This document shows positions 1-64,000 of a stretch of 64,000 bases of DNA, piece by piece (within the stretch, counting starts at the first letter, position 1; every line of letters starts with the position of its first letter). The notes beneath the pieces were generated by a model. That model saw only the letters and a program-made list of their open reading frames with translations. It searched no databases and was not told the DNA's origin. A program made the translations under genes and the position numbers. The DNA is taken from positions 248,001 to 312,000 of the forward strand of contig JAHHIA010000003.1 in NCBI GenBank assembly GCA_019359045.1. The letters are read 5' to 3'. The stretch is from Scytolyngbya sp. HA4215-MV1. GTDB lineage: Bacteria; Cyanobacteriota; Cyanobacteriia; Leptolyngbyales; Leptolyngbyaceae.

Positions 1-15
1 ATCGTTAACGAGATT

Positions 16-43
16 GAGATGTCAGATGATTGACTGACATCTC
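16..43. repeat. Short inverted repeat (10 bp stem)
   Basis: Perfect 10-bp stem GAGATGTCAG / CTGACATCTC (16-25 and 34-43) with an 8-nt loop, just beyond the 3' end of the DUF4346 gene on the minus strand. The T-rich stretch lies on the wrong side for a classical minus-strand terminator, so its role is open. Confidence 0.5.
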
Positions 44-85
44 AAAAATCTATGGGGTTGTCATGTGATCGGACGGTTAGCCACT

Positions 86-472
86 CTAATCTTGTACGTA
101 CTCTTGCCCATTCAACAAGGCAATCTCTGCGCGAACAAATTCTCGCCCCAAATAAGCAGCGTGGTCAAGCCGAGTCACCAGGCAAGAAGCGTTTTGCTCG
201 AAGATGCCAATGCAAAGTTCTTTAGCGGTTCTACCCGTAAAGAGGCTACTGTGGGGGCGCTCTAGGGTGCCATTGCAGGAAAAGGGCTCACCCGTCTCCG
301 GATCACAAGCTAAGCCACGATCGTTGATGACATTGGTGTAATGCTTGGCGCAAATCATTCCGGCTTCTCGGTTCAAGTAAATGATGAAATAGCCACCCGG
401 GTCCAGTTCAATGAATCGCTGGGAAAGCTTGTCATCCAATACCGTTGCGATTTCAACCAAGGAGTTGTTCAT
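86..472 (-). CDS. DUF4346 domain protein
   Basis: Small soluble cyanobacterial protein that I match to the DUF4346 family from memory; its function is not known to me. With the start chosen here it is 128 residues. Visible family-like segments are FIELDPGGYFIIYL near the N-terminus, DPETGEPF in the middle, and FTGRTAKELC followed by LDHAAYLGREFVRAE and the C-terminal end GQEYVQD. The frame is open up to 520 with a GTG at 520 and an ATG at 505, but the family usually begins shortly before the LSQRxIELDP segment, so ATG at 472 is preferred. No clear Shine-Dalgarno precedes any of the three. The gene sits 3' of pyrB on the same strand with about 90 bp between them, so co-transcription is possible. 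Confidence 0.82.
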   Translation of the reverse strand: MNNSLVEIATVLDDKLSQRFIELDPGGYFIIYLNREAGMICAKHYTNVINDRGLACDPETGEPFSCNGTLERPHSSLFTGRTAKELCIGIFEQNASCLVTRLDHAAYLGREFVRAEIALLNGQEYVQD

Positions 473-502
473 GGTGGGTGAAAGTCTGTGTAGTCCCTCA
501 TA

Positions 503-535
503 CATTTTAGGAGACGTCACCCATTTTAGGAGACG
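503..535. repeat. 14-bp direct repeat between DUF4346 gene and pyrB
   Basis: CATTTTAGGAGACG occurs at 503-516 and again at 522-535, a centre-to-centre distance of 19 bp. It lies just upstream of the preferred DUF4346 start (472). It could be a slipped duplication or a pair of binding sites; nothing else in the window repeats it. Confidence 0.6.
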
Positions 536-561
536 CGACTGTTGGAAGAGGGTTACTGGAC

Positions 562-1644
562 TTATACTTTACTGCTTCCCATCAGGTATAACAGTGCCAT
601 TCTTACGGCAACGCCACTGGTTACCTGTTGGGAAATCAAACTAAAGTTTGGATCATCCATCAAATCAGAGCTAATTTCGACCCCACGATTGACGGGTCCG
701 GGATGCAAAACTTTGACCTCTGGGTGGCAAAGCTGCAAGCGATCGCGGGTAATGCCAAACTGTTGATGGTATTCTCTCAAGCTGGGTAACAAATGGCTGG
801 TCATCCGCTCCTTTTGGAGCCGCAACGTCATGACAAAGTCAGCATTTTTGAGGGCTGGTTCCAGATCCCAATGCAAGAAAAGTCGGCGGGGTAACAAGGT
901 GGAAGCGGTGGGGTTAGTGAGCATATGAGGCGATCCCAATTCTGGATTGTGACGCTTCAGCTCAGATGGCTGACTACTCGCGGTAGACTCTTGCACAAAC
1001 TCAGCGAACAACTTTGGTAATAGGGTGGGTGGTCCAGCGAGATGAACCTCCGCACCACTGGCAGTGAGACTCCAAATATTGGAACGAGCAACCCGTGAAT
1101 GCAAAATATCCCCGACGATCGCAATCTTTTTGTCTTTCAGTACGGATAGCGAAGGATATTCTGAATCGATCAGCGTACAGATAGTGAAAAGGTCAAGCAA
1201 TGCCTGCGAAGGATGCTCATGCTGTCCGTCACCTGCGTTGAGCACACCCACCCTAACTCCCAGGCGATCCATTTCCTGCGCGATCGCTTGGGGAACTCCT
1301 GCCTCGCGGTGACGAATCACCATCATGTCGGTGCCCATTGCCAAATAGGTTTTGGCAGTATCCAGAATCGTCTCTCCCTTGCTGAGGGAAGAGGTTCCCG
1401 GTGCAAAATTCAACGTATCTGCCGATAGCCTCTTGGCTGCCAGTTCAAAACTGCTCCGAGTGCGCGTCGAAGGTTCAAAAAATAGATTGGCAACAACCTG
1501 TCCCTGCAATGCAGGGACTTTTTTTGTGCGCCGCGACAGAACCTCCCGGAAACTGTTTGCCGTTTGCAAAACGGTGTCGTACTCCAGCGGTGTAAAGTCT
1601 GACAAGGAAAGAATGTGACGACGGTTCCAGGTACTAGTAACCAT
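562..1644 (-). CDS. pyrB: Aspartate carbamoyltransferase
   Basis: Catalytic chain of aspartate transcarbamylase, which condenses carbamoyl phosphate with aspartate in the first committed step of pyrimidine synthesis in the cytoplasm. The carbamoyl phosphate loop STRTRSS is at about residues 59-65, the [10 protein letters not shown] segment lies mid-protein, and [11 protein letters not shown] is near the C-terminus. ATG at 1644 gives the family-like beginning [14 protein letters not shown]; an upstream in-frame start at 1722 would add 26 residues without family character. Between LLPKLFAEF and [11 protein letters not shown] there are about 35 extra polar residues compared with the compact bacterial enzyme. 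The other pyrimidine gene here, pyrE, is 60 kb away, so there is no pyr operon in view. Confidence 0.95.
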
Positions 1645-1906
1645 GCCAAAGGATACAAAAGGAACGCCTTCAGCGTACATGAATTGCTCTGTCACAAGCG
1701 ACAGATTATTTTCAGGCTGCATAGAATGTCCAGATGGTTTGGAGGTAGATGGTTACTCCTTCCAAGCCAATTGATCTGCTGTCAGGACTTTATGCAGAAT
1801 CTATAGCGGTCTTAAACAATTTGTGAGGTTTGGGTACGAAATGAGCATGAAGGAGTGAAGGAGGAAAGATCACCCCCAGACTACTGATTTCTAGACGACT
1901 AATTTT

Positions 1907-4900
1907 CTAAAATGCCTCTTCACTGGCCTCATCTTTGGTATTGGTGCGCCGTCGAGGGGTTTCGCGCGTGAATTTCATATGGATCTCGCGGGTTTGTTCA
2001 CCGTCCACGGCAACTGCCATGATGGGGAAGTCCAAGAGTCCATCCTGGAAAGACATCTGGAAACGGAAAGTGCCATCGGGATTGAGTCTAATAGGTTGTC
2101 CTGCGATCGTGACAGTGGCATCGGGTTCGGTCGCGCCGTAAATAATCAATTCGGAATCGGCAACTAGCCAGAATTTGCGAGCACGAATCGACGGGAACGA
2201 AGCAGAAAAACCAACGCCTGACATATTGATGCCCGACATCGTTAACCCAGAGAAAGTGGGGACTGCACCCATACCTACACCGGACGGGAAGACAAAGGAA
2301 CTAATCGATGGGATCATTTGAGCAGAACCGGGAACCTGATGCATAGAGCCAAACAGAGAGCCAGCGACTCGTTGGGCTTCGGCAGATTCTGCCATCCCAA
2401 AGATGCGATCGTAGATGGGGCTGTCTCCGGTGGGACGCTGGGCAGGTGGAACCAGGGTCATGAAGGTCTTACCCCGTAATTCTTCGTCCCAGGAAAGGGT
2501 AACAAACTGGTCATCGAACCAATCTGAGGGATAAACCGGGGGAATGCGAATTGGGTTGGAGCGTGCCAGCATCAACCAGCGCCCTTCGGGAGTGAGGTAG
2601 CCGATTTCTGCAATGTAGTCGCGATCGCTCACTGGCATGGGCAAATACCAATCGCGTGCCAGTTCGTCGCAGTCGTACTCTTGCAAACTATGGGGAGCTT
2701 GTTGAGCAATCTCAATATCAGTGACATCGTAAATTCGCAGAGCAAGGCGTTGTCCGCCTTGTCGCCGCAGTTCTTCACGATGTTCGTTAGGTACATCCCA
2801 GTAGGCATATGCCCAACGCGGATCGCGAGGCAACAGGGTAATACGACTTTCGCCATACCCAGAGGGCAGATCGGCTAAGCCCGCATCGACGGAAGCTAGA
2901 GATTCGCTAGTGAGGTTGGTTTGCCCAACATCAAATTTTGTTGCTTCAACGGAAGATTGATCGTCGTTTTTGCCTGAAAATGCAGTTACAGCAGCGGTGC
3001 CAGCGATCGCGGCGACAGTCGCCATCTCTCCCAGGGAAGGGGGGGTGAGACTCGGCATGGCTGGCGTGGAATCGGCGTCAACCGTATCCGCTTGCTCAGT
3101 TGTCAGAGCAGAGGCTACCCGAATATGTTCGGAACGAGCGAGTGCCAACCAGCGTCCATCGGGTGTCGCGTAGCCGATCTCTGCTAAATAGTCACGATCG
3201 CTCGCTGGAATCGGCACGGTCCGATTCCAGGCACTTTCCTCAACGTCAAAGGTCTCGACGTTGTGAGCGGGGGTGGTGTTGAGGTCGATGTCTGTGACAT
3301 CGTAGATTTTCAGCGCCAGATTAGACCCCCCTTGGCTAATCACTTCTGCTTTATGGTCGTTGGGTGTATCCCACTCGGCATACGCCAGGTGAGAATCGCG
3401 AGGAGTCAAGGTAATTGTGCTCTTGCGACCTGCGCCAGCGATGCCAATGGCGGCGGCCGTGGCGGCGATCGCTCCTCCTGCCAAAGCGGTGCCTGCCGCT
3501 CCAGCTGCATCAATCGCCCCAATCGCGTCAGCGGTAGAGGGTGCTTTGCTTGCTTCAGGGGCGATCGGGGTGATTGGGACAGGCGCAACGGTGGGTTCCT
3601 CAGCAGGGGGCATCGGTGGAACTAGACTCCCAACTCCAGACAGACCCGGTTGTGCCAAATCTGGTTTCTGCCGACTTTTGAGCCACCAACCAAGCAACAA
3701 TGCCAGCAATGCCAAGGGGAGCAACCACCACCACCACGGCAGTCCGGCTTTGCTAGCCAGGGGGTGTCCATTGAGGTCGAAAGACGCAACTCGGTTGTCT
3801 TGTCCGGTGGCATTGATGCTCTTGCCATCAGCAGCAAAGGCAACGGCACTTAGAGGTGCTCCGAGCGTAAAGGCTGCCCCCAAGGGTTTACCATCCAGGT
3901 CAAAATATTGGAGTGTGCCGTCGGCTCCACCCGCAACGATCGTTTTACTGTCGGGACTAAAGGCTAAGGCTGCGATAGGAACCCCGAGCTTGAACGCTGC
4001 ACCAATCGGTTTGCCAGCGGTATCCAAATATTGCAGTGTGCCATCTTTGCTGCCCGTGATAGTGACTGCCCCGTCGGGACTCTTGGCTGAAAGACTGGCG
4101 TCTGCGATCGGTGGAATCGTGCTCGTTGCCTTGGCACTAGGAGACGTGCTGGGGGTTGGGGGAACTGGAGCCTGAGCGATCGCCGCTGGGGTCGTAGCAT
4201 CTGCTTTACGGGCGGTTTCGATCGCTGCCTGATTTTCTGGCGCAGTGGCGTAGGCAAGAAACGCCTGAAGTGCAGGGGGGAGAGTGGCAGCTTTTTTGTA
4301 AACGTAGACCAGTGGCTGGGAAAAAGGGTATGCGGGGTTATTGGGCAAGGTCTTGTGCATCTGGAGCACCCTTGCCTGACTGCCAGAAACTTGAAAGACT
4401 TGATCGGCGATCGCATAGCTGATACCGTCTGTTCCCAGGGCTTGAATCACTGCCTCAGTAGTATCTTCCGCTACTTTGACCGTGTTGGCTCCCGTCGCAA
4501 AGGTTGCACGTTTGAAGACGGGATAACTTTGAAATGCCTGACGAGTGTCGCTGGTTTCAGGGCGATCGATGAATCGAATTTTGCCCGGTTTCCCTCCCAC
4601 CTGAGACCAATCCGTAATTTCTCCTCGGAAGATTTGGGCGAACTGTTTGTCAGTCAGGCTACCCTGAAAAGGGTTATTTGCGCTCACAATCATCGCAATT
4701 TTGTGGCGAGCGATGACAACTTGCTCCAGCCCTTGTGCCTTTTCTGCATCGGTTAAAGGACGCCCCAAGGCTGCCAATTCAATTTTGTCATCGGACAAAG
4801 CTTGCAGCGCCTGTGCCGAACCAAGATAACGGGAGGGTAATTCAACGGTTGTGCCTGAAAACTTTTCTTCAAAGCGTTGCTTTAGTATCTGGTTGATTTT

Positions 4901-5095
4901 GGTCAAGCTATTAGAGCCATTGACTCGTACCTTAGAATCTTTGGGTACGACATCTGGCAGCTTGAAAGGACTTGCGCTGGGAGACTGGGCGAAGGCTGGA
5001 TCAAGCGCCAAAAAACCTGCCTGTAATTTAGGAGCAGTGACCAGAGCGAGTAATAACGCCAGACTCAGTACCGAAACATCTTTTTTTTGCAACAT
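1907..5095 (-). CDS. Fused phosphate-binding-like, propeller-repeat, DUF4912 membrane protein
   Basis: A 1062-residue protein. Residues 1-37 look like a signal peptide ending near AFAQS. Residues about 50-290 resemble the PstS-type periplasmic substrate-binding fold (VNGSNSLTKINQILKQRFE, then IFRGEITDWSQVGG and DGISYAIADQ). Residues about 330-450 hold three similar repeats of the form DGTLQYxDxxGKPxGAAF, like WD40 or NHL propeller blades but too few for a whole propeller. A Trp/Leu-rich membrane segment follows at about 453-472. The rest should be cytoplasmic: an Ala/Gly/Pro-rich linker, then two DUF4912-type domains starting near residues 557 and 750, each with a LxPRDxxxAYAxWDxPNxH core. 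The reading is a one-pass receptor or scaffold joining periplasmic ligand binding to DUF4912. Transport is unlikely, as no pst permease or ATPase genes are near. It is monocistronic. Confidence 0.85.
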   Translation of the reverse strand: MLQKKDVSVLSLALLLALVTAPKLQAGFLALDPAFAQSPSASPFKLPDVVPKDSKVRVNGSNSLTKINQILKQRFEEKFSGTTVELPSRYLGSAQALQALSDDKIELAALGRPLTDAEKAQGLEQVVIARHKIAMIVSANNPFQGSLTDKQFAQIFRGEITDWSQVGGKPGKIRFIDRPETSDTRQAFQSYPVFKRATFATGANTVKVAEDTTEAVIQALGTDGISYAIADQVFQVSGSQARVLQMHKTLPNNPAYPFSQPLVYVYKKAATLPPALQAFLAYATAPENQAAIETARKADATTPAAIAQAPVPPTPSTSPSAKATSTIPPIADASLSAKSPDGAVTITGSKDGTLQYLDTAGKPIGAAFKLGVPIAALAFSPDSKTIVAGGADGTLQYFDLDGKPLGAAFTLGAPLSAVAFAADGKSINATGQDNRVASFDLNGHPLASKAGLPWWWWLLPLALLALLLGWWLKSRQKPDLAQPGLSGVGSLVPPMPPAEEPTVAPVPITPIAPEASKAPSTADAIGAIDAAGAAGTALAGGAIAATAAAIGIAGAGRKSTITLTPRDSHLAYAEWDTPNDHKAEVISQGGSNLALKIYDVTDIDLNTTPAHNVETFDVEESAWNRTVPIPASDRDYLAEIGYATPDGRWLALARSEHIRVASALTTEQADTVDADSTPAMPSLTPPSLGEMATVAAIAGTAAVTAFSGKNDDQSSVEATKFDVGQTNLTSESLASVDAGLADLPSGYGESRITLLPRDPRWAYAYWDVPNEHREELRRQGGQRLALRIYDVTDIEIAQQAPHSLQEYDCDELARDWYLPMPVSDRDYIAEIGYLTPEGRWLMLARSNPIRIPPVYPSDWFDDQFVTLSWDEELRGKTFMTLVPPAQRPTGDSPIYDRIFGMAESAEAQRVAGSLFGSMHQVPGSAQMIPSISSFVFPSGVGMGAVPTFSGLTMSGINMSGVGFSASFPSIRARKFWLVADSELIIYGATEPDATVTIAGQPIRLNPDGTFRFQMSFQDGLLDFPIMAVAVDGEQTREIHMKFTRETPRRRTNTKDEASEEAF

Positions 5096-5526
5096 TTTCG
5101 TTTAAACCAGCTTAACAAGTCTCAACAGAGGTTAACTTTTGCAACGACGTGCCAATTATACCGTCCTCTCTCTCTTGGTAAAGATGGGCAGCAAAACAAA
5201 TTTATGCTGAGACGGGAATGCCTATCAATTGGGCTTGCCGCTGATCGTACCTTGTGGGGGCGCTTTCTCGGAGCTGGTAGAATAAAATGCAAAATTTGGG
5301 GCTAAGGCATCTAGCCTCATCCCCGATCTCAGTCCTCAATGATGTGTGCGGTTAAGAGGCTATGTGAGAAAAAATGCTGCAAGAATGTCTGCTCACCCTC
5401 CCAGGCGGATCACGACGTAACAAAGGTGATCCATTTTTGCAACTACCATCACGCTGCCTGGATGTGCACGATGCCTTTCCTGAGCAAATTCAAACCATCA
5501 TTTCAAACTGCGATTTCAAACTGTAG
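5096..5526. promoter_or_regulatory. Intergenic region with upstream sequence of the PstS/DUF4912 gene
   Basis: 431 bp without a convincing gene. Within 45 bp of the 5095 start, the minus strand carries GTTAACCT (5129-5136) followed by weaker TTAA-containing units at 9-11 bp intervals, reminiscent of a cyanobacterial Pho (SphR) box but poorly conserved after the first unit. A 63-codon plus-strand frame at 5339-5530 has no coding character. Nothing else stands out. Confidence 0.3.
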
Positions 5527-6099
5527 TTAGAACCTTAGCCCGACTCCTGCCTGAACAGAAGTGGCTGTGCTGCCATCTTTATAGGCGTCGAAGGCAATAA
5601 TGGCATTGCCAAAAATGACTAACTCGCTATTAGGGAGGGCAACGTCAATGCCTGGCTGCAGGGCAAAGGCGACGTCATCTCCGACAGGCGTTGTGTCGTT
5701 GCCGATGGGAAAGGATGCACCCGCTCCCAGATAAATATCGGTTTGCCAATTGAGGGGGAGATCATACGAAACGGTGGGAACGATCGCTACCCCATTCCCG
5801 ATCAACACTTGGGTTCTGGCTGAAACTGGCAACCGCAAAAACTTGTAGCGAGCGGCGACCACGCCTGCCAATTCATGGTCATTATCAGGGCCATCGGATA
5901 CTTCATAGGATGCGCCCACGCCTACGTAACTGCCATAGGCGGCTTGTGCAGAAGCGCTCGTTTGGGTGGCGAGTGTGAGGGCACTGGTTGCGACCATGGT
6001 TCCCAATGCAATGGCAATCCCTGTTCGACTCTGCGCCATGCAACGATCGGACTGTTTCTGACCCTGCGTATTCATCATTCGACGCACGAACTGCTTCAT
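5527..6099 (-). CDS. Probable outer-membrane beta-barrel protein
   Basis: 190 residues. The N-terminus is basic, followed by a hydrophobic stretch and ASAQA, which looks like a signal peptidase site near residue 52. The remainder alternates polar and apolar residues in beta-strand fashion (YGSYVGVGASYEV, TDIYLGAGASF) and ends in GVGLRF; a terminal Phe after an alternating strand is the usual BAM recognition signature of outer-membrane barrels. The size suggests an 8-strand barrel of the OmpA/OmpW class, but no specific family is recognised. GAGGAG about 9 nt before the ATG supports the 6099 start. It is transcribed alone. Confidence 0.72.
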   Translation of the reverse strand: MKQFVRRMMNTQGQKQSDRCMAQSRTGIAIALGTMVATSALTLATQTSASAQAAYGSYVGVGASYEVSDGPDNDHELAGVVAARYKFLRLPVSARTQVLIGNGVAIVPTVSYDLPLNWQTDIYLGAGASFPIGNDTTPVGDDVAFALQPGIDVALPNSELVIFGNAIIAFDAYKDGSTATSVQAGVGLRF

Positions 6100-6536
6100 A
6101 CCATTGCTCCTCGCAACTGAGTGGGTGGAATTTTGAAGAGTGTAATCTAATTTAGCTTATTTTTAATCCATTCATTTCATTCAAGCAAATGATGGAGAAA
6201 ATGAGCAAAATTCGGGTTCTAATTCATTTTATAGGTATCCATCTGTAGGGGATGAAGCATCGGAGTAATGATTGATCAAGGGGGCTTGAAATCTTGCTTC
6301 TGAATACTTTACCTGGATAGCGAATGGGCAAAATCTAAATTTGCTGAAATGAGATTGAACATTCGATACAGGTTGCGATTCAGTCTTAAGAAAATGCATC
6401 AATTTTTGGGGACGAAAACCCGGTGAGAAACCTTTAGGATATTTTTGTCAGTTTCTTATCACGCAATTTTTGAGTCCGCTGGCGAATGAGAGTATGCTGA
6501 CGAATAAGCCTCATATCAGTTCCATCTACTTTTCCT
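6100..6536. promoter_or_regulatory. Divergent intergenic region, AT-rich
   Basis: 437 bp between the beta-barrel gene (minus) and the TPR gene (plus). It is AT-rich relative to its neighbours and must hold both promoters, but I could not single out boxes or a conserved operator. No ORF in it is convincing. Confidence 0.4.
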
Positions 6537-8429
6537 ATGACTGAGACTTTGCCGCTGCGCGATCGCTATCTTGGACTCATTGACGAGATTGTGCAAATGA
6601 CCTTAAAGGGCAAGATTCGTTCTAAAGAACAGGTCTACCAAATGCTGCTCAAAGGGATTGAATCGGGCACAGGAGAGGTCTTTGAGCATTGTTTGGGTGA
6701 CCAGATGGTGGCAACCCAGCGGCAGATCGAGATTCAAACGGATGAATTTAAGTTGGCGAAATCGAACCGAATTTTTCGGGCGTTGCAAACAATTCAGGGA
6801 GAGTGGCAACGGTGGCAAGCCCAAAATCAGTCGGATGAGGTGATTGCGATCGCCTTGGAACAAATTATTCTGGCGGATTCGTCGCTGCGCTTATCAGCTT
6901 TTTTGCGGGCGATTGACCCAAACCATCCCCATTCTCTAAACCTGGATGAATTGAAGCTGGCATGGCGATCTCTGGCTCGTTTTGCTGAGCGACGGGCAGA
7001 ACCCGAACTCAAAGTCGAATTGCTGAAAATTTCAGCAGGAATTGATGGGGGGTTGCAGTCCTGGGAACGGGTACAGGAATATCTGGTGAGTTGGATTTAT
7101 GACCAGAGCCAGGGACAAATTGGATTTTCTGGCACACCGGAGCAGCAGGGTCCTTGGGCATTGTGGGCGAAGCATTCGATTCATCCCCTGCCCCAATCGT
7201 TGTTTAAGGCACTCTCACTCGGGCAGCCGCCGAGCGAGTTTATTGCGACCTATGGCGCGATCGACTTGAGTGCCTGGGTGGAACTGGCAATTCTTTTACA
7301 GTTTTTGCAGAGAGGCTTGGTTTCCTGGTTTGACAAACTGGTGTACGACTCCAAGGTTGGCTCCAAACTCTCCATTTCTGCCTTTCTGGAATTTGCAATT
7401 CTCTGGTCCCAATTGGCGAATGGCTTCGATCGTGCCACGCTGCTAACGACTGAACAGAGAAGCCGATTTGCCAGTGGTGCGTTTCAAATTACGATCCAAA
7501 TCTTACGCACGTTTGCTCAACGGGATTATTTCCCACTCTATGGCGGCATTTTTGCTTCATTTTCGCCTAGCTACACACGCGATGCCTTGCTCTATCTGGA
7601 CGAACCCCTGCGGCAAGTGGAAGGGACGCAAGGCAAAGCGCGCATTTTGACGCTACTCGCTTTTTCGTTGCGAGTTCATGGACAGTACGATCGCGCCAAT
7701 CAATTGCATCAAGAAGCGCTGGAGATTGCTCGTGCAGGCAACGATCGCGTGTGCGAAAGCGCCAATCTCAACCACCTCAGTCGCAACTGTGCAGCTCAAA
7801 AGCACTATGCAGAAGCGGTGAACTACAGTCAACGGGCTTTGATTTTGAGTCGGCAGGTGGGCGATCGTTTGGGTGAGGCAAATGCTCTGGTCAATGTAGG
7901 CTATAGCGAAGTATTGCTGGCGCAACAGCGAGAGGAAGGCGACCCAGCAGTTTACGAGTCAGCGATTAACTACTTGCAGCAAGGATTGAAGTTGTCGGAA
8001 CGATTGGGCGATCGCCAAAGTCAAGCGCTCTGTTTCAGCAGTCTCGGCATCGCCCATATTTTGCTGGATCAACCCCAGGCAGCGATCGCCTATCTGGAAG
8101 GGGGTATCCAGGCAGCCCAGTTTTCTGGCGACCTTTACCTCAAAGGACTCAGTCTGGTTTACCTAGCGGAAGCCTATTATCGGCTACAAGATCTCCACAA
8201 AGCTGTTTGGACGGGCGGTTTAGGGATGTATCTGCTCGAACAAATTGCTGCCAGAGAATGGCGACAGGCTGCTGGGTTGCTCACGATCCTGCAAGGGCAG
8301 ATGGGGGATGCTAAGTTTCAAGCAGTTCTTCAGCAAAATCGCTCCCAAATCGTTGCGGTGATTGGTGTCGATGGTTACGACCACTTGCCAGAGTTACTGA
8401 CGCAGTATCGTCAGGAGGGGAATGTTTGA
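6537..8429 (+). CDS. Tetratricopeptide repeat protein
   Basis: 630-residue cytoplasmic protein with no signal peptide or membrane segment. The N-terminal 350 residues are helical and unlike any named domain (starting TETLPLRDRYLGLIDEIVQM). From about residue 370 to 560 there are TPR motifs: repeated 34-residue helix pairs such as GQYDRANQLHQEALEIARAG, YAEAVNYSQRALILSRQVGDRLGEANAL and QPQAAIAYLEGGIQAAQ. TPR arrays bind partner proteins; no effector domain is present and the partner is unknown. The gene has its own AT-rich upstream region and no co-directional neighbour closer than about 120 bp. Confidence 0.82.
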   Translation: MTETLPLRDRYLGLIDEIVQMTLKGKIRSKEQVYQMLLKGIESGTGEVFEHCLGDQMVATQRQIEIQTDEFKLAKSNRIFRALQTIQGEWQRWQAQNQSDEVIAIALEQIILADSSLRLSAFLRAIDPNHPHSLNLDELKLAWRSLARFAERRAEPELKVELLKISAGIDGGLQSWERVQEYLVSWIYDQSQGQIGFSGTPEQQGPWALWAKHSIHPLPQSLFKALSLGQPPSEFIATYGAIDLSAWVELAILLQFLQRGLVSWFDKLVYDSKVGSKLSISAFLEFAILWSQLANGFDRATLLTTEQRSRFASGAFQITIQILRTFAQRDYFPLYGGIFASFSPSYTRDALLYLDEPLRQVEGTQGKARILTLLAFSLRVHGQYDRANQLHQEALEIARAGNDRVCESANLNHLSRNCAAQKHYAEAVNYSQRALILSRQVGDRLGEANALVNVGYSEVLLAQQREEGDPAVYESAINYLQQGLKLSERLGDRQSQALCFSSLGIAHILLDQPQAAIAYLEGGIQAAQFSGDLYLKGLSLVYLAEAYYRLQDLHKAVWTGGLGMYLLEQIAAREWRQAAGLLTILQGQMGDAKFQAVLQQNRSQIVAVIGVDGYDHLPELLTQYRQEGNV

Positions 8430-8547
8430 AGGGAGCGTGCCAGTCTATAAACAGGAACATTCCTGCCTATAAACCATCTAGTAACTTGGGATACTAAAGC
8501 TATCAACCACTCTATCCACAATCATCACCAAGTGAGGGGTGAGATTC

Positions 8548-8961
8548 ATGAACGCAATGCGCTGGTCTATTGTTCCAACGATCGTTGCAACGGTGCTGGC
8601 AACTGCTGGTGTCAGTTGGAGCCAGTCGTTTGCAAGTGTGTCGGCGAATTCGGCAGCTGTGCCGTTGGCGGGTAAATCGCTGACACTCAACAGTTGTACG
8701 GAAAATGTGCCGAGTACGCCCAGTCACGTCGTGAAAGTGACGGAAGATAGCAACCTTCGTTTCACTGTCCAAAGTCAGGGAGGACAACCCACTCTCTTGA
8801 TTCGGAGTGAGGCAGGGAAGAAGTTTTGCGTACAGGCAAATGAGTTCTCTGAGGGACGGGTGGAGATTCCTGGGCGATGGGGCATGGGAAGTTACTCGAT
8901 TTATGTGGGCGATCGCGCTCAACAATCGATTCCCTATAACCTGACGATTGCGGGTAATTAA
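8548..8961 (+). CDS. Small secreted protein of unknown function
   Basis: Preproprotein of 137 residues. A signal peptide (NAMRWSIVPTIVATVLATAGVSWSQSFA) ends near residue 30. The mature part has two Cys (SLTLNSCTE and GKKFCVQ) that could form one disulfide, and a GRWGMGSYSIYVGDR segment resembling the short beta-sandwich secreted proteins of cyanobacteria. ATG at 8548 with GAGG at 8534-8537 upstream is preferred over an in-frame GTG at 8539, which lies inside the ribosome-binding sequence. Its stop overlaps the stop of the convergent HD gene. Confidence 0.72.
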   Translation: MNAMRWSIVPTIVATVLATAGVSWSQSFASVSANSAAVPLAGKSLTLNSCTENVPSTPSHVVKVTEDSNLRFTVQSQGGQPTLLIRSEAGKKFCVQANEFSEGRVEIPGRWGMGSYSIYVGDRAQQSIPYNLTIAGN

Positions 8962-9533
8962 ACGTCGGTTTGAACGATCGCGGCTAATTCCGAAACGACT
9001 CGATCTAGCTCATCAATCAGCGGGATCGAGTCGTTTTGGCGAAAGGCTTGTACGAGCGATCGGTAATACCACAGAGTGCCAGCTTTGCCGCCTTTGAATC
9101 GCTCCCAAACGGCTTCTCCCAGGACTCGATAATCGCTGAGAATGGAGCGGGCGTTGTGCAGTTTATCGCAGGCAGACACCAGGCGCACAGAGGCGGATGC
9201 GGTCGGCAAGTGATCTAAATAAGCTTGTTTGCGTTCTTGCCAGGGGGGCTTGGGGGTGCGGTCGGTGTCGGTGCAGCCATCGACGATCGCAACCACGGTT
9301 TCACCAAAATGTTGCCGAATTGCTTCACGGGTTGCGGCTCCGCCCTGGTCTTCGACTGCATCGTGGAGGAGCGCGGCGATCGCTTCGTCTTCGGTGGCTC
9401 CATGTTCGAGTGCCAAACTGGTCACTGCGAGCAGATGCGCAATATAAGGAATAGGGGTGCCTTTACGGGTTTGCTGCGCATGTAGTTGGGTGGCAAAGGT
9501 GAGGGCAGCAGTGAAGCGATCGGAAAGTACCAT
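8958..9533 (-). CDS. HD-domain phosphohydrolase
   Basis: 191 residues, a single HD domain of the RelA/SpoT hydrolase-like type. The metal-binding positions are visible: His in PYIAHLL, the HD pair in ALLHDAVED, and the later Asp in SACDKLHNAR. The family hydrolyses phosphate from nucleotides; with no synthetase or TGS domain this would be a stand-alone hydrolase, possibly acting on (p)ppGpp or another nucleotide, but the substrate is inferred. The gene is convergent with the small secreted protein: the palindrome TTAA at 8958-8961 supplies both stop codons. Confidence 0.87.
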   Translation of the reverse strand: MVLSDRFTAALTFATQLHAQQTRKGTPIPYIAHLLAVTSLALEHGATEDEAIAALLHDAVEDQGGAATREAIRQHFGETVVAIVDGCTDTDRTPKPPWQERKQAYLDHLPTASASVRLVSACDKLHNARSILSDYRVLGEAVWERFKGGKAGTLWYYRSLVQAFRQNDSIPLIDELDRVVSELAAIVQTDV

Positions 9534-9615
9534 TTTGGATTTTCAAAGGGTAAGTGTGAGTCTACCTTTCTATGATCTCTGATCATCACCCTGCATTGCT
9601 TCCCATTCTAAAATC

Positions 9616-9696
9616 GGCGTTGCTTAGCAACGGGATGAAGATGATGCTGAATGATTTGAAACTTCGTTCCAAATCATCCTGCTTTTCAGCAACGCC
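9616..9696. repeat. MITE-like interspersed repeat (GGCGTTGCT ends)
   Basis: Element bounded by GGCGTTGCT (9616-9624) and its exact complement AGCAACGCC (9688-9696), with an inner pair ATGATTTG (9651-9658) and CAAATCAT (9670-9677), so the whole 81 nt can fold into one branched hairpin. A shorter relative with the same ends and GGGATGAA core lies at 17228-17261. GGCGTTGCTGAAT-type palindromes recur in cyanobacterial intergenic DNA. Confidence 0.7.
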
Positions 9697-9809
9697 CTAA
9701 AATCTGCAATCCCGAATCAGCTGGATCTCTGCGTTCACTCTCAATGATCCCTCCTGCTGGAAACATAATCGTGGGCACTCAGCCTAGCCAGTCAACCAAT
9801 CAATTCCCC

Positions 9810-11051
9810 TCACGCTTCCGCCATTGCTTGACCTGCTAACCAGCCCGTAGTCCAGGCGCTTTGGAAATTGAACCCCCCGGTCACGCCATCAATATCCAAG
9901 ATTTCCCCAGCAAAGTAGAGACCCGGACACAATCGGCTTTCCATCGTTTTGAAATCTACTTCTTTGAGATCCACACCCCCACAGGTGACAAATTCCTCCT
10001 TGAATACTCCTTTGCCCTGAATAGTGAATTTCCCTTGGGTGAGTTCTTGCAGCAGTGCATTTAGGGTTTTGTTGGAGAGATCTGCCCAGCGATCACCCTC
10101 GCCAATCCCAACAGACACAATCAACTTTTGCCAGAGGCGACGGGGCAGCGGCAACGGACAGTGGGCAACGATCGTCCGTTTAGGAAATTCTCCTTTAGTC
10201 GCCAGTAGCTTTTCTCGCAACTGTGCCGCATTGAATTGGGGCAACCAGTGAATCAGTAGAGTTGCCTGATAGTGGCTGTCGTGCAGCCCTCTGGCACCCC
10301 AGGCAGAGAGTTTGAGCACCGCCGGACCACTCAAGCCCCAATGAGTAATGAGCAGGGGACCTGTTTGTTCCAGCTTGGGCACATGGTCAGCGAGGAGTTG
10401 CAAACGAGCCGATGGGACGGAAACTCCTGCCATGTCTTGCAAGCGAGGATCGGTGACGTTGAAGGTGAAAAGGGAAGGTACAGGGGGCACGATCGTATGC
10501 CCCAAAGTTTTGGCAAACTGAATCCCCTGGAGACTACTGCCCGTTGCCAACAACACTCGATCGCCCTGCAACACTTCACCCGATCTCAGGTGAATTTGGT
10601 AGGTTCCAGACTGCGGCACGATCGCCACCACGGCCGATCGGGTTTGCAGCACCACTCCAGCATTATGAGCGGCGTGGAGTAAACAATCCACGATCGTGGC
10701 AGAGTCATCGGTGATGGGAAACATCCGCCCATCGGCTTCGGTCTTCAGCTTCACGCCCTGGGCTGCAAACCAATTTACCGTATCGCGTGGTTGAAAACGG
10801 CTAAAAGCACCGCGCAACGCCTTTCCCCCTCTGGGATAATTTTGTACCAACAGGGCTGGCTCAAAGCAATGGTGCGTCACATTGCAACGTCCCCCCCCGG
10901 AAATGCGAACTTTGGCGAGGGGGGAATGGGCAGCTTCCAACAAGGTGACATGCGCGTTGGGTTCAGCTGTGGCACAGGCGATCGCGCCAAAAAATCCGGC
11001 AGCTCCCCCCCCAATGACGACCCCATGCGTCTGGGGTTTTGGTCTAGACAT
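9810..11051 (-). CDS. HI0933-family FAD-dependent oxidoreductase
   Basis: 413-residue flavoprotein of the HI0933/YhiN/BaiN type. The FAD dinucleotide fold is at the N-terminus (VVIGGGAAGFFGAIACA, residues about 11-27), followed by the family segment KVRISGGGRCNVTHH. The C-terminus has ITHWGLSGPAVL in the middle and FAGEILDIDGVTGGFNFQSAW before the end, which positions the second FAD contact. Members are soluble flavoproteins; the physiological substrate is unsettled for most of them. Start ATG at 11051 is followed directly by the nucleotide-binding strand. The membrane HEAT gene ends only 35 bp upstream on the same strand, so the two may be co-transcribed. Confidence 0.92.
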   Translation of the reverse strand: MSRPKPQTHGVVIGGGAAGFFGAIACATAEPNAHVTLLEAAHSPLAKVRISGGGRCNVTHHCFEPALLVQNYPRGGKALRGAFSRFQPRDTVNWFAAQGVKLKTEADGRMFPITDDSATIVDCLLHAAHNAGVVLQTRSAVVAIVPQSGTYQIHLRSGEVLQGDRVLLATGSSLQGIQFAKTLGHTIVPPVPSLFTFNVTDPRLQDMAGVSVPSARLQLLADHVPKLEQTGPLLITHWGLSGPAVLKLSAWGARGLHDSHYQATLLIHWLPQFNAAQLREKLLATKGEFPKRTIVAHCPLPLPRRLWQKLIVSVGIGEGDRWADLSNKTLNALLQELTQGKFTIQGKGVFKEEFVTCGGVDLKEVDFKTMESRLCPGLYFAGEILDIDGVTGGFNFQSAWTTGWLAGQAMAEA

Positions 11052-11086
11052 GCACCCTTACCATCCCAAATCGTCCGTCTACTGGC

Positions 11087-12595
11087 TTACAACTCGCCCC
11101 ATCGAATCTTAGGCTGAATGTCGGTGGAACGCACTACTTTATAGCCATTTGCAGTTGCCCAATCTTCGGCTGCTTTTTCCAGCGTAGGTTCGCCACAGTT
11201 GAGATAGGCAAGTGCCAAGATCTTATCGCCCTTACTTTTCAACAAATCGACCAGCGTCGGGACGATTTCGCGATTACCCAGACTCATGAATGCATACAGC
11301 CCATATTCAATTTTACGGGAGTCGCCAGACTCGACATCTTTGAGCAAAATCTGGCGAGTGAGCGACCAGTTTTTACGTAGATCCTCGCCTTTGCGGAGGG
11401 CGATCGATTGGTGCACTCTGTCTGCATCCGACTGGGGATTCCACTTCAAAGTTGCCAATGCTTTGCCCACCTGAGCACTCAGATCCCAATCGGTCAGATT
11501 TGCCACCAGAGGTTTGACGGCACGCGGGTTCCCCAGTTTCTCCAAGACTTCAATGGCATGGCTGCGAGCACTGGTATCCAGATCTTGCAACACGCCGATG
11601 ACCGGATCGACCGCAGGTTCGCCCAGGCTGATCAGTGCTGCTTTGGCGATCTCATCGCCTTGCTTGAGTCCAGGTAATAGTTGATCAACAATCTTGGGAT
11701 CTTTTGCGGCGAGTTGCTTGAGTGCTTTGCCCGCACTCTCTTTGACGCCGCTGTCTTTGTCCTTCATGCTATTGATTAGCGGTTGGGCGGCGCGTTCATC
11801 GCCCAGCGTGCCCAGCGCAATGGCAGCACTCTGTCGCAAAATCGGTTTGGGGGCCGTTTTCAGCGTGTCGATTAAAGGTTCAACCGCTTGTTTGTCGCCC
11901 AACTTGCCCAGCAATTCTGCTACGTAGGACGATCGATAATCTTTTTCTTCTAGTATGGTGATTAAACCTTTGACATCTTTCTTGGACGCCATCTGGGCAA
12001 CTTGCGGATCTTGCGTCACCAACTGTTTCAGCGCGTCTTTAGATTTTTGCTGAATTGTGGGGTCGGGATCGCTCAAGGTGTCGGTGAGGGTAGATACCGT
12101 ACGAGGATCGGGGAGGTTCCCCAATGCCGCGATCGCACTCTGCCGCAACTCCGGATGGGTAGAAGTCTTTACCGTTGCCACCAGGGGCTCGATCGCTTTT
12201 TTGTCGCCAATGTTGCCGAGAGCCTCCGCAGCCAAAGGAGACTCGTCATTCTGTTTTTTCAGAATCGTCACGAGTTCCGGAATGTTTTTCTTGACTTCTA
12301 GTTGGGCAATTTTGCGTTTTGCTGTCGCGAGGCTTTCTTCCGGCGTGACCACGATATAGGAACCAATCAGGATTAGTGCCAGCCAGGTGATGGCTTTCAC
12401 CGCAGCTTTTTCGAGCCAGGGAAGCTTTTGGGTGACGAGAGACTCGGTTGGAGGCAGAACGGTAGCGATCGCTGCCAAAAAGAACAGAATAGGAATAATC
12501 TGCCCCTGGGAACCCAAAATGTTAATCACACTGAGTCCCACAAGTGCCCATTTTGCAAATTTACAGAAGGGTTTCATAAGCGGATTGCAGGTCAA
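11087..12595 (-). CDS. Membrane-anchored HEAT-repeat protein
   Basis: 502 residues. Two or three N-terminal hydrophobic segments (residues about 14-45 and 65-85) anchor it in a membrane. From about residue 90 to 400 there are HEAT/PBS-lyase-type repeats of about 31 residues with the recurring pattern GDKxAxxPLxxxLK and LRQSAAxALGxLGD. Such repeats form an alpha-solenoid for protein binding; in cyanobacteria similar repeats also occur in phycobilin lyases, but the membrane anchor argues against a lyase here. The C-terminal 90 residues (ending PKIRWGEL) are not recognised. Two starts are possible, 12595 and ATG at 12577; neither has a strong ribosome-binding site. Confidence 0.82.
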   Translation of the reverse strand: MTCNPLMKPFCKFAKWALVGLSVINILGSQGQIIPILFFLAAIATVLPPTESLVTQKLPWLEKAAVKAITWLALILIGSYIVVTPEESLATAKRKIAQLEVKKNIPELVTILKKQNDESPLAAEALGNIGDKKAIEPLVATVKTSTHPELRQSAIAALGNLPDPRTVSTLTDTLSDPDPTIQQKSKDALKQLVTQDPQVAQMASKKDVKGLITILEEKDYRSSYVAELLGKLGDKQAVEPLIDTLKTAPKPILRQSAAIALGTLGDERAAQPLINSMKDKDSGVKESAGKALKQLAAKDPKIVDQLLPGLKQGDEIAKAALISLGEPAVDPVIGVLQDLDTSARSHAIEVLEKLGNPRAVKPLVANLTDWDLSAQVGKALATLKWNPQSDADRVHQSIALRKGEDLRKNWSLTRQILLKDVESGDSRKIEYGLYAFMSLGNREIVPTLVDLLKSKGDKILALAYLNCGEPTLEKAAEDWATANGYKVVRSTDIQPKIRWGEL

Positions 12596-12769
12596 TGACC
12601 CTGGAGAAGTTTAGATGCATACGCCAGAGAATGGGTTGCAATGTGCCAGATGCGCTTGCATGGCCATTCTGTAATATCCAAATAATTCAGGGAAATTACG
12701 CAAATCATACTAATGGGATTTTTCAACCGGCAGTTGCCGAAAGTTAAGAGTCCGATCATGACAGTTTCT

Positions 12770-12846
12770 AAAAATCTTGGCTAAGAGGCTTGGCATTGGG
12801 AAAATTGCAAGTTATTTTTTAGCTAAATAGCTTAGCCAAGATTTTT
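12770..12846. repeat. Large inverted repeat in the leader of the 233-residue protein gene
   Basis: AAAAATCTTGGCTAAG (12770-12785) is matched perfectly by CTTAGCCAAGATTTTT (12831-12846), a 16-bp stem with a 45-nt spacer. The right arm ends 12 bp before the ATG at 12859. In RNA it would sequester the start region; in DNA it could be a MITE remnant or operator. Confidence 0.7.
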
Positions 12847-12858
12847 GGAGCCTGCCCC

Positions 12859-13560
12859 ATGCCCAAGGTCATTTATGATGTCATCCAACGGTTTGAAGTG
12901 GAAAACAGTATCCCCCGCTTAATCGCCACTAACATTCAGGTGATTCAAGGGGGGGATGATTTGATGTCACTGGCGATCGAGTTACTGGTTCAGTTGGGTT
13001 GCCAGCAAAAGTTTCAGGAAAATCGCACATCCCAGTATTTGGGCTATCGCCTCAAGGAGGGAGGAAAAGGGGCGAAGCGCTATCAACTGGTGTTGACGCC
13101 ACGTAAAGATGGACTGTGTATTTCGCTGCCTAAATCGATCTGGCAACCTCATATTCTAGAAATTACTGAAAGTGTGGGTCGTTGGGAAGAATTGCCTTTT
13201 GAAGAAAAGACAGTTGGGCGAGTGTGGATTCGTCCCAGTCGGGAAGATCGGTTTTTGGCAGCAGTTAAGTTAACGTATGGTGCAACGGCGCTCAAAATTC
13301 TCAATGGCGAATTGGCGGGCAATCGATTTTGTGTCTACCCGGCTGAGTACGATTTTTTGGATAGGGACGGACAGGTTTGCGTGGGCATTTACCATCGCGA
13401 CGATCGCTTTCGGTTAGAAGACTTAGGCAGTGAAGAGAACTATCTTGCCTTGAGTGAAGATCAGTTGTTTCCTTACACCTGGCAGGTCACGATTCGGAAT
13501 GCTGAAGTGTTGCGGGAGTTATTGTCCAACTTTGCAAAATTTTTAATGGAAGATAAATAA
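12859..13560 (+). CDS. Conserved hypothetical protein
   Basis: 233 residues, soluble, no signal peptide or membrane segment. I do not recognise the family. It begins MPKVIYDVIQRFEVENSIPR and has a mixed alpha/beta composition with several aromatic-charged strands (GYRLKEGGKGAKRYQLVL; GRVWIRPSREDRFLAAVKL). The start ATG follows a 16-bp inverted repeat by 12 bp. The FHA-ABC exporter gene starts 132 bp downstream on the same strand, so they could share a transcript. No nuclease, kinase or DNA-binding motif is visible. Confidence 0.72.
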   Translation: MPKVIYDVIQRFEVENSIPRLIATNIQVIQGGDDLMSLAIELLVQLGCQQKFQENRTSQYLGYRLKEGGKGAKRYQLVLTPRKDGLCISLPKSIWQPHILEITESVGRWEELPFEEKTVGRVWIRPSREDRFLAAVKLTYGATALKILNGELAGNRFCVYPAEYDFLDRDGQVCVGIYHRDDRFRLEDLGSEENYLALSEDQLFPYTWQVTIRNAEVLRELLSNFAKFLMEDK

Positions 13561-13692
13561 GGCGTTTAAAGTGCGGTTTGCTGAAGGGAACCCATGCACT
13601 TACGAGTATATTGGCAAAGGAAGTGCCCTACTGCTTTCGCCGATCGCCTAAATCCTCAACCCTATTTTTCACCCTAACCACCGATCACCGGG

Positions 13693-16083
13693 ATGACGCA
13701 GACCACTGTTCTTAGTAGCCAGCCGTACCTGGAACTCTATAACCAGGGTGAAATTGTCCAGCTCAAGCTCACCGGGGAACAGCATCAATTAGGCAGAGAT
13801 CCGCATCGTGCCGATCTGGTGATTCCCAGTGATTGGCAAATTGTTTCAGGTTGCCATGCGTTGTTGCGTCGGGTTGGCGAAGATTACTGTATTTATGACG
13901 GAGATGGCAACAAACCCAGCACTAATGGGCTGTTTCTCAACCGCACCCGGATTACGCCCAATCGGGGCTATCGGTTGAAAAATGGTACAGAGCTGCGTAT
14001 TGGGCAGTATGCCAAGCATCAGGTAGTGCTGACCTATCACAATCCCTGTAGTACGGAAGCCGGGGAACTGCCCAAAAATCGCATTATTTCGCTGAAAGAT
14101 CGATCGGTGCTGCTGGGACGAGATGAAGAGGCGACGCTGGAACTGGATTCCCCGATCGTCTCGCGTCGTCATGCCACGATCGAACCGGATGGTCAGGGGC
14201 AATACATTCTGCGCGATCTCAGCATGAATGGCGTGTTCGTTAACAGTCAGCGGGTGCAAGGCTCGGCGCTGCTGCCTGAAGGGGCAACCATTCGTATTGG
14301 ACCGTTTACGCTGGTGCTGCGGGGCGACCAACTGGAGGTGCTCGATCGCGGCAACCAGATTCGGGTCGATGCCAGTGACCTGGTACGCGAAGTCAAAGAC
14401 AAGCGCGGCAAAATGCGCCGATTGCTGGACGAGGTTTCGTTTGCGATCGAGCCGGGACAGTTTGTGGCGCTGGTGGGGGGCAGCGGTGCGGGCAAATCCA
14501 CCCTGATGCGGACGTTGTTGGGGATTGAGCCGACCGATCGCGGTGTGGTTTCTCTGAATGGCGATAATCTCCGCAGTAACTTCAATATCTATCGGGCACA
14601 AATTGGGTATGTCCCCCAAGATGACATTGTGCATCGTGAGTTAACGGTGGTGGAAGTGCTGACCTATGCCGCCAAGTTGCGCCTGCCACCCGATATCGAT
14701 GTCAATAAAGTGGTGAACAAAACTCTGGAAGACATTGAGATGACCGAGCGCCGGGATGTGCTGGTCAATCGTCTCAGCGGCGGACAGCGCAAACGGGTCA
14801 GCATTGGTGTGGAGTTGCTGGCAGACCCCAAACTGTTCTTTTTAGATGAACCCACGTCAGGGCTTGATCCAGGGTTGGACAAGAAGATGATGCAACTGTT
14901 GCGGAAGTTGGCAGATCAGGGACGGACGGTAGTACTGGTGACGCACGCGACGGCAAATATTACGATGTGCGATCGCATTGTGTTTGTCGGTCGTGGTGGC
15001 AGGTTGTGCTACTTTGGCCCGCCTAAAAAGGCGCTGGAGTTCTTTGGGGTGGAGTCGGGTGACTTTGCCGATATCTACAACGAGCTGGAACGGGGCGAAA
15101 CAGTGGTGCAACAATGGGCCGCAAAGTTTCGTCAATCGGATGATTGCTTGCACTATGTGCTGGATCATCTCAGCCCCAGTAATCCCGAAAAGCCGACTAC
15201 CCATATGCAGGGTAGACGCAGTAATGTTTCGCCGTTTAAGCAATTGGCGTTGCTGACGCAGCGGGCGTTTCAACTGACGTTACGCGATCCGGTCAATTTG
15301 GGTTTGGCGTTGCTGACTGCCCCGATCGGCATCAGCCTGATCAATCTGGCAGTGCGCGACAAGACGCCTCTAATTGGTGCCACTCCCCCCGATGATCCGA
15401 CGCTAGCACCCTTGGCGTTGCGAGTGTTGTTTGTTTTTACCTGCGCCGCGATCTGGGTAGGTCTCTCCAGTTCGCTGCAAGAAATTGTCAAAGAATCGGC
15501 AATTTATGTACGTGAACGGTTAGTCAATCTGGGCTTGTTTGCCTATTTGGGGTCTAAGTCGGTGGTGTTGGGCGGTTTGGCACTGCTGCAAACGCTGTTG
15601 ATGATGGCAGTGATTTTGAATGGCTTCAAAGATCCTAAGCCCGACGTGTTTTCCTGGTCGCTGGGCTTAGGTGTCACCACGTTTCTGACCCTGCTTGCCT
15701 GTATGAGTTTGGGGTTGATGATTTCGGCGATCGTCCGCAATAGCAGTCAGGCAAATAGCGCCCTGCCGCTGCTGTTGTTGCCACAAATTATCTTCTCTGG
15801 GGTGCTGTTCAAGATGGAAGGCTTTTCCAGCAAAATCTCCTGGCTGATGCTGAGTCGGTGGTCGGTGGGTGCTTATGGCAGTCTGGTCAATGTCAATGGG
15901 ATGGTACCCAAACCCGTGAAGCTGCCCGATGGCAGTCTGGTGTCGCAACCGTTTGAACCCACACCCGTCTATGATCCCACCTGGCACAACCTTTCGCTCA
16001 ACTGGAGCATCTTGTTGCTGCACGCTGCTCTCTATATGGCCGTAACGTTCTGGGTGCAGAAAAGCAAGGATGTGTTGAAGTAG
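13693..16083 (+). CDS. FHA-FHA-ABC transporter fusion (ABCG-like exporter)
   Basis: 796-residue half-transporter with its own phosphopeptide-binding region. Two FHA domains lie at about residues 9-105 and 125-215; the second has the GR...SRRHA...NGVFVNS pattern of a working FHA, whereas the first has a degenerate SGCHA in place of SRxHA. An ABC ATPase follows (about 225-450) with Walker A GGSGAGKST, signature LSGGQRKRVSIG and Walker B FFLDEPTSGLDP. The C-terminal 290 residues form an ABC-2 permease with about six membrane segments. The order ATPase then permease is that of ABCG/White exporters. FHA domains imply control by a Ser/Thr kinase, which is not encoded nearby. The substrate is unknown. 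Confidence 0.93.
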   Translation: MTQTTVLSSQPYLELYNQGEIVQLKLTGEQHQLGRDPHRADLVIPSDWQIVSGCHALLRRVGEDYCIYDGDGNKPSTNGLFLNRTRITPNRGYRLKNGTELRIGQYAKHQVVLTYHNPCSTEAGELPKNRIISLKDRSVLLGRDEEATLELDSPIVSRRHATIEPDGQGQYILRDLSMNGVFVNSQRVQGSALLPEGATIRIGPFTLVLRGDQLEVLDRGNQIRVDASDLVREVKDKRGKMRRLLDEVSFAIEPGQFVALVGGSGAGKSTLMRTLLGIEPTDRGVVSLNGDNLRSNFNIYRAQIGYVPQDDIVHRELTVVEVLTYAAKLRLPPDIDVNKVVNKTLEDIEMTERRDVLVNRLSGGQRKRVSIGVELLADPKLFFLDEPTSGLDPGLDKKMMQLLRKLADQGRTVVLVTHATANITMCDRIVFVGRGGRLCYFGPPKKALEFFGVESGDFADIYNELERGETVVQQWAAKFRQSDDCLHYVLDHLSPSNPEKPTTHMQGRRSNVSPFKQLALLTQRAFQLTLRDPVNLGLALLTAPIGISLINLAVRDKTPLIGATPPDDPTLAPLALRVLFVFTCAAIWVGLSSSLQEIVKESAIYVRERLVNLGLFAYLGSKSVVLGGLALLQTLLMMAVILNGFKDPKPDVFSWSLGLGVTTFLTLLACMSLGLMISAIVRNSSQANSALPLLLLPQIIFSGVLFKMEGFSSKISWLMLSRWSVGAYGSLVNVNGMVPKPVKLPDGSLVSQPFEPTPVYDPTWHNLSLNWSILLLHAALYMAVTFWVQKSKDVLK

Positions 16084-16087
16084 CGCT

Positions 16088-16270
16088 TTATTTGCCCTGG
16101 TTTTGATTAATGCAACCCGCTTTCTGGGTATGACGACAAACCCGCTGCCAGAGGATTTCTCGCGTACCCATGGGACCACAGGAGAAAATTACTTTATCGC
16201 CGCCAATGAGCTTCAGAATTTTGACTTGGCAGACGGGGCAGGTACTTTCTCGGCTTTGATTTGTGTCCAT
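16088..16270 (-). CDS. Small zinc-ribbon-like protein
   Basis: 60 residues, probably a real small gene. It has CPVC near residue 11, a single Cys in IFSCGPMGTRE, then RVCRHTQKAGCINQNQ near the end; the five Cys could hold one zinc. The layout CPxC...GxxGTRxxLWxRVC...KxGCIN is one I associate with a small cyanobacterial protein family, from memory only. It is convergent with the FHA-ABC gene, whose stop is 4 bp away, and the following 137 bp up to the FetB-like gene stop contains nothing I can identify. Confidence 0.6.
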   Translation of the reverse strand: MDTNQSRESTCPVCQVKILKLIGGDKVIFSCGPMGTREILWQRVCRHTQKAGCINQNQGK

Positions 16271-16407
16271 AGTTCACCAATTCGATGGATGAAGTTATCC
16301 CAATTTAAGTGGATGTTGGATATTGGGGTGGGTAAAGATTTAAAGCTCCCATGTATTCAAATTAATGTTTTGCAGGCGAAGAATTCATTCCCCTTTAGGG
16401 GGAAAAT

Positions 16408-17187
16408 TCAGCGCAACACTAATTGGTCTGCCGAATTGAAAAATTGGCGGCAGAGACCCGTGGTCACGAGCAAGGTGGTGACCAGGGTAGCAAATGCCAG
16501 CATGAACATGACTAAGATCTGGTAAGCGGCGGCATTGAGGGGGCTGATGCCGCTAAGGAGTTGTCCGGTGATGATGCCGGGTAAAGTGACGAGTCCCACC
16601 ACCATCATGGCGTTGATGGTGGGAATGAGTCCGGCTTTAATGGCATCTTTGCGGTATTGCACGATCGCTTGCTGGGGGGTGGCACCTAGGCTGAGATGGG
16701 TTTCGATTTCCAATTGGCTAGCGTGGATTGTGCTGGCAAGTCGTTCGCCGGAGATAGCTGCCCCGTTCATGGCATTGCCTAAGACGATGCCTGCTAGCGG
16801 AATCAGGTATTGCGGCTCGTACCAGGTTTGGGGACGGATGACCAACAGGTTGGTGTAGAGCAGGGTCAGCGCAGTGCTGAAGAAGATTGCCCCCCAAACC
16901 AGTGGCAAGACGCTGGCTCCTTTTTCGCCAATGCGATTCCGCGCCACGATCGCCGCAATCGTCAGCATCACTAACAACACCAGCAACACCACCCAGGGAT
17001 TTTTCTGAGCAAAGACTGCTGTCAGCAAACTCCCCACTACCAACAATTGCACCACGGTACGTAGGGTCGCCAGCGCTAAACTGCTGGTGAGTCCTAGCTT
17101 TTGCCAGAGGGAGAGACCCATGGCAATTACCATCATGCCCCCCGCCCAAACCAAATCGCCGATCGTCAGTTGAATCAGTGTATCCAC
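16408..17187 (-). CDS. fetB: FetB/UPF0014-type ABC permease
   Basis: 259-residue polytopic membrane protein with about seven hydrophobic segments. It matches the UPF0014/FetB family: the ATLRTVVQLLVVGSLL segment near the N-terminus, PLAGIVLGNAMNGAAISGERL mid-protein, and LSLGATPQQAI followed by PTINAMMVVGLVTLPGIITGQLLSG. In E. coli FetB pairs with the ATPase FetA for iron export; no FetA-like ATPase is adjacent here, so it must be encoded elsewhere. The GTG at 17187 has GAGAGGGA about 9 nt upstream and gives the family-like N-terminus; the longer frame to 17226 lacks such support and runs into a repeat. Confidence 0.88.
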   Translation of the reverse strand: MDTLIQLTIGDLVWAGGMMVIAMGLSLWQKLGLTSSLALATLRTVVQLLVVGSLLTAVFAQKNPWVVLLVLLVMLTIAAIVARNRIGEKGASVLPLVWGAIFFSTALTLLYTNLLVIRPQTWYEPQYLIPLAGIVLGNAMNGAAISGERLASTIHASQLEIETHLSLGATPQQAIVQYRKDAIKAGLIPTINAMMVVGLVTLPGIITGQLLSGISPLNAAAYQILVMFMLAFATLVTTLLVTTGLCRQFFNSADQLVLR

Positions 17188-17227
17188 GTGGTAGGTCCCT
17201 CTCTGCAATCCAGATGAGTATAGCAAT

Positions 17228-17261
17228 CGTTGCTTACTTCATCCCTGGATTCAGCAACGCC
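17228..17261. repeat. Short relative of the GGCGTTGCT interspersed repeat
   Basis: CGTTGCT (17228-17234) and AGCAACG (17253-17259) form a 7-bp stem around CATCCCTGGATT, the same end sequence and core as the element at 9616-9696. It lies immediately upstream of the FetB-like start. Confidence 0.55.
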
Positions 17262-17336
17262 GATGAATATAGCCCTTTTCAAGGGTGTGAAGTACTTCAA
17301 TCAGGTGAAAACTGCTATAGCGATCCTATCTGGATT

Positions 17337-17369
17337 GTGAAAAAGAGTTCCACAGGAACTCTTTTTCAC
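17337..17369. terminator. Bidirectional terminator-like hairpin
   Basis: A perfect 15-bp stem GTGAAAAAGAGTTCC / GGAACTCTTTTTCAC with a 3-nt ACA loop. The GC-rich core GAGTTCC/GGAACTC is flanked by AAAAA on one side and TTTTT on the other, the arrangement of an intrinsic terminator active in both directions. It lies between two minus-strand genes. Confidence 0.7.
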
Positions 17370-17442
17370 ACAGCCTTTCTCATTCACAAATGATTTAGGA
17401 CTGCTATATAAGGCACAGTGAAGAGATGAATGATCAAAAGAA

Positions 17443-17475
17443 TAGCCCCTTCCTACTCAGTAAAGGTGGGGCTAC
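17443..17475 (-). terminator. Terminator of the 249-residue secreted protein gene
   Basis: On the minus strand, TAGCCCC and GGGGCTA pair across a short imperfect loop and are followed by ATTCTTTTG. It begins about 60 bp past the stop of the secreted-protein gene. Confidence 0.55.
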
Positions 17476-17536
17476 TGAAATGATGGTGTGCCTCTGAATG
17501 TGATATTAGAGACGCTAGATGTTTCCTGTACTGAGT

Positions 17537-18286
17537 TTATTTGTCAAGCAGACAAACTTGTACCTGTGCGACCCCTTTCCCCGAACGAAACGCACTGCCG
17601 ATCGAACGGTTGAAAGCCGCATAGATATCGTAATTAACCGGACCCTCGGTATCGGGTTGACCATTCAGCGCAAACAATTGGGAGGAGCGAATGGCTCCTG
17701 ATACAGTATCGTTATGAACGTAATCCAGACCTTGATTGCTCACAGTTAATACGGTTGTGGCATTCTTAGATGCGACGTCATAAACCTGTTCAAGTTGTGC
17801 CTGTCCAAGTTTTTCGACTGTCCCGTCCCGACCATAAACAAACAGATTAGGAAACGTGTCAGAAAAGAACGGATCAGGAAGATTTCCTATTTGTATTTCC
17901 GCATCATTACTTTGAGTTGCCCCATCACCACTAAATCCATCGTTGGTTTCAGAATCGCCAATATTTACGGTCAGTCCAAATGGAGTATCCGTATAGGTGA
18001 TTAAGAACTTAACTTTCCGAGGAGCATGTGCGACAGCAGGATTGTTAACGTTTTTGATTTTGAGAACGGTCTCAAACCATCCATCGCCGTTGGAGTCGCT
18101 CGGTGGATCAATGATCTGGATAAATGAGTTTGACGGAAGTGCCTGAGGATTGACTCTGAGGCTAATCGGATAACAGCTAGAAGAGTTTGGGGTATCTGCT
18201 GCAAATGCAGGTAAAGCAGCTAATAATGGGGTTGTACAAATTGCGAAAACTAGAATGGATTTGCTTTGGAAAATCTTCTTTTTCAT
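17537..18286 (-). CDS. Secreted protein of unknown function
   Basis: 249 residues. A basic start (MKKKIFQSK) and hydrophobic run end with ALPAFAAD, a typical signal peptidase I site near residue 30. The mature protein is acidic and polar, with an Asp-rich stretch DSNGDGWFETVLKI that resembles a calcium-binding loop and a later ETNDGFSGDGATQSNDAEI. Only two Cys remain in the mature chain (SSCYP and VQVCLLDK at the very end) and could form one disulfide closing the fold. I recognise no family. The gene has its own terminator and a long upstream region, suggesting a single-gene unit. Confidence 0.7.
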   Translation of the reverse strand: MKKKIFQSKSILVFAICTTPLLAALPAFAADTPNSSSCYPISLRVNPQALPSNSFIQIIDPPSDSNGDGWFETVLKIKNVNNPAVAHAPRKVKFLITYTDTPFGLTVNIGDSETNDGFSGDGATQSNDAEIQIGNLPDPFFSDTFPNLFVYGRDGTVEKLGQAQLEQVYDVASKNATTVLTVSNQGLDYVHNDTVSGAIRSSQLFALNGQPDTEGPVNYDIYAAFNRSIGSAFRSGKGVAQVQVCLLDK

Positions 18287-18700
18287 CGAATTCCTCCTGT
18301 TATGTATTCAACCATTCAGTCGAGTTACATTCAGAGGCTAAGCTTCAAAGATATCGTCTCAATTGAAGAAGTTTGGATATCTAATTGAGGAAAATATCTT
18401 ATCTACTCTTCTACTTAAAGACTAACAAGTAATCTTACGGGTATTGAATATTGCAATCAAAGTTTATAGGTGAAGAAAAATGCAATTTGTAGACTAATTT
18501 GTTTCATCAGAAAAGTATGATGGTCGGATGTCTAAAAAATACATAAAACTTCAAAAGGTGTCTCGATTCAATCATTGGACGCCTCTAGTGCGGTGCGATG
18601 GAATGGACTTAAAGTCTCATTAATCCAAGAACTAAGCTTTCTTAATCTCTTGGTAGTAGTATCATCTCTGCCATTGAGTAAACATTTATACAACGACCAT
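18287..18700. promoter_or_regulatory. Divergent intergenic region
   Basis: 414 bp, markedly AT-rich, between the secreted-protein gene (minus) and the metallophosphoesterase gene (plus). It must contain both promoters. The plus frame of the metallophosphoesterase stays open back to 18575, but that extension is not protein-like. I could not identify individual boxes. Confidence 0.4.
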
Positions 18701-19960
18701 ATGTTAGACAAGGTAAATTCATTGCTCAAATTTGGGATTGCACGGACTGCGATCGCCTCTAGAGGGTCTGCCTTAACAGCGGGGGATGTCGTTTCTAAGA
18801 GCAGCAAAATTCTGGCGCTGGCGACGACCCTTGCGATCGCCTTGACGACCAGCAAAGCCGTACTGGCGGGCAACGACACCTACGTCGAAGGAGAAGACTC
18901 GAAAAATGCCCTCACGCTTGCCATTTACGGTGACTCTCCTTATGGCACAACTCCCACTGACAATGCACAGTTGGTTGCTTCACCGGCGTTCATTGATTCC
19001 ATCAACCGCGATCCGAAAGTTGGTCTCGTTGTGCATGTGGGGGACATCCACTCGGGCAAACAGTTCTGTACGCAGTCTTACGACCAGGCAATTTTCGACC
19101 TTTGGCAGCAGTTCAAAGATCCGCTGGTTTATACGCCGGGTGACAACGAATGGACAGACTGCCACAAGCCGGGTGAAGGCGGCGGCACCTACAACAAGGT
19201 GACTCAGCAGATTGACTATGTCCGCGACGCAAACGGTAACCTCGTAAGTTACGCAGGCGGCGACCCGATCGCCAATCTCGATCTCATCCGCTCTATCTTT
19301 TTCCCAAAACCTGGTGTCACACTCGGTGGGCGCAAGAAGCGCGTACTCTCCCAGGCGCAATTTCGACTCGAACATCGCTACTCGCCGGATGCAAAGTACG
19401 TCGAGAACGTCATGTGGGAACAGTCCAGAGTGCTTTTTGTGACTGTAAATATCCCTGGTGGCTCGAACAACGATAACGACATCTGGTATGGTGCGCCTGC
19501 GCCGCAAAGCGCTGCCCAGCAACAGGAGGTTCAGGAACGGATGGATGCTGACCTGCACTGGCTGGATGCGGCATTTGCAAAAGCTCAGGCAGAAGAAGAA
19601 GTGCGGGCTGTCGTGATCGTCGAACAGGCGGATATGTGGGATCTCGATGGCAAGGCACCTTCTCACCTCTTGGGCTACAGACCGTTCGTTGAGAAAATCG
19701 CCACCAAGACGAAGGCATTCGGCAAGCCGGTTCTGCTCTTCAATGGGGACTCGCACGAGTATCGATCGGACAATCCCCTCTCGGCATCAGACCCCCTCAA
19801 CTATCTGCATGGCTTTGATGTGCCCAACTTCCACCGCGTCGTTGTGCACGGGAGCACCTTTCCGCTGGAGTGGCTGAAGCTGACGATCGACCCACGGGCA
19901 AATAACGCGCCAGGACCCAACGCTTTTGGACCCTTCACCTGGGAACGGGTCCAGCCATAA
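18701..19960 (+). CDS. Variant metallophosphoesterase, secreted or membrane-anchored
   Basis: 419 residues from ATG 18701. A hydrophobic segment at about residues 37-55 (KILALATTLAIALTTSKAVLA) looks like a late signal peptide or anchor. The following domain has the order of calcineurin-like motifs: GDSPYG where the first D-x-H is expected, HVGDIHSG (motif 2, GD), TPGDNEWTDC (in the place of GNHD/E), and NGDSHEY near the C-terminus in the place of the GHxH motif. The first-motif His and the usual terminal His-Gly order are altered, so metal binding may differ from the standard enzymes. Codon use is visibly richer in C-ending codons than in the neighbours, consistent with acquisition by transfer. 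The substrate is unknown. Confidence 0.72.
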   Translation: MLDKVNSLLKFGIARTAIASRGSALTAGDVVSKSSKILALATTLAIALTTSKAVLAGNDTYVEGEDSKNALTLAIYGDSPYGTTPTDNAQLVASPAFIDSINRDPKVGLVVHVGDIHSGKQFCTQSYDQAIFDLWQQFKDPLVYTPGDNEWTDCHKPGEGGGTYNKVTQQIDYVRDANGNLVSYAGGDPIANLDLIRSIFFPKPGVTLGGRKKRVLSQAQFRLEHRYSPDAKYVENVMWEQSRVLFVTVNIPGGSNNDNDIWYGAPAPQSAAQQQEVQERMDADLHWLDAAFAKAQAEEEVRAVVIVEQADMWDLDGKAPSHLLGYRPFVEKIATKTKAFGKPVLLFNGDSHEYRSDNPLSASDPLNYLHGFDVPNFHRVVVHGSTFPLEWLKLTIDPRANNAPGPNAFGPFTWERVQP

Positions 19961-20020
19961 CGCTGGTTTCCAAGTGCATATCTGATCGTTGAGAGATGAT
20001 TGCCATTTGGATTAAGACGA

Positions 20021-20044
20021 GGTGCAGGAGGTCACTCCTGCACC
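20021..20044. terminator. Hairpin between convergent genes
   Basis: GGTGCAGGAG and CTCCTGCACC form a perfect 10-bp GC-rich stem with a GTCA loop. It lies between the convergent metallophosphoesterase and MacB-type permease genes. Neither side has a long U tract, so termination is inferred from position and stability. Confidence 0.55.
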
Positions 20045-20073
20045 CTTGGTGTGTCATTTGGACATGTCTAAGT

Positions 20074-21291
20074 CTACAAATTGCGGAGTGCTTGAATGGG
20101 ATCGAGGCGAGCAGCTTGACGGGCAGGGAAGATGCCGAAAAACAGACCGATGCCGCCGGAGACGCTGACTGCCAGCACGATCGCCCCTACCGAAGCTTGT
20201 GCCTGGAGGGGCGTGTACATGCCGACTAGGACGATTGCTCCACTGCCCAACACCGTGCCAATTACCCCACCGGCTAATGCTAAAATCAGTGCCTCCACCA
20301 TAAACTGTTGCAAAATATCCCCGCGAGAAGCTCCCAACGCCTTACGTAAGCCAATCTCAGAGGTACGCTCTGACACTGATGCCAGCATGATATTCATAAT
20401 ACCGATGCCCCCCACTAGCAACGAAATGCCTGCTGTGGCAGCCAATAAAATCGTCAATGCTCCGGTGACATTATTGGCTGCTTCTAAGGTGTCGCTCTGG
20501 TTACGAACTGTGAAATCATCCGGACCAACACTTTGATGACGGAGGCGCAGTAGATTCGTAATCTGATATTCGGCAATATCTACACTGGCTTCATCCTGGG
20601 CACTGATGAAAATGGCACCGACCGAAATGCCCAAGGGAGAAGTGCGCCCTGCCAGCAGATTGGACATCGTAGAAATGGGTACATAAGCTGCCTGATCCTG
20701 GTTTCCAGAGCCTGATGACCCTTTCGCTGCCATTACTCCTACTACCTCAAAGCTAATGTTGTTGATGCGGACACTTTGTCGCATCGGAGAACGGTTGCCA
20801 AATAAGTCCTGTGCCAGTTGTGACCCTAACACCACCACTAACCCGTTGGTATCTACATCCACCGGCGTGAGAAACCGTCCCCGATCGACCGGAGAATTTC
20901 GCACGGTGGGGTAAGCCGAAGTGGTGCCAATCACACTAGTGCGGGTGGCATTGCCCTGGTAAGTGACCAATGATTGGCTAGAAATCTGTGCGGCTACCTC
21001 CTTCACCGATGGAATTTCCCGCACGATCGCCTCTGCATCTGCAAGCATCAGGGTATTGCCTCCTCCCTGGGCACCACGGCGCGCATCTCCCGCTGAGGGA
21101 AACACAAACAACAGATTGGGTCCTAGCGATTGCAACTGTGCTGTTGTATAGCGTTGCGCCCCTTCCCCAATCCCTACCATGGCGATCACCGAGGCATTGC
21201 CAATAATAATCCCCAGCACCGTTAATAAACTGCGGAGGCGATTGGCAGATAAGGTTTTGACTGCCATGCTGATGCTTTCAGTAATATCCAT
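20074..21291 (-). CDS. MacB-type ABC transporter permease
   Basis: 405-residue permease of the MacB/FtsX type. One membrane segment is near the N-terminus (residues about 20-42, LRSLLTVLGIIIGNASVIAMVGIG), a large periplasmic MacB core domain occupies about 50-275, and three membrane segments lie at the C-terminus (ISLLVGGIGIMNIMLASVSERTSEIG is the conserved coupling region). It starts 39 bp after the adaptor gene stop, which with the same direction indicates an operon. No ATPase gene follows: the next gene downstream is convergent. The ATPase must therefore be supplied in trans. It likely exports peptides, lipids or small molecules across the envelope. Confidence 0.92.
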   Translation of the reverse strand: MDITESISMAVKTLSANRLRSLLTVLGIIIGNASVIAMVGIGEGAQRYTTAQLQSLGPNLLFVFPSAGDARRGAQGGGNTLMLADAEAIVREIPSVKEVAAQISSQSLVTYQGNATRTSVIGTTSAYPTVRNSPVDRGRFLTPVDVDTNGLVVVLGSQLAQDLFGNRSPMRQSVRINNISFEVVGVMAAKGSSGSGNQDQAAYVPISTMSNLLAGRTSPLGISVGAIFISAQDEASVDIAEYQITNLLRLRHQSVGPDDFTVRNQSDTLEAANNVTGALTILLAATAGISLLVGGIGIMNIMLASVSERTSEIGLRKALGASRGDILQQFMVEALILALAGGVIGTVLGSGAIVLVGMYTPLQAQASVGAIVLAVSVSGGIGLFFGIFPARQAARLDPIQALRNL

Positions 21292-21330
21292 AGCGGGGAT
21301 GCATAATGGGTGAGCTGGCGAACCTACTTT

Positions 21331-22656
21331 CTATCGGAATCGAATTGCAGGGGGACCGCCGCCTCTACCCCCCTGGCTTTGCTGAGGCTGAGCCGATCGC
21401 GGTAGATAGACAAAGACACTATCGCCCACATTCAGTCCGTCCACAATTTGAATCTGGTCGCCCATCGAAATTCCTACGGTGACGGGTTGGAATTTGGGTT
21501 TGTCATCCGTTCCTTTGACCAGAACCCCCGTTTTGCCCTTTTCTGAGACGATCGCCACTGCAGGCACCACGACTGCGTCCTCCAGACGATTGCCCAAAAA
21601 GACCAAACTCACGTTCATGCCCGATTTCAGATCAGACTGCCCCGTTTCCAGGACGCCCCGCACCTGAAAAGATGTGACGTTTTGCTCGACTACCGCTTCG
21701 GGTGCTACCAAACGCACTCTACCGCGAAACTTTTTATCTGGGTATGCATCGGCAGCAATTTCTACTTTTTGTCCTACGCGTACCTGACGGATGCTGGTTT
21801 CGGGCACTTTGGCGACGACTTCCAGCTTGCTGGCGATCGCGACGATCGAGGTCGAAGTTGCCGAAGAGGTTGACGAAGCGGAAGTTGTCGGTGTGACAAA
21901 CGCGCCGACATTGGCGTACTTTTGAGTCACAACGCCGCTTAGTGGTGCGCGAATTACCGTATCCTCCAGTTGCACCTGGATGCTTTGTACCTGGGCTGCT
22001 GCCTGAGCCACCGCCGCCTCAGCATCCGCAATATCTTCCACCCGACTGCCGTTACGCATGGTTTCAAACCCTTTTTGGGCAACCCTCAGATCGGCTTTGG
22101 CTTTACGCTCGTCTGCCACATAAGCATCAAACTGATCTCTAGAAATCGCACCCTGCTCGTATAAACTTCGATTGCGTGTGGTGCGTTGTGCGGTCAACTG
22201 AGCTTGTGCCTGGGCAGCATCCACCTGTCCTGCTGCCTGAGCGATCTCTTCGGGACGGTTGCCATTACGAGCTTTGAGCAAACGAGCCTGCATCTGAAAT
22301 AACGTCGCCTCTGCCTGGGCTAGTTGGGTTTGCAAATCTCGGTCTTCCATGCGGGCGATCACCTGTCCCGCCTGAACTCGATCGCCCTGATCGACCAGCA
22401 ACGCCACCAACCGTCCGGCATTTTTGGGGCTAACATTCACGGCTTGGATCGGGGTGATTGTGCCACTGGCTTGAATTCGGACCTGCAAATTCTGCTTTTT
22501 GGCAACCACTGTGATTGCTTGCTCAGCCCGTCGAGACTTTTTGGGTGTGAGTTGGCGAAACATCACAAACCCACCTACGCCAACCAGCCCAATCAGTGCC
22601 ACCGTGATCCCAATCTGCGAAAGATGAACAACCCGACCACCCAGAGAAATTTTCAT
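21331..22656 (-). CDS. HlyD/MacA-type periplasmic adaptor (membrane fusion protein)
   Basis: 441 residues. An N-terminal membrane anchor lies at about 14-33 (IGITVALIGLVGVGGFVMF). The barrel-sandwich (lipoyl-like) halves flank a long alpha-helical hairpin rich in Ala/Gln (QLAQAEATLFQMQARLLKARNG and VAQAAAQVQSIQVQLED), followed by the beta-barrel and membrane-proximal domains (VVTQKYANVGAFV; IVDGLNVGDSVFVYLP). The C-terminus is Gln/Gly-rich. It is the first gene of an operon with the MacB-type permease and bridges that permease to an outer-membrane channel such as TolC, which is not encoded here. Confidence 0.92.
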   Translation of the reverse strand: MKISLGGRVVHLSQIGITVALIGLVGVGGFVMFRQLTPKKSRRAEQAITVVAKKQNLQVRIQASGTITPIQAVNVSPKNAGRLVALLVDQGDRVQAGQVIARMEDRDLQTQLAQAEATLFQMQARLLKARNGNRPEEIAQAAGQVDAAQAQAQLTAQRTTRNRSLYEQGAISRDQFDAYVADERKAKADLRVAQKGFETMRNGSRVEDIADAEAAVAQAAAQVQSIQVQLEDTVIRAPLSGVVTQKYANVGAFVTPTTSASSTSSATSTSIVAIASKLEVVAKVPETSIRQVRVGQKVEIAADAYPDKKFRGRVRLVAPEAVVEQNVTSFQVRGVLETGQSDLKSGMNVSLVFLGNRLEDAVVVPAVAIVSEKGKTGVLVKGTDDKPKFQPVTVGISMGDQIQIVDGLNVGDSVFVYLPRSAQPQQSQGGRGGGPPAIRFR

Positions 22657-22920
22657 GCCTGTCCCAACGGTTCAGTATGGATAGGTTATGCCACCGCGAT
22701 TATCATGACATGTTCCCTAGGTAGGACTGGGACGATTCCCAAAAGGTTCAATGGGGAAGCCGAGTAAACCCTTGCAAGTTCTCTCAGAACCCGGAAACCT
22801 GCTGCTATCTGATGAAAATGGAATGGATGAACGATCGCCTGCCCCCTTAACGATCAACGACTCACCGGATAAAGTGGTATTACCTATCCCTCCTCCAGAC
22901 TCTTACGCCTGCGATCTGAG

Positions 22921-24306
22921 ATGAAGTTCGTTTTGCCCTCTTTGCTTGGTGTTCTTCTGGTGCTCACGATCGGGGCGATACAGTCGCGATCGTTGGCTCA
23001 GCCTCTAGTCTCAGATGCGGAGATTCAGAAAATTCTGCATCGCCGCATTGATGATGAAAAGCAGAGTATTGGCATCGTTGTGGGTCTTGTCGATGAACAG
23101 GGGAGTCATACGATTAGTTACGGTCGATTGAATCAAACGGACTCGCGCCCAACCAATGGCGACACTCTCTTTGAAATTGGTTCAGTCACGAAAGTCTTCA
23201 CGACCTTGCTGTTGGCCGATCGGGTGCAGAAAGGGGAAATGCGTTTAACCGATCCCGTTTCCAGGTTTCTGCCCCCATCCGTGCATGTGCCCAGCTACCA
23301 GGGCAAGCAAATTACCCTACAAGACCTGGCTACCCACACTTCAGGTTTGCCGAGATTACCCGACAATTTGCATCCCAAAGATGTGACCAATCCCTACGCG
23401 GATTACACGATCGCGCAACTGTATGCTTTTTTGTCGAACTACCATCTCACCAGAGCGATCGGCGCGAAATATGAATACTCCAACCTGGGGATGGGATTGT
23501 TGGGGCATCTGCTCAGTTTGCAGGCGGGAACGGACTATGAAACTTTGGTAGTCCGTCGGATTTGTCAACCTTTGCAGATGCAGAGTACCAGGATTCAACT
23601 GACGCCAGAATTGCAAACCCGACTGGCAACGGGACACACCGCAGATGGGCAGCCGACGCCCTCCTGGGATTTGCCTACCCTGGCGGGGCGCTCGACCGCC
23701 AACGATCTCTTGAAGTTGGTTGCGGCGAATTTAGGTTTGACCCCATCTGCACTGCTGTCAGCGATGCAGCTCACCCATCAAGTCCGACATCACACAGAAA
23801 ATCCGAATTTAAAAATTGGGTTGGGTTGGCATGTGTTCACGCAATATGGGCGGACAATCCTCTGGCATGATGGGGAGACGGGTGGCTTCTCTAGTTTCAT
23901 TGGGTTTGATCCTAAGCAACGTCGAGGGGTTGTGGTGCTTTCCAATACTGCCAATGCTGTTGCGGATATTGGGCTGCATGTGCTGGATAAGCGCTATCCT
24001 CTGGTAACCCGCAAACCGCCTAAAGTCCACATTGCGATCGCCCTGGATGCCAAGATTTATGATGCCTATGTGGGACAGTATGAACTGGCACCAGGCTTCA
24101 TTCTCACCATTACTAAAGAGCAAGACCAACTCTACCTTCAGGCAACCGGACAGCCCAAAGTCCAACTGTTTCCTGAATCGGAGACGGAATTTTTCATGAA
24201 GGCGGTGGATGCCCAAGTTACTTTTGTGAAGAACCCAGCAGGACAGGTGGCTCACCTGGTGTTGCACCAAAATGGACAGCATCTTCCAGCGAAGCGGATT
24301 CGGTGA
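22921..24306 (+). CDS. Serine beta-lactamase-like hydrolase (class C / esterase type)
   Basis: 461 residues with a signal peptide ending near SLAQP (about residue 27). The catalytic residues of the penicillin-binding/beta-lactamase fold are in place: S88-V-T-K91, then Y186-S-N188, and the third element WHDGETGG near residue 315 in place of KTG. The HxG variant is usual for the esterase and peptidase branch of the family, so calling it an antibiotic resistance enzyme would be unjustified. Residues from about 375 onward form a C-terminal domain like DUF3471, common in this branch. It is divergent from the adaptor gene. Likely role: periplasmic or exported hydrolase acting on peptidoglycan peptides or esters. 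Confidence 0.88.
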   Translation: MKFVLPSLLGVLLVLTIGAIQSRSLAQPLVSDAEIQKILHRRIDDEKQSIGIVVGLVDEQGSHTISYGRLNQTDSRPTNGDTLFEIGSVTKVFTTLLLADRVQKGEMRLTDPVSRFLPPSVHVPSYQGKQITLQDLATHTSGLPRLPDNLHPKDVTNPYADYTIAQLYAFLSNYHLTRAIGAKYEYSNLGMGLLGHLLSLQAGTDYETLVVRRICQPLQMQSTRIQLTPELQTRLATGHTADGQPTPSWDLPTLAGRSTANDLLKLVAANLGLTPSALLSAMQLTHQVRHHTENPNLKIGLGWHVFTQYGRTILWHDGETGGFSSFIGFDPKQRRGVVVLSNTANAVADIGLHVLDKRYPLVTRKPPKVHIAIALDAKIYDAYVGQYELAPGFILTITKEQDQLYLQATGQPKVQLFPESETEFFMKAVDAQVTFVKNPAGQVAHLVLHQNGQHLPAKRIR

Positions 24307-24365
24307 GGGGTGAGGGATTGTGCCAAGGTCTCGTGTCTATAGCGGAAAGCTGGAGCTTGCCGTTT

Positions 24366-24395
24366 GGCATTCCCAAGCGAGAGCTTGGGAACGAG
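24366..24395. repeat. Cyanobacterial hairpin repeat (TTCCCAAGC / GCTTGGGAA)
   Basis: TTCCCAAGC and GCTTGGGAA form a tight hairpin within GGCATTCCCAAGC...GAACGAG. This is a recurrent intergenic hairpin in many cyanobacterial genomes (from memory). It lies between the convergent beta-lactamase-like and membrane-protein genes and may also act as a terminator. Confidence 0.6.
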
Positions 24396-24423
24396 GCGTT
24401 AACGAGTAACTCGCTTGTCTCCG

Positions 24424-24918
24424 TCACTCGTTGCCATCCTCATCTGTCTCTTGCTGCTTTAGCGTTGCCAGGGCGGGATGCTGGATCTCTGCCCAGGTCT
24501 GCACGGCTTCTGCCGCAACTGCCACGCGACAATCTGGACTGACACACTGCCCAATGCTTCGCGCAAATGCCCGCAATCCTTTGATTGCCGTCCGCGTTCC
24601 CGCTGCAGAAACATCTAGGCTAATGGGTTTGGGCAGGGTGACGATCGCGGTGACCAGCGCCACCCCAAAAATCAGCACTAGCACGAGCCAAAAAATCCCC
24701 ACATAACCAGCCGGCAAATCTTGATTGGTCAGCAGCTTGAAGACCGCACCCATCACCCCCGGATTGCCAAAGAAAAACCACACCACATCCCCTAGCAACA
24801 GTAAGGTAAACCAACTGCGCCGCCGAATCAGTTCCACAATCCACTGAGCAAAGCTGACGAGTTTTTCAGTGGTCTCTTTCAGGGTCTCTGGGGTGGGCGG
24901 GGGCGGGTTGGGTGTCAT
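24424..24918 (-). CDS. Small membrane protein, unknown
   Basis: 164 residues. A Pro-rich N-terminus (TPNPPPPTPETL) is followed by two hydrophobic segments at about residues 36-58 (SWFTLLLLGDVVWFFFG) and 74-94 (GIFWLVLVLIFGVALVTAIV). The C-terminal 70 residues are soluble and contain two Cys (IGQCVSPDCR). No family recognised. The start at 24918 has no alternative in frame that keeps both membrane segments. The TPS adhesin gene upstream on the same strand ends 209 bp away. Confidence 0.7.
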   Translation of the reverse strand: MTPNPPPPTPETLKETTEKLVSFAQWIVELIRRRSWFTLLLLGDVVWFFFGNPGVMGAVFKLLTNQDLPAGYVGIFWLVLVLIFGVALVTAIVTLPKPISLDVSAAGTRTAIKGLRAFARSIGQCVSPDCRVAVAAEAVQTWAEIQHPALATLKQQETDEDGNE

Positions 24919-25127
24919 GGAACGATCGCTGAGGCGATGGTAGGATCAAATTCTTTTCCGCATACAATAACCTCCTTCGCGAGGTAGCGGCATGGTCTGC
25001 GTCAGGTTGTTCAGGCGAAAATGAGAACAGCCCGAAAGACAGGAAACTGGAGGCGCAAGCCTTGGGGCGATCGATTCCAACACCGAAAGGTCGCTTGTTG
25101 TTTGCATAAATTCGGACGATCGTTGCC

Positions 25128-28100
25128 CTATTTCTGCGCCGATCGCTTCTCATCCGGCTTCCTATCACACCAGGGCAACGGCTCCAACTCTGGTGCCAGA
25201 CGCGAATCGAGATCATCTCGTTCCATACACAATAAGGGTTGATTCCCTGGCACCTCATCCACAGGTTCGCTCACCCGCACCTTGCCTTCAAAATCGATCG
25301 TCACCTGATTATTGCCAGACCGGGGTCCTCCCCCACCGCCACTGGGCGGTTGAGGCGTGGGCACGCCTGGAGAAATGGGAACCGGCGGGATGGGCGTGGG
25401 GGGTGGCGCAGGCACGACGGGAGCCGGACCAAAATCAACGTTGGCAGTCACCGCATCTCCGGTTCCCGTCAGTGGCACTGTGGAACTGGGATAATGCACA
25501 ATGCCAGAACCGGGGAAAATGCTGGGTTCACTGGGGTTGACATCGCTGGGCGGTGGCCCCCATTCATTGTTGCGGGCATTCAAACATCCGGTTCCGGAGA
25601 CGCAACTGGCACCCGCACCATTTTTGATGATCGCGGCATAGACACCTGCATTACTATTGCCATTGAAAAAGTTGTTGTTTACCCGAATAATATTGGCTGG
25701 AATCACCGAGTTCTGTCGGACTGCCACACCATTCCATGAATCGGTAATCGTGTTGTTGATAATATCGACAAAATCAATAAATCCAAACCCTTGAATTTGT
25801 AGACCAATGCCCCCGCGATCGACCCCAGCGTCGAGGTTGGCCCGCGTAATTTGATTGTTGGAAATGCTGATAGCACCTACAGGGGCAAGACTATCTGCCA
25901 GAGAGATACCATCTGCTCCCAAATTCGAAAGGATATTGTTGACCACTGTGGCTGTATTGACGCCATCCAGGGCAATGCCGATGAAATTGACATTGCGAAT
26001 CTGGTTATTGGTTATCGCAATTCCTGTGGCATTGGCAAGGACGATCGCGGATTGATTAATCCCGGTTACGCCATCAATCAGATTATCGTCGATCGTCCAG
26101 TTGCTCTGAAATGACAAAGTAGGATTAGTGGCGATCGCCGAGTTGGCGCTATTGAGAAACTGATTCGATCGAATAGTGATACTGCTGGTGTTGGCATTGG
26201 TAGGGACATAGATAAATGCTTCTCCTGCCGCATTGGTGCCATTCTCAAACCGGAAGCCCTGAATCGTCACATTTTGTACTCCGTCTGCTAACCGGAACTG
26301 GCTGAGTCCGGTGATCAGCGTCCCGGAAGTGCGATAGTCGCCCGTGTCGGAGATTAAGGTGAGTAAGGACTTGTTGATATCCACGACACCCAGGTTGGCA
26401 TAGGTTCCTGCGGCGGCTCGAATCGTGGCTCCTGTCGCTGCTACATCAATCGCATTTTGAAACAATCCAGTGGGCGTCAAATTCACTGTACTGGCATTGC
26501 CCGTCAGTCCGCCCGCTGCTGCTAATGTAATCGGCGCACTCAGATTGATTGTCGGTGCCAGTAGGCTCAAGATTGAAGTCGCAGGTACTGTCAGCCCATC
26601 GTTGACATTAATGGTGTTGTCCGCTGCCAGGGTTAAGTTGCCGCTTGCCAGCAAATTGTTGACTGCGGTACTGCTGATCACACTATTGGCACCTGGAAAA
26701 TCCAGGGCGGCATTGTCCAGATCAGTCGGTGCAGTCAGATCATCCCCCACTGTCAAATCACCGTTGAGATCTGCCAGGGCGGCATTGCTAACGATCGTAA
26801 GCGTGGCAGGGTCGAGTAATAACGTGCCTGCTAACCCATGAGTGGCGCGGGTATTGACGATGCCATCAAACGTCAACGCCTGTTTACCCGAAACTTCCAC
26901 CAACCCACCGTTACCCGCTTGTGCTCCCCCTTGCGCCGAAATCGTGCCGTAAAACTGGGTGACTTGATCTGACCAGATGATGACTTTGCCGCCCTGCCCT
27001 TGAACAAATGCGTCGGCTTGAATGCTTGTGTTGCGACTGACAAAGGTGCTGCTTGCCGTCGGGGCACTGCCCTGCCCTTGAAAATCCCCGCCCAAAAGCA
27101 CTGTGCCACCTCCAGCACTGCCTGATGCGGTAATTTGGGCATTGCCAACCAGGGCTACCCGATCGCCCAACAGTTGCACGGTGCCGCCTACCTGTCCTGC
27201 TACTGGCGTGCTGGCATTGATATTGCCTGCTGAGGTCACACTGCTGGGACTGCTGGGGATGCGAATGCCTGAACCGATCAGTTCTATCTGTCCATGGCTG
27301 TTCACCGTTAGCCCGGTGGCATGGCTGGCATTGCCGCCTGTGAGGAGTTGGGGCAAGGTTTGGGGCGATAGGAGCGCGGTGGGAGTGGCGGCTGCGAGGG
27401 GTTGAAATTCGATACTCAATAAATTGCCCGTTTGGCTCAGGCGCACGCGGTGATTGCCCGGTACTGCGGCAATCGTCACTTGACCCCCCGGCGCCGATAG
27501 CGTGCCGACATTCACCACGCTGCCGCCCAACAAACTAAGTGATTGCCCATTCGGGACAGCGAGATTGCCCGCGTTGACGATCGTTCCGGTTGCATTACCA
27601 GCAAAGACAAACCCGGTTGGATCGCCAACCAGGTTTGCATAGGCATTGCGCCCGATCGCGCTTAACTGGGACGATTTTCCACCAAACGTCACCCCCGTTG
27701 CAGTGGTGGCGGTAAAGGCGGCAGGCACATTCAGACTGGCATGGTTGCCAAACAAAATGCCAGCAGGGTTGACCAAAATCAGATTGGCATTGCCCCCACT
27801 GACTTGTAGCAATCCGTTGATCAGCGAGGGGTCTCCCCCAACCACCCGTCCCAAAATCGTGTGAATCGAAGGATTGGCAATGAAATTGGCAACTTCTCCC
27901 GCATTCAGGTTGAACTGATTAAAGCTATGGAAAAGATTGGCCCCATCCCTGGACAGTTGTCCACCACCGATGTGGTAGCGATTGCCATTCAATGTAACGG
28001 CAGTGCCTGTGCCATCCAAGGCTGGGGTAATCGATTGTGCCTGTACCAGATTGGGCATTAACCCTACGATGAGGGGTGCCAGGATGGGCAATACGAGCGA

Positions 28101-28205
28101 TGGACGTATCCAGTGATCGCCTTGCCAGAGAAGAATCGCGGGATGAGGATGTGCCTGGGTGGATTCTGATTCTAGAGTGTTGAACTGTCTGACTGCGAAT
28201 CTCAT
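25128..28205 (-). CDS. TPS-type filamentous haemagglutinin-like exoprotein
   Basis: 1025 residues. An extended N-terminal targeting region ends near LVQAQS (about residue 57). Residues about 60-330 form a two-partner-secretion domain: it has the GxxLFHSFxxFNL segment, the NPAGILFG motif and repeated beta-helix turns such as NLILVNPAG. Residues about 330-860 continue as a right-handed parallel beta helix with runs of NNQI-like turns. A Pro-rich stretch (APPPTPIPPVP) and a Gly run precede a short C-terminal tail with two Cys. Proteins of this class are secreted through an Omp85/TpsB pore and act in adhesion or surface coating; no TpsB gene is in this window. The upstream 554 bp should hold its promoter. 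Confidence 0.9.
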   Translation of the reverse strand: MRFAVRQFNTLESESTQAHPHPAILLWQGDHWIRPSLVLPILAPLIVGLMPNLVQAQSITPALDGTGTAVTLNGNRYHIGGGQLSRDGANLFHSFNQFNLNAGEVANFIANPSIHTILGRVVGGDPSLINGLLQVSGGNANLILVNPAGILFGNHASLNVPAAFTATTATGVTFGGKSSQLSAIGRNAYANLVGDPTGFVFAGNATGTIVNAGNLAVPNGQSLSLLGGSVVNVGTLSAPGGQVTIAAVPGNHRVRLSQTGNLLSIEFQPLAAATPTALLSPQTLPQLLTGGNASHATGLTVNSHGQIELIGSGIRIPSSPSSVTSAGNINASTPVAGQVGGTVQLLGDRVALVGNAQITASGSAGGGTVLLGGDFQGQGSAPTASSTFVSRNTSIQADAFVQGQGGKVIIWSDQVTQFYGTISAQGGAQAGNGGLVEVSGKQALTFDGIVNTRATHGLAGTLLLDPATLTIVSNAALADLNGDLTVGDDLTAPTDLDNAALDFPGANSVISSTAVNNLLASGNLTLAADNTINVNDGLTVPATSILSLLAPTINLSAPITLAAAGGLTGNASTVNLTPTGLFQNAIDVAATGATIRAAAGTYANLGVVDINKSLLTLISDTGDYRTSGTLITGLSQFRLADGVQNVTIQGFRFENGTNAAGEAFIYVPTNANTSSITIRSNQFLNSANSAIATNPTLSFQSNWTIDDNLIDGVTGINQSAIVLANATGIAITNNQIRNVNFIGIALDGVNTATVVNNILSNLGADGISLADSLAPVGAISISNNQITRANLDAGVDRGGIGLQIQGFGFIDFVDIINNTITDSWNGVAVRQNSVIPANIIRVNNNFFNGNSNAGVYAAIIKNGAGASCVSGTGCLNARNNEWGPPPSDVNPSEPSIFPGSGIVHYPSSTVPLTGTGDAVTANVDFGPAPVVPAPPPTPIPPVPISPGVPTPQPPSGGGGGPRSGNNQVTIDFEGKVRVSEPVDEVPGNQPLLCMERDDLDSRLAPELEPLPWCDRKPDEKRSAQK

Positions 28206-28759
28206 AAAGCCTGGTTCTTGTGACGTATTTCTAAAAACAAAATCATTAAGTCTAAAAATAGAAATCGATCGCGGACAGGTTCGGGTTATCCCTTGGGGCG
28301 ATCGTCGAGGAAAGTGGCTACTATGGCTGGATCAATTTGGAAAAGACTGTGAGGCTGGATTGCTACTGTAGCCAAACATTGGGGCGGCGACGAGCGGGAG
28401 CATGGATGAGTAGGATGTGACTCCCCTTCCCCTGTTTATGAGTAGCGGCTTATGAGTAGCGGCATCTGCCCCCCATCCGTCCGAAACAATACTGAACTCA
28501 ACCTGCTTTGGGACACATGCTAGAAGACTCTTATACCATAATTCTACTTACAGCTTGTGAGCTTTCGGTCAGTCAGGTTGCGTAACTTTTATCGGAAATT
28601 TGTATTGCGTGTTATTTCAATAAATCGCAATAAAGTTAGGCTTTCCGGCAAGTTCTCGTCATCCTATTTTGGATTGGTTATGTTCTAGACATGTTGTTGG
28701 TATTTTTGAAAACTTTGCTCAGCAAAGTTTTCAAAAATACCAACAACACCTTTGGAGCA
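28206..28759. promoter_or_regulatory. Intergenic region upstream of the adhesin gene
   Basis: 554 bp without a gene. It contains a 14-bp tandem duplication TTATGAGTAGCGGC (28436-28449 and 28450-28463) and, nearer the ald stop, a 55-nt perfect palindrome. The adhesin promoter must lie here; I could not assign boxes. Confidence 0.5.
28693..28747. repeat. 55-nt perfect palindrome
   Basis: The left arm (28693-28719, beginning GTTGTTGGTATTTTTG) is the exact reverse complement of the right arm (28721-28747), with a single C at the centre. Its position 13 bp past the ald stop fits a transcription terminator for ald, but it is longer and more AT-rich than ordinary terminators and may be a transposed palindrome. 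Confidence 0.75.
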
Positions 28760-29872
28760 CTAACTTTTAGATTTTGGATGGGTCTGAGCGCTCAAATCGG
28801 GAAAAACTTCTTGTACTGCCGGATGTACCAGGGTGTGATTTTTGACATTGACCCCGCTTGCCAGTGCACTATCTAATTCCAACGCTTTGAGTCCGTAGTT
28901 TGCTAGTTTGAGTACGTAGGGTAATGTGCTGTTGTTGAGTGCCTGGGTGGCAGTCCAGGGTACAGCTCCTGGCATATTGGGCACACCATAATGCACAACG
29001 CCTGCCTCGATATAGGTGGGCTGGGTATGGGAGGTGGGATGTACCGTTTCGATGCAGCCGCCTTGATCGACGGCAACATCAATGATGACGGAACCGGGAT
29101 GCATTTGCTGCACCAGTGGGCGAGAGACGAGCATGGGAGCACGACGAGCCAGCACCAGTACGGCACCAATCAACAAGTCTGCCTGAGGAACAACGGCTTC
29201 AATTTGACTGGAACTGCTGTAAAGCAATTCGACTCGTGAGCCAAACAAGGTTTCCAGGTAAGACAAGCGATCGACATTCACATCCAAAATCTGTACCTGT
29301 GCACCCATGCCGATCGCCATCCGCGCCGCTTCGGTGCCCACCACGCCACCCCCCAAAATCACCACTCGACCAGGACGCACTCCTGGTACACCGCCCAACA
29401 GTACACCCCGTCCCCCCTGTTGCCGTTCCAAAAAGCGCGCGCCAAATTGGACAGATAAGCGTCCGGCAATGATGCTCATGGGGGTGAGCAAGGGTAGGGT
29501 TCGTTTATCGGGGAGTTCGACGGTTTCGTAGGCGATCGCGGTGGTGCCTGCTTCGATCAGGTGCTCGGTGAGGGGGCGATCGGCGGCGAGATGCAGATAG
29601 GTAAACAATATCTGTTCTTTTTGCAGAGAGCCATACTCGGCTGCGAGTGGCTCTTTCACTTTGACGATCAAGGCTTGCTGCCAGACTTGGGCGGCAGTTC
29701 CAATTTGTGCGCCTGCCTGTTGATAATTGGCATCGGTAAAGCCTGCGCCAGTGCCAGCGTTGGTTTCGACCCAAACGGTATGTCCTGCTTCGACGAGAAC
29801 TCGGACGCTATCGGGACTCAACCCCACCCGAAATTCTTGATCTTTGATTTCTTTGGGTACGCCTATTTCCAT
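28760..29872 (-). CDS. ald: Alanine dehydrogenase
   Basis: 370 residues, the usual family length. It catalyses NAD-dependent interconversion of alanine and pyruvate plus ammonia. The N-terminus MEIGVPKEIKDQEFRVGLSP is diagnostic, followed by VKVKEPL with the substrate Lys, the catalytic His in LHLAAD, and the NAD fold VVILGGGVVGTEAARMA. DVAVDQGGCIE and VPNMPGAVPWTATQAL complete the signature. ATG at 29872 is chosen because the 23 residues that the frame offers before it are not family-like. It is transcribed alone and ends at the large palindrome. Confidence 0.95.
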   Translation of the reverse strand: MEIGVPKEIKDQEFRVGLSPDSVRVLVEAGHTVWVETNAGTGAGFTDANYQQAGAQIGTAAQVWQQALIVKVKEPLAAEYGSLQKEQILFTYLHLAADRPLTEHLIEAGTTAIAYETVELPDKRTLPLLTPMSIIAGRLSVQFGARFLERQQGGRGVLLGGVPGVRPGRVVILGGGVVGTEAARMAIGMGAQVQILDVNVDRLSYLETLFGSRVELLYSSSSQIEAVVPQADLLIGAVLVLARRAPMLVSRPLVQQMHPGSVIIDVAVDQGGCIETVHPTSHTQPTYIEAGVVHYGVPNMPGAVPWTATQALNNSTLPYVLKLANYGLKALELDSALASGVNVKNHTLVHPAVQEVFPDLSAQTHPKSKS

Positions 29873-29951
29873 CTGCCCCTCTAGAGTGCTCTTATTCTCT
29901 AGCTTAAGACGATCAACTAGGGGCTGCCATGAATTGGGCAAGGCAGGGGAA

Positions 29952-30042
29952 GTTTTGAATTTTGAGTATTGAGTTGAGAATTTGGAGTTGGGAGTCAGGA
30001 GTCAGGAGTTTTAAGGTTCGGGTTTTGAGGTATGAGTGTTAA
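29952..30042. repeat. Low-complexity GAGTTTTGAG / GGAGTCAGGAGT repeat
   Basis: A purine-rich stretch built from variants of GAGTT(T)TGAG and GGGAGTCAGGAGTC, a simple-sequence type common between cyanobacterial genes. It lies between ald and the Uma2 pseudogene. Confidence 0.6.
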
Positions 30043-30146
30043 GGACCAACAGCTAATAGCCACCTACTGAAGGCTGACTTTTTCTGCTCCAGACGGGCGA
30101 GTTAGAATGATGGCAAAGCATTGCGGTGAACGTTGGCAATTTGCCT

Positions 30147-30818
30147 ATGACTTCCCTTTTAACCAACCCTACGGTTGACTCGATTCCCCAGTGGCAACCT
30201 GCTACCTGGGAAGATTATGTGAAACTGCGAGATAGTCTGCCAGAAGGGACTGGACGGATATTTTTTAATGAAGGTTGGATACTGCTCGAAATGGGTGAAG
30301 GGATTGGTCATGCCCGGTTTAATCGTCTGGTGGCGTTTATCCTGTTCATCTGGTGTTCTCAGAAGATGACTCAATCTTGTGATGATTTGGGTGGCTGTGT
30401 TTTAGAGAAGGCAGGGCAACGATCGGCATCCCCCGATGCAGTCATTTATATTGGCGAAGGTGCACCTCAATGGTAAGCGGGTGAATCGTGCCATGTGGAT
30501 CTGAATCGCTGGCGAGTGCCTGATCTGGTGGGCGAAGTGGGCGATATTAGCCTTGCGACAGATCTGGATGAGAAGAAGCAAATCTATGCAGCCTTAGGTG
30601 TTCCCGAATATTGGGTGATTGATGTGGTTGGGGCACGGGTACTGGCATTCCATCTGGATGAATTCGGGCGCTATCAGCAAATTGAAGTGTCTGTGGCGTT
30701 GGCAGGCTTGCCCATCTTGCTGATTAACCAAACCCTGGACAAGTTGAACCAGGGCTTGTCGAATAACAGTGCTGCTCAATGGTTTGCTCAACAGATTACA
30801 ACGATTAAACCTCACTAA
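30147..30818 (+). pseudogene. Uma2-family nuclease gene interrupted by one stop codon
   Basis: Both halves lie in the same reading frame. The first (from ATG 30147) runs PATWEDYVKLRDSLPEG, then the PD-(D/E)xK-like region with SPDAVIYIGEGAPQW; a TAA at 30474-30476 interrupts it; the frame then continues AGESCHVDLNRWRVPDLVGEVGD and PEYWVIDV to the stop at 30818. Typical Uma2 (DUF820) proteins are about 190-230 residues, and the two halves together give 223 sense codons. A single base change from AAA (Lys) to TAA would explain it. Uma2 proteins are predicted nucleases present in many copies in cyanobacteria, with unclear roles. A GTG at 30495 could in principle restart the second half. A sequencing error cannot be excluded. 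Confidence 0.85.
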
Positions 30819-30856
30819 GACGCTGTAAAGAAACCCCTTCACTGTTTGATTGAACG

Positions 30857-30888
30857 GTAGGGTGCTGTTAGCGCCAGCGTAACGCACC
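30857..30888. repeat. Cyanobacterial GGTGCGTTACGC-type palindrome
   Basis: GGTGC...GCACC with inner GTTA/TAAC arms: on the minus strand it reads GGTGCGTTACGCTGG then CGCTAACAGCACC. I recognise this as a widespread interspersed palindrome of cyanobacteria. It follows the Uma2 pseudogene. Confidence 0.6.
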
Positions 30889-31042
30889 ACCATGAAGTTT
30901 TTTAGTAGGCTTTCTAAGCAGGGACAGCGAAGGTTGGCATGATGCAGGATCTGATCGCTGATGGTTTCGGCAATGAGGCATGGGAACGGTTATTTAGGAC
31001 GAGGAATTTCGTCACGAACCAAATAGTTCCCAAATCATTTTC

Positions 31043-31312
31043 CTAAAGTTGGGTAGTTGCCAGGTAGCGTTCGATTAAGGGCACCTGGAAACGAACCCGA
31101 TCGCCGTTCTCTACTTCCAGAACTTCGATTTGGGTGAGTTTTTGGATGATGACGCGATCGCTAGCCTGCACCGATTCTCCAGTCAGCAGACGCAGTAACA
31201 AATTCTGCTCGATTTCGGTTAAGCAGCGCCAAAATTCATCAAAGTAATTTCCGCCAAGCTCAATGAATGTGAAACAGCAACGAGGATTTACCAATGTGGA
31301 GAGCGCCCACAA
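31043..31312 (-). pseudogene. C-terminal remnant of an ATPase-like gene
   Basis: At most 89 residues, with only a TTG start. The segment GGNYFDEFWRCLTEIEQNLLLRLLTGE followed by VLEVENGDRVRFQVPLIERYL looks like the C-terminal winged-helix end of the STAND/AAA-like ATP-binding proteins of cyanobacteria (from memory), in which a P-loop domain precedes it. No P-loop sequence exists upstream; the frame is closed by a stop about 12 codons before the TTG. The simplest reading is a decayed gene tail. It could also be a short independent protein. The adjacent Uma2 pseudogene and palindromic repeats suggest this 1.5 kb is degrading. Confidence 0.45.
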
Positions 31313-31394
31313 TATTGACGCTGGTGGACTGGTCGTTTGATGTGCTTAACTGGATTCGTTCCCCATTCATGCCCTGGTCTAACCTAAAAGCTCA

Positions 31395-32024
31395 ATGGAC
31401 TTTGAAGACTTCCAGATTTACGACAGTGATTTGCCCGAATCGGCGCTGAGCCAGTTTTTGCAGTCAGCTAAGCTCGCCGTGGATACCGAAACGATGGGAT
31501 TGTTGCCGCAGCGCGATCGCCTGTGTTTGGTGCAGTTGTGTGACGATCGCGGACGCGGTGCCGTTGTGCGAATTGCCTTGGGGCAACGAGAAGCAACCAA
31601 TCTCAAGCAATTGCTAGAAGCAGCTTCAGTACTCAAGGTGTTTCACTTTGCACGGTTTGATGTTGCCATGCTGAGTTATCAATTGGGCATTCAAGTGGCG
31701 CCATTTTTCTGTACCAAAGTCGCGAGTAAGTTGGCGCGCACCTACAGCCCACGTCATGGATTGAAAGAATTGGTACAGGAATTGGAAAAGGTGGAACTGG
31801 ATAAGAGTTCTCAAAGTTCCGATTGGGGCAATGCGGCGAACTTGAGCGATGACCAGTTGCGGTATGCCGCGAATGATGTGCGCTATCTGTTGAATGTACA
31901 GCAAAAACTGGTAGAGATGCTGAAGCGAGAGGGGCGTTGGGAACTGGCACAGCAGTGTTTTCAGTGTTTGCCCACGATCGTTGCTTTGGATTTGTTGCAG
32001 TACAAAGATGTGTTTGAGCACTAG
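31395..32024 (+). CDS. RNase D-like 3'-5' exonuclease
   Basis: 209 residues made up almost entirely of a DEDDy exonuclease domain. Exo I is AVDTETMGL, Exo II is VFHFARFDVAML and Exo III is LRYAANDVRYLLNV with the Tyr of the DEDDy class. The HRDC domains of E. coli RNase D are absent, so this is the short ribonuclease D form common in cyanobacteria. It probably trims 3' ends of structured RNAs such as tRNA precursors, in the cytoplasm. The next gene in the same direction starts 115 bp downstream. Confidence 0.92.
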   Translation: MDFEDFQIYDSDLPESALSQFLQSAKLAVDTETMGLLPQRDRLCLVQLCDDRGRGAVVRIALGQREATNLKQLLEAASVLKVFHFARFDVAMLSYQLGIQVAPFFCTKVASKLARTYSPRHGLKELVQELEKVELDKSSQSSDWGNAANLSDDQLRYAANDVRYLLNVQQKLVEMLKREGRWELAQQCFQCLPTIVALDLLQYKDVFEH

Positions 32025-32138
32025 TGGAGTCTGTTTAGCTCTATCCCTAGCCTCGAAGGAGCCATAAAATCTTTCACAAACCCTACATTTGCGACTATCC
32101 TAGATAGCCAGATCTCGTTCACGCTGGGGTAACTCGCA

Positions 32139-34088
32139 ATGCAGCACGGGAAATTTCAATTCGGCATAGTCCAACCGTTGGTGCCTGGCAGAAAAGGCAT
32201 TCGATGCGGACTGAAATGGGCTGTGCTGGGAGGGGCGATCGCATTCCAACCGCTGCCTGCTTTTGCCCAAGCTGCCTTGTTGAACCACTGGCGCTTTGAT
32301 CCCTCCGCCAATCAATTGGAAGTGACCCTGAAGGATGGAGTCACGCCCCGTTACTTTTTGCTAGCTCAACCCGCTCGGATTGTGCTGGAACTGCCTGAAA
32401 CGGAAGTGGGTAATACCAATACGCAACAGACCTATTCCGGCTCATCGGTGCGGCAGGTGCGGGTTGCACAGTTTAAGCCAGGGGTGACGCGGATGGTGTT
32501 GGAGTTGTCTCCAAATACGGTGCTGGCTCCGGGACAGGTGCAACTTCAACGAGTTGAAGATGGCAATGCTGGAGTTGGCGATCGCTGGGTATTGCGCCCT
32601 TTGCTGGCAAACACTGCGAATTCATCTGCACCCACGATCGCGCAGTCGCCACCAACGCAACCTGCGCCACCGATCGCCCCATCCCCCTCTCCTCAATCCA
32701 CAGTCGTTCAGAAGGGGGGGACGCTGCCCAATCCAGCCAGTGAAGCACCCGCTTTGATTCCATCATCCAAGCCGGTGGTTTCTGCCCCGCCGACGATTAT
32801 AAAAATTGTTCAACCAACCGTCCCGATTTCCCAAGTCCCTTCTGCTCCGGTTGTTCCAGCGCCTAACCCTGTCCCCCCCACGACCAATGGATTGCCTGCG
32901 CCTCCCGATGGATCGGTTGTGACCGGTGCAGGGGTTCCCGCCCCGTTGCCAACCGTTCCCGATTACTCCACACCCTTGCCGCCCGATCGTCCCCTCTCCT
33001 CGGCAAATGCTCCTGATCGCCCCAGTGCCATTGCCGTGCCCACGGCTCCCGCCCCCCTGGTCGTCAGCAAACCCACGGTCAGCATCTCTCCGCCGATTGC
33101 TGCCCCTCAACCGAGTACGCTGCCACCGACTAGCCCCTCGCCCCAGCCGGTGGTGACAGCTACGGTGCCCCAGCCTTCGGTTCCAGGGGTGCCGCCAGCG
33201 ATCCCGCCAACGGTGTCGCCAGCGGTGCCTCAAACAATTGCAGTAGAGGTGCCTCCTGCAGTGACGGTGCCTGAAATTCAGCCGATGGCTGCGGTGCCAG
33301 TGCCAGCGCCTATCACAGCACCTCCCCCAGTGGTCGCTGATGTGCCGACCTTGCCAGAAAGTGCGCCCCCGCTCCCGCCAGCTACCCTGTCTACGCCCAC
33401 TGCTCCCATGGTGACGGTGCCGCCCCTGACCCCCATGCCCAATCCAAATATGCCTGCGGTGCGCCCAACGGTGAGTGTTCCTCCTTTGCAAAGTAATCCA
33501 ACAGCGATCGAGCGCCCCGATGTGCCTGCAGTTACGCCTGCTCGACCAACTGCAATCAAATTTGGTCAACCGTTGCCCGGTGGCGCTGCCCCGGTGCTCA
33601 CGGCTCGATCGTCCACAATTTTGTTACCCACGGGCAGTGTGCTGAATCTGCGCTATCCAGGTGAAGCACCCCTGTCGCTGCAACCCGATCGGTCTCAGCA
33701 AGAAGTCATGGCACTGCAAACCGAAATCCGCGATTACTGGGGGCGATTGGTCGCGCCTGTGGGGACTGCTGTCATTGGTCGGTTTGAGACAGGCACCAAT
33801 GGCAGCCGCTTCGTCGCCCAAGCGATCGCCCTGGGGACGCAAAATCTTCCCCTGGCTGCCCAATCTGATGTGTTGAGTGGAAGCCTGCGTCAGGTTTCCC
33901 AAAGCCGATTGCTGCTCTACTCTGGCATTGGTGGACTTGCCGGCGGTATCCTGGGCGGCTTTTCTGGATTAGATATGGTGGGGGGAGCGGCGGCTGGCGC
34001 TGCTGTGGGCTACCTCACTACCCCCAAGCCTGCCACCATCCAGCCGGGTCAAGTGGTGCAAGTCAAGTTAACCGAAGATTTGAAGTGA
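32139..34088 (+). CDS. AMIN-domain protein with Pro-rich region and VirB10-like C-terminus
   Basis: 649 residues. A signal peptide ends near LPAFAQA (about residue 45). Residues about 48-150 form an AMIN domain ([54 protein letters not shown]), which binds peptidoglycan or secretin/amidase partners. Residues about 165-480 are almost all Pro, Val, Ala and Thr, long enough to span the periplasm. From about 490, [21 protein letters not shown] and a FVAQAIAL strand resemble the beta-barrel of TrbI/VirB10-type proteins, followed by a glycine-zipper helix ([25 protein letters not shown]). I infer an envelope-spanning structural protein. The RNase PH gene starts 7 bp after its stop. Confidence 0.8.
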
Positions 34089-34095
34089 GAAAGTA

Positions 34096-34815
34096 ATGCA
34101 GCGTTCAGACGGTCGGCAACCCGATCAATTGCGTCCGGTAAGGTTTGAGCGACGGTTTACCCGTTTTGCCGCGGGTTCAGTGCTGGCTCACTGTGGAGAG
34201 ACCCAGGTACTTTGTACTGTTACGATTCAATCAGGTGTGCCTCGATTTTTGGAAGGGAAGGGGCAGGGTTGGCTAACGGCAGAATACCGAATGCTGCCGG
34301 GGGCAACGCCGCAGCGCCATGAACGAGAGTTTATGCGGTTGTCGGGGCGAACTCAGGAAATTCAGCGGTTGATCGGGCGATCGCTGCGAGCAACGCTGGA
34401 TATGCAAGCATTAGGAGAGCGCACCATTGTGGTGGATGCGGATGTGTTGCAGGCGGATGCAGGCACCCGTACCACGTCGATTACAGGCGGTTTTGTGGCA
34501 CTCAAAGACGCCTTAGACCCCTTGGTTCAGTCTGGAGAATTGGCGCGATCGCCTCTGGTGAACCAGGTTGCTGCGGTTTCCGTCGGCTTACTGCACGACC
34601 AGGCACTCCTGGATCTCAACTACGTTGAGGATGTGGCGGCTGAAATTGATTGTAATTTGGTCATGAATCAAAAATTAGAACTCATTGAAGTGCAAGGAAC
34701 GGCTGAATCGGGCAGCTTTAGCCGTAGTCAGTTTAATCAAATTCTAGATCTGGCTGAGAAGGGCATTCAGGAATTGATGCAGTTTCAGCTTCAGGCATTT
34801 GACAGCGCAGGCTAA
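34096..34815 (+). CDS. rph: Ribonuclease PH
   Basis: 239 residues, the standard length. This phosphorolytic 3'-5' exonuclease trims tRNA 3' ends. It shows [18 protein letters not shown] at the N-terminus, [21 protein letters not shown] with the phosphate-binding residues, and [39 protein letters not shown]. The start ATG lies 7 bp after the stop of the AMIN gene and has GAGAAAG just before it, so translation coupling or an operon is likely despite the unrelated function. An RNase D-like gene is two genes upstream, so two RNA 3'-end-processing enzymes share this strand. Confidence 0.96.
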
Positions 34816-34909
34816 TTGAGAACTCTTCGCCTCTCGTCCATCGTCTAAACTCAAAGAAGTGATGTTGAACCCTTAGACCTCTCTCAAGCTTGCAAGTGCC
34901 AGGTGAATC

Positions 34910-36523
34910 ATGTCCACGGAACTCCAGACTGAGCTACAAACGGCGGTCGATCGCCGTCGTAACTTTGCCATTATTTCTCACCCCGACGCGGGGAAAACCA
35001 CGTTGACCGAAAAGCTCCTGCTGTACGGCGGGGCAATTCATGAAGCGGGAGCGGTGAAGGCACGCCGATCGCAACGCCATGCGACTTCCGACTGGATGGC
35101 AATGGAACAACAGCGGGGAATTTCCATCACCTCTACGGTGTTGCAGTTTGAGTATCAGGACTGTCAGATTAACCTGCTGGACACGCCGGGTCACCAAGAC
35201 TTTAGTGAAGATACCTACCGCACCCTGGCTGCGGCAGACAATGCGGTAATGCTGATTGACGCCGCCAAAGGTCTGGAACCTCAAACCCGCAAGCTGTTTG
35301 AAGTCTGCCGGATGCGCCAGTTGCCAATTTTTACCTTTGTAAATAAATTGGATCGTCCGGGTCGTGAGCCTTTGGAATTGCTGGACGAGATTGAGCAGGA
35401 ACTGGGTCTGCAAACCTATGTGGTGAATTGGCCCATCGGCATGGGCGATCGCTTTAAAGGTGTCTACGATCGTCGCCACCAACAGATTCACCTGTTTGAG
35501 CGCAGCCTCCACGGTCGCCGAGAAGCCCGCGAAACCATCATTGACCTGGGCGATCCGCGCATTGAAGCTCTGCTTGAAAAAGAACTCTACTACCAGTTCA
35601 AGGATGATCTGGAATTATTAGAGGGCTTAGGACCTGAGTTAGATCTGGATTTGGTGCATCAGGGCAAAATGACCCCGATTTTCTTTGGCAGTGCCATGAC
35701 CAACTTTGGGGTTGAACTATTTCTCAATGCCTTTTTGGACTATGCCCTCAAGCCCGGTCCCCACAGCAGCACGATGGGCGAAATTCTTCCCACCTATCCA
35801 GAATTTTCGGGTTTTGTCTTTAAGCTGCAAGCCAATATGGACCCCAAACACCGCGATCGCGTGGCGTTTATTCGAGTCTGCTCGGGCAAGTTTGAGAAAG
35901 ATATGGTGGTTAACCATGCTCGTTCTGGCAAGACCCTGCGCCTGTCGCGTCCCCAAAAACTCTTTGCTCAAGATCGGGAGTCGATCGATGCTGCCTATCC
36001 CGGTGATGTGATTGGGTTAAATAATCCGGGTGCGTTTGCGATCGGGGATACTCTCTACATTGGACCCAAGCTAGAGTACGAAGGCATTCCCTACTTCTCA
36101 CCAGAATTATTTGCTTACCTCAAAAATCCCAATCCCTCTAAATTTAAGCAGTTTCACAAAGGGGTGTCGGAGCTACGAGAAGAAGGGGCGGTACAAATCA
36201 TGTATTCGGTGGATGAATCGCGTCGTGATCCGATGCTGGCAGCGGTGGGGCAGTTGCAGTTTGAAGTGGTACAGTTCCGCTTACAAAACGAATATGGAGT
36301 CGAGACTCTTTTGGAATTACTTCCTTACACGGTGGCACGGTGGGTGGCAGGAGGCTGGGAGGCACTGCAAAAGGTGGGTCGCTTATTTAATACCGTGACG
36401 GTGAAAGATAGCCAGGATCGCCCGGTATTGCTGTTTCGGAATGAATGGAATTGCCAACAAGTGCATGCTGATCATCCAGCGCTTAAATTGTCTGCGATCG
36501 CCCCTGTCGCGGGGAAATTGTAA
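34910..36523 (+). CDS. prfC: Peptide chain release factor 3
   Basis: 537 residues. RF3 is the GTPase that recycles RF1 and RF2 from the ribosome after termination. The G domain shows G1 [13 protein letters not shown], the switch region [13 protein letters not shown]3 [14 protein letters not shown] and G4 [10 protein letters not shown]. Domains II and III follow ([42 protein letters not shown]), which separate RF3 from EF-G. AGGTGA before the ATG is a plausible ribosome-binding site. It is 94 bp after rph in the same direction. Confidence 0.96.
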
Positions 36524-36705
36524 GGCTTTATTAAGGCAAACTTTTCAACAATAGACTATAAAAGTGGCATTAGCTTCCAGGTCAGTGGATCGATCGAGGT
36601 TGAGGGTTTTGAATGCGTTGATTGGTCAAGCGTTTAAAAATAGCAACGTCTTTTGAGCAACACGACCCAAAATGGCATGAAAAGACGCTGAGTGGAGGAA
36701 TCTTG

Positions 36706-39153
36706 ATGGCTTCTATTCCTGATTCGCCTCAGGCTGACGGTTCAAGCCCATCCTCGCGATTGGAAAGAGGGTTGGCAGAGCTGAAGCAAGGTCAATATGC
36801 ACAAGCAATTGCCGATTTAGAGCCGATCGCCCAGGCGGCGGCTTACCAACCGGATGGCATCAAGGCACAGATGGGTCTGGTGTCTGCCTATGAAAAAATC
36901 GGGCAACCGGAAAAGGCGATCTCGCTCTGTCAAAGCTTGAGCCAACATGCCAGTCTACAAGTTCGCGAGTGGGGTAGTCGCAATCTTGCGAGTCTGTCCC
37001 AACGCTACCCGCAGGCGTTGGCTCCCAATGTTGCCGCAGCGCCTTCTACAGAGCCTGACCAGACCGGATTTGTACCTTTAGAGAATCTACCCTCTGTCGG
37101 GGGAACACGACCCGTTGCCAGGGCAGCTCGCCCTGACTCAGCCGATACGGGGCAGTTGCCTCCCAGGCAATCGACGACTGCCAATTCCACCGCTGCGATC
37201 GAGTCTGCTGAAATCGACGTGGCTGCTCCAGCCGAACCTCTAGTTCAGGAGTTGGATGCCTCGGCTCCATCCGCTGCTCCCCCGTCCCCGCTGGATGCTG
37301 CCGTCCCCGAAACGTATCAACCGACCTGGCGACAGGCAGACCGAGCGAAAATCTGGAATCCATTGGGCAAAATAAAATTTTGGCGGTTGTGGTTGGTGCA
37401 ACTGGTTACAGCGATCGCCTTTTTCGCAGTCGCGTGGTCGTCTTTGACGTTGTTCATGGGCACGACCAACCGTATTCTGTACTTCACCATCCGCTTTATT
37501 CGCCCGATTCAAGCTTTCTATCGAGATCCGACCCAGTTCATCCTGATCACATTGGCAATTTTGTTAGTCGCCTCGCCCTGGTTACTGGATGCCTGGCTCC
37601 AATTTTTCTACCAACGAAAATCGCTTTCGCTGAAGCAATTATCGACCTACAGTCCGGAAGCTGCGCGGGTGCTATCTCGTCTTTGCCAACAAAAGAAAAT
37701 TCCGTTGCCGACATTGAACATTCTGCCGGTGAAAGAGCCGATCGCCCTAACTTATGGCTGTCTTCCTCGGTTGGCGCGAATTGTGGTGAGCCAGGGATTG
37801 TTGGAAAGTTTGGCGGAAGATGAGATTGCGACGATTTGTGCCGGAGAAGTTGCCCATATTGTCAGTTGGGATTTTATTGTTCTATCGGGAATGACGACTG
37901 CTCTACTGATTCCCTACACGGTTTACTGGCGACTGGCGATCGTGGGAGATCATCTCTACCGCATCAGTCAGGATGGCTCTACTCACAGCATTTTGCGCTT
38001 TTTGTGGCAAATCGGGGCGGGAGGTGCAGCCTATTTTTCTGCCCTGGCGTATGGGATTTACTGGCTCCTGCGATTCCCTACTTTATGGTTATCGCGTCAG
38101 AGGGTTTACTACAGCGATCGCATCGCGAGTGATGCGACCGGGAATCCCAATGGGTTGACCCGGGCTTTGCTCAAATTTGCGATTGCGACCTCCGAAGCGA
38201 TTCAGCAACAGGGGCGCACTAGTTACCTGCTAGAGGGGTTTGATTTGCTCAGTCCGCTAGGGCATCGGTTGGCGCTCAGTTTGGGAAGTCTTTATGCCTA
38301 TCTGCCCTTAGAACAGTTTCTGGCATGGGACCAAGTGAATCCCTATGCGCCCTGGTTGTCACTCAATCATGCTCATCCCCCGATTGGCGATCGGTTGCGT
38401 CTGTTGGCGCTCTATGCTCGGCACTGGAAACTAGACACAGAGCTAGATTTTGCTGCCGTCTCCCCTGCCCGTACTTCTGCCCTAAGTGCTCAACAATGGC
38501 AAATGTTGCTGTTGCAAGGAGCACCCTTTTGGGGGGTGATTTTGGGGGCAGCGATTGCCCTCAGTATGTGGATGCTCGGCGCGATCGCGAAAGGCTTCCG
38601 AGTTGACAAAATTGCTTGGCTCTGGGGTGACCATGCCATTTTGTTTGGCTGGCTCTTGCTTGGCTTTAGTATCGGAGCGATCCTACGCTTCAACCAGTTG
38701 TTTCCCGATATTCCAGTTTCATTCATGAGGAATCTAAATCCTGCTACTCCTTCAGTCTTGTCTGACCTGATGACCGACCCCAATGCAACTCCTTTGTCAG
38801 GACAGCCCATTGTGCTAGAAGGTAAACTGCTCGGACGGCAAGGGATTGCTAACTGGTTGGGGCAAGATTTGATTTTGCAAACTCACAAGGGAGCGGTTAA
38901 ACTCCACTACTTTTCGCAAATGGGACCCCTGGGCAACTTTATCTCCGATCCTTTGCGTCCTTGTGAACTGGTGAATCAATCGGTCACTTTGGTGGGTTGG
39001 TTGCGGCGGGGTGCGACGCCCTGGGTTGATGTTGACCTGATTCGCAGTCGAGGCGGCAGAACGTTGCGAGGCGCACACCAATTTTGGTCAACGCTGGCGG
39101 CACTCCTTGCTGCGGCAATGGGAATCTTTCTGATTTTGCGAGGCGGTGCTTGA
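36706..39153 (+). CDS. M48-like membrane protein, probably a pseudoprotease
   Basis: 815 residues from ATG 36706, which is preceded by TGGAGG at ideal spacing; the frame stays open 28 codons further back without support. Residues about 15-110 are TPR-like helices (LAELKQGQYAQAIADLEPIAQ), then a Pro/Ala-rich linker, two membrane segments (about 225-310), and an M48 (HtpX/Ste24) domain from about 315. The zinc site that should read HExxH is GEVAH at residues 380-384, so the first His is Gly, and the third-ligand region SRxREYxAD is SRQRVYYSD, so the Glu is Val. More membrane segments follow, and the C-terminal 130 residues form a small beta domain (VLEGKLLGRQG; LVGWLRRGATPW). Probably a membrane adaptor rather than a peptidase. 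Confidence 0.85.
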   Translation: MASIPDSPQADGSSPSSRLERGLAELKQGQYAQAIADLEPIAQAAAYQPDGIKAQMGLVSAYEKIGQPEKAISLCQSLSQHASLQVREWGSRNLASLSQRYPQALAPNVAAAPSTEPDQTGFVPLENLPSVGGTRPVARAARPDSADTGQLPPRQSTTANSTAAIESAEIDVAAPAEPLVQELDASAPSAAPPSPLDAAVPETYQPTWRQADRAKIWNPLGKIKFWRLWLVQLVTAIAFFAVAWSSLTLFMGTTNRILYFTIRFIRPIQAFYRDPTQFILITLAILLVASPWLLDAWLQFFYQRKSLSLKQLSTYSPEAARVLSRLCQQKKIPLPTLNILPVKEPIALTYGCLPRLARIVVSQGLLESLAEDEIATICAGEVAHIVSWDFIVLSGMTTALLIPYTVYWRLAIVGDHLYRISQDGSTHSILRFLWQIGAGGAAYFSALAYGIYWLLRFPTLWLSRQRVYYSDRIASDATGNPNGLTRALLKFAIATSEAIQQQGRTSYLLEGFDLLSPLGHRLALSLGSLYAYLPLEQFLAWDQVNPYAPWLSLNHAHPPIGDRLRLLALYARHWKLDTELDFAAVSPARTSALSAQQWQMLLLQGAPFWGVILGAAIALSMWMLGAIAKGFRVDKIAWLWGDHAILFGWLLLGFSIGAILRFNQLFPDIPVSFMRNLNPATPSVLSDLMTDPNATPLSGQPIVLEGKLLGRQGIANWLGQDLILQTHKGAVKLHYFSQMGPLGNFISDPLRPCELVNQSVTLVGWLRRGATPWVDVDLIRSRGGRTLRGAHQFWSTLAALLAAAMGIFLILRGGA

Positions 39154-39813
39154 TGGAGGTTGCTTCGCGATCGTGTCCTCGCTCAAGAACTATTTGTTAA
39201 AAAACTTGTACTTCTCCCTGGTTTATGTTACATTTCTTTGCAATGTGGTAGGGGTCGTATATCCAACCAATATCTCTAATCTGTTGGCAGGCGGCACGGT
39301 TAATCACCCTGATATCAGGTTCTCCATTTAACACAGCAAGCTGACCAGCCTTTGTGGCTGGTTTTTTCGTTCTTTATTATCCTCTTCAAGGATTTCTTTC
39401 ATCGGTGCAGCAATCCTGCTTAAAGGGGCAGGAATCATCACAAGGACTTAACCGAACTTTTAGCAAGATATAGCTCATGGTAGAAATCTTCTTTTTAGCC
39501 TAGCTGCGTACTGGTGACCGTGATACCTTAGTGATTGGCACAAATATCCTGTGAAAGCAGTAGAGGAAACGCCTCACTCTAATCCTCCGGCAATGACTAA
39601 AAACTCACGCTGTAACTTTTGCGACCCAGCTTTTCATAGATGTGCTGCAAGTGGTTAACTGAACAGGTGAAGCATTTTTCCCGGATTTTGAGTTGTCAAG
39701 CTCGGTGAAAGGAGAGGGTTGGTTCAAAGTGTCTTTTCTTCTGGTTCATCTCAGCCACTGTTGGGCGAACACGGTTGAGCAAGTTTTTAGTTAAGTCTGG
39801 AGGTGTCTTAAGA
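39154..39813 (+). promoter_or_regulatory. Long intergenic region: possible small RNA and long leader of the RRM gene
   Basis: 660 bp between the M48-like gene and the RRM gene. A strong terminator at 39345-39369 ends whatever is transcribed before it, either the M48 mRNA or a separate short RNA. The remaining 444 bp precede the RRM start and include a small hairpin (TCCTGC / GCAGGA near 39415) and the GGAGG ribosome-binding site at 39799-39803. RRM genes of cyanobacteria are often cold-induced with long leaders (family knowledge). Confidence 0.45.
39345..39369 (+). terminator. Intrinsic terminator
   Basis: ACCAGCC and GGCTGGT pair (7 bp) around TTTGT and are followed by TTTTTT. This is a textbook Rho-independent terminator on the plus strand, about 190 bp after the M48-like stop. 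Confidence 0.85.
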
Positions 39814-40284
39814 ATGTCGATCCGTCTTTATGTGGGAAATTTACCCAAAGAGTTGAGTCGTCAAGAGCTAGAGGCAGTTTTTGCCGAAGCAGGAGATTCT
39901 GTTTCCACCAAGGTCATTACCGATCGAAAGACGGGTGAATGTCGTGGATTTGGCTTTGTGACAGTCAAAACCAATGAACAAGCTGATGAAATCATCGAAA
40001 AGTTCAATGGTTATATGCTGAAGGACAATGCTCTAAAAATCGAAAAAGCATTGCCCCGTAGCAAAGGCAAAGATGAGGAGCAAGCAGTCTCTACGGGTTC
40101 TCCAAGTCCTGTAACTGCCAGCGCCGATCGTGGTAGCCGTCGTAAGGGCAGCAGTAACAGCAACAACAAATCCAAGCAAAGAGTTGCAAGCAGCTCTTCT
40201 GAGAGCGTTTTGCCAGATCCTCGCTGGGCGGCAGAACTCGAAAAACTCAAGCAACTCCTGGCTGCTCCAACGACGAATTCATAG
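39814..40284 (+). CDS. RRM-domain RNA-binding protein
   Basis: 156 residues. One RNA recognition motif occupies residues 1-82, with RNP2 LYVGNL at the start and RNP1 RGFGFVTV in the middle; the core is IRLYVGNLPKELSRQELEAVF. The C-terminal 70 residues are Ser/Asn/Lys-rich and end in PDPRWAAELEKLKQLLA, so this is the longer form of the cyanobacterial Rbp proteins. ATG at 39814 has GGAGG 10 nt upstream and leads straight into the RRM; a TTG at 39775 would add 13 unrelated residues. The protein binds single-stranded RNA and in this family is often cold- or light-regulated. It has its own terminator. Confidence 0.93.
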   Translation: MSIRLYVGNLPKELSRQELEAVFAEAGDSVSTKVITDRKTGECRGFGFVTVKTNEQADEIIEKFNGYMLKDNALKIEKALPRSKGKDEEQAVSTGSPSPVTASADRGSRRKGSSNSNNKSKQRVASSSSESVLPDPRWAAELEKLKQLLAAPTTNS

Positions 40285-40366
40285 GCTGTTTTACATTCCA
40301 GTCTTTTATTTTTGAAGATGAGAGCTTTGATTCTCATTCCTTCAGGTAGAAGCTCAATCAGCCATT

Positions 40367-40406
40367 TGAGGTGATTGCTTGTTTCACCTCAGAGTTTCGT
40401 TTTTTT
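40367..40406 (+). terminator. Terminator of the RRM gene
   Basis: TGAGGTGA and TCACCTCA pair (8 bp) across a 9-nt loop, followed by GAGTTTCGTTTTTTT. It lies about 80 bp past the RRM stop. Confidence 0.75.
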
Positions 40407-40520
40407 GCTCAATTGACATTTTTACTAACCATCTTGACAAGTTCAGAAGGTGCCTGTTGGGACAAAGATCAGGATTCGCTTGATTTTTATCCTGCCAGGC
40501 ACTATTGCTTTTAATAGAGA

Positions 40521-41075
40521 TCATTGTAGGTTTTTGATCATCCAGAGCGACTGGGGTTGGAATCCCGATCGTTGGTAAAGCCGAAGTGCTGGCTGATTCG
40601 ACTGGAAAACCTGCAAGCCGATCTGGCGATCTCCGCGTGCTTTTGCCCAACTTTCAGCGTGGTGGAGTAGAGCTGCACCAATGCCGCGTCGCCGATGAGC
40701 TGGTGAAACGTAAATCAGAAAAATATGGGCATGACGATCTCCACTAAGTTGATCGATCGCATTACCCAGCCATAAACATCCGATGGGATGAGAGTGTTGA
40801 TGAGGAAAAGTCGCCGGAAACTCTGATGAAGCGACTGGTGACGGCTCCACCCACCAGAGCGGCGTATCTTTAGAAAAATATTGCTCAACAGTATATGCCA
40901 GATGAGCAATTTCGCCACCTGGGTTAAGTTCCTGATAAGTCTTCTGAAGAAACTTCAGTAGGAGCGATCGTTCTAGTCCAGAACCAGAACGCAACAGGTA
41001 GCCCGATAGGGGTTGATTTAACACGAAAGCCGTATAAGGGCTGCTAAAGCTGTTCGGATAGTGCCAGGTCGTCAT
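40521..41075 (-). CDS. GNAT-family N-acetyltransferase
   Basis: 184 residues. The acetyl-CoA-binding motif A is clear: IFLIYVSPAHRRRGIGAALLHHAE, with the R/Q-x-x-G-x-G/A pattern as RRRGIG. A motif-B-like end (LRLYQRSGFQPQS) follows. The N-terminal part (LSGYLLRSGSGLERSLLLKFLQKTYQEL) is the entry typical of the cyanobacterial members. The acceptor substrate is not predictable. Its start codon lies inside the 3' end of the small membrane protein gene (32-bp overlap), so translation of the two is probably coupled. Confidence 0.9.
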   Translation of the reverse strand: MTTWHYPNSFSSPYTAFVLNQPLSGYLLRSGSGLERSLLLKFLQKTYQELNPGGEIAHLAYTVEQYFSKDTPLWWVEPSPVASSEFPATFPHQHSHPIGCLWLGNAIDQLSGDRHAHIFLIYVSPAHRRRGIGAALLHHAESWAKARGDRQIGLQVFQSNQPALRLYQRSGFQPQSLWMIKNLQ

Positions 41076-41304
41076 CTGGCAACCCCTTAATCAGGGTTGA
41101 AAGGGTCGGGGGTAAATCGGCAATGGTATCGGTGACAGTTGCCACTGCTTCTGATCCATCTGGCGTTGTGCTGCCAACTTCTTCAATGGGTGCAGGCGCT
41201 GCCATATCGCCAGACAAGAAACTTCGAGCCCCAACTGCCACAAGCGACACCAAAAACACCAACACAATCAACAAGGGCGCAATGTATTGACGAAAGAAAG
41301 CCAT
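41044..41304 (-). CDS. Small single-pass membrane protein
   Basis: 86 residues. One hydrophobic segment at about residues 9-28 (APLLIVLVFLVSLVAVGAR) is followed by an acidic, Pro/Ala-rich tail (PAPIEEVGSTTPDGSEAV) that ends in LPDDDLALSEQL. No family function is known to me. It is translated just before the GNAT gene with a 32-bp overlap, and its stop lies inside that gene. Confidence 0.7.
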   Translation of the reverse strand: MAFFRQYIAPLLIVLVFLVSLVAVGARSFLSGDMAAPAPIEEVGSTTPDGSEAVATVTDTIADLPPTLSTLIKGLPDDDLALSEQL

Positions 41305-41378
41305 CTCGATAACCGCTTTTCAATAACAAAAATTTTTATGAGAAAGCCTCAAGATTTATAAAGCTTTCTATCCTCATC

Positions 41379-42785
41379 CTACAACTGATCAGGTTGATCT
41401 TCATCGAGATTTTCGGGCTGATTTTCATGCAATTCTGCAGCAAATTGGGCTTCCCGGTTCCAAGGTGCGAAGAGGGGCAGCAGCAATAATCCAGGGAGTG
41501 CGACGACTAAAGTCAGTAGAAAAAATACAGCCCATCCCTGTTGCTGACTAGCAGCCAGGAAACTTGCCCAAGCAGTTGGTGGTGTAGTCTGAAACCGCTG
41601 CTGACAACGTTGTGCCAACTCGCCTGCACCAGGGGCTGCAATCAGATCTCGCCCGACTGCCATCAGACTGGAGAGTAGGGCAAATTGAGTTGCCGAAAAG
41701 CGAGGATTGCAGAGACTGATCAAGAAGCCCACAAACCCCGCAGTGCCAAGACCGCTACAAAAATTCTCGATGTTGACAGCTATCACCATGAAGGGATAGT
41801 TTTTGCCAACGATCGCCAGGGCAAGATAGCCAAGATTACTTACCGCTTGCAAAATACCAAATACCCAGAGCGATCGATTAATCCCAATTTTGCTCAGAAC
41901 GGCTCCCCCTGCCAGTGTGCCGAAGATCGTCGCAAACACTCCCCAAATCTGCCGGACTGTACCAATATCGTCATTGCTAAATGTCAGACCCTTTGCACCC
42001 AGGAAAGGGACGGTCATCTTGGCAACCATGGCATCCCCGACTCGAAAGAGAATAACGAAGATCAGCGCCAGGAATGCCTGGTTGTTTCCTAAGCGTTGAA
42101 AAAACTCTTTGAACGGTAAAATTACTGCCTGTTTGAGCGATCCGGGTGGCGTCACCTGTTTAGGTTCGGGTGCCCAAATCGAGGTCAAGAATCCGATCGC
42201 CATCAATAATGAAATCAGGGCATAAGTTTGCTGCCAGCCCAGACGATCTGCCAGCTTAAATGTCACCCCACCGGTTAGGAGAAGCGCGAGTCGAAAGCCC
42301 TGAATGGCAAGTGCAGCGCCTGCACCTACCTCTTGCTTGGTCAGGATATCGGCTCGGTAGGCATCAATCGCAATATCCTGAGTGGCGCTGAGAAAGGTCA
42401 CACCCATGGCAAGACATGCCAGAACTTGTAGGGCGCCGAACCTTTGTGCTGCAGGTAAAGCCGAGACAACTGCCATTTGTAGAGAAAGGGCTAAGATGCC
42501 TGCTACCAGTCCTCCTTGGGCGATCGCCATCCAGCCTCGCCTGCGTCCTAAAAAAGGAGGAATGAATCGATCGAGAAAGGGGGACCAGAGAAATTTGAGT
42601 GAGTAGGGTAAGCTGACTAAACTCAGCCAACCGATCGTCCGTAGGTCTAATTGGGCATCACTCATCCAGCCGCGAAAGGCATCATCCGTCAAGGCAAACG
42701 GGAGACCCGATGAAAAACCCAGGAGCAAGATGACCAACATCTTGCGGCTCAAATAAACTTGCAAAAACGATCGAGCAGCTTTCAC
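41379..42785 (-). CDS. ampG: AmpG-like MFS permease
   Basis: 468 residues with twelve predicted membrane segments. The N-terminal FSSGLPFALTDDAFRGWMSDAQLDLRTIG and FLWSPFLDRFIPP are close to AmpG, the importer of anhydro-muropeptides for peptidoglycan recycling. FLSATQDIAIDAYRADIL in the fourth/fifth segment region and AGGAVLSKIGINRSL in the second half add support. The C-terminal tail is acidic (ENQPENLDEDQPDQL). The AmpD/NagZ partners are not in this window, and substrate assignment rests on sequence memory. Confidence 0.87.
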   Translation of the reverse strand: MKAARSFLQVYLSRKMLVILLLGFSSGLPFALTDDAFRGWMSDAQLDLRTIGWLSLVSLPYSLKFLWSPFLDRFIPPFLGRRRGWMAIAQGGLVAGILALSLQMAVVSALPAAQRFGALQVLACLAMGVTFLSATQDIAIDAYRADILTKQEVGAGAALAIQGFRLALLLTGGVTFKLADRLGWQQTYALISLLMAIGFLTSIWAPEPKQVTPPGSLKQAVILPFKEFFQRLGNNQAFLALIFVILFRVGDAMVAKMTVPFLGAKGLTFSNDDIGTVRQIWGVFATIFGTLAGGAVLSKIGINRSLWVFGILQAVSNLGYLALAIVGKNYPFMVIAVNIENFCSGLGTAGFVGFLISLCNPRFSATQFALLSSLMAVGRDLIAAPGAGELAQRCQQRFQTTPPTAWASFLAASQQQGWAVFFLLTLVVALPGLLLLPLFAPWNREAQFAAELHENQPENLDEDQPDQL

Positions 42786-42978
42786 GGCAAATTCTCACGC
42801 AGATCCAGGTCTGTAGCATTCAGTCATCATGCCATAGCCCTGACCTGCTGCTGTTGCAACTGGAAAGATAGTTGGCTAGAAATATTTTTTGTTAAGAAAG
42901 CATGCTTACAATCCGATAGATTGTGCAAACAATCCTTGAAATGCTTAGTAAGCCTGCCGTGGAACTGGAAGTAGTTCT

Positions 42979-43602
42979 CTAGTAAAGATTGCTATAGCCG
43001 CGCCAGACACCGACTAAGACACCTTGAATATCAGTCTCGGCAGCAGCAACTTCAGTAATAGGATACAAGTCGCGATCAGGGTTGCCCGGCATGAGAGTAA
43101 CCTTGCTGCCTTTGCGGTGGTAGTGTTTCAGAGTAGTTTTACCTTCAACTCGGGCAGCCACGATCGTGCCATTTTTGATCGATTTGGGGTCGCTAACGGG
43201 TTTCATAATCACCACGTCTCCATCATCAATCAGCGCCTCAATCATACTTTGTCCCCGAACTCGTAAGGCAAAGTATTCTGGCTTTTGGAGTAGGTTACTG
43301 AGGTCAAGTTGCTCAACTTCTGTATCAGGAAAAGTTTCTACCAGACTGGTTGCTGCGATCGAACCAACGATAGGAACCCCGATCGGTGTAGAGTGCAATA
43401 ACCGAATTGTTCGTGCTTTTCCTTCAGTCCAGTCGATATAGCCTTTATTCTTCAAATGCTCTAAGCGACTTTGCACTGGAGCTGGAGATTTTAAGCCCAT
43501 GGCTTTCATCATTTGCCGAATTGAAGGCGAATGCTGATTTACCCGAATGTACTCTCGCAGCCAATCCAGAAGGGTTTGTTGGGCATCGGTTAGGGTTTCC
43601 AT
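42979..43602 (-). CDS. lexA: LexA repressor homologue
   Basis: 207 residues from ATG 43602. The N-terminal winged helix (residues 1-65: SPSIRQMMKAMGLKSPAPVQSRLEHL) binds the operator and the C-terminal half is an S24 peptidase-like domain. The catalytic Ser119 (RGQSMIEALIDDGD) and Lys159 (TTLKHYH) are present. The self-cleavage site, Ala-Gly in most LexA, reads I82-A83-A84-T85-S86 here, so the Gly is replaced by Thr and damage-triggered cleavage may be slow or lost. A consensus LexA box lies 30 bp upstream of the start, indicating autoregulation. Cyanobacterial LexA proteins are known to vary at the cleavage site, and some govern redox or carbon responses rather than SOS (literature). Confidence 0.94.
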   Translation of the reverse strand: METLTDAQQTLLDWLREYIRVNQHSPSIRQMMKAMGLKSPAPVQSRLEHLKNKGYIDWTEGKARTIRLLHSTPIGVPIVGSIAATSLVETFPDTEVEQLDLSNLLQKPEYFALRVRGQSMIEALIDDGDVVIMKPVSDPKSIKNGTIVAARVEGKTTLKHYHRKGSKVTLMPGNPDRDLYPITEVAAAETDIQGVLVGVWRGYSNLY

Positions 43603-43631
43603 AGCAGTACACAAAGTCTACAATTATCCAT

Positions 43632-43645
43632 AGAACAGGTGTACC
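43632..43645. promoter_or_regulatory. LexA box in the lexA promoter
   Basis: On the minus strand GGTACACCTGTTCT matches the cyanobacterial consensus RGTAC-N3-DGTWCB exactly. It ends 30 bp before the lexA ATG, with a possible -10 GATAAT between them. This is direct evidence for LexA binding to its own promoter, pending experiment. Confidence 0.85.
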
Positions 43646-43718
43646 AAACTTTTGCTTTGTTGTCCAGCTTTTTTAAGAAAATCTGATGAAACAGAAAAAA
43701 TCTAACAACGTCTTTTAA

Positions 43719-44546
43719 TTATTTCTTTTTTTTCTTCTTGTTTTTGCTAGATTTGGCTGGATTAGGACTAGAAACGGGTTGACCAAACCCTGTGGTCATC
43801 GCTTCATAAGGCATGGCAGCAGTTGAAAAATCAACCGCGCCGAATATTCGAGCAAAAGGCTGAAATTTTCTTTGGGTAGGCAGTTCATCAGGTGGTTTTA
43901 ATCCAAATTCTACTTGGACATCATCCCAGGTTCCTATGATTGATAAATCAACCCTCCTCGCTGCGAATGCTTGCTCCATCAACGGAAGCGCTTCCAATGC
44001 TTGCAATTGGACTAAAGAATTGACTAGGAAGCCGTTTAGCTCCAGCGGATTACGGTTGAACCCTCTGAGTTGCTGCATCAATGCCGCAACACAGGCATCA
44101 CGAGCCTCAGGATGTTGTTCTCCAATTTTTTCGAAACTGGCTGTGATGCTAAGGCGAACGTTGATCTCTTGAGCGGGATCTGCGAGATATTTGGACAGTG
44201 CTGGAATGGCAGCCGCACCAATCATCCCGAGAACTTCAGTGAGGGTTTCGCGGAACCAATCGTCGTCTGAGAGTTCTTTGAGGAGTGATAGGAGTGGGTC
44301 GATCGCCGCTTCGGCGCGTAATTGTCCCAATACTCGCATGGCATGAATTGGTGCCCAAACGATGACATCTTCTGGGTCTTCTAAAGTCAGCAGCGTCATG
44401 TCGGTTGCTAACCGAATCAGATCTGGAATCTGGTCGGAAGACAACGATAATTCTTCGACATAATTGGGATATTCCTGACCCATCTGGCGGAGATCGCCGT
44501 AGCTTAGCAATCGATCGATAGGAGGCTGGTAAGCAGATGCATTCAT
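43719..44546 (-). CDS. HEAT-repeat protein with poly-Lys tail
   Basis: 275 residues, soluble. Several HEAT-like helix pairs (WAPIHAMRVLGQLRAEAAIDPLLSLLKEL; TLTEVLGMIGAAAIPALSKYLADP) span about 60-200. The C-terminus is very basic, SSKNKKKKKK, which suggests binding to nucleic acid or an acidic partner. The family resembles a DUF1186-like group; function unknown. ACAGGAG lies about 7 nt before the ATG at 44546. The ABC-2 permease gene ends 33 bp upstream of this start on the same strand, so the two are probably co-transcribed. Confidence 0.82.
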   Translation of the reverse strand: MNASAYQPPIDRLLSYGDLRQMGQEYPNYVEELSLSSDQIPDLIRLATDMTLLTLEDPEDVIVWAPIHAMRVLGQLRAEAAIDPLLSLLKELSDDDWFRETLTEVLGMIGAAAIPALSKYLADPAQEINVRLSITASFEKIGEQHPEARDACVAALMQQLRGFNRNPLELNGFLVNSLVQLQALEALPLMEQAFAARRVDLSIIGTWDDVQVEFGLKPPDELPTQRKFQPFARIFGAVDFSTAAMPYEAMTTGFGQPVSSPNPAKSSKNKKKKKK

Positions 44547-44579
44547 ATAAACTCCTGTTGTGAGAGAGTAGGGAGTTCC

Positions 44580-45395
44580 TTAATCTTGCTGGTGGGAAAA
44601 TTGGTATGCCCCGATCCCTGCTAAGACGATCGCTACCCCTAACAAAATCGGAATCGAATACCAGGGAAACTGGGAAAGTGGAAGATAGGCGGCAGCGCGT
44701 AAGCCAATGGTGGTGTAGGTGAGGGGCAGTAGATAAACTACAATTTTGAGCGCTAAGGGTAAGGTGGCTGGATTAAAAAAGGTCGCCCCTAGAAACGACA
44801 TGGGCACGATTACAAAATTATTGTAAATGCCAACACTTTCTAAAGATTTGACGTTGAGTCCAACGATGACTCCCATGCCCGCAAAGACGGCACAGTTCAG
44901 TACCAGTAATAACAAAAATAAAGGATTGAGAAAACTCCACAGCTTGCCCGTGAAGAGAATTGCCACTAAAATCACCGATCCGGCAGTTAGCAAACCGCGC
45001 AAAATTCCTGCCAGCATTTTTCCCAAATGAAGCGCCAGCGGATGGACGGGAACCAGCATCAATTCTTCAAAAGTTTTGCTGAAGAGGCGATCGCCACAAA
45101 TTGAAAAAGTGGTACCACCAAAACTAATCACCATGGAGGACAATGCCACCATGCCAGGCAAAATAAATTCTAAGTAGTTCGCGCCAATGGCAGGTTTAGG
45201 CATAGTGCTCCCTAATCCCAAGCCAAATGCGACGATGTAAATTAGGGGTGAGATAAGTCCAGACGCTGCAACTTGGATAATCCGGGAACGCAGTTCCAAC
45301 CAATCGCCCCAAAAGATAGTCAAACTATCGGTCAGAAGATTTTGGAGCGGCGTGGGTCGTCGCGATCGAGTAGGATGAAGCACCGGAGAAGTCAC
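44580..45395 (-). CDS. ABC-2 type transporter permease
   Basis: 271 residues, six predicted membrane segments. It belongs to the ABC-2 permease family: LELRSRIIQVAASGLISPLIYIVAFGLGLG near the N-terminus, GGTTFSICGDRLFSKTFEELMLVPVHP between segments, and VIVPMSFLGATFFNPATLPL with ALKIVVYLLPLTYTTIGLRAA at the end. ABC-2 permeases export polysaccharides, lipids or drugs. Its ATPase is not adjacent. Neighbours on the same strand are a cysteine desulfurase upstream (35 bp) and the HEAT protein downstream. Confidence 0.9.
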   Translation of the reverse strand: MTSPVLHPTRSRRPTPLQNLLTDSLTIFWGDWLELRSRIIQVAASGLISPLIYIVAFGLGLGSTMPKPAIGANYLEFILPGMVALSSMVISFGGTTFSICGDRLFSKTFEELMLVPVHPLALHLGKMLAGILRGLLTAGSVILVAILFTGKLWSFLNPLFLLLLVLNCAVFAGMGVIVGLNVKSLESVGIYNNFVIVPMSFLGATFFNPATLPLALKIVVYLLPLTYTTIGLRAAAYLPLSQFPWYSIPILLGVAIVLAGIGAYQFSHQQD

Positions 45396-45430
45396 AGCGT
45401 CGCCTCAATAATCTAAAAAACTTTACAATT

Positions 45431-46633
45431 TTATTGTGGATTGGAAAGGGGGATCTGGCTACTGCTGTCCGAAATCTTGTGGCTGCGTAATGCTTGAATC
45501 GTTGAGATCGTGGCTTGAGCCACTTGATCAATCTCTGCTACCGTGTTGAACCGTCCAATGCCAAAACGCAGTGAGGCGTACGCCAAAGCTGGCGATCTTC
45601 CAAGTGCCTGTAGTACATGGGAAGGAGCAATTTTTGCAGAGGTACAGGCAGAACCGGATGAAACTGCAACCACTGATTGCAAACCCAAGTGTAATGCTTG
45701 CCCATCCACTCCTGCCACACTGAAGTTCAAATTGCCCGGTAGCCGTTGGCTGGGATGTCCATTGAGGAAAATACCATCGAGTTGGCTGAGAGTGTGCCAG
45801 AGGCGATCACGGAGGGCTTGAATGCGCTGTGTTTCTACGGTGAGATTGGAGATCGCGAGTTCTATGGCTTTGGCAAAACCAACAATCTGGGGTGTGTAAA
45901 GCGTACCAGAACGCATCCCCCGTTCGTGACCGCCGCCATGCAATTGGGGAGCAAGTTGCACTTTAGGATTGCGCCGTCGTACATACAGTGCGCCAATGCC
46001 TTTGGGTCCGTAAACTTTATGGGCGGTCAGGGACATGAGATCAATTTGCAGGGTCTGCATATCTAAGGGCATTTTACCGATCGCCTGGGCTGCATCGGTA
46101 TGCAATAAAACTTGAGCTTGATGACACAACGCGCCGATCTCTGCTAGAGGTTGCAAGACGCCAATTTCGTTATTAGCAGCCATGACGGAAACCAGGAGGG
46201 TGTCTGGACGCAATGCCGCTTCTAGTGTTGTCAGGTCGAGCAACCCGTCAGATTGGACAGGTAAAATCGTGACTTCAAAACCCAGGGTTGCCAGATAATG
46301 GCAAGGATCGAGCACGGCATTGTGCTCGGTGGCAACTGTCACAATATGGCGACCTTTGTTCAGGTAGGCTTCAGCAACGCCTTTGATTGCCAGATTATTG
46401 GCTTCGGTTGCCCCACTGGTAAAGATAATTTCTTCGGGCGATGCGTGGATGGCGGTTGCGATCGACTGCCGCGCTTTTTGAATGGCTGCGTCTGCGGCCC
46501 AACCGTAAGCATGACTGACACTGGCAGCATTGCCAAAGTGCTGGGTGAAATAGGGGAGCATTTCTGCCAAAACCCGCTCATCCATAGGAGTTGTGGCATG
46601 ACAATCTAAATAGATGGGGAGAGAATTAGACAC
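45431..46633 (-). CDS. Cysteine desulfurase (NifS/IscS type)
   Basis: 400 residues. The PLP-dependent enzyme removes sulfur from cysteine for Fe-S cluster and thio-modification chemistry. The N-terminus PIYLDCHATTPMDERVLAEML is family-diagnostic; the cofactor Lys is in SLTAHKVYGPKGIGALY, and the persulfide Cys in SSGSACTSAKIAPSHVL. The mobile-loop sequence with SGSACTS is group I (IscS/NifS) rather than SufS. GSGATEANNLAI is in the PLP-binding region (seen as TSGATEANNLAI). No iscU, nifU or other Fe-S gene lies nearby, so the specific pathway is undetermined. Confidence 0.95.
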   Translation of the reverse strand: MSNSLPIYLDCHATTPMDERVLAEMLPYFTQHFGNAASVSHAYGWAADAAIQKARQSIATAIHASPEEIIFTSGATEANNLAIKGVAEAYLNKGRHIVTVATEHNAVLDPCHYLATLGFEVTILPVQSDGLLDLTTLEAALRPDTLLVSVMAANNEIGVLQPLAEIGALCHQAQVLLHTDAAQAIGKMPLDMQTLQIDLMSLTAHKVYGPKGIGALYVRRRNPKVQLAPQLHGGGHERGMRSGTLYTPQIVGFAKAIELAISNLTVETQRIQALRDRLWHTLSQLDGIFLNGHPSQRLPGNLNFSVAGVDGQALHLGLQSVVAVSSGSACTSAKIAPSHVLQALGRSPALAYASLRFGIGRFNTVAEIDQVAQATISTIQALRSHKISDSSSQIPLSNPQ

Positions 46634-46672
46634 GGCCAGAATGTCGCTTGACGACTAACATTCACCCAAATT

Positions 46673-47017
46673 TTAACGATCAGTCGGTGGTGATGGCTGG
46701 GTAATTTCTAAAGAGTTCAACTCAACGGGTGTGGGAGGCGAACCGCTGACTTTGAGCAAATTTTCCATGGATAAAAGCCGACGACGATCGAGCCACCGAA
46801 TCTCTCGCTCTAACTTTTCTTGACCCTGCCGGAAAAAGTCGGTTGTGCTGCTACGACTGAGATCGTTAGAAATTCGCTCCACTTCGCCACGGGAAAGTCC
46901 TGAAGGCATGGGTTGTGCCTGTGTAGCTAACGACAACGGAAATAGCCAGGTAGCGAGGGCACACATCAGAGTGATGGTCGTCCAATGGTGCGATCTGATC
47001 TTTAAAGTGCCGTTCAT
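46673..47017 (-). CDS. Small secreted protein, unknown
   Basis: 114 residues from ATG 47017; a TTG at 47035 would add six residues. A signal peptide runs to about residue 36 (TITLMCALATWLFPLSLATQAQ). The mature part is short and charged, with a predicted helix FFRQGQEKLEREIRWLDRRRLLSMENLL, and a Pro-rich end. No family recognised. It is upstream of the cysteine desulfurase only in position: its stop is 39 bp before that gene's start on the same strand, so they may be co-transcribed. Confidence 0.6.
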   Translation of the reverse strand: MNGTLKIRSHHWTTITLMCALATWLFPLSLATQAQPMPSGLSRGEVERISNDLSRSSTTDFFRQGQEKLEREIRWLDRRRLLSMENLLKVSGSPPTPVELNSLEITQPSPPTDR

Positions 47018-47105
47018 AGGATTGAGGGAGGGCAACCGAGAGCAATGGGTCGCCCTTACTCCACCTTAACGTTTCTGATTCAAATCGTCTTCTGCAGACA
47101 AGCGA

Positions 47106-47498
47106 TTAATCGTCGCTTTGGGCATCGCCAAACCGGATGATGTCATCTTCTCCGAGATATTCGCCATTTTGTACTTCAATCATGACCAAGGGAATCACAC
47201 CGGGGTTTTCCACTCGGTGCGGCGTACACATTGGTACATAAGTTGATTGTTTTTGAAGCAACAAAGTCTCTTTGCCATCACAGATCACCTTCGCGGTTCC
47301 TGATACGACGATCCAATGTTCACTGCGATGGTTGTGCATCTGGGTACTGATGTGTCGCCCAGGATGAACTTCAATCCGATTAATCCGATAGTTCGCCCCT
47401 TCTTCTAACAATGTCACGGTGCCCCAAGGGGGGGTGCGCGAAATTTCGGGGTGCCTAGAGGAGTCGTTCAGCGTTTCCTGATTAGTCTGATCGCTCAT
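47106..47498 (-). CDS. Cupin protein (mannose-6-phosphate isomerase type II C-terminal domain)
   Basis: 130 residues, a single cupin barrel. It matches the C-terminal isomerase-like domain of bifunctional GDP-mannose pyrophosphorylases: WGTVTLLEEGANYRINRIEVHPG, then SxQMHNHRSEHWIVVSGTAKVI with the metal-binding His/Glu, and STYVPMCTPHRVENPG. EVQNGEYLGEDDIIRF ends the domain. Stand-alone copies are common in cyanobacteria. It may interconvert fructose- and mannose-6-phosphate, or be a non-catalytic sugar-binding cupin; the sequence does not decide. Confidence 0.9.
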   Translation of the reverse strand: MSDQTNQETLNDSSRHPEISRTPPWGTVTLLEEGANYRINRIEVHPGRHISTQMHNHRSEHWIVVSGTAKVICDGKETLLLQKQSTYVPMCTPHRVENPGVIPLVMIEVQNGEYLGEDDIIRFGDAQSDD

Positions 47499-47700
47499 TG
47501 TTACGGCTGTCTAAACTGCACGTTTCCATCATGCTTGATATTTTCTGGTTGAGGGAAGGGGCGTTCATCGTTTACGGTGCTAGACAGTCAGAATTTACAC
47601 AATCTTTAATGTGCTTCTGGAAAATTTGGCATATTTCCCAGGATTTTAATAAAAATGTTGCTCAGAGAAGAATCTAGACTTGGGGGTGTTTTAGAAGCGC

Positions 47701-48369
47701 TTAGCGATCGACTGAGGGGCGATCGGGGTTCATTTCCGGATAAAACCGTTGCTCCTCAAGCACATATCTCCAAAGGATATTTTGGGGATCTTTGGTTTGT
47801 GACCAGAGGGAGAAATCGGGAGATGTTTTTTTGCGACGAATCGTTGTAGGCGAAAGATTGAGCCGTTCAGCGAGTTGGGCCTGAGTTAATGGATAGCCCA
47901 GATCTTGACCGGAGATCAGGGAACTGGGGGAAGCAGAATAGGCAACAGAAATGCTGTCTACTAGCTCACTATCGGATGACAGGGTTTTCACAGTTTGAAA
48001 ACAATAGATCACATCGCCGTGATCGGTCACCTCAAAGTGAGCTGAGAATTCTTTGGCGCGATCGTCCAAAAACTGTTGAGCATCGCTAGCTGGCAAATGA
48101 GCAGTCATGGCAAAGTCCAAAATGGTGATGCGTCCCCCATTTGCCTGAATGAGTTCGTAAAACAGGGCATTGAAATGTGCTCGACGGGTACTGCGATTTT
48201 GTTGATACCAGTGCCATGCCCACCAGCCCGAACCGATTGCACCTACGGTTAAAAGGAGGGGCAAGAGCAGCCGAATCAGTAGAACGACCAGAACAATCAC
48301 ACCTGCAAAACCCAATAGCTGCCACAGATACTGCTCATTAACTGGTTCATCGGCTTGATTTCTCGTCAT
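47701..48369 (-). CDS. Membrane protein with C-terminal HTH-like segment
   Basis: 222 residues from ATG 48369, which has AAGGTGG just upstream; a GTG at 48417 would add 16 residues. One or two membrane segments at about residues 15-55 (LLGFAGVIVLVVLLIRLLLPLLLTVGAIG). Residues about 60-140 form a mixed domain. The C-terminal part has YPLTQAQLAERLNLSPTTIRRKKTSPDF, a helix-turn-helix-like sequence, followed by FSLWSQTKDPQNILWRYV. No known family. The gene is divergent from the 94-residue protein gene, with a LexA box in between. Confidence 0.75.
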   Translation of the reverse strand: MTRNQADEPVNEQYLWQLLGFAGVIVLVVLLIRLLLPLLLTVGAIGSGWWAWHWYQQNRSTRRAHFNALFYELIQANGGRITILDFAMTAHLPASDAQQFLDDRAKEFSAHFEVTDHGDVIYCFQTVKTLSSDSELVDSISVAYSASPSSLISGQDLGYPLTQAQLAERLNLSPTTIRRKKTSPDFSLWSQTKDPQNILWRYVLEEQRFYPEMNPDRPSVDR

Positions 48370-48439
48370 ATCCACCTTTTCCCACTCGACTGGAAATTTC
48401 CGTGAAATTTCTGACACTGATTGCTCAAAAACAGGCTAA

Positions 48440-48459
48440 TATAATAGTACATTAGTACT
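48440..48459. promoter_or_regulatory. TATAAT element and LexA box between divergent genes
   Basis: TATAAT (48440-48445) is followed immediately by AGTACATTAGTACT (48446-48459), a perfect match to the RGTAC-N3-DGTWCB LexA box and itself nearly palindromic. It lies 52 bp before the 94-residue gene start and 77 bp from the divergent membrane-protein start. A repressor bound here would block a promoter for either gene. Confidence 0.75.
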
Positions 48460-48511
48460 TAATCTTGAGTACTACAAACAATTTTTGTCGTTCTCGCCTG
48501 AGGGTTGAGCC

Positions 48512-48796
48512 ATGGCTGTTGCTGTCCAATTTAGTGTAATTGACGATGGTGAGGGTGGTCGGTTGGGAAAATTGGATGTGCCCAATCGAAAGGTGGCTGA
48601 CTGGATTAATTTTCTTGTTTCTCCTCGTCAACAGGTACACATTATCTCTGCGGAAAGCCGCAGAGGTGGACTCACAATCTGTTTTCAAGCTAGTGATGTC
48701 CTATATGCTTACCTGGACAAAAAACTCAGTCGCTCTACTAAGACTGGTACGACCCAATCTGTGCACCAGACCCTTGAAGCGGTGGTTGCCAGTTAA
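48512..48796 (+). CDS. 94-residue conserved hypothetical protein
   Basis: 94 residues, soluble. The central segment has an alternating beta-strand character (VHIISAESRRGGLTICFQAS) and the C-terminus is Ser/Thr-rich. GAGGGTTGAG precedes the ATG. I associate this with a small cyanobacterial family of unknown role, from memory. Upstream lies TATAAT with a LexA box overlapping the presumed transcription start, so it may be a damage- or redox-controlled gene. The stop is 21 bp from that of the convergent yifB gene. Confidence 0.72.
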   Translation: MAVAVQFSVIDDGEGGRLGKLDVPNRKVADWINFLVSPRQQVHIISAESRRGGLTICFQASDVLYAYLDKKLSRSTKTGTTQSVHQTLEAVVAS

Positions 48797-48817
48797 GGAT
48801 GATTGACAGAGGCTGGG

Positions 48818-50359
48818 CTACTGCATCCGGTCTATGGTGCGGTATTGAATTGCTTCGGCAACATGATGAGTTTGCAACTCCTCTTCGCTGGCGAGATCGG
48901 CGATCGTGCGGGCAACCTTGAGAATGCGATCGCTGGCTCGAACCGAAAGCCCCAGTTTGCGGATAGCGCCTTCCAGCAGATTGCGGGTCGAATCGTCTAG
49001 CTTACACCACTGTCTCAAATGACGGCTTTGTAAATCTGCATTGCACCGGAGAGTGGGCTCTGCTTGAAATCTCAGTTGGGCAAGCGATCGAGCGGACTGA
49101 ACCCGAGATCGAACGGTCGCTGAGTCTTCGCCTTTGGGTTGTTGGGTTATTTCTTCGGGCTTTAAGCGATTGACCGCTACCTGTAAGTCGATACGATCCA
49201 TCAGAGGTCCTGAAAGTCTTGCCCAATATTGCTCTCTTGCTCTCGGTGTACAGGTGCAGGGCTGTACTGAATCACCAAAAAAGCCACAGGGGCAAGGGTT
49301 AGTACTAGCTACTAAGGTAAACTGCGCTGGAAACATGACTGATTGACGAGTGCGTGAGATGCTCACATAGCCGTCTTCTAAAGGCTGCCGTAGAAATTCC
49401 AGCACATCGCGTTTAAATTCAGTCAATTCGTCTAAAAACAAAATTCCCCTGTGAGCAAGCGAAATCTCACCTGGACGCGGAAAACTGCCGCCGCCTACGA
49501 GCGATGGTCCTGATGCTGAGTGATGCGGACTGCGAAAGGGACGAGTGCTAACAAGAGAGCCTTTGTCTTTCAGCAAGCCAGCCACCGAATGCACACGGCT
49601 AATTTCTAGCGCTTCTTCAAAAGTGAGTGCTGGTAAAATGCTGGGTAGTCTTCTTGCTAGCATCGTTTTACCGCTGCCAGGGGGACCGACAAAGATTAGA
49701 TTATGCCCCCCAGCAGCTGCAATTTCTAAAGCCCGTCGAGCATGAGCTTGCCCTTTGACTTCTTTCAGGTCAGGGCCATGAAACTGACTGCGCTCTAATT
49801 CTTGTTTGCCGTCGGTTGCAACGGCAATATGCTGAGTCGGATTCTCTAAGAAGTGACCGACTTCAGATAAGTGTTTGAAGCCAAAAACGGATAGACCTTT
49901 GACGACTGAGGCTTCACGGGCATTGTCGGCAGGAACGACTAGGCTCTTGATCCCCAACCGTTGAGCCGCCGCCGCGATCGCTAAAACACCCGTCACCGGG
50001 CGCAGTGTCCCGTCAAGCGACATCTCTCCTAAAAAAAGGTAGTCTTCTAGCTGTTGTGTGTTGACCTGTTCCGAGGCTGCCAGAATACCAATACAGATGG
50101 GTAGATCAAAGCTAGGACCTTCTTTTCTCAGATCTGCGGGCGTCAGGTTGACGACGATTTTTCGCATCGGGAAGGCATACCCTGCGTTCTTGAGAGCGGC
50201 TCTGACTCGTTCTCGTGATTCTTGTACTGCTGTGTCGGGTAAACCAACGATGACAATGCCGGGCAATCCACCTGATACATCGACTTCTACCCCGACTTGA
50301 ACAGCGTCAATACCGACGAGTGATGCACTCCAAATTCTTGCCAGCATATTTGCTCTCAT
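48818..50359 (-). CDS. YifB/ComM-family AAA ATPase
   Basis: 513 residues. An N-terminal S5-like/Lon-type domain (GLPGIVIVGLPDTAVQESRERVRAALKNAGY) is followed by a Mg-chelatase-like AAA module with Walker A VGPPGSGKTMLARRLPSILP, Walker B ILFLDELTEFKRDVLEFLR, and the C-terminal helical lid. CPCGFFGD near the end of the core (a Cys pair) is characteristic. ComM of naturally competent bacteria promotes branch migration and recombination of transformed DNA; a similar role is plausible here. RecR is encoded 0.7 kb downstream on the other strand, another recombination gene. Confidence 0.94.
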   Translation of the reverse strand: MRANMLARIWSASLVGIDAVQVGVEVDVSGGLPGIVIVGLPDTAVQESRERVRAALKNAGYAFPMRKIVVNLTPADLRKEGPSFDLPICIGILAASEQVNTQQLEDYLFLGEMSLDGTLRPVTGVLAIAAAAQRLGIKSLVVPADNAREASVVKGLSVFGFKHLSEVGHFLENPTQHIAVATDGKQELERSQFHGPDLKEVKGQAHARRALEIAAAGGHNLIFVGPPGSGKTMLARRLPSILPALTFEEALEISRVHSVAGLLKDKGSLVSTRPFRSPHHSASGPSLVGGGSFPRPGEISLAHRGILFLDELTEFKRDVLEFLRQPLEDGYVSISRTRQSVMFPAQFTLVASTNPCPCGFFGDSVQPCTCTPRAREQYWARLSGPLMDRIDLQVAVNRLKPEEITQQPKGEDSATVRSRVQSARSLAQLRFQAEPTLRCNADLQSRHLRQWCKLDDSTRNLLEGAIRKLGLSVRASDRILKVARTIADLASEEELQTHHVAEAIQYRTIDRMQ

Positions 50360-50544
50360 GACCCTTTGGTTAGGGTGCCCATGATCGCGAAGTCCCTATC
50401 AAAAGGTGGCGAGAGAGAAGGGGATCAAGGGTGGAGACAAGATGAGTTTTGAGAAAAGTCGTATGTGAAGCCAGAAAAGGGAAATCACCGCGTAGAATTT
50501 CAACTAGTAGTTTGTTAAGACTGTTAGCGTAATGACGAGGCAGC

Positions 50545-50898
50545 ATGAGCGACGCACCTGAAACAATTTTCAGTAAAATCATTCGTAAAGAAATTCCGAC
50601 AGAAATTGTCTATGAGGACGACCTGGCATTGGCTTTTAAGGATATTGCGCCCCAGGCTCCGGTTCATATTTTGGTGATTCCTAAGCAGCCAATCGCCCAT
50701 CTTTCTGAAGCGGAATCAAAAGACCACGCCTTGATGGGACACTTATTGTTGACGGTCAAACGAGTGGCTGAACAGGCTGGACTGAACAGCCAGGGATATC
50801 GCGTAGTCATTAATACTGGATCTGATGGCGGACAAACAGTTCCCCATCTACATTTACATATTCTAGGAGGGCGGCAAATGGCGTGGCCCCCTGGCTGA
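50545..50898 (+). CDS. HIT-domain protein
   Basis: 117 residues, a Hint-type purine nucleoside phosphoramidase. The nucleotide-binding His triad HxHxH is seen in [19 protein letters not shown], ending the protein as in the family. The N-terminus [39 protein letters not shown] is canonical. GAGG lies 7 nt before the ATG at 50545. RecR follows in the same direction after 157 bp. Confidence 0.95.
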
Positions 50899-51055
50899 GA
50901 AAGAGAAATCGGCAGCAGATAGCGCTGAATAAAGCCAAGATAGGAAAGAATCTTTTGAGTTTTGGTTGGGATATTGGATTACTGTTGTCCGGTTGCTTCT
51001 TGATCGATCGCTGGTGTCCCATCGTTAGAATAGTGATAGATTCGGAGGTAGACCA

Positions 51056-51652
51056 ACGGTTTATACACGTCCCCTGGCTCGGTTAATTGAGCAACTTCAG
51101 CATTTGCCTGGTGTCGGTCCCAAAACTGCGCAGAGATTGGCACTACATATTCTGAAGCGACCGGAAGCCGAAGTGAAAGCACTGGCTCAAGCGTTGATTG
51201 AAGCAAAACAGCAGGTTGGGCAATGCTCTATCTGCTACCACTTATCGGCTGAACCGGTTTGTGAAATTTGTCGTGCGCCTAATCGGGATAGCGAGACGAT
51301 TTGCGTGGTTGCCGATTCTAGGGATGTCATCGCGCTGGAGAAAACTCGTGAATATCGAGGGAAATATCATGTCTTGGGAGGCTTAATTTCTCCGATCGAT
51401 GGTATGGGACCTGATCAGCTTTATATTCAACCCTTAATCCGACGAGTCAGCCAGCAGAAAATTAAAGAGGTCATTCTTGCAATTAGTCCCAGTATTGAGG
51501 GAGAAACAACGACTCTTTATGTAGGTCACCTCCTTAAGCCGTTCACGCGCGTGACCCGCATTGCCTTTGGATTGCCGATGGGTGGGGATCTGGAATATGC
51601 CGATGAAGTGACTTTAGCGCGGGCATTGGAGGGGCGGCGGGATTTGGATTAG
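51056..51652 (+). CDS. recR: Recombination protein RecR (non-canonical start)
   Basis: The RecFOR-pathway protein that clamps DNA for RecA loading. The HhH region ([19 protein letters not shown]), the four-Cys zinc site ([16 protein letters not shown]) and a Toprim domain ([38 protein letters not shown]) are complete. The conserved N-terminus [13 protein letters not shown] begins at 51059, but no ATG, GTG or TTG lies in frame between the upstream stop (51026) and a TTG at 51104, which would remove this segment. GGAGG (51044-51048) is followed after 7 nt by ACG at 51056, exactly where an ATG would be expected. I infer ACG or another near-cognate codon as start, giving the family length of about 199 residues; a sequence error is the alternative. 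Confidence 0.85.
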
Positions 51653-51684
51653 AAAAAATTTTGGGAAAAAGCTGATATAACAAT

Positions 51685-51718
51685 CCCCGAGATACCGAAG
51701 GAATTCAGCATCTCGGGG
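51685..51718. terminator. Bidirectional terminator between recR and the receiver gene
   Basis: CCCCGAGAT (51685-51693) pairs with ATCTCGGGG (51710-51718), a 9-bp GC-rich stem between the convergent recR and response-regulator genes. It can serve both transcripts, although the U tract is weak on each side. Confidence 0.7.
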
Positions 51719-51741
51719 GGCTGTATCCAAAAGTTGATGGC

Positions 51742-52299
51742 TTATCTCAATTTTTGTTTGATAAAAGCCAAAATTTGAGCAGTTTGCTTTTTCAAAGCAT
51801 CGACTTCAGCTTGCAGTTTGGCAACTTTAGCGTTGAGTGCTTGGATTTCCGCGGAGCTAGCACCTGTACCTGCGTCTCCACCAACAGGGGCAGCATGGAC
51901 AACTACTGGGGCAGGCGGCATCGATTGAGCAATTCTCATTGCCTGTTTGATGGCATCCACCAGTTGCTTTTGGTCAAAAGGTTTTTCGATAAAAGCGAAC
52001 CGCTCAAAGGGCTCGGGAATTTTCTCGGCGACTTCTTCTTTGCGCCCTGACATCACCACAAGCGGAATTCTTTGCAGTTTCGGTTCTGTCTGCATTTTCT
52101 GAAAAAGTTCCCAACCGCTCATACGGGGCATCAAGAAATCCATCATGATCAGGTTAGGTGACTCTTGGAGCATGATGGTTAGCCCTTCTTGCCCATTCTT
52201 GGCTTCTAGAACTTCAAAATTACCTTTTGGCAGCAGTTCTTGAACCTGCTTTCTGACGGCAAGACTGTCATCAATGACCAAGATTTTCTGAGTTGCCAC
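51742..52299 (-). CDS. CheY-like receiver protein with coiled-coil tail
   Basis: 185 residues. A receiver domain occupies about 1-125: acidic pair in LVIDDSLAV, phospho-Asp in LIMMDFLMPRMSGWEL, Ser in VVMSGRKEE and Lys in FIEKPFD. There is no output domain; after a short Pro/Ala linker the last 40 residues form a heptad-like coiled coil (LNAKVAKLQAEVDALKKQTAQILAFI). Start is GTG at 52299 with GAGGAG 8 nt upstream. It probably couples to a partner protein through the tail. A histidine kinase gene lies 1.3 kb away, beyond lipA. Confidence 0.9.
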   Translation of the reverse strand: MATQKILVIDDSLAVRKQVQELLPKGNFEVLEAKNGQEGLTIMLQESPNLIMMDFLMPRMSGWELFQKMQTEPKLQRIPLVVMSGRKEEVAEKIPEPFERFAFIEKPFDQKQLVDAIKQAMRIAQSMPPAPVVVHAAPVGGDAGTGASSAEIQALNAKVAKLQAEVDALKKQTAQILAFIKQKLR

Positions 52300-52715
52300 G
52301 ACTGAACTCCTCTAGCAGTGACTGAAAATAACAGTAGGAAAAGTAGGGGGATGTTAACTACAGCGATTCGATGGGTTGAATCTTAAGGGTATTATGACGC
52401 CGAGATGGGTGAAAAGTAAGAAACTAACAGAATTTAAGCAATGAAAGCCGTGTTAATAGGATATGCCAAGTTCAGAATTACAGTTACTTTGTTACAGCCT
52501 GCACTAGTGTACCCTTTGTCGGACTCAGTCAGGATGAATGAGTGGGTCAACAGGAAATAAAGTCTAGAGAAGACAGTTTGGAATCCCTTGCGAGGGATTC
52601 ATTGAACTCTTGTCTAGGCTTAGTGAGTTGCTAGAACAAATGTAGGACTTAGAATTTGATGATAACGGCTTTTCGCACTTTGACACCCTGATTTCAGTTT
52701 AGAATTCCCTCTTTT
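52300..52715. promoter_or_regulatory. Divergent intergenic region
   Basis: 416 bp between the receiver gene (minus) and lipA (plus). It holds a compact hairpin GAATCCCT-TGCG-AGGGATTC at 52581-52600 and otherwise nothing I can assign. Promoters for both genes must lie here. Confidence 0.45.
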
Positions 52716-53645
52716 ATGTCAACAGAGATCAATCAACCCTCTCCTTTTGTCACGATCTCGCCGCTGCATCGAGCTGAAATCGAGGCAATGCCAGCATGGC
52801 TGCGCCGCCCGATCGGTAAAGCGAGCGAAATTTCTACAGTGCAGCAAATTGTTAAGCAACGGGGAATTCACACGATTTGTGAGGAAGGACGATGTCCGAA
52901 TCGGGGGGAGTGCTATTCCCAGAAGACGGCAACCTTTTTGTTGATGGGTCCGACTTGCACTCGTGCGTGCGGTTTTTGTCAGGTGGATAAAGGTCATGCT
53001 CCGATGCCGATCGATCCGCAGGAGCCGCAAAAGGTGGCAGAGTCGGTTCAGTTGTTGGGACTGAGCTATGTAGTGTTGACCTCCGTGGCACGGGATGATC
53101 TGCCAGATCAGGGAGCGGGTTGGTTTGTAGCAACGATGGATGCGATTCGTCTAGTGTGTCCTCAAACTCGGATTGAGGTGCTAACGCCTGATTTTTGGGG
53201 GGGAGCCGATGCGGCGGTCATGCAGCAACAACGGATCGCTCAGGTGGTGGCAGCTCGACCAGCTTGCTATAACCATAATTTGGAAACGGTGCGACGATTG
53301 CAGGGGCCGGTGCGGCGGGGGGCAAAGTATGAGCGATCGTTGCGGGTGCTGCAACGGGTGAAGGAGTTTGCTCCTATGACGCCAACCAAGTCTGGTTTGA
53401 TGTTGGGACATGGTGAAACAGAAGCAGAAATTTTAGAAGCACTGGCGGATTTGCGATCGGTGGCGTGCGATCGCGTCACGTTAGGACAATATATGCGTCC
53501 ATCGTTGGAACATTTGCCCGTAAAAAAATATTGGACTCCGGCAGAGTTCGAGCGTCTAGAGAGGATGGCTCGTGAAATGGGATTTTCCCATGTGCGATCG
53601 GGTCCGCTAGTACGAAGTTCTTACCATGCTGGAGAAGAACACTAA
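52716..53645 (+). CDS. lipA: Lipoyl synthase
   Basis: 309 residues. The radical-SAM enzyme inserts two sulfurs into octanoyl-domains to make lipoate for pyruvate dehydrogenase and the glycine cleavage system. The auxiliary cluster motif [12 protein letters not shown] and the radical-SAM motif [13 protein letters not shown] are both present, as is [17 protein letters not shown] and the C-terminal RSSYHAGE (final Ser ligand region). The stop overlaps that of the convergent histidine kinase gene. Cyanobacteria often carry two lipA genes; the second is not in this window. Confidence 0.96.
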
Positions 53646-54676
53646 GGGGAGAGCGGTTTTGTTTCAGACAAGACTTCTGCTGTTTCAAAGTGTTTTTGTC
53701 GAATGGGTAGCTCGACTCGAAAGGTCGTTCCTTCACCGGGAGAGGAGCAGCAATAGATTTTGCCCCCGTGAGTTTCGGTAATGATTTGATGACAGATTGA
53801 AAGTCCGAGTCCGGTGCCGAGACCGATGGGTTTAGTGGTGAAAAACGGTTCAAATAAACGTGACTGAATTCCCAAAGCGACCCCCGGACCATTGTCAGAG
53901 ATGCTGATGCAGAGATGGTTGGAGGACAAAAGCCGGGTTTCGATAATGATTTGCTTGGGCTGGGAAATGTCGCTTTCTAAGAGGGCATCGATCGCGTTGC
54001 TGAGCAGGTTCATCATGACCTGGTTAATTTGATTGATATGACACTCTACAGGAGGAATATTGTCGAGTTCCTTTACAATTTCAATTTCTGATTTGTAGCG
54101 GTGCCGTAGTAGAAGGAGTGTGTCTTCGATGCCTTCGTGCAAATCGGCAGCCTTCATTTCTGGTTCATCCAAGCGGTAGAAATTGCGCAGGGTCAGCACG
54201 AGTTCACGTACGCGATCAGCACCCAGTTTCATGGAATCCACAATGCGGGGGAGGTCTTCCTGGATAAATGCAATATCGACGGATTCCAGTGTTGCGACAA
54301 TCGATTCACGGCTATTTCCCTGGTATGCTTGCAACACTTTTAAGAGATCCTGCACATGCTCTTCGATATAGGGCAGATTTCCATAAATAAAGGTAATTGG
54401 GTTATTGATTTCGTGGGCAATGCCTGCCACCATTTGCCCCAACATCGACATTTTTTCCATGTGGGTCAGATGACTTTGCAAATGCTCTAACTGAGTCGTT
54501 AGATGACTGTAGTGTTGCTGCTGATCCTCTAAGCCTTGCGAACTGTGGCGTACTTCTTGCTTGAGAGAATAATTTTCTTTCTCCAGTTTTTGTGCTAACT
54601 CCAGGAGATCGGATAGTAACTTCTCTTGAGGTGCTAAAAGAACCTGAGCCAATATTGAAAAACAAGCATTTGCCAT
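53642..54676 (-). CDS. Sensor histidine kinase without a visible sensor domain
   Basis: 344 residues from ATG 54676; an in-frame start at 54730 would add 18. No membrane segment. Residues about 20-100 form a coiled coil ([16 protein letters not shown]). The H box is [18 protein letters not shown], the N box [17 protein letters not shown]1 ISDNGPGV, and G2 [15 protein letters not shown]. Autophosphorylation and phosphotransfer to a receiver are expected; the receiver protein at 51742 is an obvious candidate by proximity but not proven. The four bases CTAA at 53642-53645 serve as overlapping stops with lipA. Confidence 0.93.
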
Positions 54677-55041
54677 TGTTGGTTTACTCGAAACTGACAG
54701 GTAAAAACTGATTAGAGAGAAATTCCCCAATGAGGTACAGATATTGGGTGAGTAGCAGTCCTAATCCTCTATAAACGAACAAGGGAGCGTTGCGTGATGG
54801 AACGCGGTGGGACAGTGCGGGGATAGCATCCGGAGCGTTGCTTTTAGTCTAATTGGGATGGCTACGTCAAAGGATTTTGGTGTTTTAGCTGGATCACGAT
54901 TGAATTTAGGATTGTTCGTTCCTCTCAGCATCGTGTCTATACTATTGTTCTTGTGTAATCCTGCTGGCGTTAAGGGGTTGGTGTAAAACATAACTAAATT
55001 TTCATTAAAATCACTGAAATTGATAAAGCCAGGAGGCTGCT
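54677..55041. promoter_or_regulatory. Divergent intergenic region
   Basis: 365 bp between the histidine kinase and acyltransferase genes, containing a 10-bp direct repeat GGAGCGTTGC (54784-54793 and 54832-54841). No ORF is convincing. Promoters for both genes must lie here. Confidence 0.4.
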
Positions 55042-56496
55042 GTGCCACATCAGACTGTCCGTGCTCAACCTTCACTTGAATTTATTCCACCTGCGCTAAA
55101 CCCGTCGCTGGTCAGAATTGTGCAATGGCTGCTACCTACATGGATACATTGGCAAACTGAGATCGCCGATGTGCAGGGAGAGAATGTTGAGATCTTGCTC
55201 GATTTATATGAGCAGTTTCGGGCGGGTAAGACTCGTTTTTTGATTGCTTTCCGTCACCCAAGTGCGAATGATCCGATTTGTCTGGCTTATTTGCTCTCGC
55301 ACATTGCGCCCAAGGTGGCACGGCAACGTCAGATGTCTTTTAAGGCGCCGTTGCACACTCATTTTATTTACGATCGCGGCATTCCTCTATGGGCTGGCTC
55401 GATCATGGGTTGGCTCTATTCCCAATTGGGAGGAACGCCAATTCTGCGAGGTAAGGTCGATCGCCAAGGGTTACGCTCAGCCCGGGATTTGTTTGTCAAC
55501 GGCAAGTTTCCCCTGGCTGCGTCGCCAGAGGGCGCCACCAATGGACATAGCGAAATTGTCAGTCCGTTAGAGCCAGGGTTGGCACAAATGAGTTTTTGGT
55601 GTGTGGAAGATTTGCTGAAGGCGGGTCGGTCTGAGCAAGTGTGCATTGTGCCAGTGGATATTCAATATCGCTACATCACTCCACCCTGGCAAGCCTTGGA
55701 GCAACTGATGGGGGAGATGGAGGCAGATAGCGGCATTGCAGAAAAGATAAAAGGGGGGGGCAGAGAGTCGGCTGCTGAGATTTCTGGCTTATCGGGTTCA
55801 GAAGCACAGCTCTATCAACGTTTATATCAAATGGGAGAATATTTATTGTCGGTGATGGAGCAGTTTTATAGTCGGTTCTATCATCAATCTTTGCCTGGAT
55901 TGAAGGCAGTTGAAGAAGCCACGAATCCTGCCAATGAGCCAGCCAAAATTCCGCTTTCTCATGAAGAATTTGCAGCTCGTCTCAATGCCCTGCTGGATGT
56001 TGCGCTCACGGTTGCGGAGCAGTACTTTAATTTATCTCCAAAAGGAAGCCTCATCGATCGCTGCCGTCGCTTAGAACAGGCAGGTTGGGATTATATTTAT
56101 CGCGAAGATATTAAACAGCTGGAAGCGCTCTCGCCGCTAGAGCGGGGGCTGGCAGATCGGGTTGCTGAAGAAGCAGATTTACGAGTTTGGCACATGCGTT
56201 TAGTGGAAAGCTTTGTGGCAGTGACGGGGCATTATGTTCTCGAAAAGCCCACTGTGGAAAGATTCGCAGAGACCTCGTTATTGATGTGGGACGTCATTGC
56301 TCGGATTAAAGGCGGAAATCCGTTCGATCGTCCTAAGCTGGGTAAGCAGCGTGCCCAATTGAAAGTTGGGCAGCCAATTTCGGTTTCCGATCGCTGGGAA
56401 GCGTATCATTCCAATCGTCGGGCTGCTAAGCAAGCCGTGGCTGACCTGACCCAAGACTTGCAAGCCGCATTGGAGGGGATGAGCACGCAAGCTTGA
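55042..56496 (+). CDS. PlsC-like acyltransferase
   Basis: 484 residues, longer than the typical 240-residue PlsC. The N-terminal half carries a glycerolipid acyltransferase module: the HxxxxD motif as RHPSAND (about residue 75), the acceptor region FIYDRGIPLWAG, and EGATNGHSE in the third motif position. The C-terminal half is helical and unassigned. I read it as a 1-acyl-sn-glycerol-3-phosphate acyltransferase-like enzyme or a lipid-remodelling relative. AGGAGG precedes the GTG at 55042. The gene is convergent with the large membrane protein, with 5 bp between the stops. Confidence 0.83.
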   Translation: MPHQTVRAQPSLEFIPPALNPSLVRIVQWLLPTWIHWQTEIADVQGENVEILLDLYEQFRAGKTRFLIAFRHPSANDPICLAYLLSHIAPKVARQRQMSFKAPLHTHFIYDRGIPLWAGSIMGWLYSQLGGTPILRGKVDRQGLRSARDLFVNGKFPLAASPEGATNGHSEIVSPLEPGLAQMSFWCVEDLLKAGRSEQVCIVPVDIQYRYITPPWQALEQLMGEMEADSGIAEKIKGGGRESAAEISGLSGSEAQLYQRLYQMGEYLLSVMEQFYSRFYHQSLPGLKAVEEATNPANEPAKIPLSHEEFAARLNALLDVALTVAEQYFNLSPKGSLIDRCRRLEQAGWDYIYREDIKQLEALSPLERGLADRVAEEADLRVWHMRLVESFVAVTGHYVLEKPTVERFAETSLLMWDVIARIKGGNPFDRPKLGKQRAQLKVGQPISVSDRWEAYHSNRRAAKQAVADLTQDLQAALEGMSTQA

Positions 56497-56501
56497 GGTA
56501 G

Positions 56502-58085
56502 TTAATCCATATCTGATGGTTCTCCGGTGGATGAAACTGGGATTGCGCCCGTGGTTTTCACCCGCATGACTTTGTTGAGTACATCAAACCAAAAGCGGGC
56601 GCCCATTGAGATAGCAATTCCACTAATTAGCCAACCGATGAAGCGACGTAAAGGTGGAAAAAACCAAGAAAACCCTTCTTGTTGCTGTTGTTGAAGGTTG
56701 ATTGCATTCCAACCAATGGGTAAGGAAATGCCTGTCAGGGCATCATTGACTTTTTCTTTGATTTGCGAAATGTCATTGGCTGTCGTTGCAACGTGACTGG
56801 CACTTTCAGCGATCGTACTGCGTAGAACATTATCTCTTGATAGGCGAGCCACAATGTGAAAAGTATCTGCATTCGCAATGATGGCAATTAAAAAACCGAC
56901 GAGGATGGCAACGCCTTTCGCATTACGTTTGTAGACTCCTGAGGCGCGCTCCATAGAGCGATCAAACCAAGTTTCGACTTCTTGCTGAAACTGTTTGACT
57001 GTATTTTCTGTACGATCGACTTTGGTCTGAGCACGCTGTGCTAATAAAGGCAGGCATTCTTGAACGTAGGGAGGTAACTTATCAAAAATCTCTTCATAAT
57101 TCACGTTGCCTTGTTTGAGTTCAGTTTTCAATTCTGTAAATAAATGGAAAGTATCTTGAAGCTGCATTAATCGTTCTCTTTGTGGGACTGGTAACTTGGC
57201 TGCAATTGTTTCAAAAACATATTGATCTGCTTGTTTGCCAGTCGAACGAATCAGTTGATAAACTTCATAAATCTTTTTGAATTCTTCTACCACGCTACTG
57301 ATTTTTGGTTTTAAATTTGTTAGTAAAACAGTTCTTTCTTGCTCATTTTCAAATAGGATTTCTTGCAAACCTGCTAGACGGTTAGAAAAAATTTCAACAA
57401 CATGTTCACTTTCAGGCAAAGCTTCTTTCGCTTGAGAACGGAACAATTTCAGTTGATTGGAGAAGCGATCAAAGGTTATTTCTAAACCAGCTTTTTGTGT
57501 TCTAAAATCTTCTAAGATATCGTCTAATTTCGATTCTAGCGCAGCAAATTCGTGCTCTAGTAATGATTCATCCGCTTTGCTATCTCGTAGAGATGTTAAA
57601 ATTCGATAAATGGATACTTTAAATCGATCCTGACTGAATTTTTTTAATTTCGATTCGGCTAATTTTTGGTACAGTGCTTCAATTTTGAGCGCTCCTAAGA
57701 GCGTCGTTGCAAAAGTTTCAGAAGGAATATAAGAAGGTCCGCTATTTTTTTTGCCAAATGTGTTTTTGAGACCTGTCATTTTCCGATAAGCACTACCAAT
57801 GAATTGGGTGACTTTACGAAAAAAAGGAGCAACGGCACCTCTTGCTTCTTGGTTGAGAGATTTAATCAAGGGATCATCGTAGAGTTGATCGGTAAATTGT
57901 TTGACTTGATCATTGATTTCACTGCCTCCACCTGCCAGTAATCCTTCGATCGATTTCTTTAAATGTTCAGCTCTCCATTGCAGAAGGGTTGTAATAATTT
58001 CGTGAATTTCAGAGGATAAAAGACTGAGAATGAGATAGATAAAAATTAAACCGATCGAGAGATCTAAAATTAGCGGTAGATTCAT
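56502..58085 (-). CDS. Large membrane protein with central helical domain
   Basis: 527 residues. One membrane segment at about 5-26 (LILDLSIGLIFIYLILSLLSS), a long mostly helical region of about 350 residues rich in charged heptads (for example FEKKFSG-like and LEITFDRFSNQLKLFRSQAK), and two membrane segments near the end (about 395-415, AKGVAILVGFLIAIIANA, and about 478-500). The topology suggests a protein spanning the membrane with a large cytoplasmic or periplasmic coiled-coil domain. No family recognised. The following CNNM-type gene lies 161 bp upstream on the same strand. Confidence 0.75.
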   Translation of the reverse strand: MNLPLILDLSIGLIFIYLILSLLSSEIHEIITTLLQWRAEHLKKSIEGLLAGGGSEINDQVKQFTDQLYDDPLIKSLNQEARGAVAPFFRKVTQFIGSAYRKMTGLKNTFGKKNSGPSYIPSETFATTLLGALKIEALYQKLAESKLKKFSQDRFKVSIYRILTSLRDSKADESLLEHEFAALESKLDDILEDFRTQKAGLEITFDRFSNQLKLFRSQAKEALPESEHVVEIFSNRLAGLQEILFENEQERTVLLTNLKPKISSVVEEFKKIYEVYQLIRSTGKQADQYVFETIAAKLPVPQRERLMQLQDTFHLFTELKTELKQGNVNYEEIFDKLPPYVQECLPLLAQRAQTKVDRTENTVKQFQQEVETWFDRSMERASGVYKRNAKGVAILVGFLIAIIANADTFHIVARLSRDNVLRSTIAESASHVATTANDISQIKEKVNDALTGISLPIGWNAINLQQQQQEGFSWFFPPLRRFIGWLISGIAISMGARFWFDVLNKVMRVKTTGAIPVSSTGEPSDMD

Positions 58086-58246
58086 GGGATTCCCTGACTT
58101 GCTTAAAATCTTTTCATTTGTGTCCAGAATTTATCCTATTTTGCAGCAAGTACATTTTTGAGTCTATATTTGCAATTTTTGATATTAGTAGGAATATTTA
58201 AAATTATTTTGAAAATAAATAATTTATTCGTTCACGAATAGATAGA

Positions 58247-59755
58247 CTAAATTGAGGGATTGGAGTTGGGTAAGTCGTCGTCTAGTTGAGGAAAATCGGC
58301 GGTGTGTAAGGGAGTAATTACCTTCTCTGTAAAACGATCTTCTTCTAACTCTAGACGGCGAACCTGAATGAGGTGCAGGCGAGGTCCTTCTGCTGAGACG
58401 ACGCTCAACTCACAATCGTTGTAGTGCAAGATTTCACCGACATGAGGAATTTTTTGCCATTGATATAGCAAAAATCCGCCCAGCGTTTGATATTCATCGG
58501 TTAAGGGTAGGTTCAAGTTTAAGCGCTCGTTCATCTCCTCCAGGTTCATTTGTGCCTGGATGATAAAGGTTTGTTCGTCTAGAATCTGGATGCTGACATC
58601 TTCGGAACTGGCTGTTTCAGCCGTATCGCCAATGATTTCGGCAATCAAATCTTCGATCGTAACGAGTCCAGCCGTGCCACCAAATTCATCCACGACCATT
58701 GCCATTGCTTGCCGAGTTCGCTGCATGAGGGGTAATAGCTCACTCAGAGGCATATATCCTGGGACAAAGCGGGCGGGGCGAACCCAAGGCAAAATGGGGG
58801 ATTCGGGTGCCAACTCACCGTTAGCTAGCGGTGCAGCGAGTTCTTTGAAATAAATCATGCCGCGGATATCGTCTAGAGATTCCCCCATGACTGGGTAGCG
58901 GGAGTGGAAAGACTGGCTCACTTCGTTGAGTAGGTCTTGAAAGGTGGCATCCGCAGAGAGGGCGGTAATGTTGATGCGGGGCACCATGACTTCTTCCACA
59001 CTAACTTCACCAAACTCAAAGACATTGCTCAACAACTCCCGTTCTTCAGCTTCTAAACCTGTGGACTCGGTAGACATACTGATAATCAGTTGCAATTCTT
59101 CGGGAGTAAGTTGGTTGTACCATCCCTGTCCGGTGTACTGAATACCGACGAGTTTGAGAAGCCAACGGGTGGATTGGTTCAAAATCCAAACGAAGGGGTT
59201 GAAGAAGCGAGCGATCGCTAAACTGGGGGGACCTAAAAAGATCGATAACCGTTCTGAATAGAGAAGTGCGACGGATTTGGGGCAGAGTTCTCCTAAGACA
59301 ATTTGGAGATAAGCCAGTAAAAAAAAGGCGATCGGGACGGACAAAGAGTGGACAAAAATCCCCCTTCCCAGGCTAGGCAGAGAGGCTTGGTTTGCCATAC
59401 TGGTAAGGGTCGCTGCCATCGTGCTTTCACCAATCCAACCCAGTGCCAGACTGGAGAGGGTGATGCCAATTTGAGTGGTAGAAAGCAACCGATCAATACT
59501 TCTTTGCAGGTCTTGTACAGTTTTTGCTTGCGTGTCTCCAGCATCGACGAGCTGAGAAATGCGCGATCGACGAACCGAAACGATAGAAAACTCTGCTGCT
59601 ACAAAAAAAGCATTGATTGCAATGAGCAACCCGATCGACAACAAACGCACAACAATTTCTGATGCGGTGAGATGTCCAGAAGGTGAACTCAGTATTAAAA
59701 AAGCCTGGAGAGCAAGGCTGCTAACCCATGGGGCGTTAAAAACGAGGGTGATCAT
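58247..59755 (-). CDS. CNNM/CorC-family membrane protein (HlyC-type)
   Basis: 502 residues. An N-terminal DUF21/CNNM membrane domain (about residues 30-220, four segments: IAINAFFVAAEFSIVSVRRSRISQL and the following stretches) is followed by two CBS motifs (about 245-370: MVPRINITALSADATFQDLL; VDEFGGTAGLVTIEDLIAEIIGD) and a CorC_HlyC domain (about 400-490: MNLEEMNERLNLNLP; YQTLGGFLLYQWQKIPHVGE). Such proteins transport or regulate Mg2+ or Co2+. The fusion of all three is the normal order for bacterial CorB-like members. Named hemolysin in older annotations, without evidence for such activity here. Confidence 0.93.
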   Translation of the reverse strand: MITLVFNAPWVSSLALQAFLILSSPSGHLTASEIVVRLLSIGLLIAINAFFVAAEFSIVSVRRSRISQLVDAGDTQAKTVQDLQRSIDRLLSTTQIGITLSSLALGWIGESTMAATLTSMANQASLPSLGRGIFVHSLSVPIAFFLLAYLQIVLGELCPKSVALLYSERLSIFLGPPSLAIARFFNPFVWILNQSTRWLLKLVGIQYTGQGWYNQLTPEELQLIISMSTESTGLEAEERELLSNVFEFGEVSVEEVMVPRINITALSADATFQDLLNEVSQSFHSRYPVMGESLDDIRGMIYFKELAAPLANGELAPESPILPWVRPARFVPGYMPLSELLPLMQRTRQAMAMVVDEFGGTAGLVTIEDLIAEIIGDTAETASSEDVSIQILDEQTFIIQAQMNLEEMNERLNLNLPLTDEYQTLGGFLLYQWQKIPHVGEILHYNDCELSVVSAEGPRLHLIQVRRLELEEDRFTEKVITPLHTADFPQLDDDLPNSNPSI

Positions 59756-59800
59756 TCACCAAAAATGAAAGTGTTTGCCCGAAAGCGCTTCGTCAAGCCT

Positions 59801-60469
59801 CTACCTTACCACTGGAATATTCGACATTTGAAGCTGTAATTGTTGATCGGGATAATCGGTCAAGCTGAGGGAAAGGGTCTGAGCGTCATCCAAAAGTGCG
59901 ATCGGAATACTGATGGTTCCTTTGAAGGTTTCGCTATAGGGAGGTAGCTCTGAAGGTAAGCCATCTGCGTTGGCACTGAGAGATTGTCCGCGATCGTCCG
60001 TGACACTCAAAAAACTGTAGAGAAAACGTAGCGTCCGTCCCCCATCATTGCGGAGGTTCACGTCGAGTACCAGGGAGCTATCTTGGGGGCGCACGGAGGT
60101 TACCTCCAGCGTTACGCCCCGGCTTTGGCTGACAATGGGTAAGCCTGACTGACGATTCTTGGTTTCGTTGTCCTGCAAAGATTTTGTCCCAGCACTACTG
60201 CTCTGGCTGTTTCCAGAGGTACTGCCCGCTTCCATTCTGGCTTTGACTGCTGCCAAAATATCGTCTTCGCGTAAGATCATCACCTTCTCGCGACGAGGTA
60301 AGATGCCTCGCCGTTCCGACACATTATTAATGGGACGAACATCAGGTTGGGTAATGCCTTTGAGCGCTTCTCGCCCCAAAGAAAACCCCCAAGCTGCACT
60401 GACTGCTCCTGCCCCCGCCATCAAAAATAGCAAGGTCAGTGTCAAAACCAGGTTGGAGTTCAATTTCAT
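59801..60469 (-). CDS. Membrane-anchored protein with C-terminal beta domain
   Basis: 222 residues. A hydrophobic segment at about 9-30 (LTLTLLFLMAGAGAVSAAWGF) is an uncleaved anchor or signal peptide. Residues about 80-110 are Ser/Gly-rich. The C-terminal 120 residues form a beta-rich domain (GVTLEVTSVRPQDSSLVLDVNLRNDGGRTLRFLYSFLSV) resembling a DUF4352-type immunoglobulin-like fold, which is a guess. No catalytic motif. The region upstream to the tRNA contains its promoter. Confidence 0.68.
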   Translation of the reverse strand: MKLNSNLVLTLTLLFLMAGAGAVSAAWGFSLGREALKGITQPDVRPINNVSERRGILPRREKVMILREDDILAAVKARMEAGSTSGNSQSSSAGTKSLQDNETKNRQSGLPIVSQSRGVTLEVTSVRPQDSSLVLDVNLRNDGGRTLRFLYSFLSVTDDRGQSLSANADGLPSELPPYSETFKGTISIPIALLDDAQTLSLSLTDYPDQQLQLQMSNIPVVR

Positions 60470-60623
60470 GGACTGCTAGACAGAAAGGGGATGATAGTTT
60501 AAGAACCCAATTTAACTCAAGTGCAGTGAAATCGTACCGACCGCTAAAAAAATTATAAGCGTTTCTCTTTTGTAAACCAAATTTTGGCAGTACGAGAAAA
60601 TGAGGATAAAATAAGGAACTAAA

Positions 60624-60696
60624 CCAGGGTTGGCCGAGCGGTTTAGGCAGCGAACTCATAATTCGCCTCAGGCAGGTTCGACCCCTGCACCCTGGA
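60624..60696 (+). tRNA. tRNA with CAT anticodon (tRNA-Ile2 or tRNA-Met)
   Basis: A complete cloverleaf: acceptor CCAGGGT / ACCCTGG with all seven pairs, D arm GCC...GGC, anticodon stem GCGAA / TTCGC around the loop CTCATAA, a 5-nt variable loop, and T arm GCAGG-TTCGACC-CCTGC. The anticodon is CAT and the discriminator A; CCA is not encoded. The normal C1-G72 pair excludes initiator tRNA. The loop and stem closely resemble the lysidine-modified tRNA-Ile(CAU) of plastids and cyanobacteria (AACTCATAATT), rather than elongator tRNA-Met, so I lean to tRNA-Ile2; the sequence alone does not prove it. Confidence 0.95.
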
Positions 60697-60698
60697 TT

Positions 60699-60892
60699 GA
60701 CTGGTGGTCATCGATTGGATTCGTTGTTCGGCAGAGGACTCTAGATAAGAGTCTCAAGATATCCAACTTTAGACTCATGGGTGCCGATGATTAGCCCAAC
60801 GTCTACGGTCTAAAGTTGGATGTTGAAGTGGTCATTCTCGTGAGACGAGCCTCCTAATATGAGATCGGTTCAAGCCCGATCGCCGGAGTCAG
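60699..60892. ncRNA. Candidate structured RNA, 6S-like rod (unproven)
   Basis: About 194 nt, directly after the tRNA. The ends pair: GACTGG (60700-60705) with CCGGAGTC and CGATTGG with CCGATCG (one G-U pair), separated by unequal bulges. The centre has a 14-bp perfect stem ATCCAACTTTAGAC (60761-60774) with GTCTAAAGTTGGAT (60808-60821), with a 33-nt apical loop, and small hairpins (GACTC / GAGTC; CTCGT / ACGAG) in the bubble between. A closing stem, central bubble and terminal stem is the shape of 6S RNA, whose cyanobacterial form is about 180-200 nt. No ORF is present. Strand unknown; no sequence-level homology was established. Confidence 0.35.
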
Positions 60893-60895
60893 TCC

Positions 60896-61381
60896 TTACC
60901 ACAGGGCTGGAACAGGAGCACTCTGGGGAGCAGGTTCAGGTAGGGGGGGGCGGAAGGGTTGAGTGATGGTTGGCTCTGCTGCTGGCATAGAACTGACACT
61001 AGCAGGCATGGTTAACACGGAGGTGTTGAAGGGGTTGGGTAGATCGGGTGTTCGCAGTACGGGAGCGCCCGAAACTTGCTGTGAAAAGGTTTCCAGAAAA
61101 ACCCGATGAATCGCTTCTAAATCACGACTCATCACGTTTTCAGTAAAAGAGTTGCGTACCAAAGCTCCGGGTCCAAAGATCATGTTGAATTGGCCGCCAA
61201 TCGAACGATTGCGGTAAAAATCACGACCATTTCTGAAATAGGCTTCGTTGAATGCTTGCGGTACAGTCTTGAGTTGGGGTCTGGCTTCTTGCGCGATTAC
61301 CGCAGGTGCCGCAACGATTGAAGCGGCAGAAAATGAGGCAGCAGACAACACCATCACACCAATCAATCCCTTCAATCTCAT
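60896..61381 (-). CDS. Secreted protein with Pro-rich tail
   Basis: 161 residues. The signal peptide runs to about residue 31 (GLIGVMVLSAASFSAASIVAAPAVIAQE). The middle has a conserved-looking segment YFRNGRDFYRNRSIGGQFNMIFGPG that I associate with a small cyanobacterial family of unknown role. The last 40 residues are Pro/Ala/Ser-rich. The mature protein has no Cys. Divergent from pyrE; its 3' end faces the structured segment after the tRNA. Confidence 0.75.
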   Translation of the reverse strand: MRLKGLIGVMVLSAASFSAASIVAAPAVIAQEARPQLKTVPQAFNEAYFRNGRDFYRNRSIGGQFNMIFGPGALVRNSFTENVMSRDLEAIHRVFLETFSQQVSGAPVLRTPDLPNPFNTSVLTMPASVSSMPAAEPTITQPFRPPLPEPAPQSAPVPALW

Positions 61382-61614
61382 GACATTAACCCTCGGTACT
61401 GTGGTAATTGTTAACTACTCTTTGCCTCTCAGAGGTTTTGCCAAAATCTTGGCAACTCTCACTCAATTGACCGAATTTTGTAGCAATCTGCAGTGCTGCT
61501 AGAACGTGAGAGGCTGGATGAAAAAGGTTACTGAAAGAAATCTTTCCTCATAATCTAGATAGGATTGCTACATATCCTCCAGATGTTAACTAGTTTGCCC
61601 TATCTCTGACAAAT

Positions 61615-62235
61615 ATGACGAATTTTTCTCAAGAATCCAGTGAAATTTCAATGGTTGATTTGCCAACTTTACGCTGTCAATTGCTTGATTTATTTTGTCA
61701 ATTGGCTTATCGGGAAGGAGATTTCATTTTGTCTTCTGGACAATCCAGTCCTTATTACATTAATGGTAAGCAGGTGACACTTCATCCCCAGGGTGCACTG
61801 GCGATCGGTCGCTTATTACTCTCTATGCTCCCTGCAAATACCCAGGCTGTGGCAGGGTTAACATTAGGTGCAGATCCGATCGTGACTGCGGTGAGTGTGG
61901 TAGGAGCTTATGAGGGGCGATTGCTGCCTGCACTGATTGTCCGCAAAGAGCCAAAAGGACATGGTACGCGCGCTTATATTGAGGGTCCGGAGTTGCCAGT
62001 AGAGAGTGTAGTCGTTGTTTTAGAAGATGTTGTGACGACAGGACAATCGGCAATGAAAGCGGTCGATCGCTTGCGTCAGGCGGGCTATCGTGTTGACCAA
62101 GTGATTGCTCTGGTCGATCGGCAGCAGGGAGGAGCCGAACTCTATCAACAAGTTGGGTTAAGTTTTCAAGCACTCTACTCAATTCAGGATTTACAAAATC
62201 GTTGGGCACAGTTACATGTTTCATCGCAGAATTAA
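61615..62235 (+). CDS. pyrE: Orotate phosphoribosyltransferase
   Basis: 206 residues. It forms orotidine monophosphate from orotate and PRPP, the fifth step of pyrimidine synthesis. The flexible catalytic loop region with KEPKGHGTRAYIEGP and the PRPP-binding motif VVVLEDVVTTGQSAMKAVDRLRQ are both present; DFILSSGQSSPYYINGKQVTLHP is the family-typical beginning. An in-frame ATG at 61651 could be the true start, since the first 12 residues are not conserved. The 68-residue gene follows on the same strand. Confidence 0.95.
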   Translation: MTNFSQESSEISMVDLPTLRCQLLDLFCQLAYREGDFILSSGQSSPYYINGKQVTLHPQGALAIGRLLLSMLPANTQAVAGLTLGADPIVTAVSVVGAYEGRLLPALIVRKEPKGHGTRAYIEGPELPVESVVVVLEDVVTTGQSAMKAVDRLRQAGYRVDQVIALVDRQQGGAELYQQVGLSFQALYSIQDLQNRWAQLHVSSQN

Positions 62236-62270
62236 CGAGTCGTCTTCATCGATTCGTCCTGATTTTTCTT

Positions 62271-62477
62271 ATGGATAGTAAAGAGCTTGCGGGTTACATA
62301 GAAGCGACGAATGGCATTTCAAAACCTTGGTTGTTGCTACAACTTCGCCTTAAAAAATTGCAAGAACGTCGTGCAACCCTTTCACACGAGGCTTACGAAA
62401 TCGAACTCAAAGATATTCACCAAGACTTGATGAAATTGGGAGAATGGTGGCATGGCATTGAAGATGAAGTGTTTTAG
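62271..62477 (+). CDS. Small protein between pyrE and ppk1
   Basis: 68 residues from ATG 62271; the open frame extends back to 62202 inside pyrE but only with a poor start. It is helical and soluble (KPWLLLQLRLKKLQERRATLSHEAYEIELKDIHQDLMKLGEWW). No known family. It ends 8 bp before the ppk1 start, so it is likely co-transcribed with ppk1 and perhaps pyrE. Confidence 0.6.
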   Translation: MDSKELAGYIEATNGISKPWLLLQLRLKKLQERRATLSHEAYEIELKDIHQDLMKLGEWWHGIEDEVF

Positions 62478-62485
62478 CGAAACCC

Positions 62486-64000
62486 ATGCCCAGACGTAAG
62501 AAAGTTCCCATAGAGGGCGAACCAACAGAGGGTGTGTCAACAGGCACGCCAAAAGAGGGTATGACAACAGAGGACACACCAGCAGGTGCTGCATCAGGCA
62601 ATGAGATGTCTGTGAATGATGGACTAGTCGATGATGTACCAGTCAATGATGTGCATACCGATCGAGATGCTACCGATCGAGCTGTTATCGATCAAAAATC
62701 AACCAGTTCTGGAGCAGTAAAGCGTACGTTACCCGATCAAATTACAGCAGATCAGAGGAGTCCCGCCTCTCCTGTGAGTTATCCAAAGCCTTTCTTTAAT
62801 CGGGAGCTGAGTTGGCTAGAGTTTAATTGTCGCGTATTGCACGAAGCCTTAGACCCTCGGACGCCGTTGCTAGAACGCCTGAAGTTTATGGCGATCTTCA
62901 GCTCTAATTTGGATGAGTACTTTATGGTGCGAGTGGCGGTTTTGAAACAGCAGGTTGAAGCTCAAGTCAGAAAACTCTCAGCCGATGGACTGACCCCTCA
63001 AGAACAATTGGCAAAAATTAGCCAGCGCTTGCGCCCCGATGTTGAAAAACAACACCGCCATTTTCATCAGGCACTGCGTCCCCAACTGGCAGCTCAAGGA
63101 ATCTATCTCCTTGACTATATTGAGCTTAATCAAGAGCAACGCACCTATTTTCAAAAATACTTTGAAGAACAAATTTTTCCGGTTTTAACTCCGTTAGCGG
63201 TTGATCCGGGTCATCCTTTTCCCTACATTTCTAATCTCAGTTTGAATCTGGCAGTCGTGGTGCAAGATGCGGAAACTGGGGAGGAATTGTTTGCGCGGGT
63301 CAAAGTGCCAAAAGTGTTGCCTCGTTTTTTGCCATTGCCAGAAAATCTTCGGATGCAGCAAAAAGATCGCCTGGCTGTTTGGACGGGGGTTCCCCTGGAG
63401 CAGGTGATTGCCCATAATCTAGCGCCGCTTTTTCCGGGAATGACGATTCTGGAGTACTACCCTTTCCGTGTAACTCGTGATGCCGACCTAGAATTGGAGG
63501 AGGATGAGGCGGATGATTTGATGTTGGCGATCGAGCAAGAGCTCCGTAAGCGCCGCTTTGGCGGATCAGTGGTTCGAATTGAGATTCATACCTCAACTCC
63601 CGATAATGTGCGAGAAATGCTGGTGCGAGAAATGTCGCTTCAGGAGAGCGATGTTTATGAAAGTGAAGGACTGCTTTGCTTGTCGGACTTAATGTCTTTT
63701 ATGGCATTGCCGTTATCAGAACTGAAAGATCCGGTTTGGCAGGCAGTGACGCCACCACGATTGCGCCGTGTCCTTGAACCTGACAAGGAAGAGATGAAGC
63801 GGGAACTGGAAGAAGATTTTTTCACAGTGATTCGTCGCAAAGACTTGCTCGTCCATCATCCTTACTATTCTTTTTCAACAACAGTTCAGCATTTCATTAC
63901 TCATGCGGCACATGACCCCAATGTGTTGGCAATCAAAATGACGCTTTATCGAACGTCGGGCGATTCTCCGATCGTCCAGGCACTTATTGATGCAGCAGAA
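62486..64000 (+). CDS. ppk: Polyphosphate kinase 1, 3' part cut by the window end
   Basis: 505 codons are visible from ATG 62486; the gene continues past 64000. The enzyme polymerises the terminal phosphate of ATP into polyphosphate. The Ppk1 N domain begins FFNRELSWLEFNCRVL at about residue 102 and continues with AIFSSNLDEYFMVRVA and PVLTPLAVDPGHPFPYISNLSLNLAV; DAEVELEEDEADDL-type charged sequence and LLVHHPYYSFSTTVQHF follow. The catalytic His lies beyond the window. Most Ppk1 start 10-20 residues before FFNRELSW; here about 100 extra residues, low in complexity, rich in Asp, Thr and Gly (PTEGVSTGTPKEGM; DGLVDDVPVND), precede it. Confidence 0.94.
   Translation, partial: MPRRKKVPIEGEPTEGVSTGTPKEGMTTEDTPAGAASGNEMSVNDGLVDDVPVNDVHTDRDATDRAVIDQKSTSSGAVKRTLPDQITADQRSPASPVSYPKPFFNRELSWLEFNCRVLHEALDPRTPLLERLKFMAIFSSNLDEYFMVRVAVLKQQVEAQVRKLSADGLTPQEQLAKISQRLRPDVEKQHRHFHQALRPQLAAQGIYLLDYIELNQEQRTYFQKYFEEQIFPVLTPLAVDPGHPFPYISNLSLNLAVVVQDAETGEELFARVKVPKVLPRFLPLPENLRMQQKDRLAVWTGVPLEQVIAHNLAPLFPGMTILEYYPFRVTRDADLELEEDEADDLMLAIEQELRKRRFGGSVVRIEIHTSTPDNVREMLVREMSLQESDVYESEGLLCLSDLMSFMALPLSELKDPVWQAVTPPRLRRVLEPDKEEMKRELEEDFFTVIRRKDLLVHHPYYSFSTTVQHFITHAAHDPNVLAIKMTLYRTSGDSPIVQALIDAAE

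Follow-up and report, generated by a model that had tools for sequence, protein, structure and literature searches.

A cyanobacterial protein joining a PstS-like periplasmic domain to two DUF4912 domains, and its possible link to glycogen metabolism

The gene at 1907–5095 on the minus strand of the window, the 64,000-nucleotide stretch of Scytolyngbya sp. HA4215-MV1 DNA analysed here, starts with ATG and encodes a protein of 1062 residues. The protein carries in one chain a signal peptide, a PstS-like periplasmic binding protein (PBP) domain, three WD40-like blades, a Trp-rich span, two DUF4912 domains and a C-terminal beta tail. We propose, with somewhat less than even confidence, that it connects the periplasm with alpha-glucan (glycogen) metabolism, as a receptor or as a tether. 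Three lines of evidence, new here, suggest that DUF4912 is tied to alpha-glucan metabolism: operons with a GH57 glycogen-branching enzyme, shared gene loss, and relatives in which a phosphorylase takes the place of DUF4912. The fusion thus does offer the clue to DUF4912 that the initial annotation expected of it. If DUF4912 acts in glycogen metabolism, the protein may connect outside sensing to the sugar store.

Layout of the protein

Profile searches, structure matches and hydrophobicity confirm the one-chain architecture described earlier. The signal peptide comprises residues 1–37 (nt 4985–5095, minus strand, as are all features below). A conserved AQ lies at the putative cleavage place in the order alignment, and the cut is predicted from the sequence to fall after AFA.

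The blades occupy residues 337–452 (nt 3740–4087). They match WD40 (PF00400) with E 4.6e-07 and 30.5 bits against a gathering threshold of 27, display pairwise identities of 0.56, 0.44 and 0.24, and fit the three-blade fragment 6r5z (Z 16.5, rmsd 2.3, 118 residues aligned). A closed beta-propeller ring needs about seven blades in one chain. With three blades the window protein does not close a ring by itself; oligomerisation could complete one, as is stated for the fragments of 6r5z in the title of that structure. In the set of ORFs searched, blades occur in just two fusions, the window protein and L113, and on this ground they were rejected as a sensor core; the propeller repeats of the initial annotation are present, but their role in the receptor would be incidental. 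An anti-phage model was also rejected, as it had one weak match only, HEAT-ARM_XIII over the blade region (E 0.00019).

The Trp-rich 21-mer at residues 454–474 (nt 3674–3736) ranks first in hydrophobicity within the chain on a home-made scale. With no score limit set, a segment with at least two Trp lies between the PBP and the first DUF4912 in 109/109 ORFs holding both domains, and it is sometimes outside the three best hydrophobic segments of its ORF, as in L079. Its rank in the window protein and its counterparts throughout the fusions agree with the membrane span proposed earlier. Ala/Gly-rich segments beside DUF4912 approach the hydrophobicity of the span on the same scale; they occur under a tighter limit in 66 of the 109 ORFs, and ten ORFs have none even under a loose limit. 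Lys/Arg residues are more numerous after the Trp-rich span than before it in 67 ORFs, equal in 21 and reversed in 21. A second membrane span was rejected in view of these ten ORFs and the Lys/Arg excess, and the Ala/Gly-rich segments are taken as putative soluble linkers.

The predicted topology is that of a type I protein with a single span, the PstS fold outside and DUF4912 inside. This receptor-like layout is conserved over many cyanobacterial families, and the receptor interpretation as a whole is supported in part. BvgS, a PBP-fused sensor kinase, likewise holds a periplasmic binding domain, a span and a cytosolic output in one chain. The layouts are alike; however, no kinase, cyclase, EAL or methyl-accepting (MCP) output domain is found in the window protein among the Pfam families at E up to 1.

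The periplasmic domain and its pocket

Residues 54–287 (nt 4235–4936) match PBP_like_2 (PF12849) with E 9.3e-32. The substrate-binding domain placed at residues 50–290 is borne out, with a type II periplasmic-binding fold, by this match and by the modelled domain, which fits PstS-type structures: 9l8j, the Synechocystis protein Sll0540, with VIA Z 27.8 (rmsd 3.1, 238 residues aligned), and the PstS family 2 structures 4gd5, which has phosphate bound, and 4q8r, with Z 23.5 and 23.1. Fold and length are alike in all of these. Sll0540, compared by its solved chain, is 39% identical and has SGT, whereas the fusions have SDT or SET, a membrane span and DUF4912. A literature search with the title words of 9l8j found nothing.

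The phosphate site of PstS, in E. coli numbering, consists of a D56-like acid, two arginines and an SGT motif whose Gly contacts the phosphate. The window protein has E106, R112 and R178, but its ligand loop (R178..S182-D183-T184, nt 4544–4564) reads S-D-T, with an acidic residue in the place of that Gly, so the full PstS site is not present. SDT or SET replaces SGT in 116/116 aligned fusion rows (104/104 with DUF4912 and 12/12 with phosphorylase), two genes being counted twice among the rows of this alignment. The curated PstS models TIGR02136 and TIGR00975 are not reached either (91.6 bits against a cut-off of 206.6, and 18.7 against 205). These two results weaken the claim of the initial annotation that the protein senses a phosphate-like ligand, and phosphate binding by this domain appears doubtful.

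The same change would suit an envelope scaffold, in which a PBP domain that has lost useful ligand binding serves for docking, and the blades, long low-complexity linkers and FnIII-like repeats form a structural tether. The fusion ORFs carry from one to seven DUF4912 copies with variable linkers, and the G029 counterpart, though it has no PBP, still shows the signal peptide, the Trp-rich span, DUF4912 and the tail. Against the scaffold, R112 is kept in 126/126 rows and R178 in 114/126; such wide retention of both pocket arginines argues for retained anion binding. We regard the scaffold as rather improbable.

DUF4912 and the branching enzyme

DUF4912 (PF16258), which had been assigned to residues 550–870, matches there in two stretches with E 4.7e-73 and 243.4 bits against a gathering threshold of 29.4. 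The first copy spans about residues 558–669 (nt 3089–3424). The second, residues 747–862 (nt 2510–2857), gives the best match and is predicted to be an FnIII/Ig-like sandwich. The structures listed as matching the modelled DUF4912 are FnIII domains with Z 9.8 and below, a common fold that shows no function, and none of those listed is a carbohydrate-binding structure. No CBM family of Pfam is matched by the window protein; Glucodextran_B gives E 0.12 over the tail, and the only carbohydrate-related sequence match is a glucodextranase, also over the tail, with E 1.4. A tblastn search with a 127-residue query found no plasmid copy of DUF4912. In the portions available of the literature searched, DUF4912 appears as a table entry only, with nothing further in the work on glycogen granules, GH57 operons and Rho.

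The conserved beta tail, residues 970–1062 (nt 1910–2188), is delineated by alignment and model and is absent from the initial annotation.

Of 80 named cyanobacterial loci found via the PstS-like domain, 74 have that domain and DUF4912 in a single ORF. Of the 89 genomes sampled from the window's class, 88 have DUF4912, one of them as a broken remnant.

Of 11 loci belonging to other classes of the phylum, 9 have the GH57 branching enzyme as the next gene after DUF4912, in the same orientation. A BE_C match is present in 103/103 DUF4912-positive genomes of a 194-genome phylum sample, with both genes as fragments only in genome G396. Among the 89 class genomes, only G154 and G396 are without an intact DUF4912 and without an intact branching enzyme: both are absent from G154, and both are broken, at distant places, in G396. 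Their congeners keep both genes; rpoB served as the control for this comparison. The double loss in G154 could be a gap, since its assembly is a draft in about 220 contigs. G004 (82% complete) has the branching enzyme and no DUF4912, G021 (99% complete) has DUF4912 and no branching enzyme, and outside the class the branching enzyme occurs without DUF4912 in 85 genomes. Within the window's class the branching enzyme lies apart from DUF4912 in the genomes compared (C14 versus C5 in G000). Phosphorylase presence, compared with DUF4912 in eight genomes, does not track the losses, and G154 has phosphorylase as in its congeners.

The operons and shared losses concern a soluble DUF4912 protein. One such paralogue of about 415 residues (L065) is encoded in the same genome as the window protein, and its residues 61–410, comprising DUF4912 and the tail, align with residues 709–1060 of the window protein at a bit score of 582; it carries Rho_N where the window protein has the signal peptide, PBP and span. 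Rho_N, a frequent companion of DUF4912, is matched with E 1e-11 in L065 and 2.7e-06 in L182 and suggests nucleic acid as a partner. DUF4912 could accordingly be a protein-protein or nucleic-acid module, and its fusion to the PBP would relay a periplasmic signal to gene expression. We hold such a transcription- or RNA-linked receptor to be unlikely: no Rho_N is matched in the receptor among the families with E up to 1, and the operon and shared-loss partner of DUF4912 is the branching enzyme.

Relatives with a phosphorylase

At least 13 of the 291 genomes encode a related PBP and a hydrophobic span fused to a glycogen phosphorylase in the place of DUF4912 (L160, L172 and others). The PLP lysine is absent from 13/13 of these fusions and present in 6/6 aligned free-standing full-length relatives, making the phosphorylase part a candidate pseudoenzyme sensor; the phosphorylase-PstS literature searched makes no mention of a pseudoenzyme. 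Among the PBP-DUF4912 rows, the PBPs of the phosphorylase type cluster in a single branch. Six of the 13 loci have a PBP-DUF4912 gene 0.5–1.3 kb away on the same strand, separated by a single conserved small ORF, and this closeness may stem from tandem duplication. The phosphorylase neighbours go with tail-less paralogues of the window protein, and of the 80 loci, taken with flanks of up to 7 kb, a single one has a phosphorylase. In L173 the PBP-DUF4912 gene is followed, two genes downstream, by an intact GlgP.

Proposed role

In the glycogen-linked reading, the window protein would be a type I membrane protein acting from the periplasm on alpha-glucan metabolism. Outside, the PstS-type domain may bind a small ligand, perhaps an oxyanion, probably handled otherwise than in PstS. 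The Trp-rich span would pass a signal or be a mere anchor. Inside, the FnIII-like DUF4912 domains may bind glycogen itself or one of its enzymes (branching enzyme or phosphorylase); glycogen, or its phosphate-driven breakdown, would in this way be brought to the membrane or adjusted there. The leads to glycogen come from relatives of the window gene, and by homology the link may extend to it. Stbd1, described as a mammalian membrane glycogen-binding protein, resembles this putative glucan binder in the idea of glycogen tethered to a membrane.

A bolder proposal, which we consider possible but on the unlikely side, is an undescribed cyanobacterial family of transenvelope receptors by which a ligand in the periplasm would act on glycogen turnover through two swappable outputs in the cytosol: DUF4912, as a new FnIII-like module for alpha-glucan or branching enzyme, or a catalytically silenced glycogen phosphorylase, as a reader of glucan or phosphate. 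If true, a PBP-glycogen receptor would be a new bacterial way to match carbon storage to the surroundings. Placing DUF4912 in glycogen metabolism would open a long-standing unknown to direct tests in common laboratory strains.

Neighbourhood and upstream region

The window gene is flanked by pyrB and a barrel protein, with no glycogen gene adjoining. No Pst permease or ATPase is found among the neighbours scanned (within the window, its first 16 kb), and in this respect the earlier statement that no pst genes are near stands; a separate PBP_like_2 gene of 367 residues, about 8.3 kb from the window gene and outside the window, qualifies it. A membrane-anchored phosphate-binding accessory of a Pst transporter, with DUF4912 as passenger, is very improbable, since its PstS fold and closest solved chain, Sll0540, which published papers call a PstS homologue or Pi-binding protein, are outweighed by the unreached curated models, the altered SGT, the lack of a Pst permease or ATPase among the neighbours scanned and the constant association of the PBP with a cytosolic module.

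The weak Pho-box-like repeat reported before the start was not recovered: nt 5096–5526 contain no match to the consensus with up to three mismatches. Over the whole window the same consensus and mismatch limit give 44 Pho-box-like matches, with 32.7 expected.

Results

The ORF at 1907-5095 (minus strand) encodes 1062 residues. Pfam identifies PBP_like_2, a periplasmic-binding (PBP) domain, at residues 54-287 (E 9.3e-32). It also scores a WD40 repeat at 30.5 bits (cut-off 27) and DUF4912 at 243.4 bits (cut-off 29.4), the latter in two copies that a search of the gene's own genome places at 2510-2857 and 3089-3424 of the window. The AlphaFold2 model of residues 45-452 (mean pLDDT 86.0) displays a periplasmic-binding fold and blade strands. 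That of residues 715-1062 (mean pLDDT 69.2, DUF4912 part mostly above 90) displays DUF4912 as all-beta with one helix, and an additional small beta domain after it at the C terminus. MSGVG-type Gly/Met/Ser repeats, at about 2190-2330, separate DUF4912 from this tail; they form long arrays in L042 and L053. In VIA-align the blades match 6r5z (Z 16.5, rmsd 2.3, 118 aligned), according to its title a nine-blade ring built from three-blade fragments. The DUF4912 model matches FnIII domains with Z 9.8 and below (best Foldseek E 1.2e-04); this sandwich fold is common and a weak guide to function.

The top VIA-align match of the PBP domain is 9l8j, Sll0540 of Synechocystis (Z 27.8, rmsd 3.1, 238 aligned, 39% identity). 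The initial annotation described residues 50-290 as PstS-like; PBP_like_2 and 9l8j bear out the fold, but the window protein scores below the cut-offs of the curated PstS models. The S-G-T loop, which touches phosphate in PstS, is retained in Sll0540, whereas the window protein, sharing its fold, reads S-D-T. The pocket was counted in 126 PBP rows, partial domains and identical segments having been removed beforehand and two genes being included twice (L020/L040, L026/L039). Asp or Glu stands in place of the Gly in 104/104 DUF4912-fusion and 12/12 phosphorylase-fusion rows; the nine rows with neither partner have Asp in eight and Gly in one. R112 is conserved in 126/126 rows and R178 in 114/126. 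The D56-like position, Asp in most, is Glu in the window protein and, by alignment, in phosphate-bound 4gd5. With the arginines kept and S-G-T changed to S-D-T or its acidic equivalent, anion binding is therefore likely, but phosphate binding in the PstS manner cannot be taken for granted; the phosphate-like ligand proposed earlier is weakened. A role as a Pst accessory would agree with the fold, but less well with the altered loop. In the literature, Sll0540 is variously described as homologous to PstS, as sphX-like or as a potential Pi-binding protein, the fourth of its kind (PMC3610870, PMC11221513, PMC3564720, PMC5053081).

DUF4912 is present in 41/42 genomes of the window's order. The named genomes were scanned for loci with the PBP domain of 28 proteins (A1), and the best 80 of 369 candidates encoding a relative were analysed. 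In 74/80 of these, a single ORF joins PBP to between one and seven copies of DUF4912. PBP and DUF4912 lie on separate ORFs in L078 and L110, the ORF extends past the contig end in L134 and L135, and L130 and L145 have PBP and a span without a DUF4912 match. By record titles and tree labels, the loci cover Leptolyngbyaceae, Oculatellaceae, Nostocaceae, Calotrichaceae, Hapalosiphonaceae, Pleurocapsales and others.

A segment with at least two Trp separates PBP from the first DUF4912 in 109/109 distinct fusion ORFs, the segment being picked on a home-made scale with any score accepted. In the 12 flanking residues, Lys/Arg average 1.75 after it versus 0.77 before; the excess follows the segment in 67 ORFs, is reversed in 21 and absent in 21. 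The N-terminal signal peptide and this bias therefore predict a periplasmic PBP and a cytoplasmic DUF4912. The blades do not belong to the core architecture: of all ORFs searched, just two, the window protein and L113, carry blades in the stretch from PBP to span. A WD40 match in L177 was rejected as a blade-bearing fusion, as it is a different WD40 ORF.

Several variants were seen. The G029 orthologue (L053 6184-8490) keeps the signal peptide, Trp-rich span, DUF4912 and tail; its PBP domain is missing. In L145 (3-2816), long repeated helical-looking segments replace DUF4912. A small protein is encoded near the PBP-DUF4912 gene in 23/80 loci (best 80 of 369; L112 9288-9992 and 22 others), as the next same-strand ORF in 19 of the 23; the single member scanned matches DUF937 below the cut-off.

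The phylum sample comprises 194 genomes, 89 of the window's class and 105 of others. DUF4912 is matched in 103/194 (102 above the cut-off): 88/89 in the class versus 15/105 outside it. Neighbourhoods outside the class were taken from 10 of these 15 genomes (11 loci). In 9/11, a GH57 1,4-alpha-glucan branching enzyme gene follows DUF4912 on the same strand, overlapping or within about 200 bases. Four of the nine enzymes, scanned in Pfam, each carry PF03065 and PF09210; the remaining five each share 63-82% identity with one of the four (tblastn). The sequence of L184 stops at the DUF4912 gene, and GH57 was not found in L189. Rho_N, found in L182 and in the soluble paralogue L065, would agree with a nucleic-acid role for DUF4912; it was not found in L181 at E up to 1e-05. 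In the window's order, the listed enzyme places are apart from the listed DUF4912 places (C14 versus C5 in the window genome), which counts against the link.

The branching-enzyme C-terminal domain occurs in 188/194 genomes, including 103/103 with DUF4912. G154, a draft genome and to that extent counted against the argument, is the only one of 89 in the class with neither DUF4912 nor the enzyme. G396 has both as fragments only (DUF4912 remnants, C1:689815-690041; enzyme remnant with two stops, C1:2222246-2222401). Congeners retain both genes (G423 and G392 of G396; G287 and G432 of G154), and matches to RpoB (the control) and to GlgA-type GT5 were present in 8/8 genomes checked. Independent losses would coincide in the same two of 89 once in 3916, relatedness ignored. 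Against shared loss, in the order sample G004 (82% complete) lacks DUF4912 yet retains the enzyme and G021 (99% complete) shows the reverse; beyond the class, the enzyme occurs in 85 genomes that have no DUF4912.

In L121, a PBP-span-carbohydrate phosphorylase gene (PF00343, E 1.5e-286) precedes the PBP-DUF4912 gene; it is the only one of the 80 named loci (best 80 of 369) with phosphorylase inside its flanks. Querying 291 class genomes with this phosphorylase part, and inspecting the loci, revealed such fusions in at least 13 (L121 1455-6110; L160 6236-11089; L161-L172), that of L168 divided over two ORFs. Contig ends cut further ones in L152 and L174. The PLP-binding lysine (K680 of the rabbit enzyme) is replaced in 13/13 (nine I, three M, one A) and missing in L152 and L174, and 6/6 free-standing full-length relatives aligned retain NMK. 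The fusions are thus candidate pseudoenzymes.

A PBP-DUF4912 gene lies 466-1328 bases away on the same strand in 6/13 loci (G209, G215, G239, G064, G003, G002); the neighbour in L171 (G192) cannot be judged because the start is near a contig end. Between the two genes, 6/6 such loci have a 131-151-aa ORF of one family (L172 7776-8171; L160 11156-11551; L166 3252-3647; L167 7606-8001; L168 10756-11181; L170 4181-4636), 55-83% identical to the L172 member and without a Pfam match in two members scanned. Another member precedes the PBP-DUF4912 gene in L138 (6243-6653). L173 (G012) has, on one strand, a free PBP, PBP-DUF4912, a 2-hydroxyacid dehydrogenase and an intact GlgP. In a quick, midpoint-rooted tree, phosphorylase-type PBPs and this free PBP form one branch among PBP-DUF4912 rows (99% SH-aLRT), nested by deeper forks of 82-88% support. 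From the swap, the neighbouring genes and the nested branch, a single receptor type therefore seems able to bear either DUF4912 or phosphorylase as its output. That the two fusion genes lie close together might reflect nothing more than a tandem duplication of the PBP gene.

Discussion

Three sequence-based leads, the operon, the shared loss and the domain swap, connect DUF4912 to alpha-glucan. We tentatively regard the window protein as a glycogen-linked receptor or tether, the leading reading though at somewhat less than even odds. Ligand binding would shut the PBP, and this change, or clustering, would be transmitted via the span; the blades might trimerise as in 6r5z. DUF4912 at the inner face would then bind glycogen or glycogen enzymes. 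In the sister proteins, a phosphorylase unable to hold PLP in the usual way might sense glucan or phosphate. Less likely alternatives are a Rho_N-like nucleic-acid role, a purely structural tether and a Pst accessory. Single-chain PBP receptors are a known kind. Among the open-licence papers searched, we found no report of DUF4912 as a receptor output, of a DUF4912-glycogen link or of the pseudo-phosphorylase sister proteins.

The glycogen link is carried over to the window gene by analogy, as the operon and shared-loss evidence concerns the soluble DUF4912 protein and the phosphorylase evidence concerns receptors without the tail. L065, the soluble 413-aa paralogue from the same genome, aligns over its residues 61-410 with receptor residues 709-1060 (582 bits), so that properties of soluble DUF4912 plausibly extend to the receptor's second copy and tail. 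In phosphate-limited Synechocystis (0.3% Pi), one study gives a 2.0-fold rise in the abundance of one glycogen phosphorylase, Sll1356 (PMC3600050), which fits but does not prove a glycogen-linked receptor.

The third DUF4912 protein of the genome (L066 5122-9225) has 1367 aa, with one DUF4912 in a long chain; the adjoining 648-aa gene has no Pfam match. About 8 kb past the receptor gene, outside the window, L067 (466-3663) carries a gene for a 367-aa PBP_like_2 protein that begins with a hydrophobic stretch; the next gene encodes a PAS histidine kinase.
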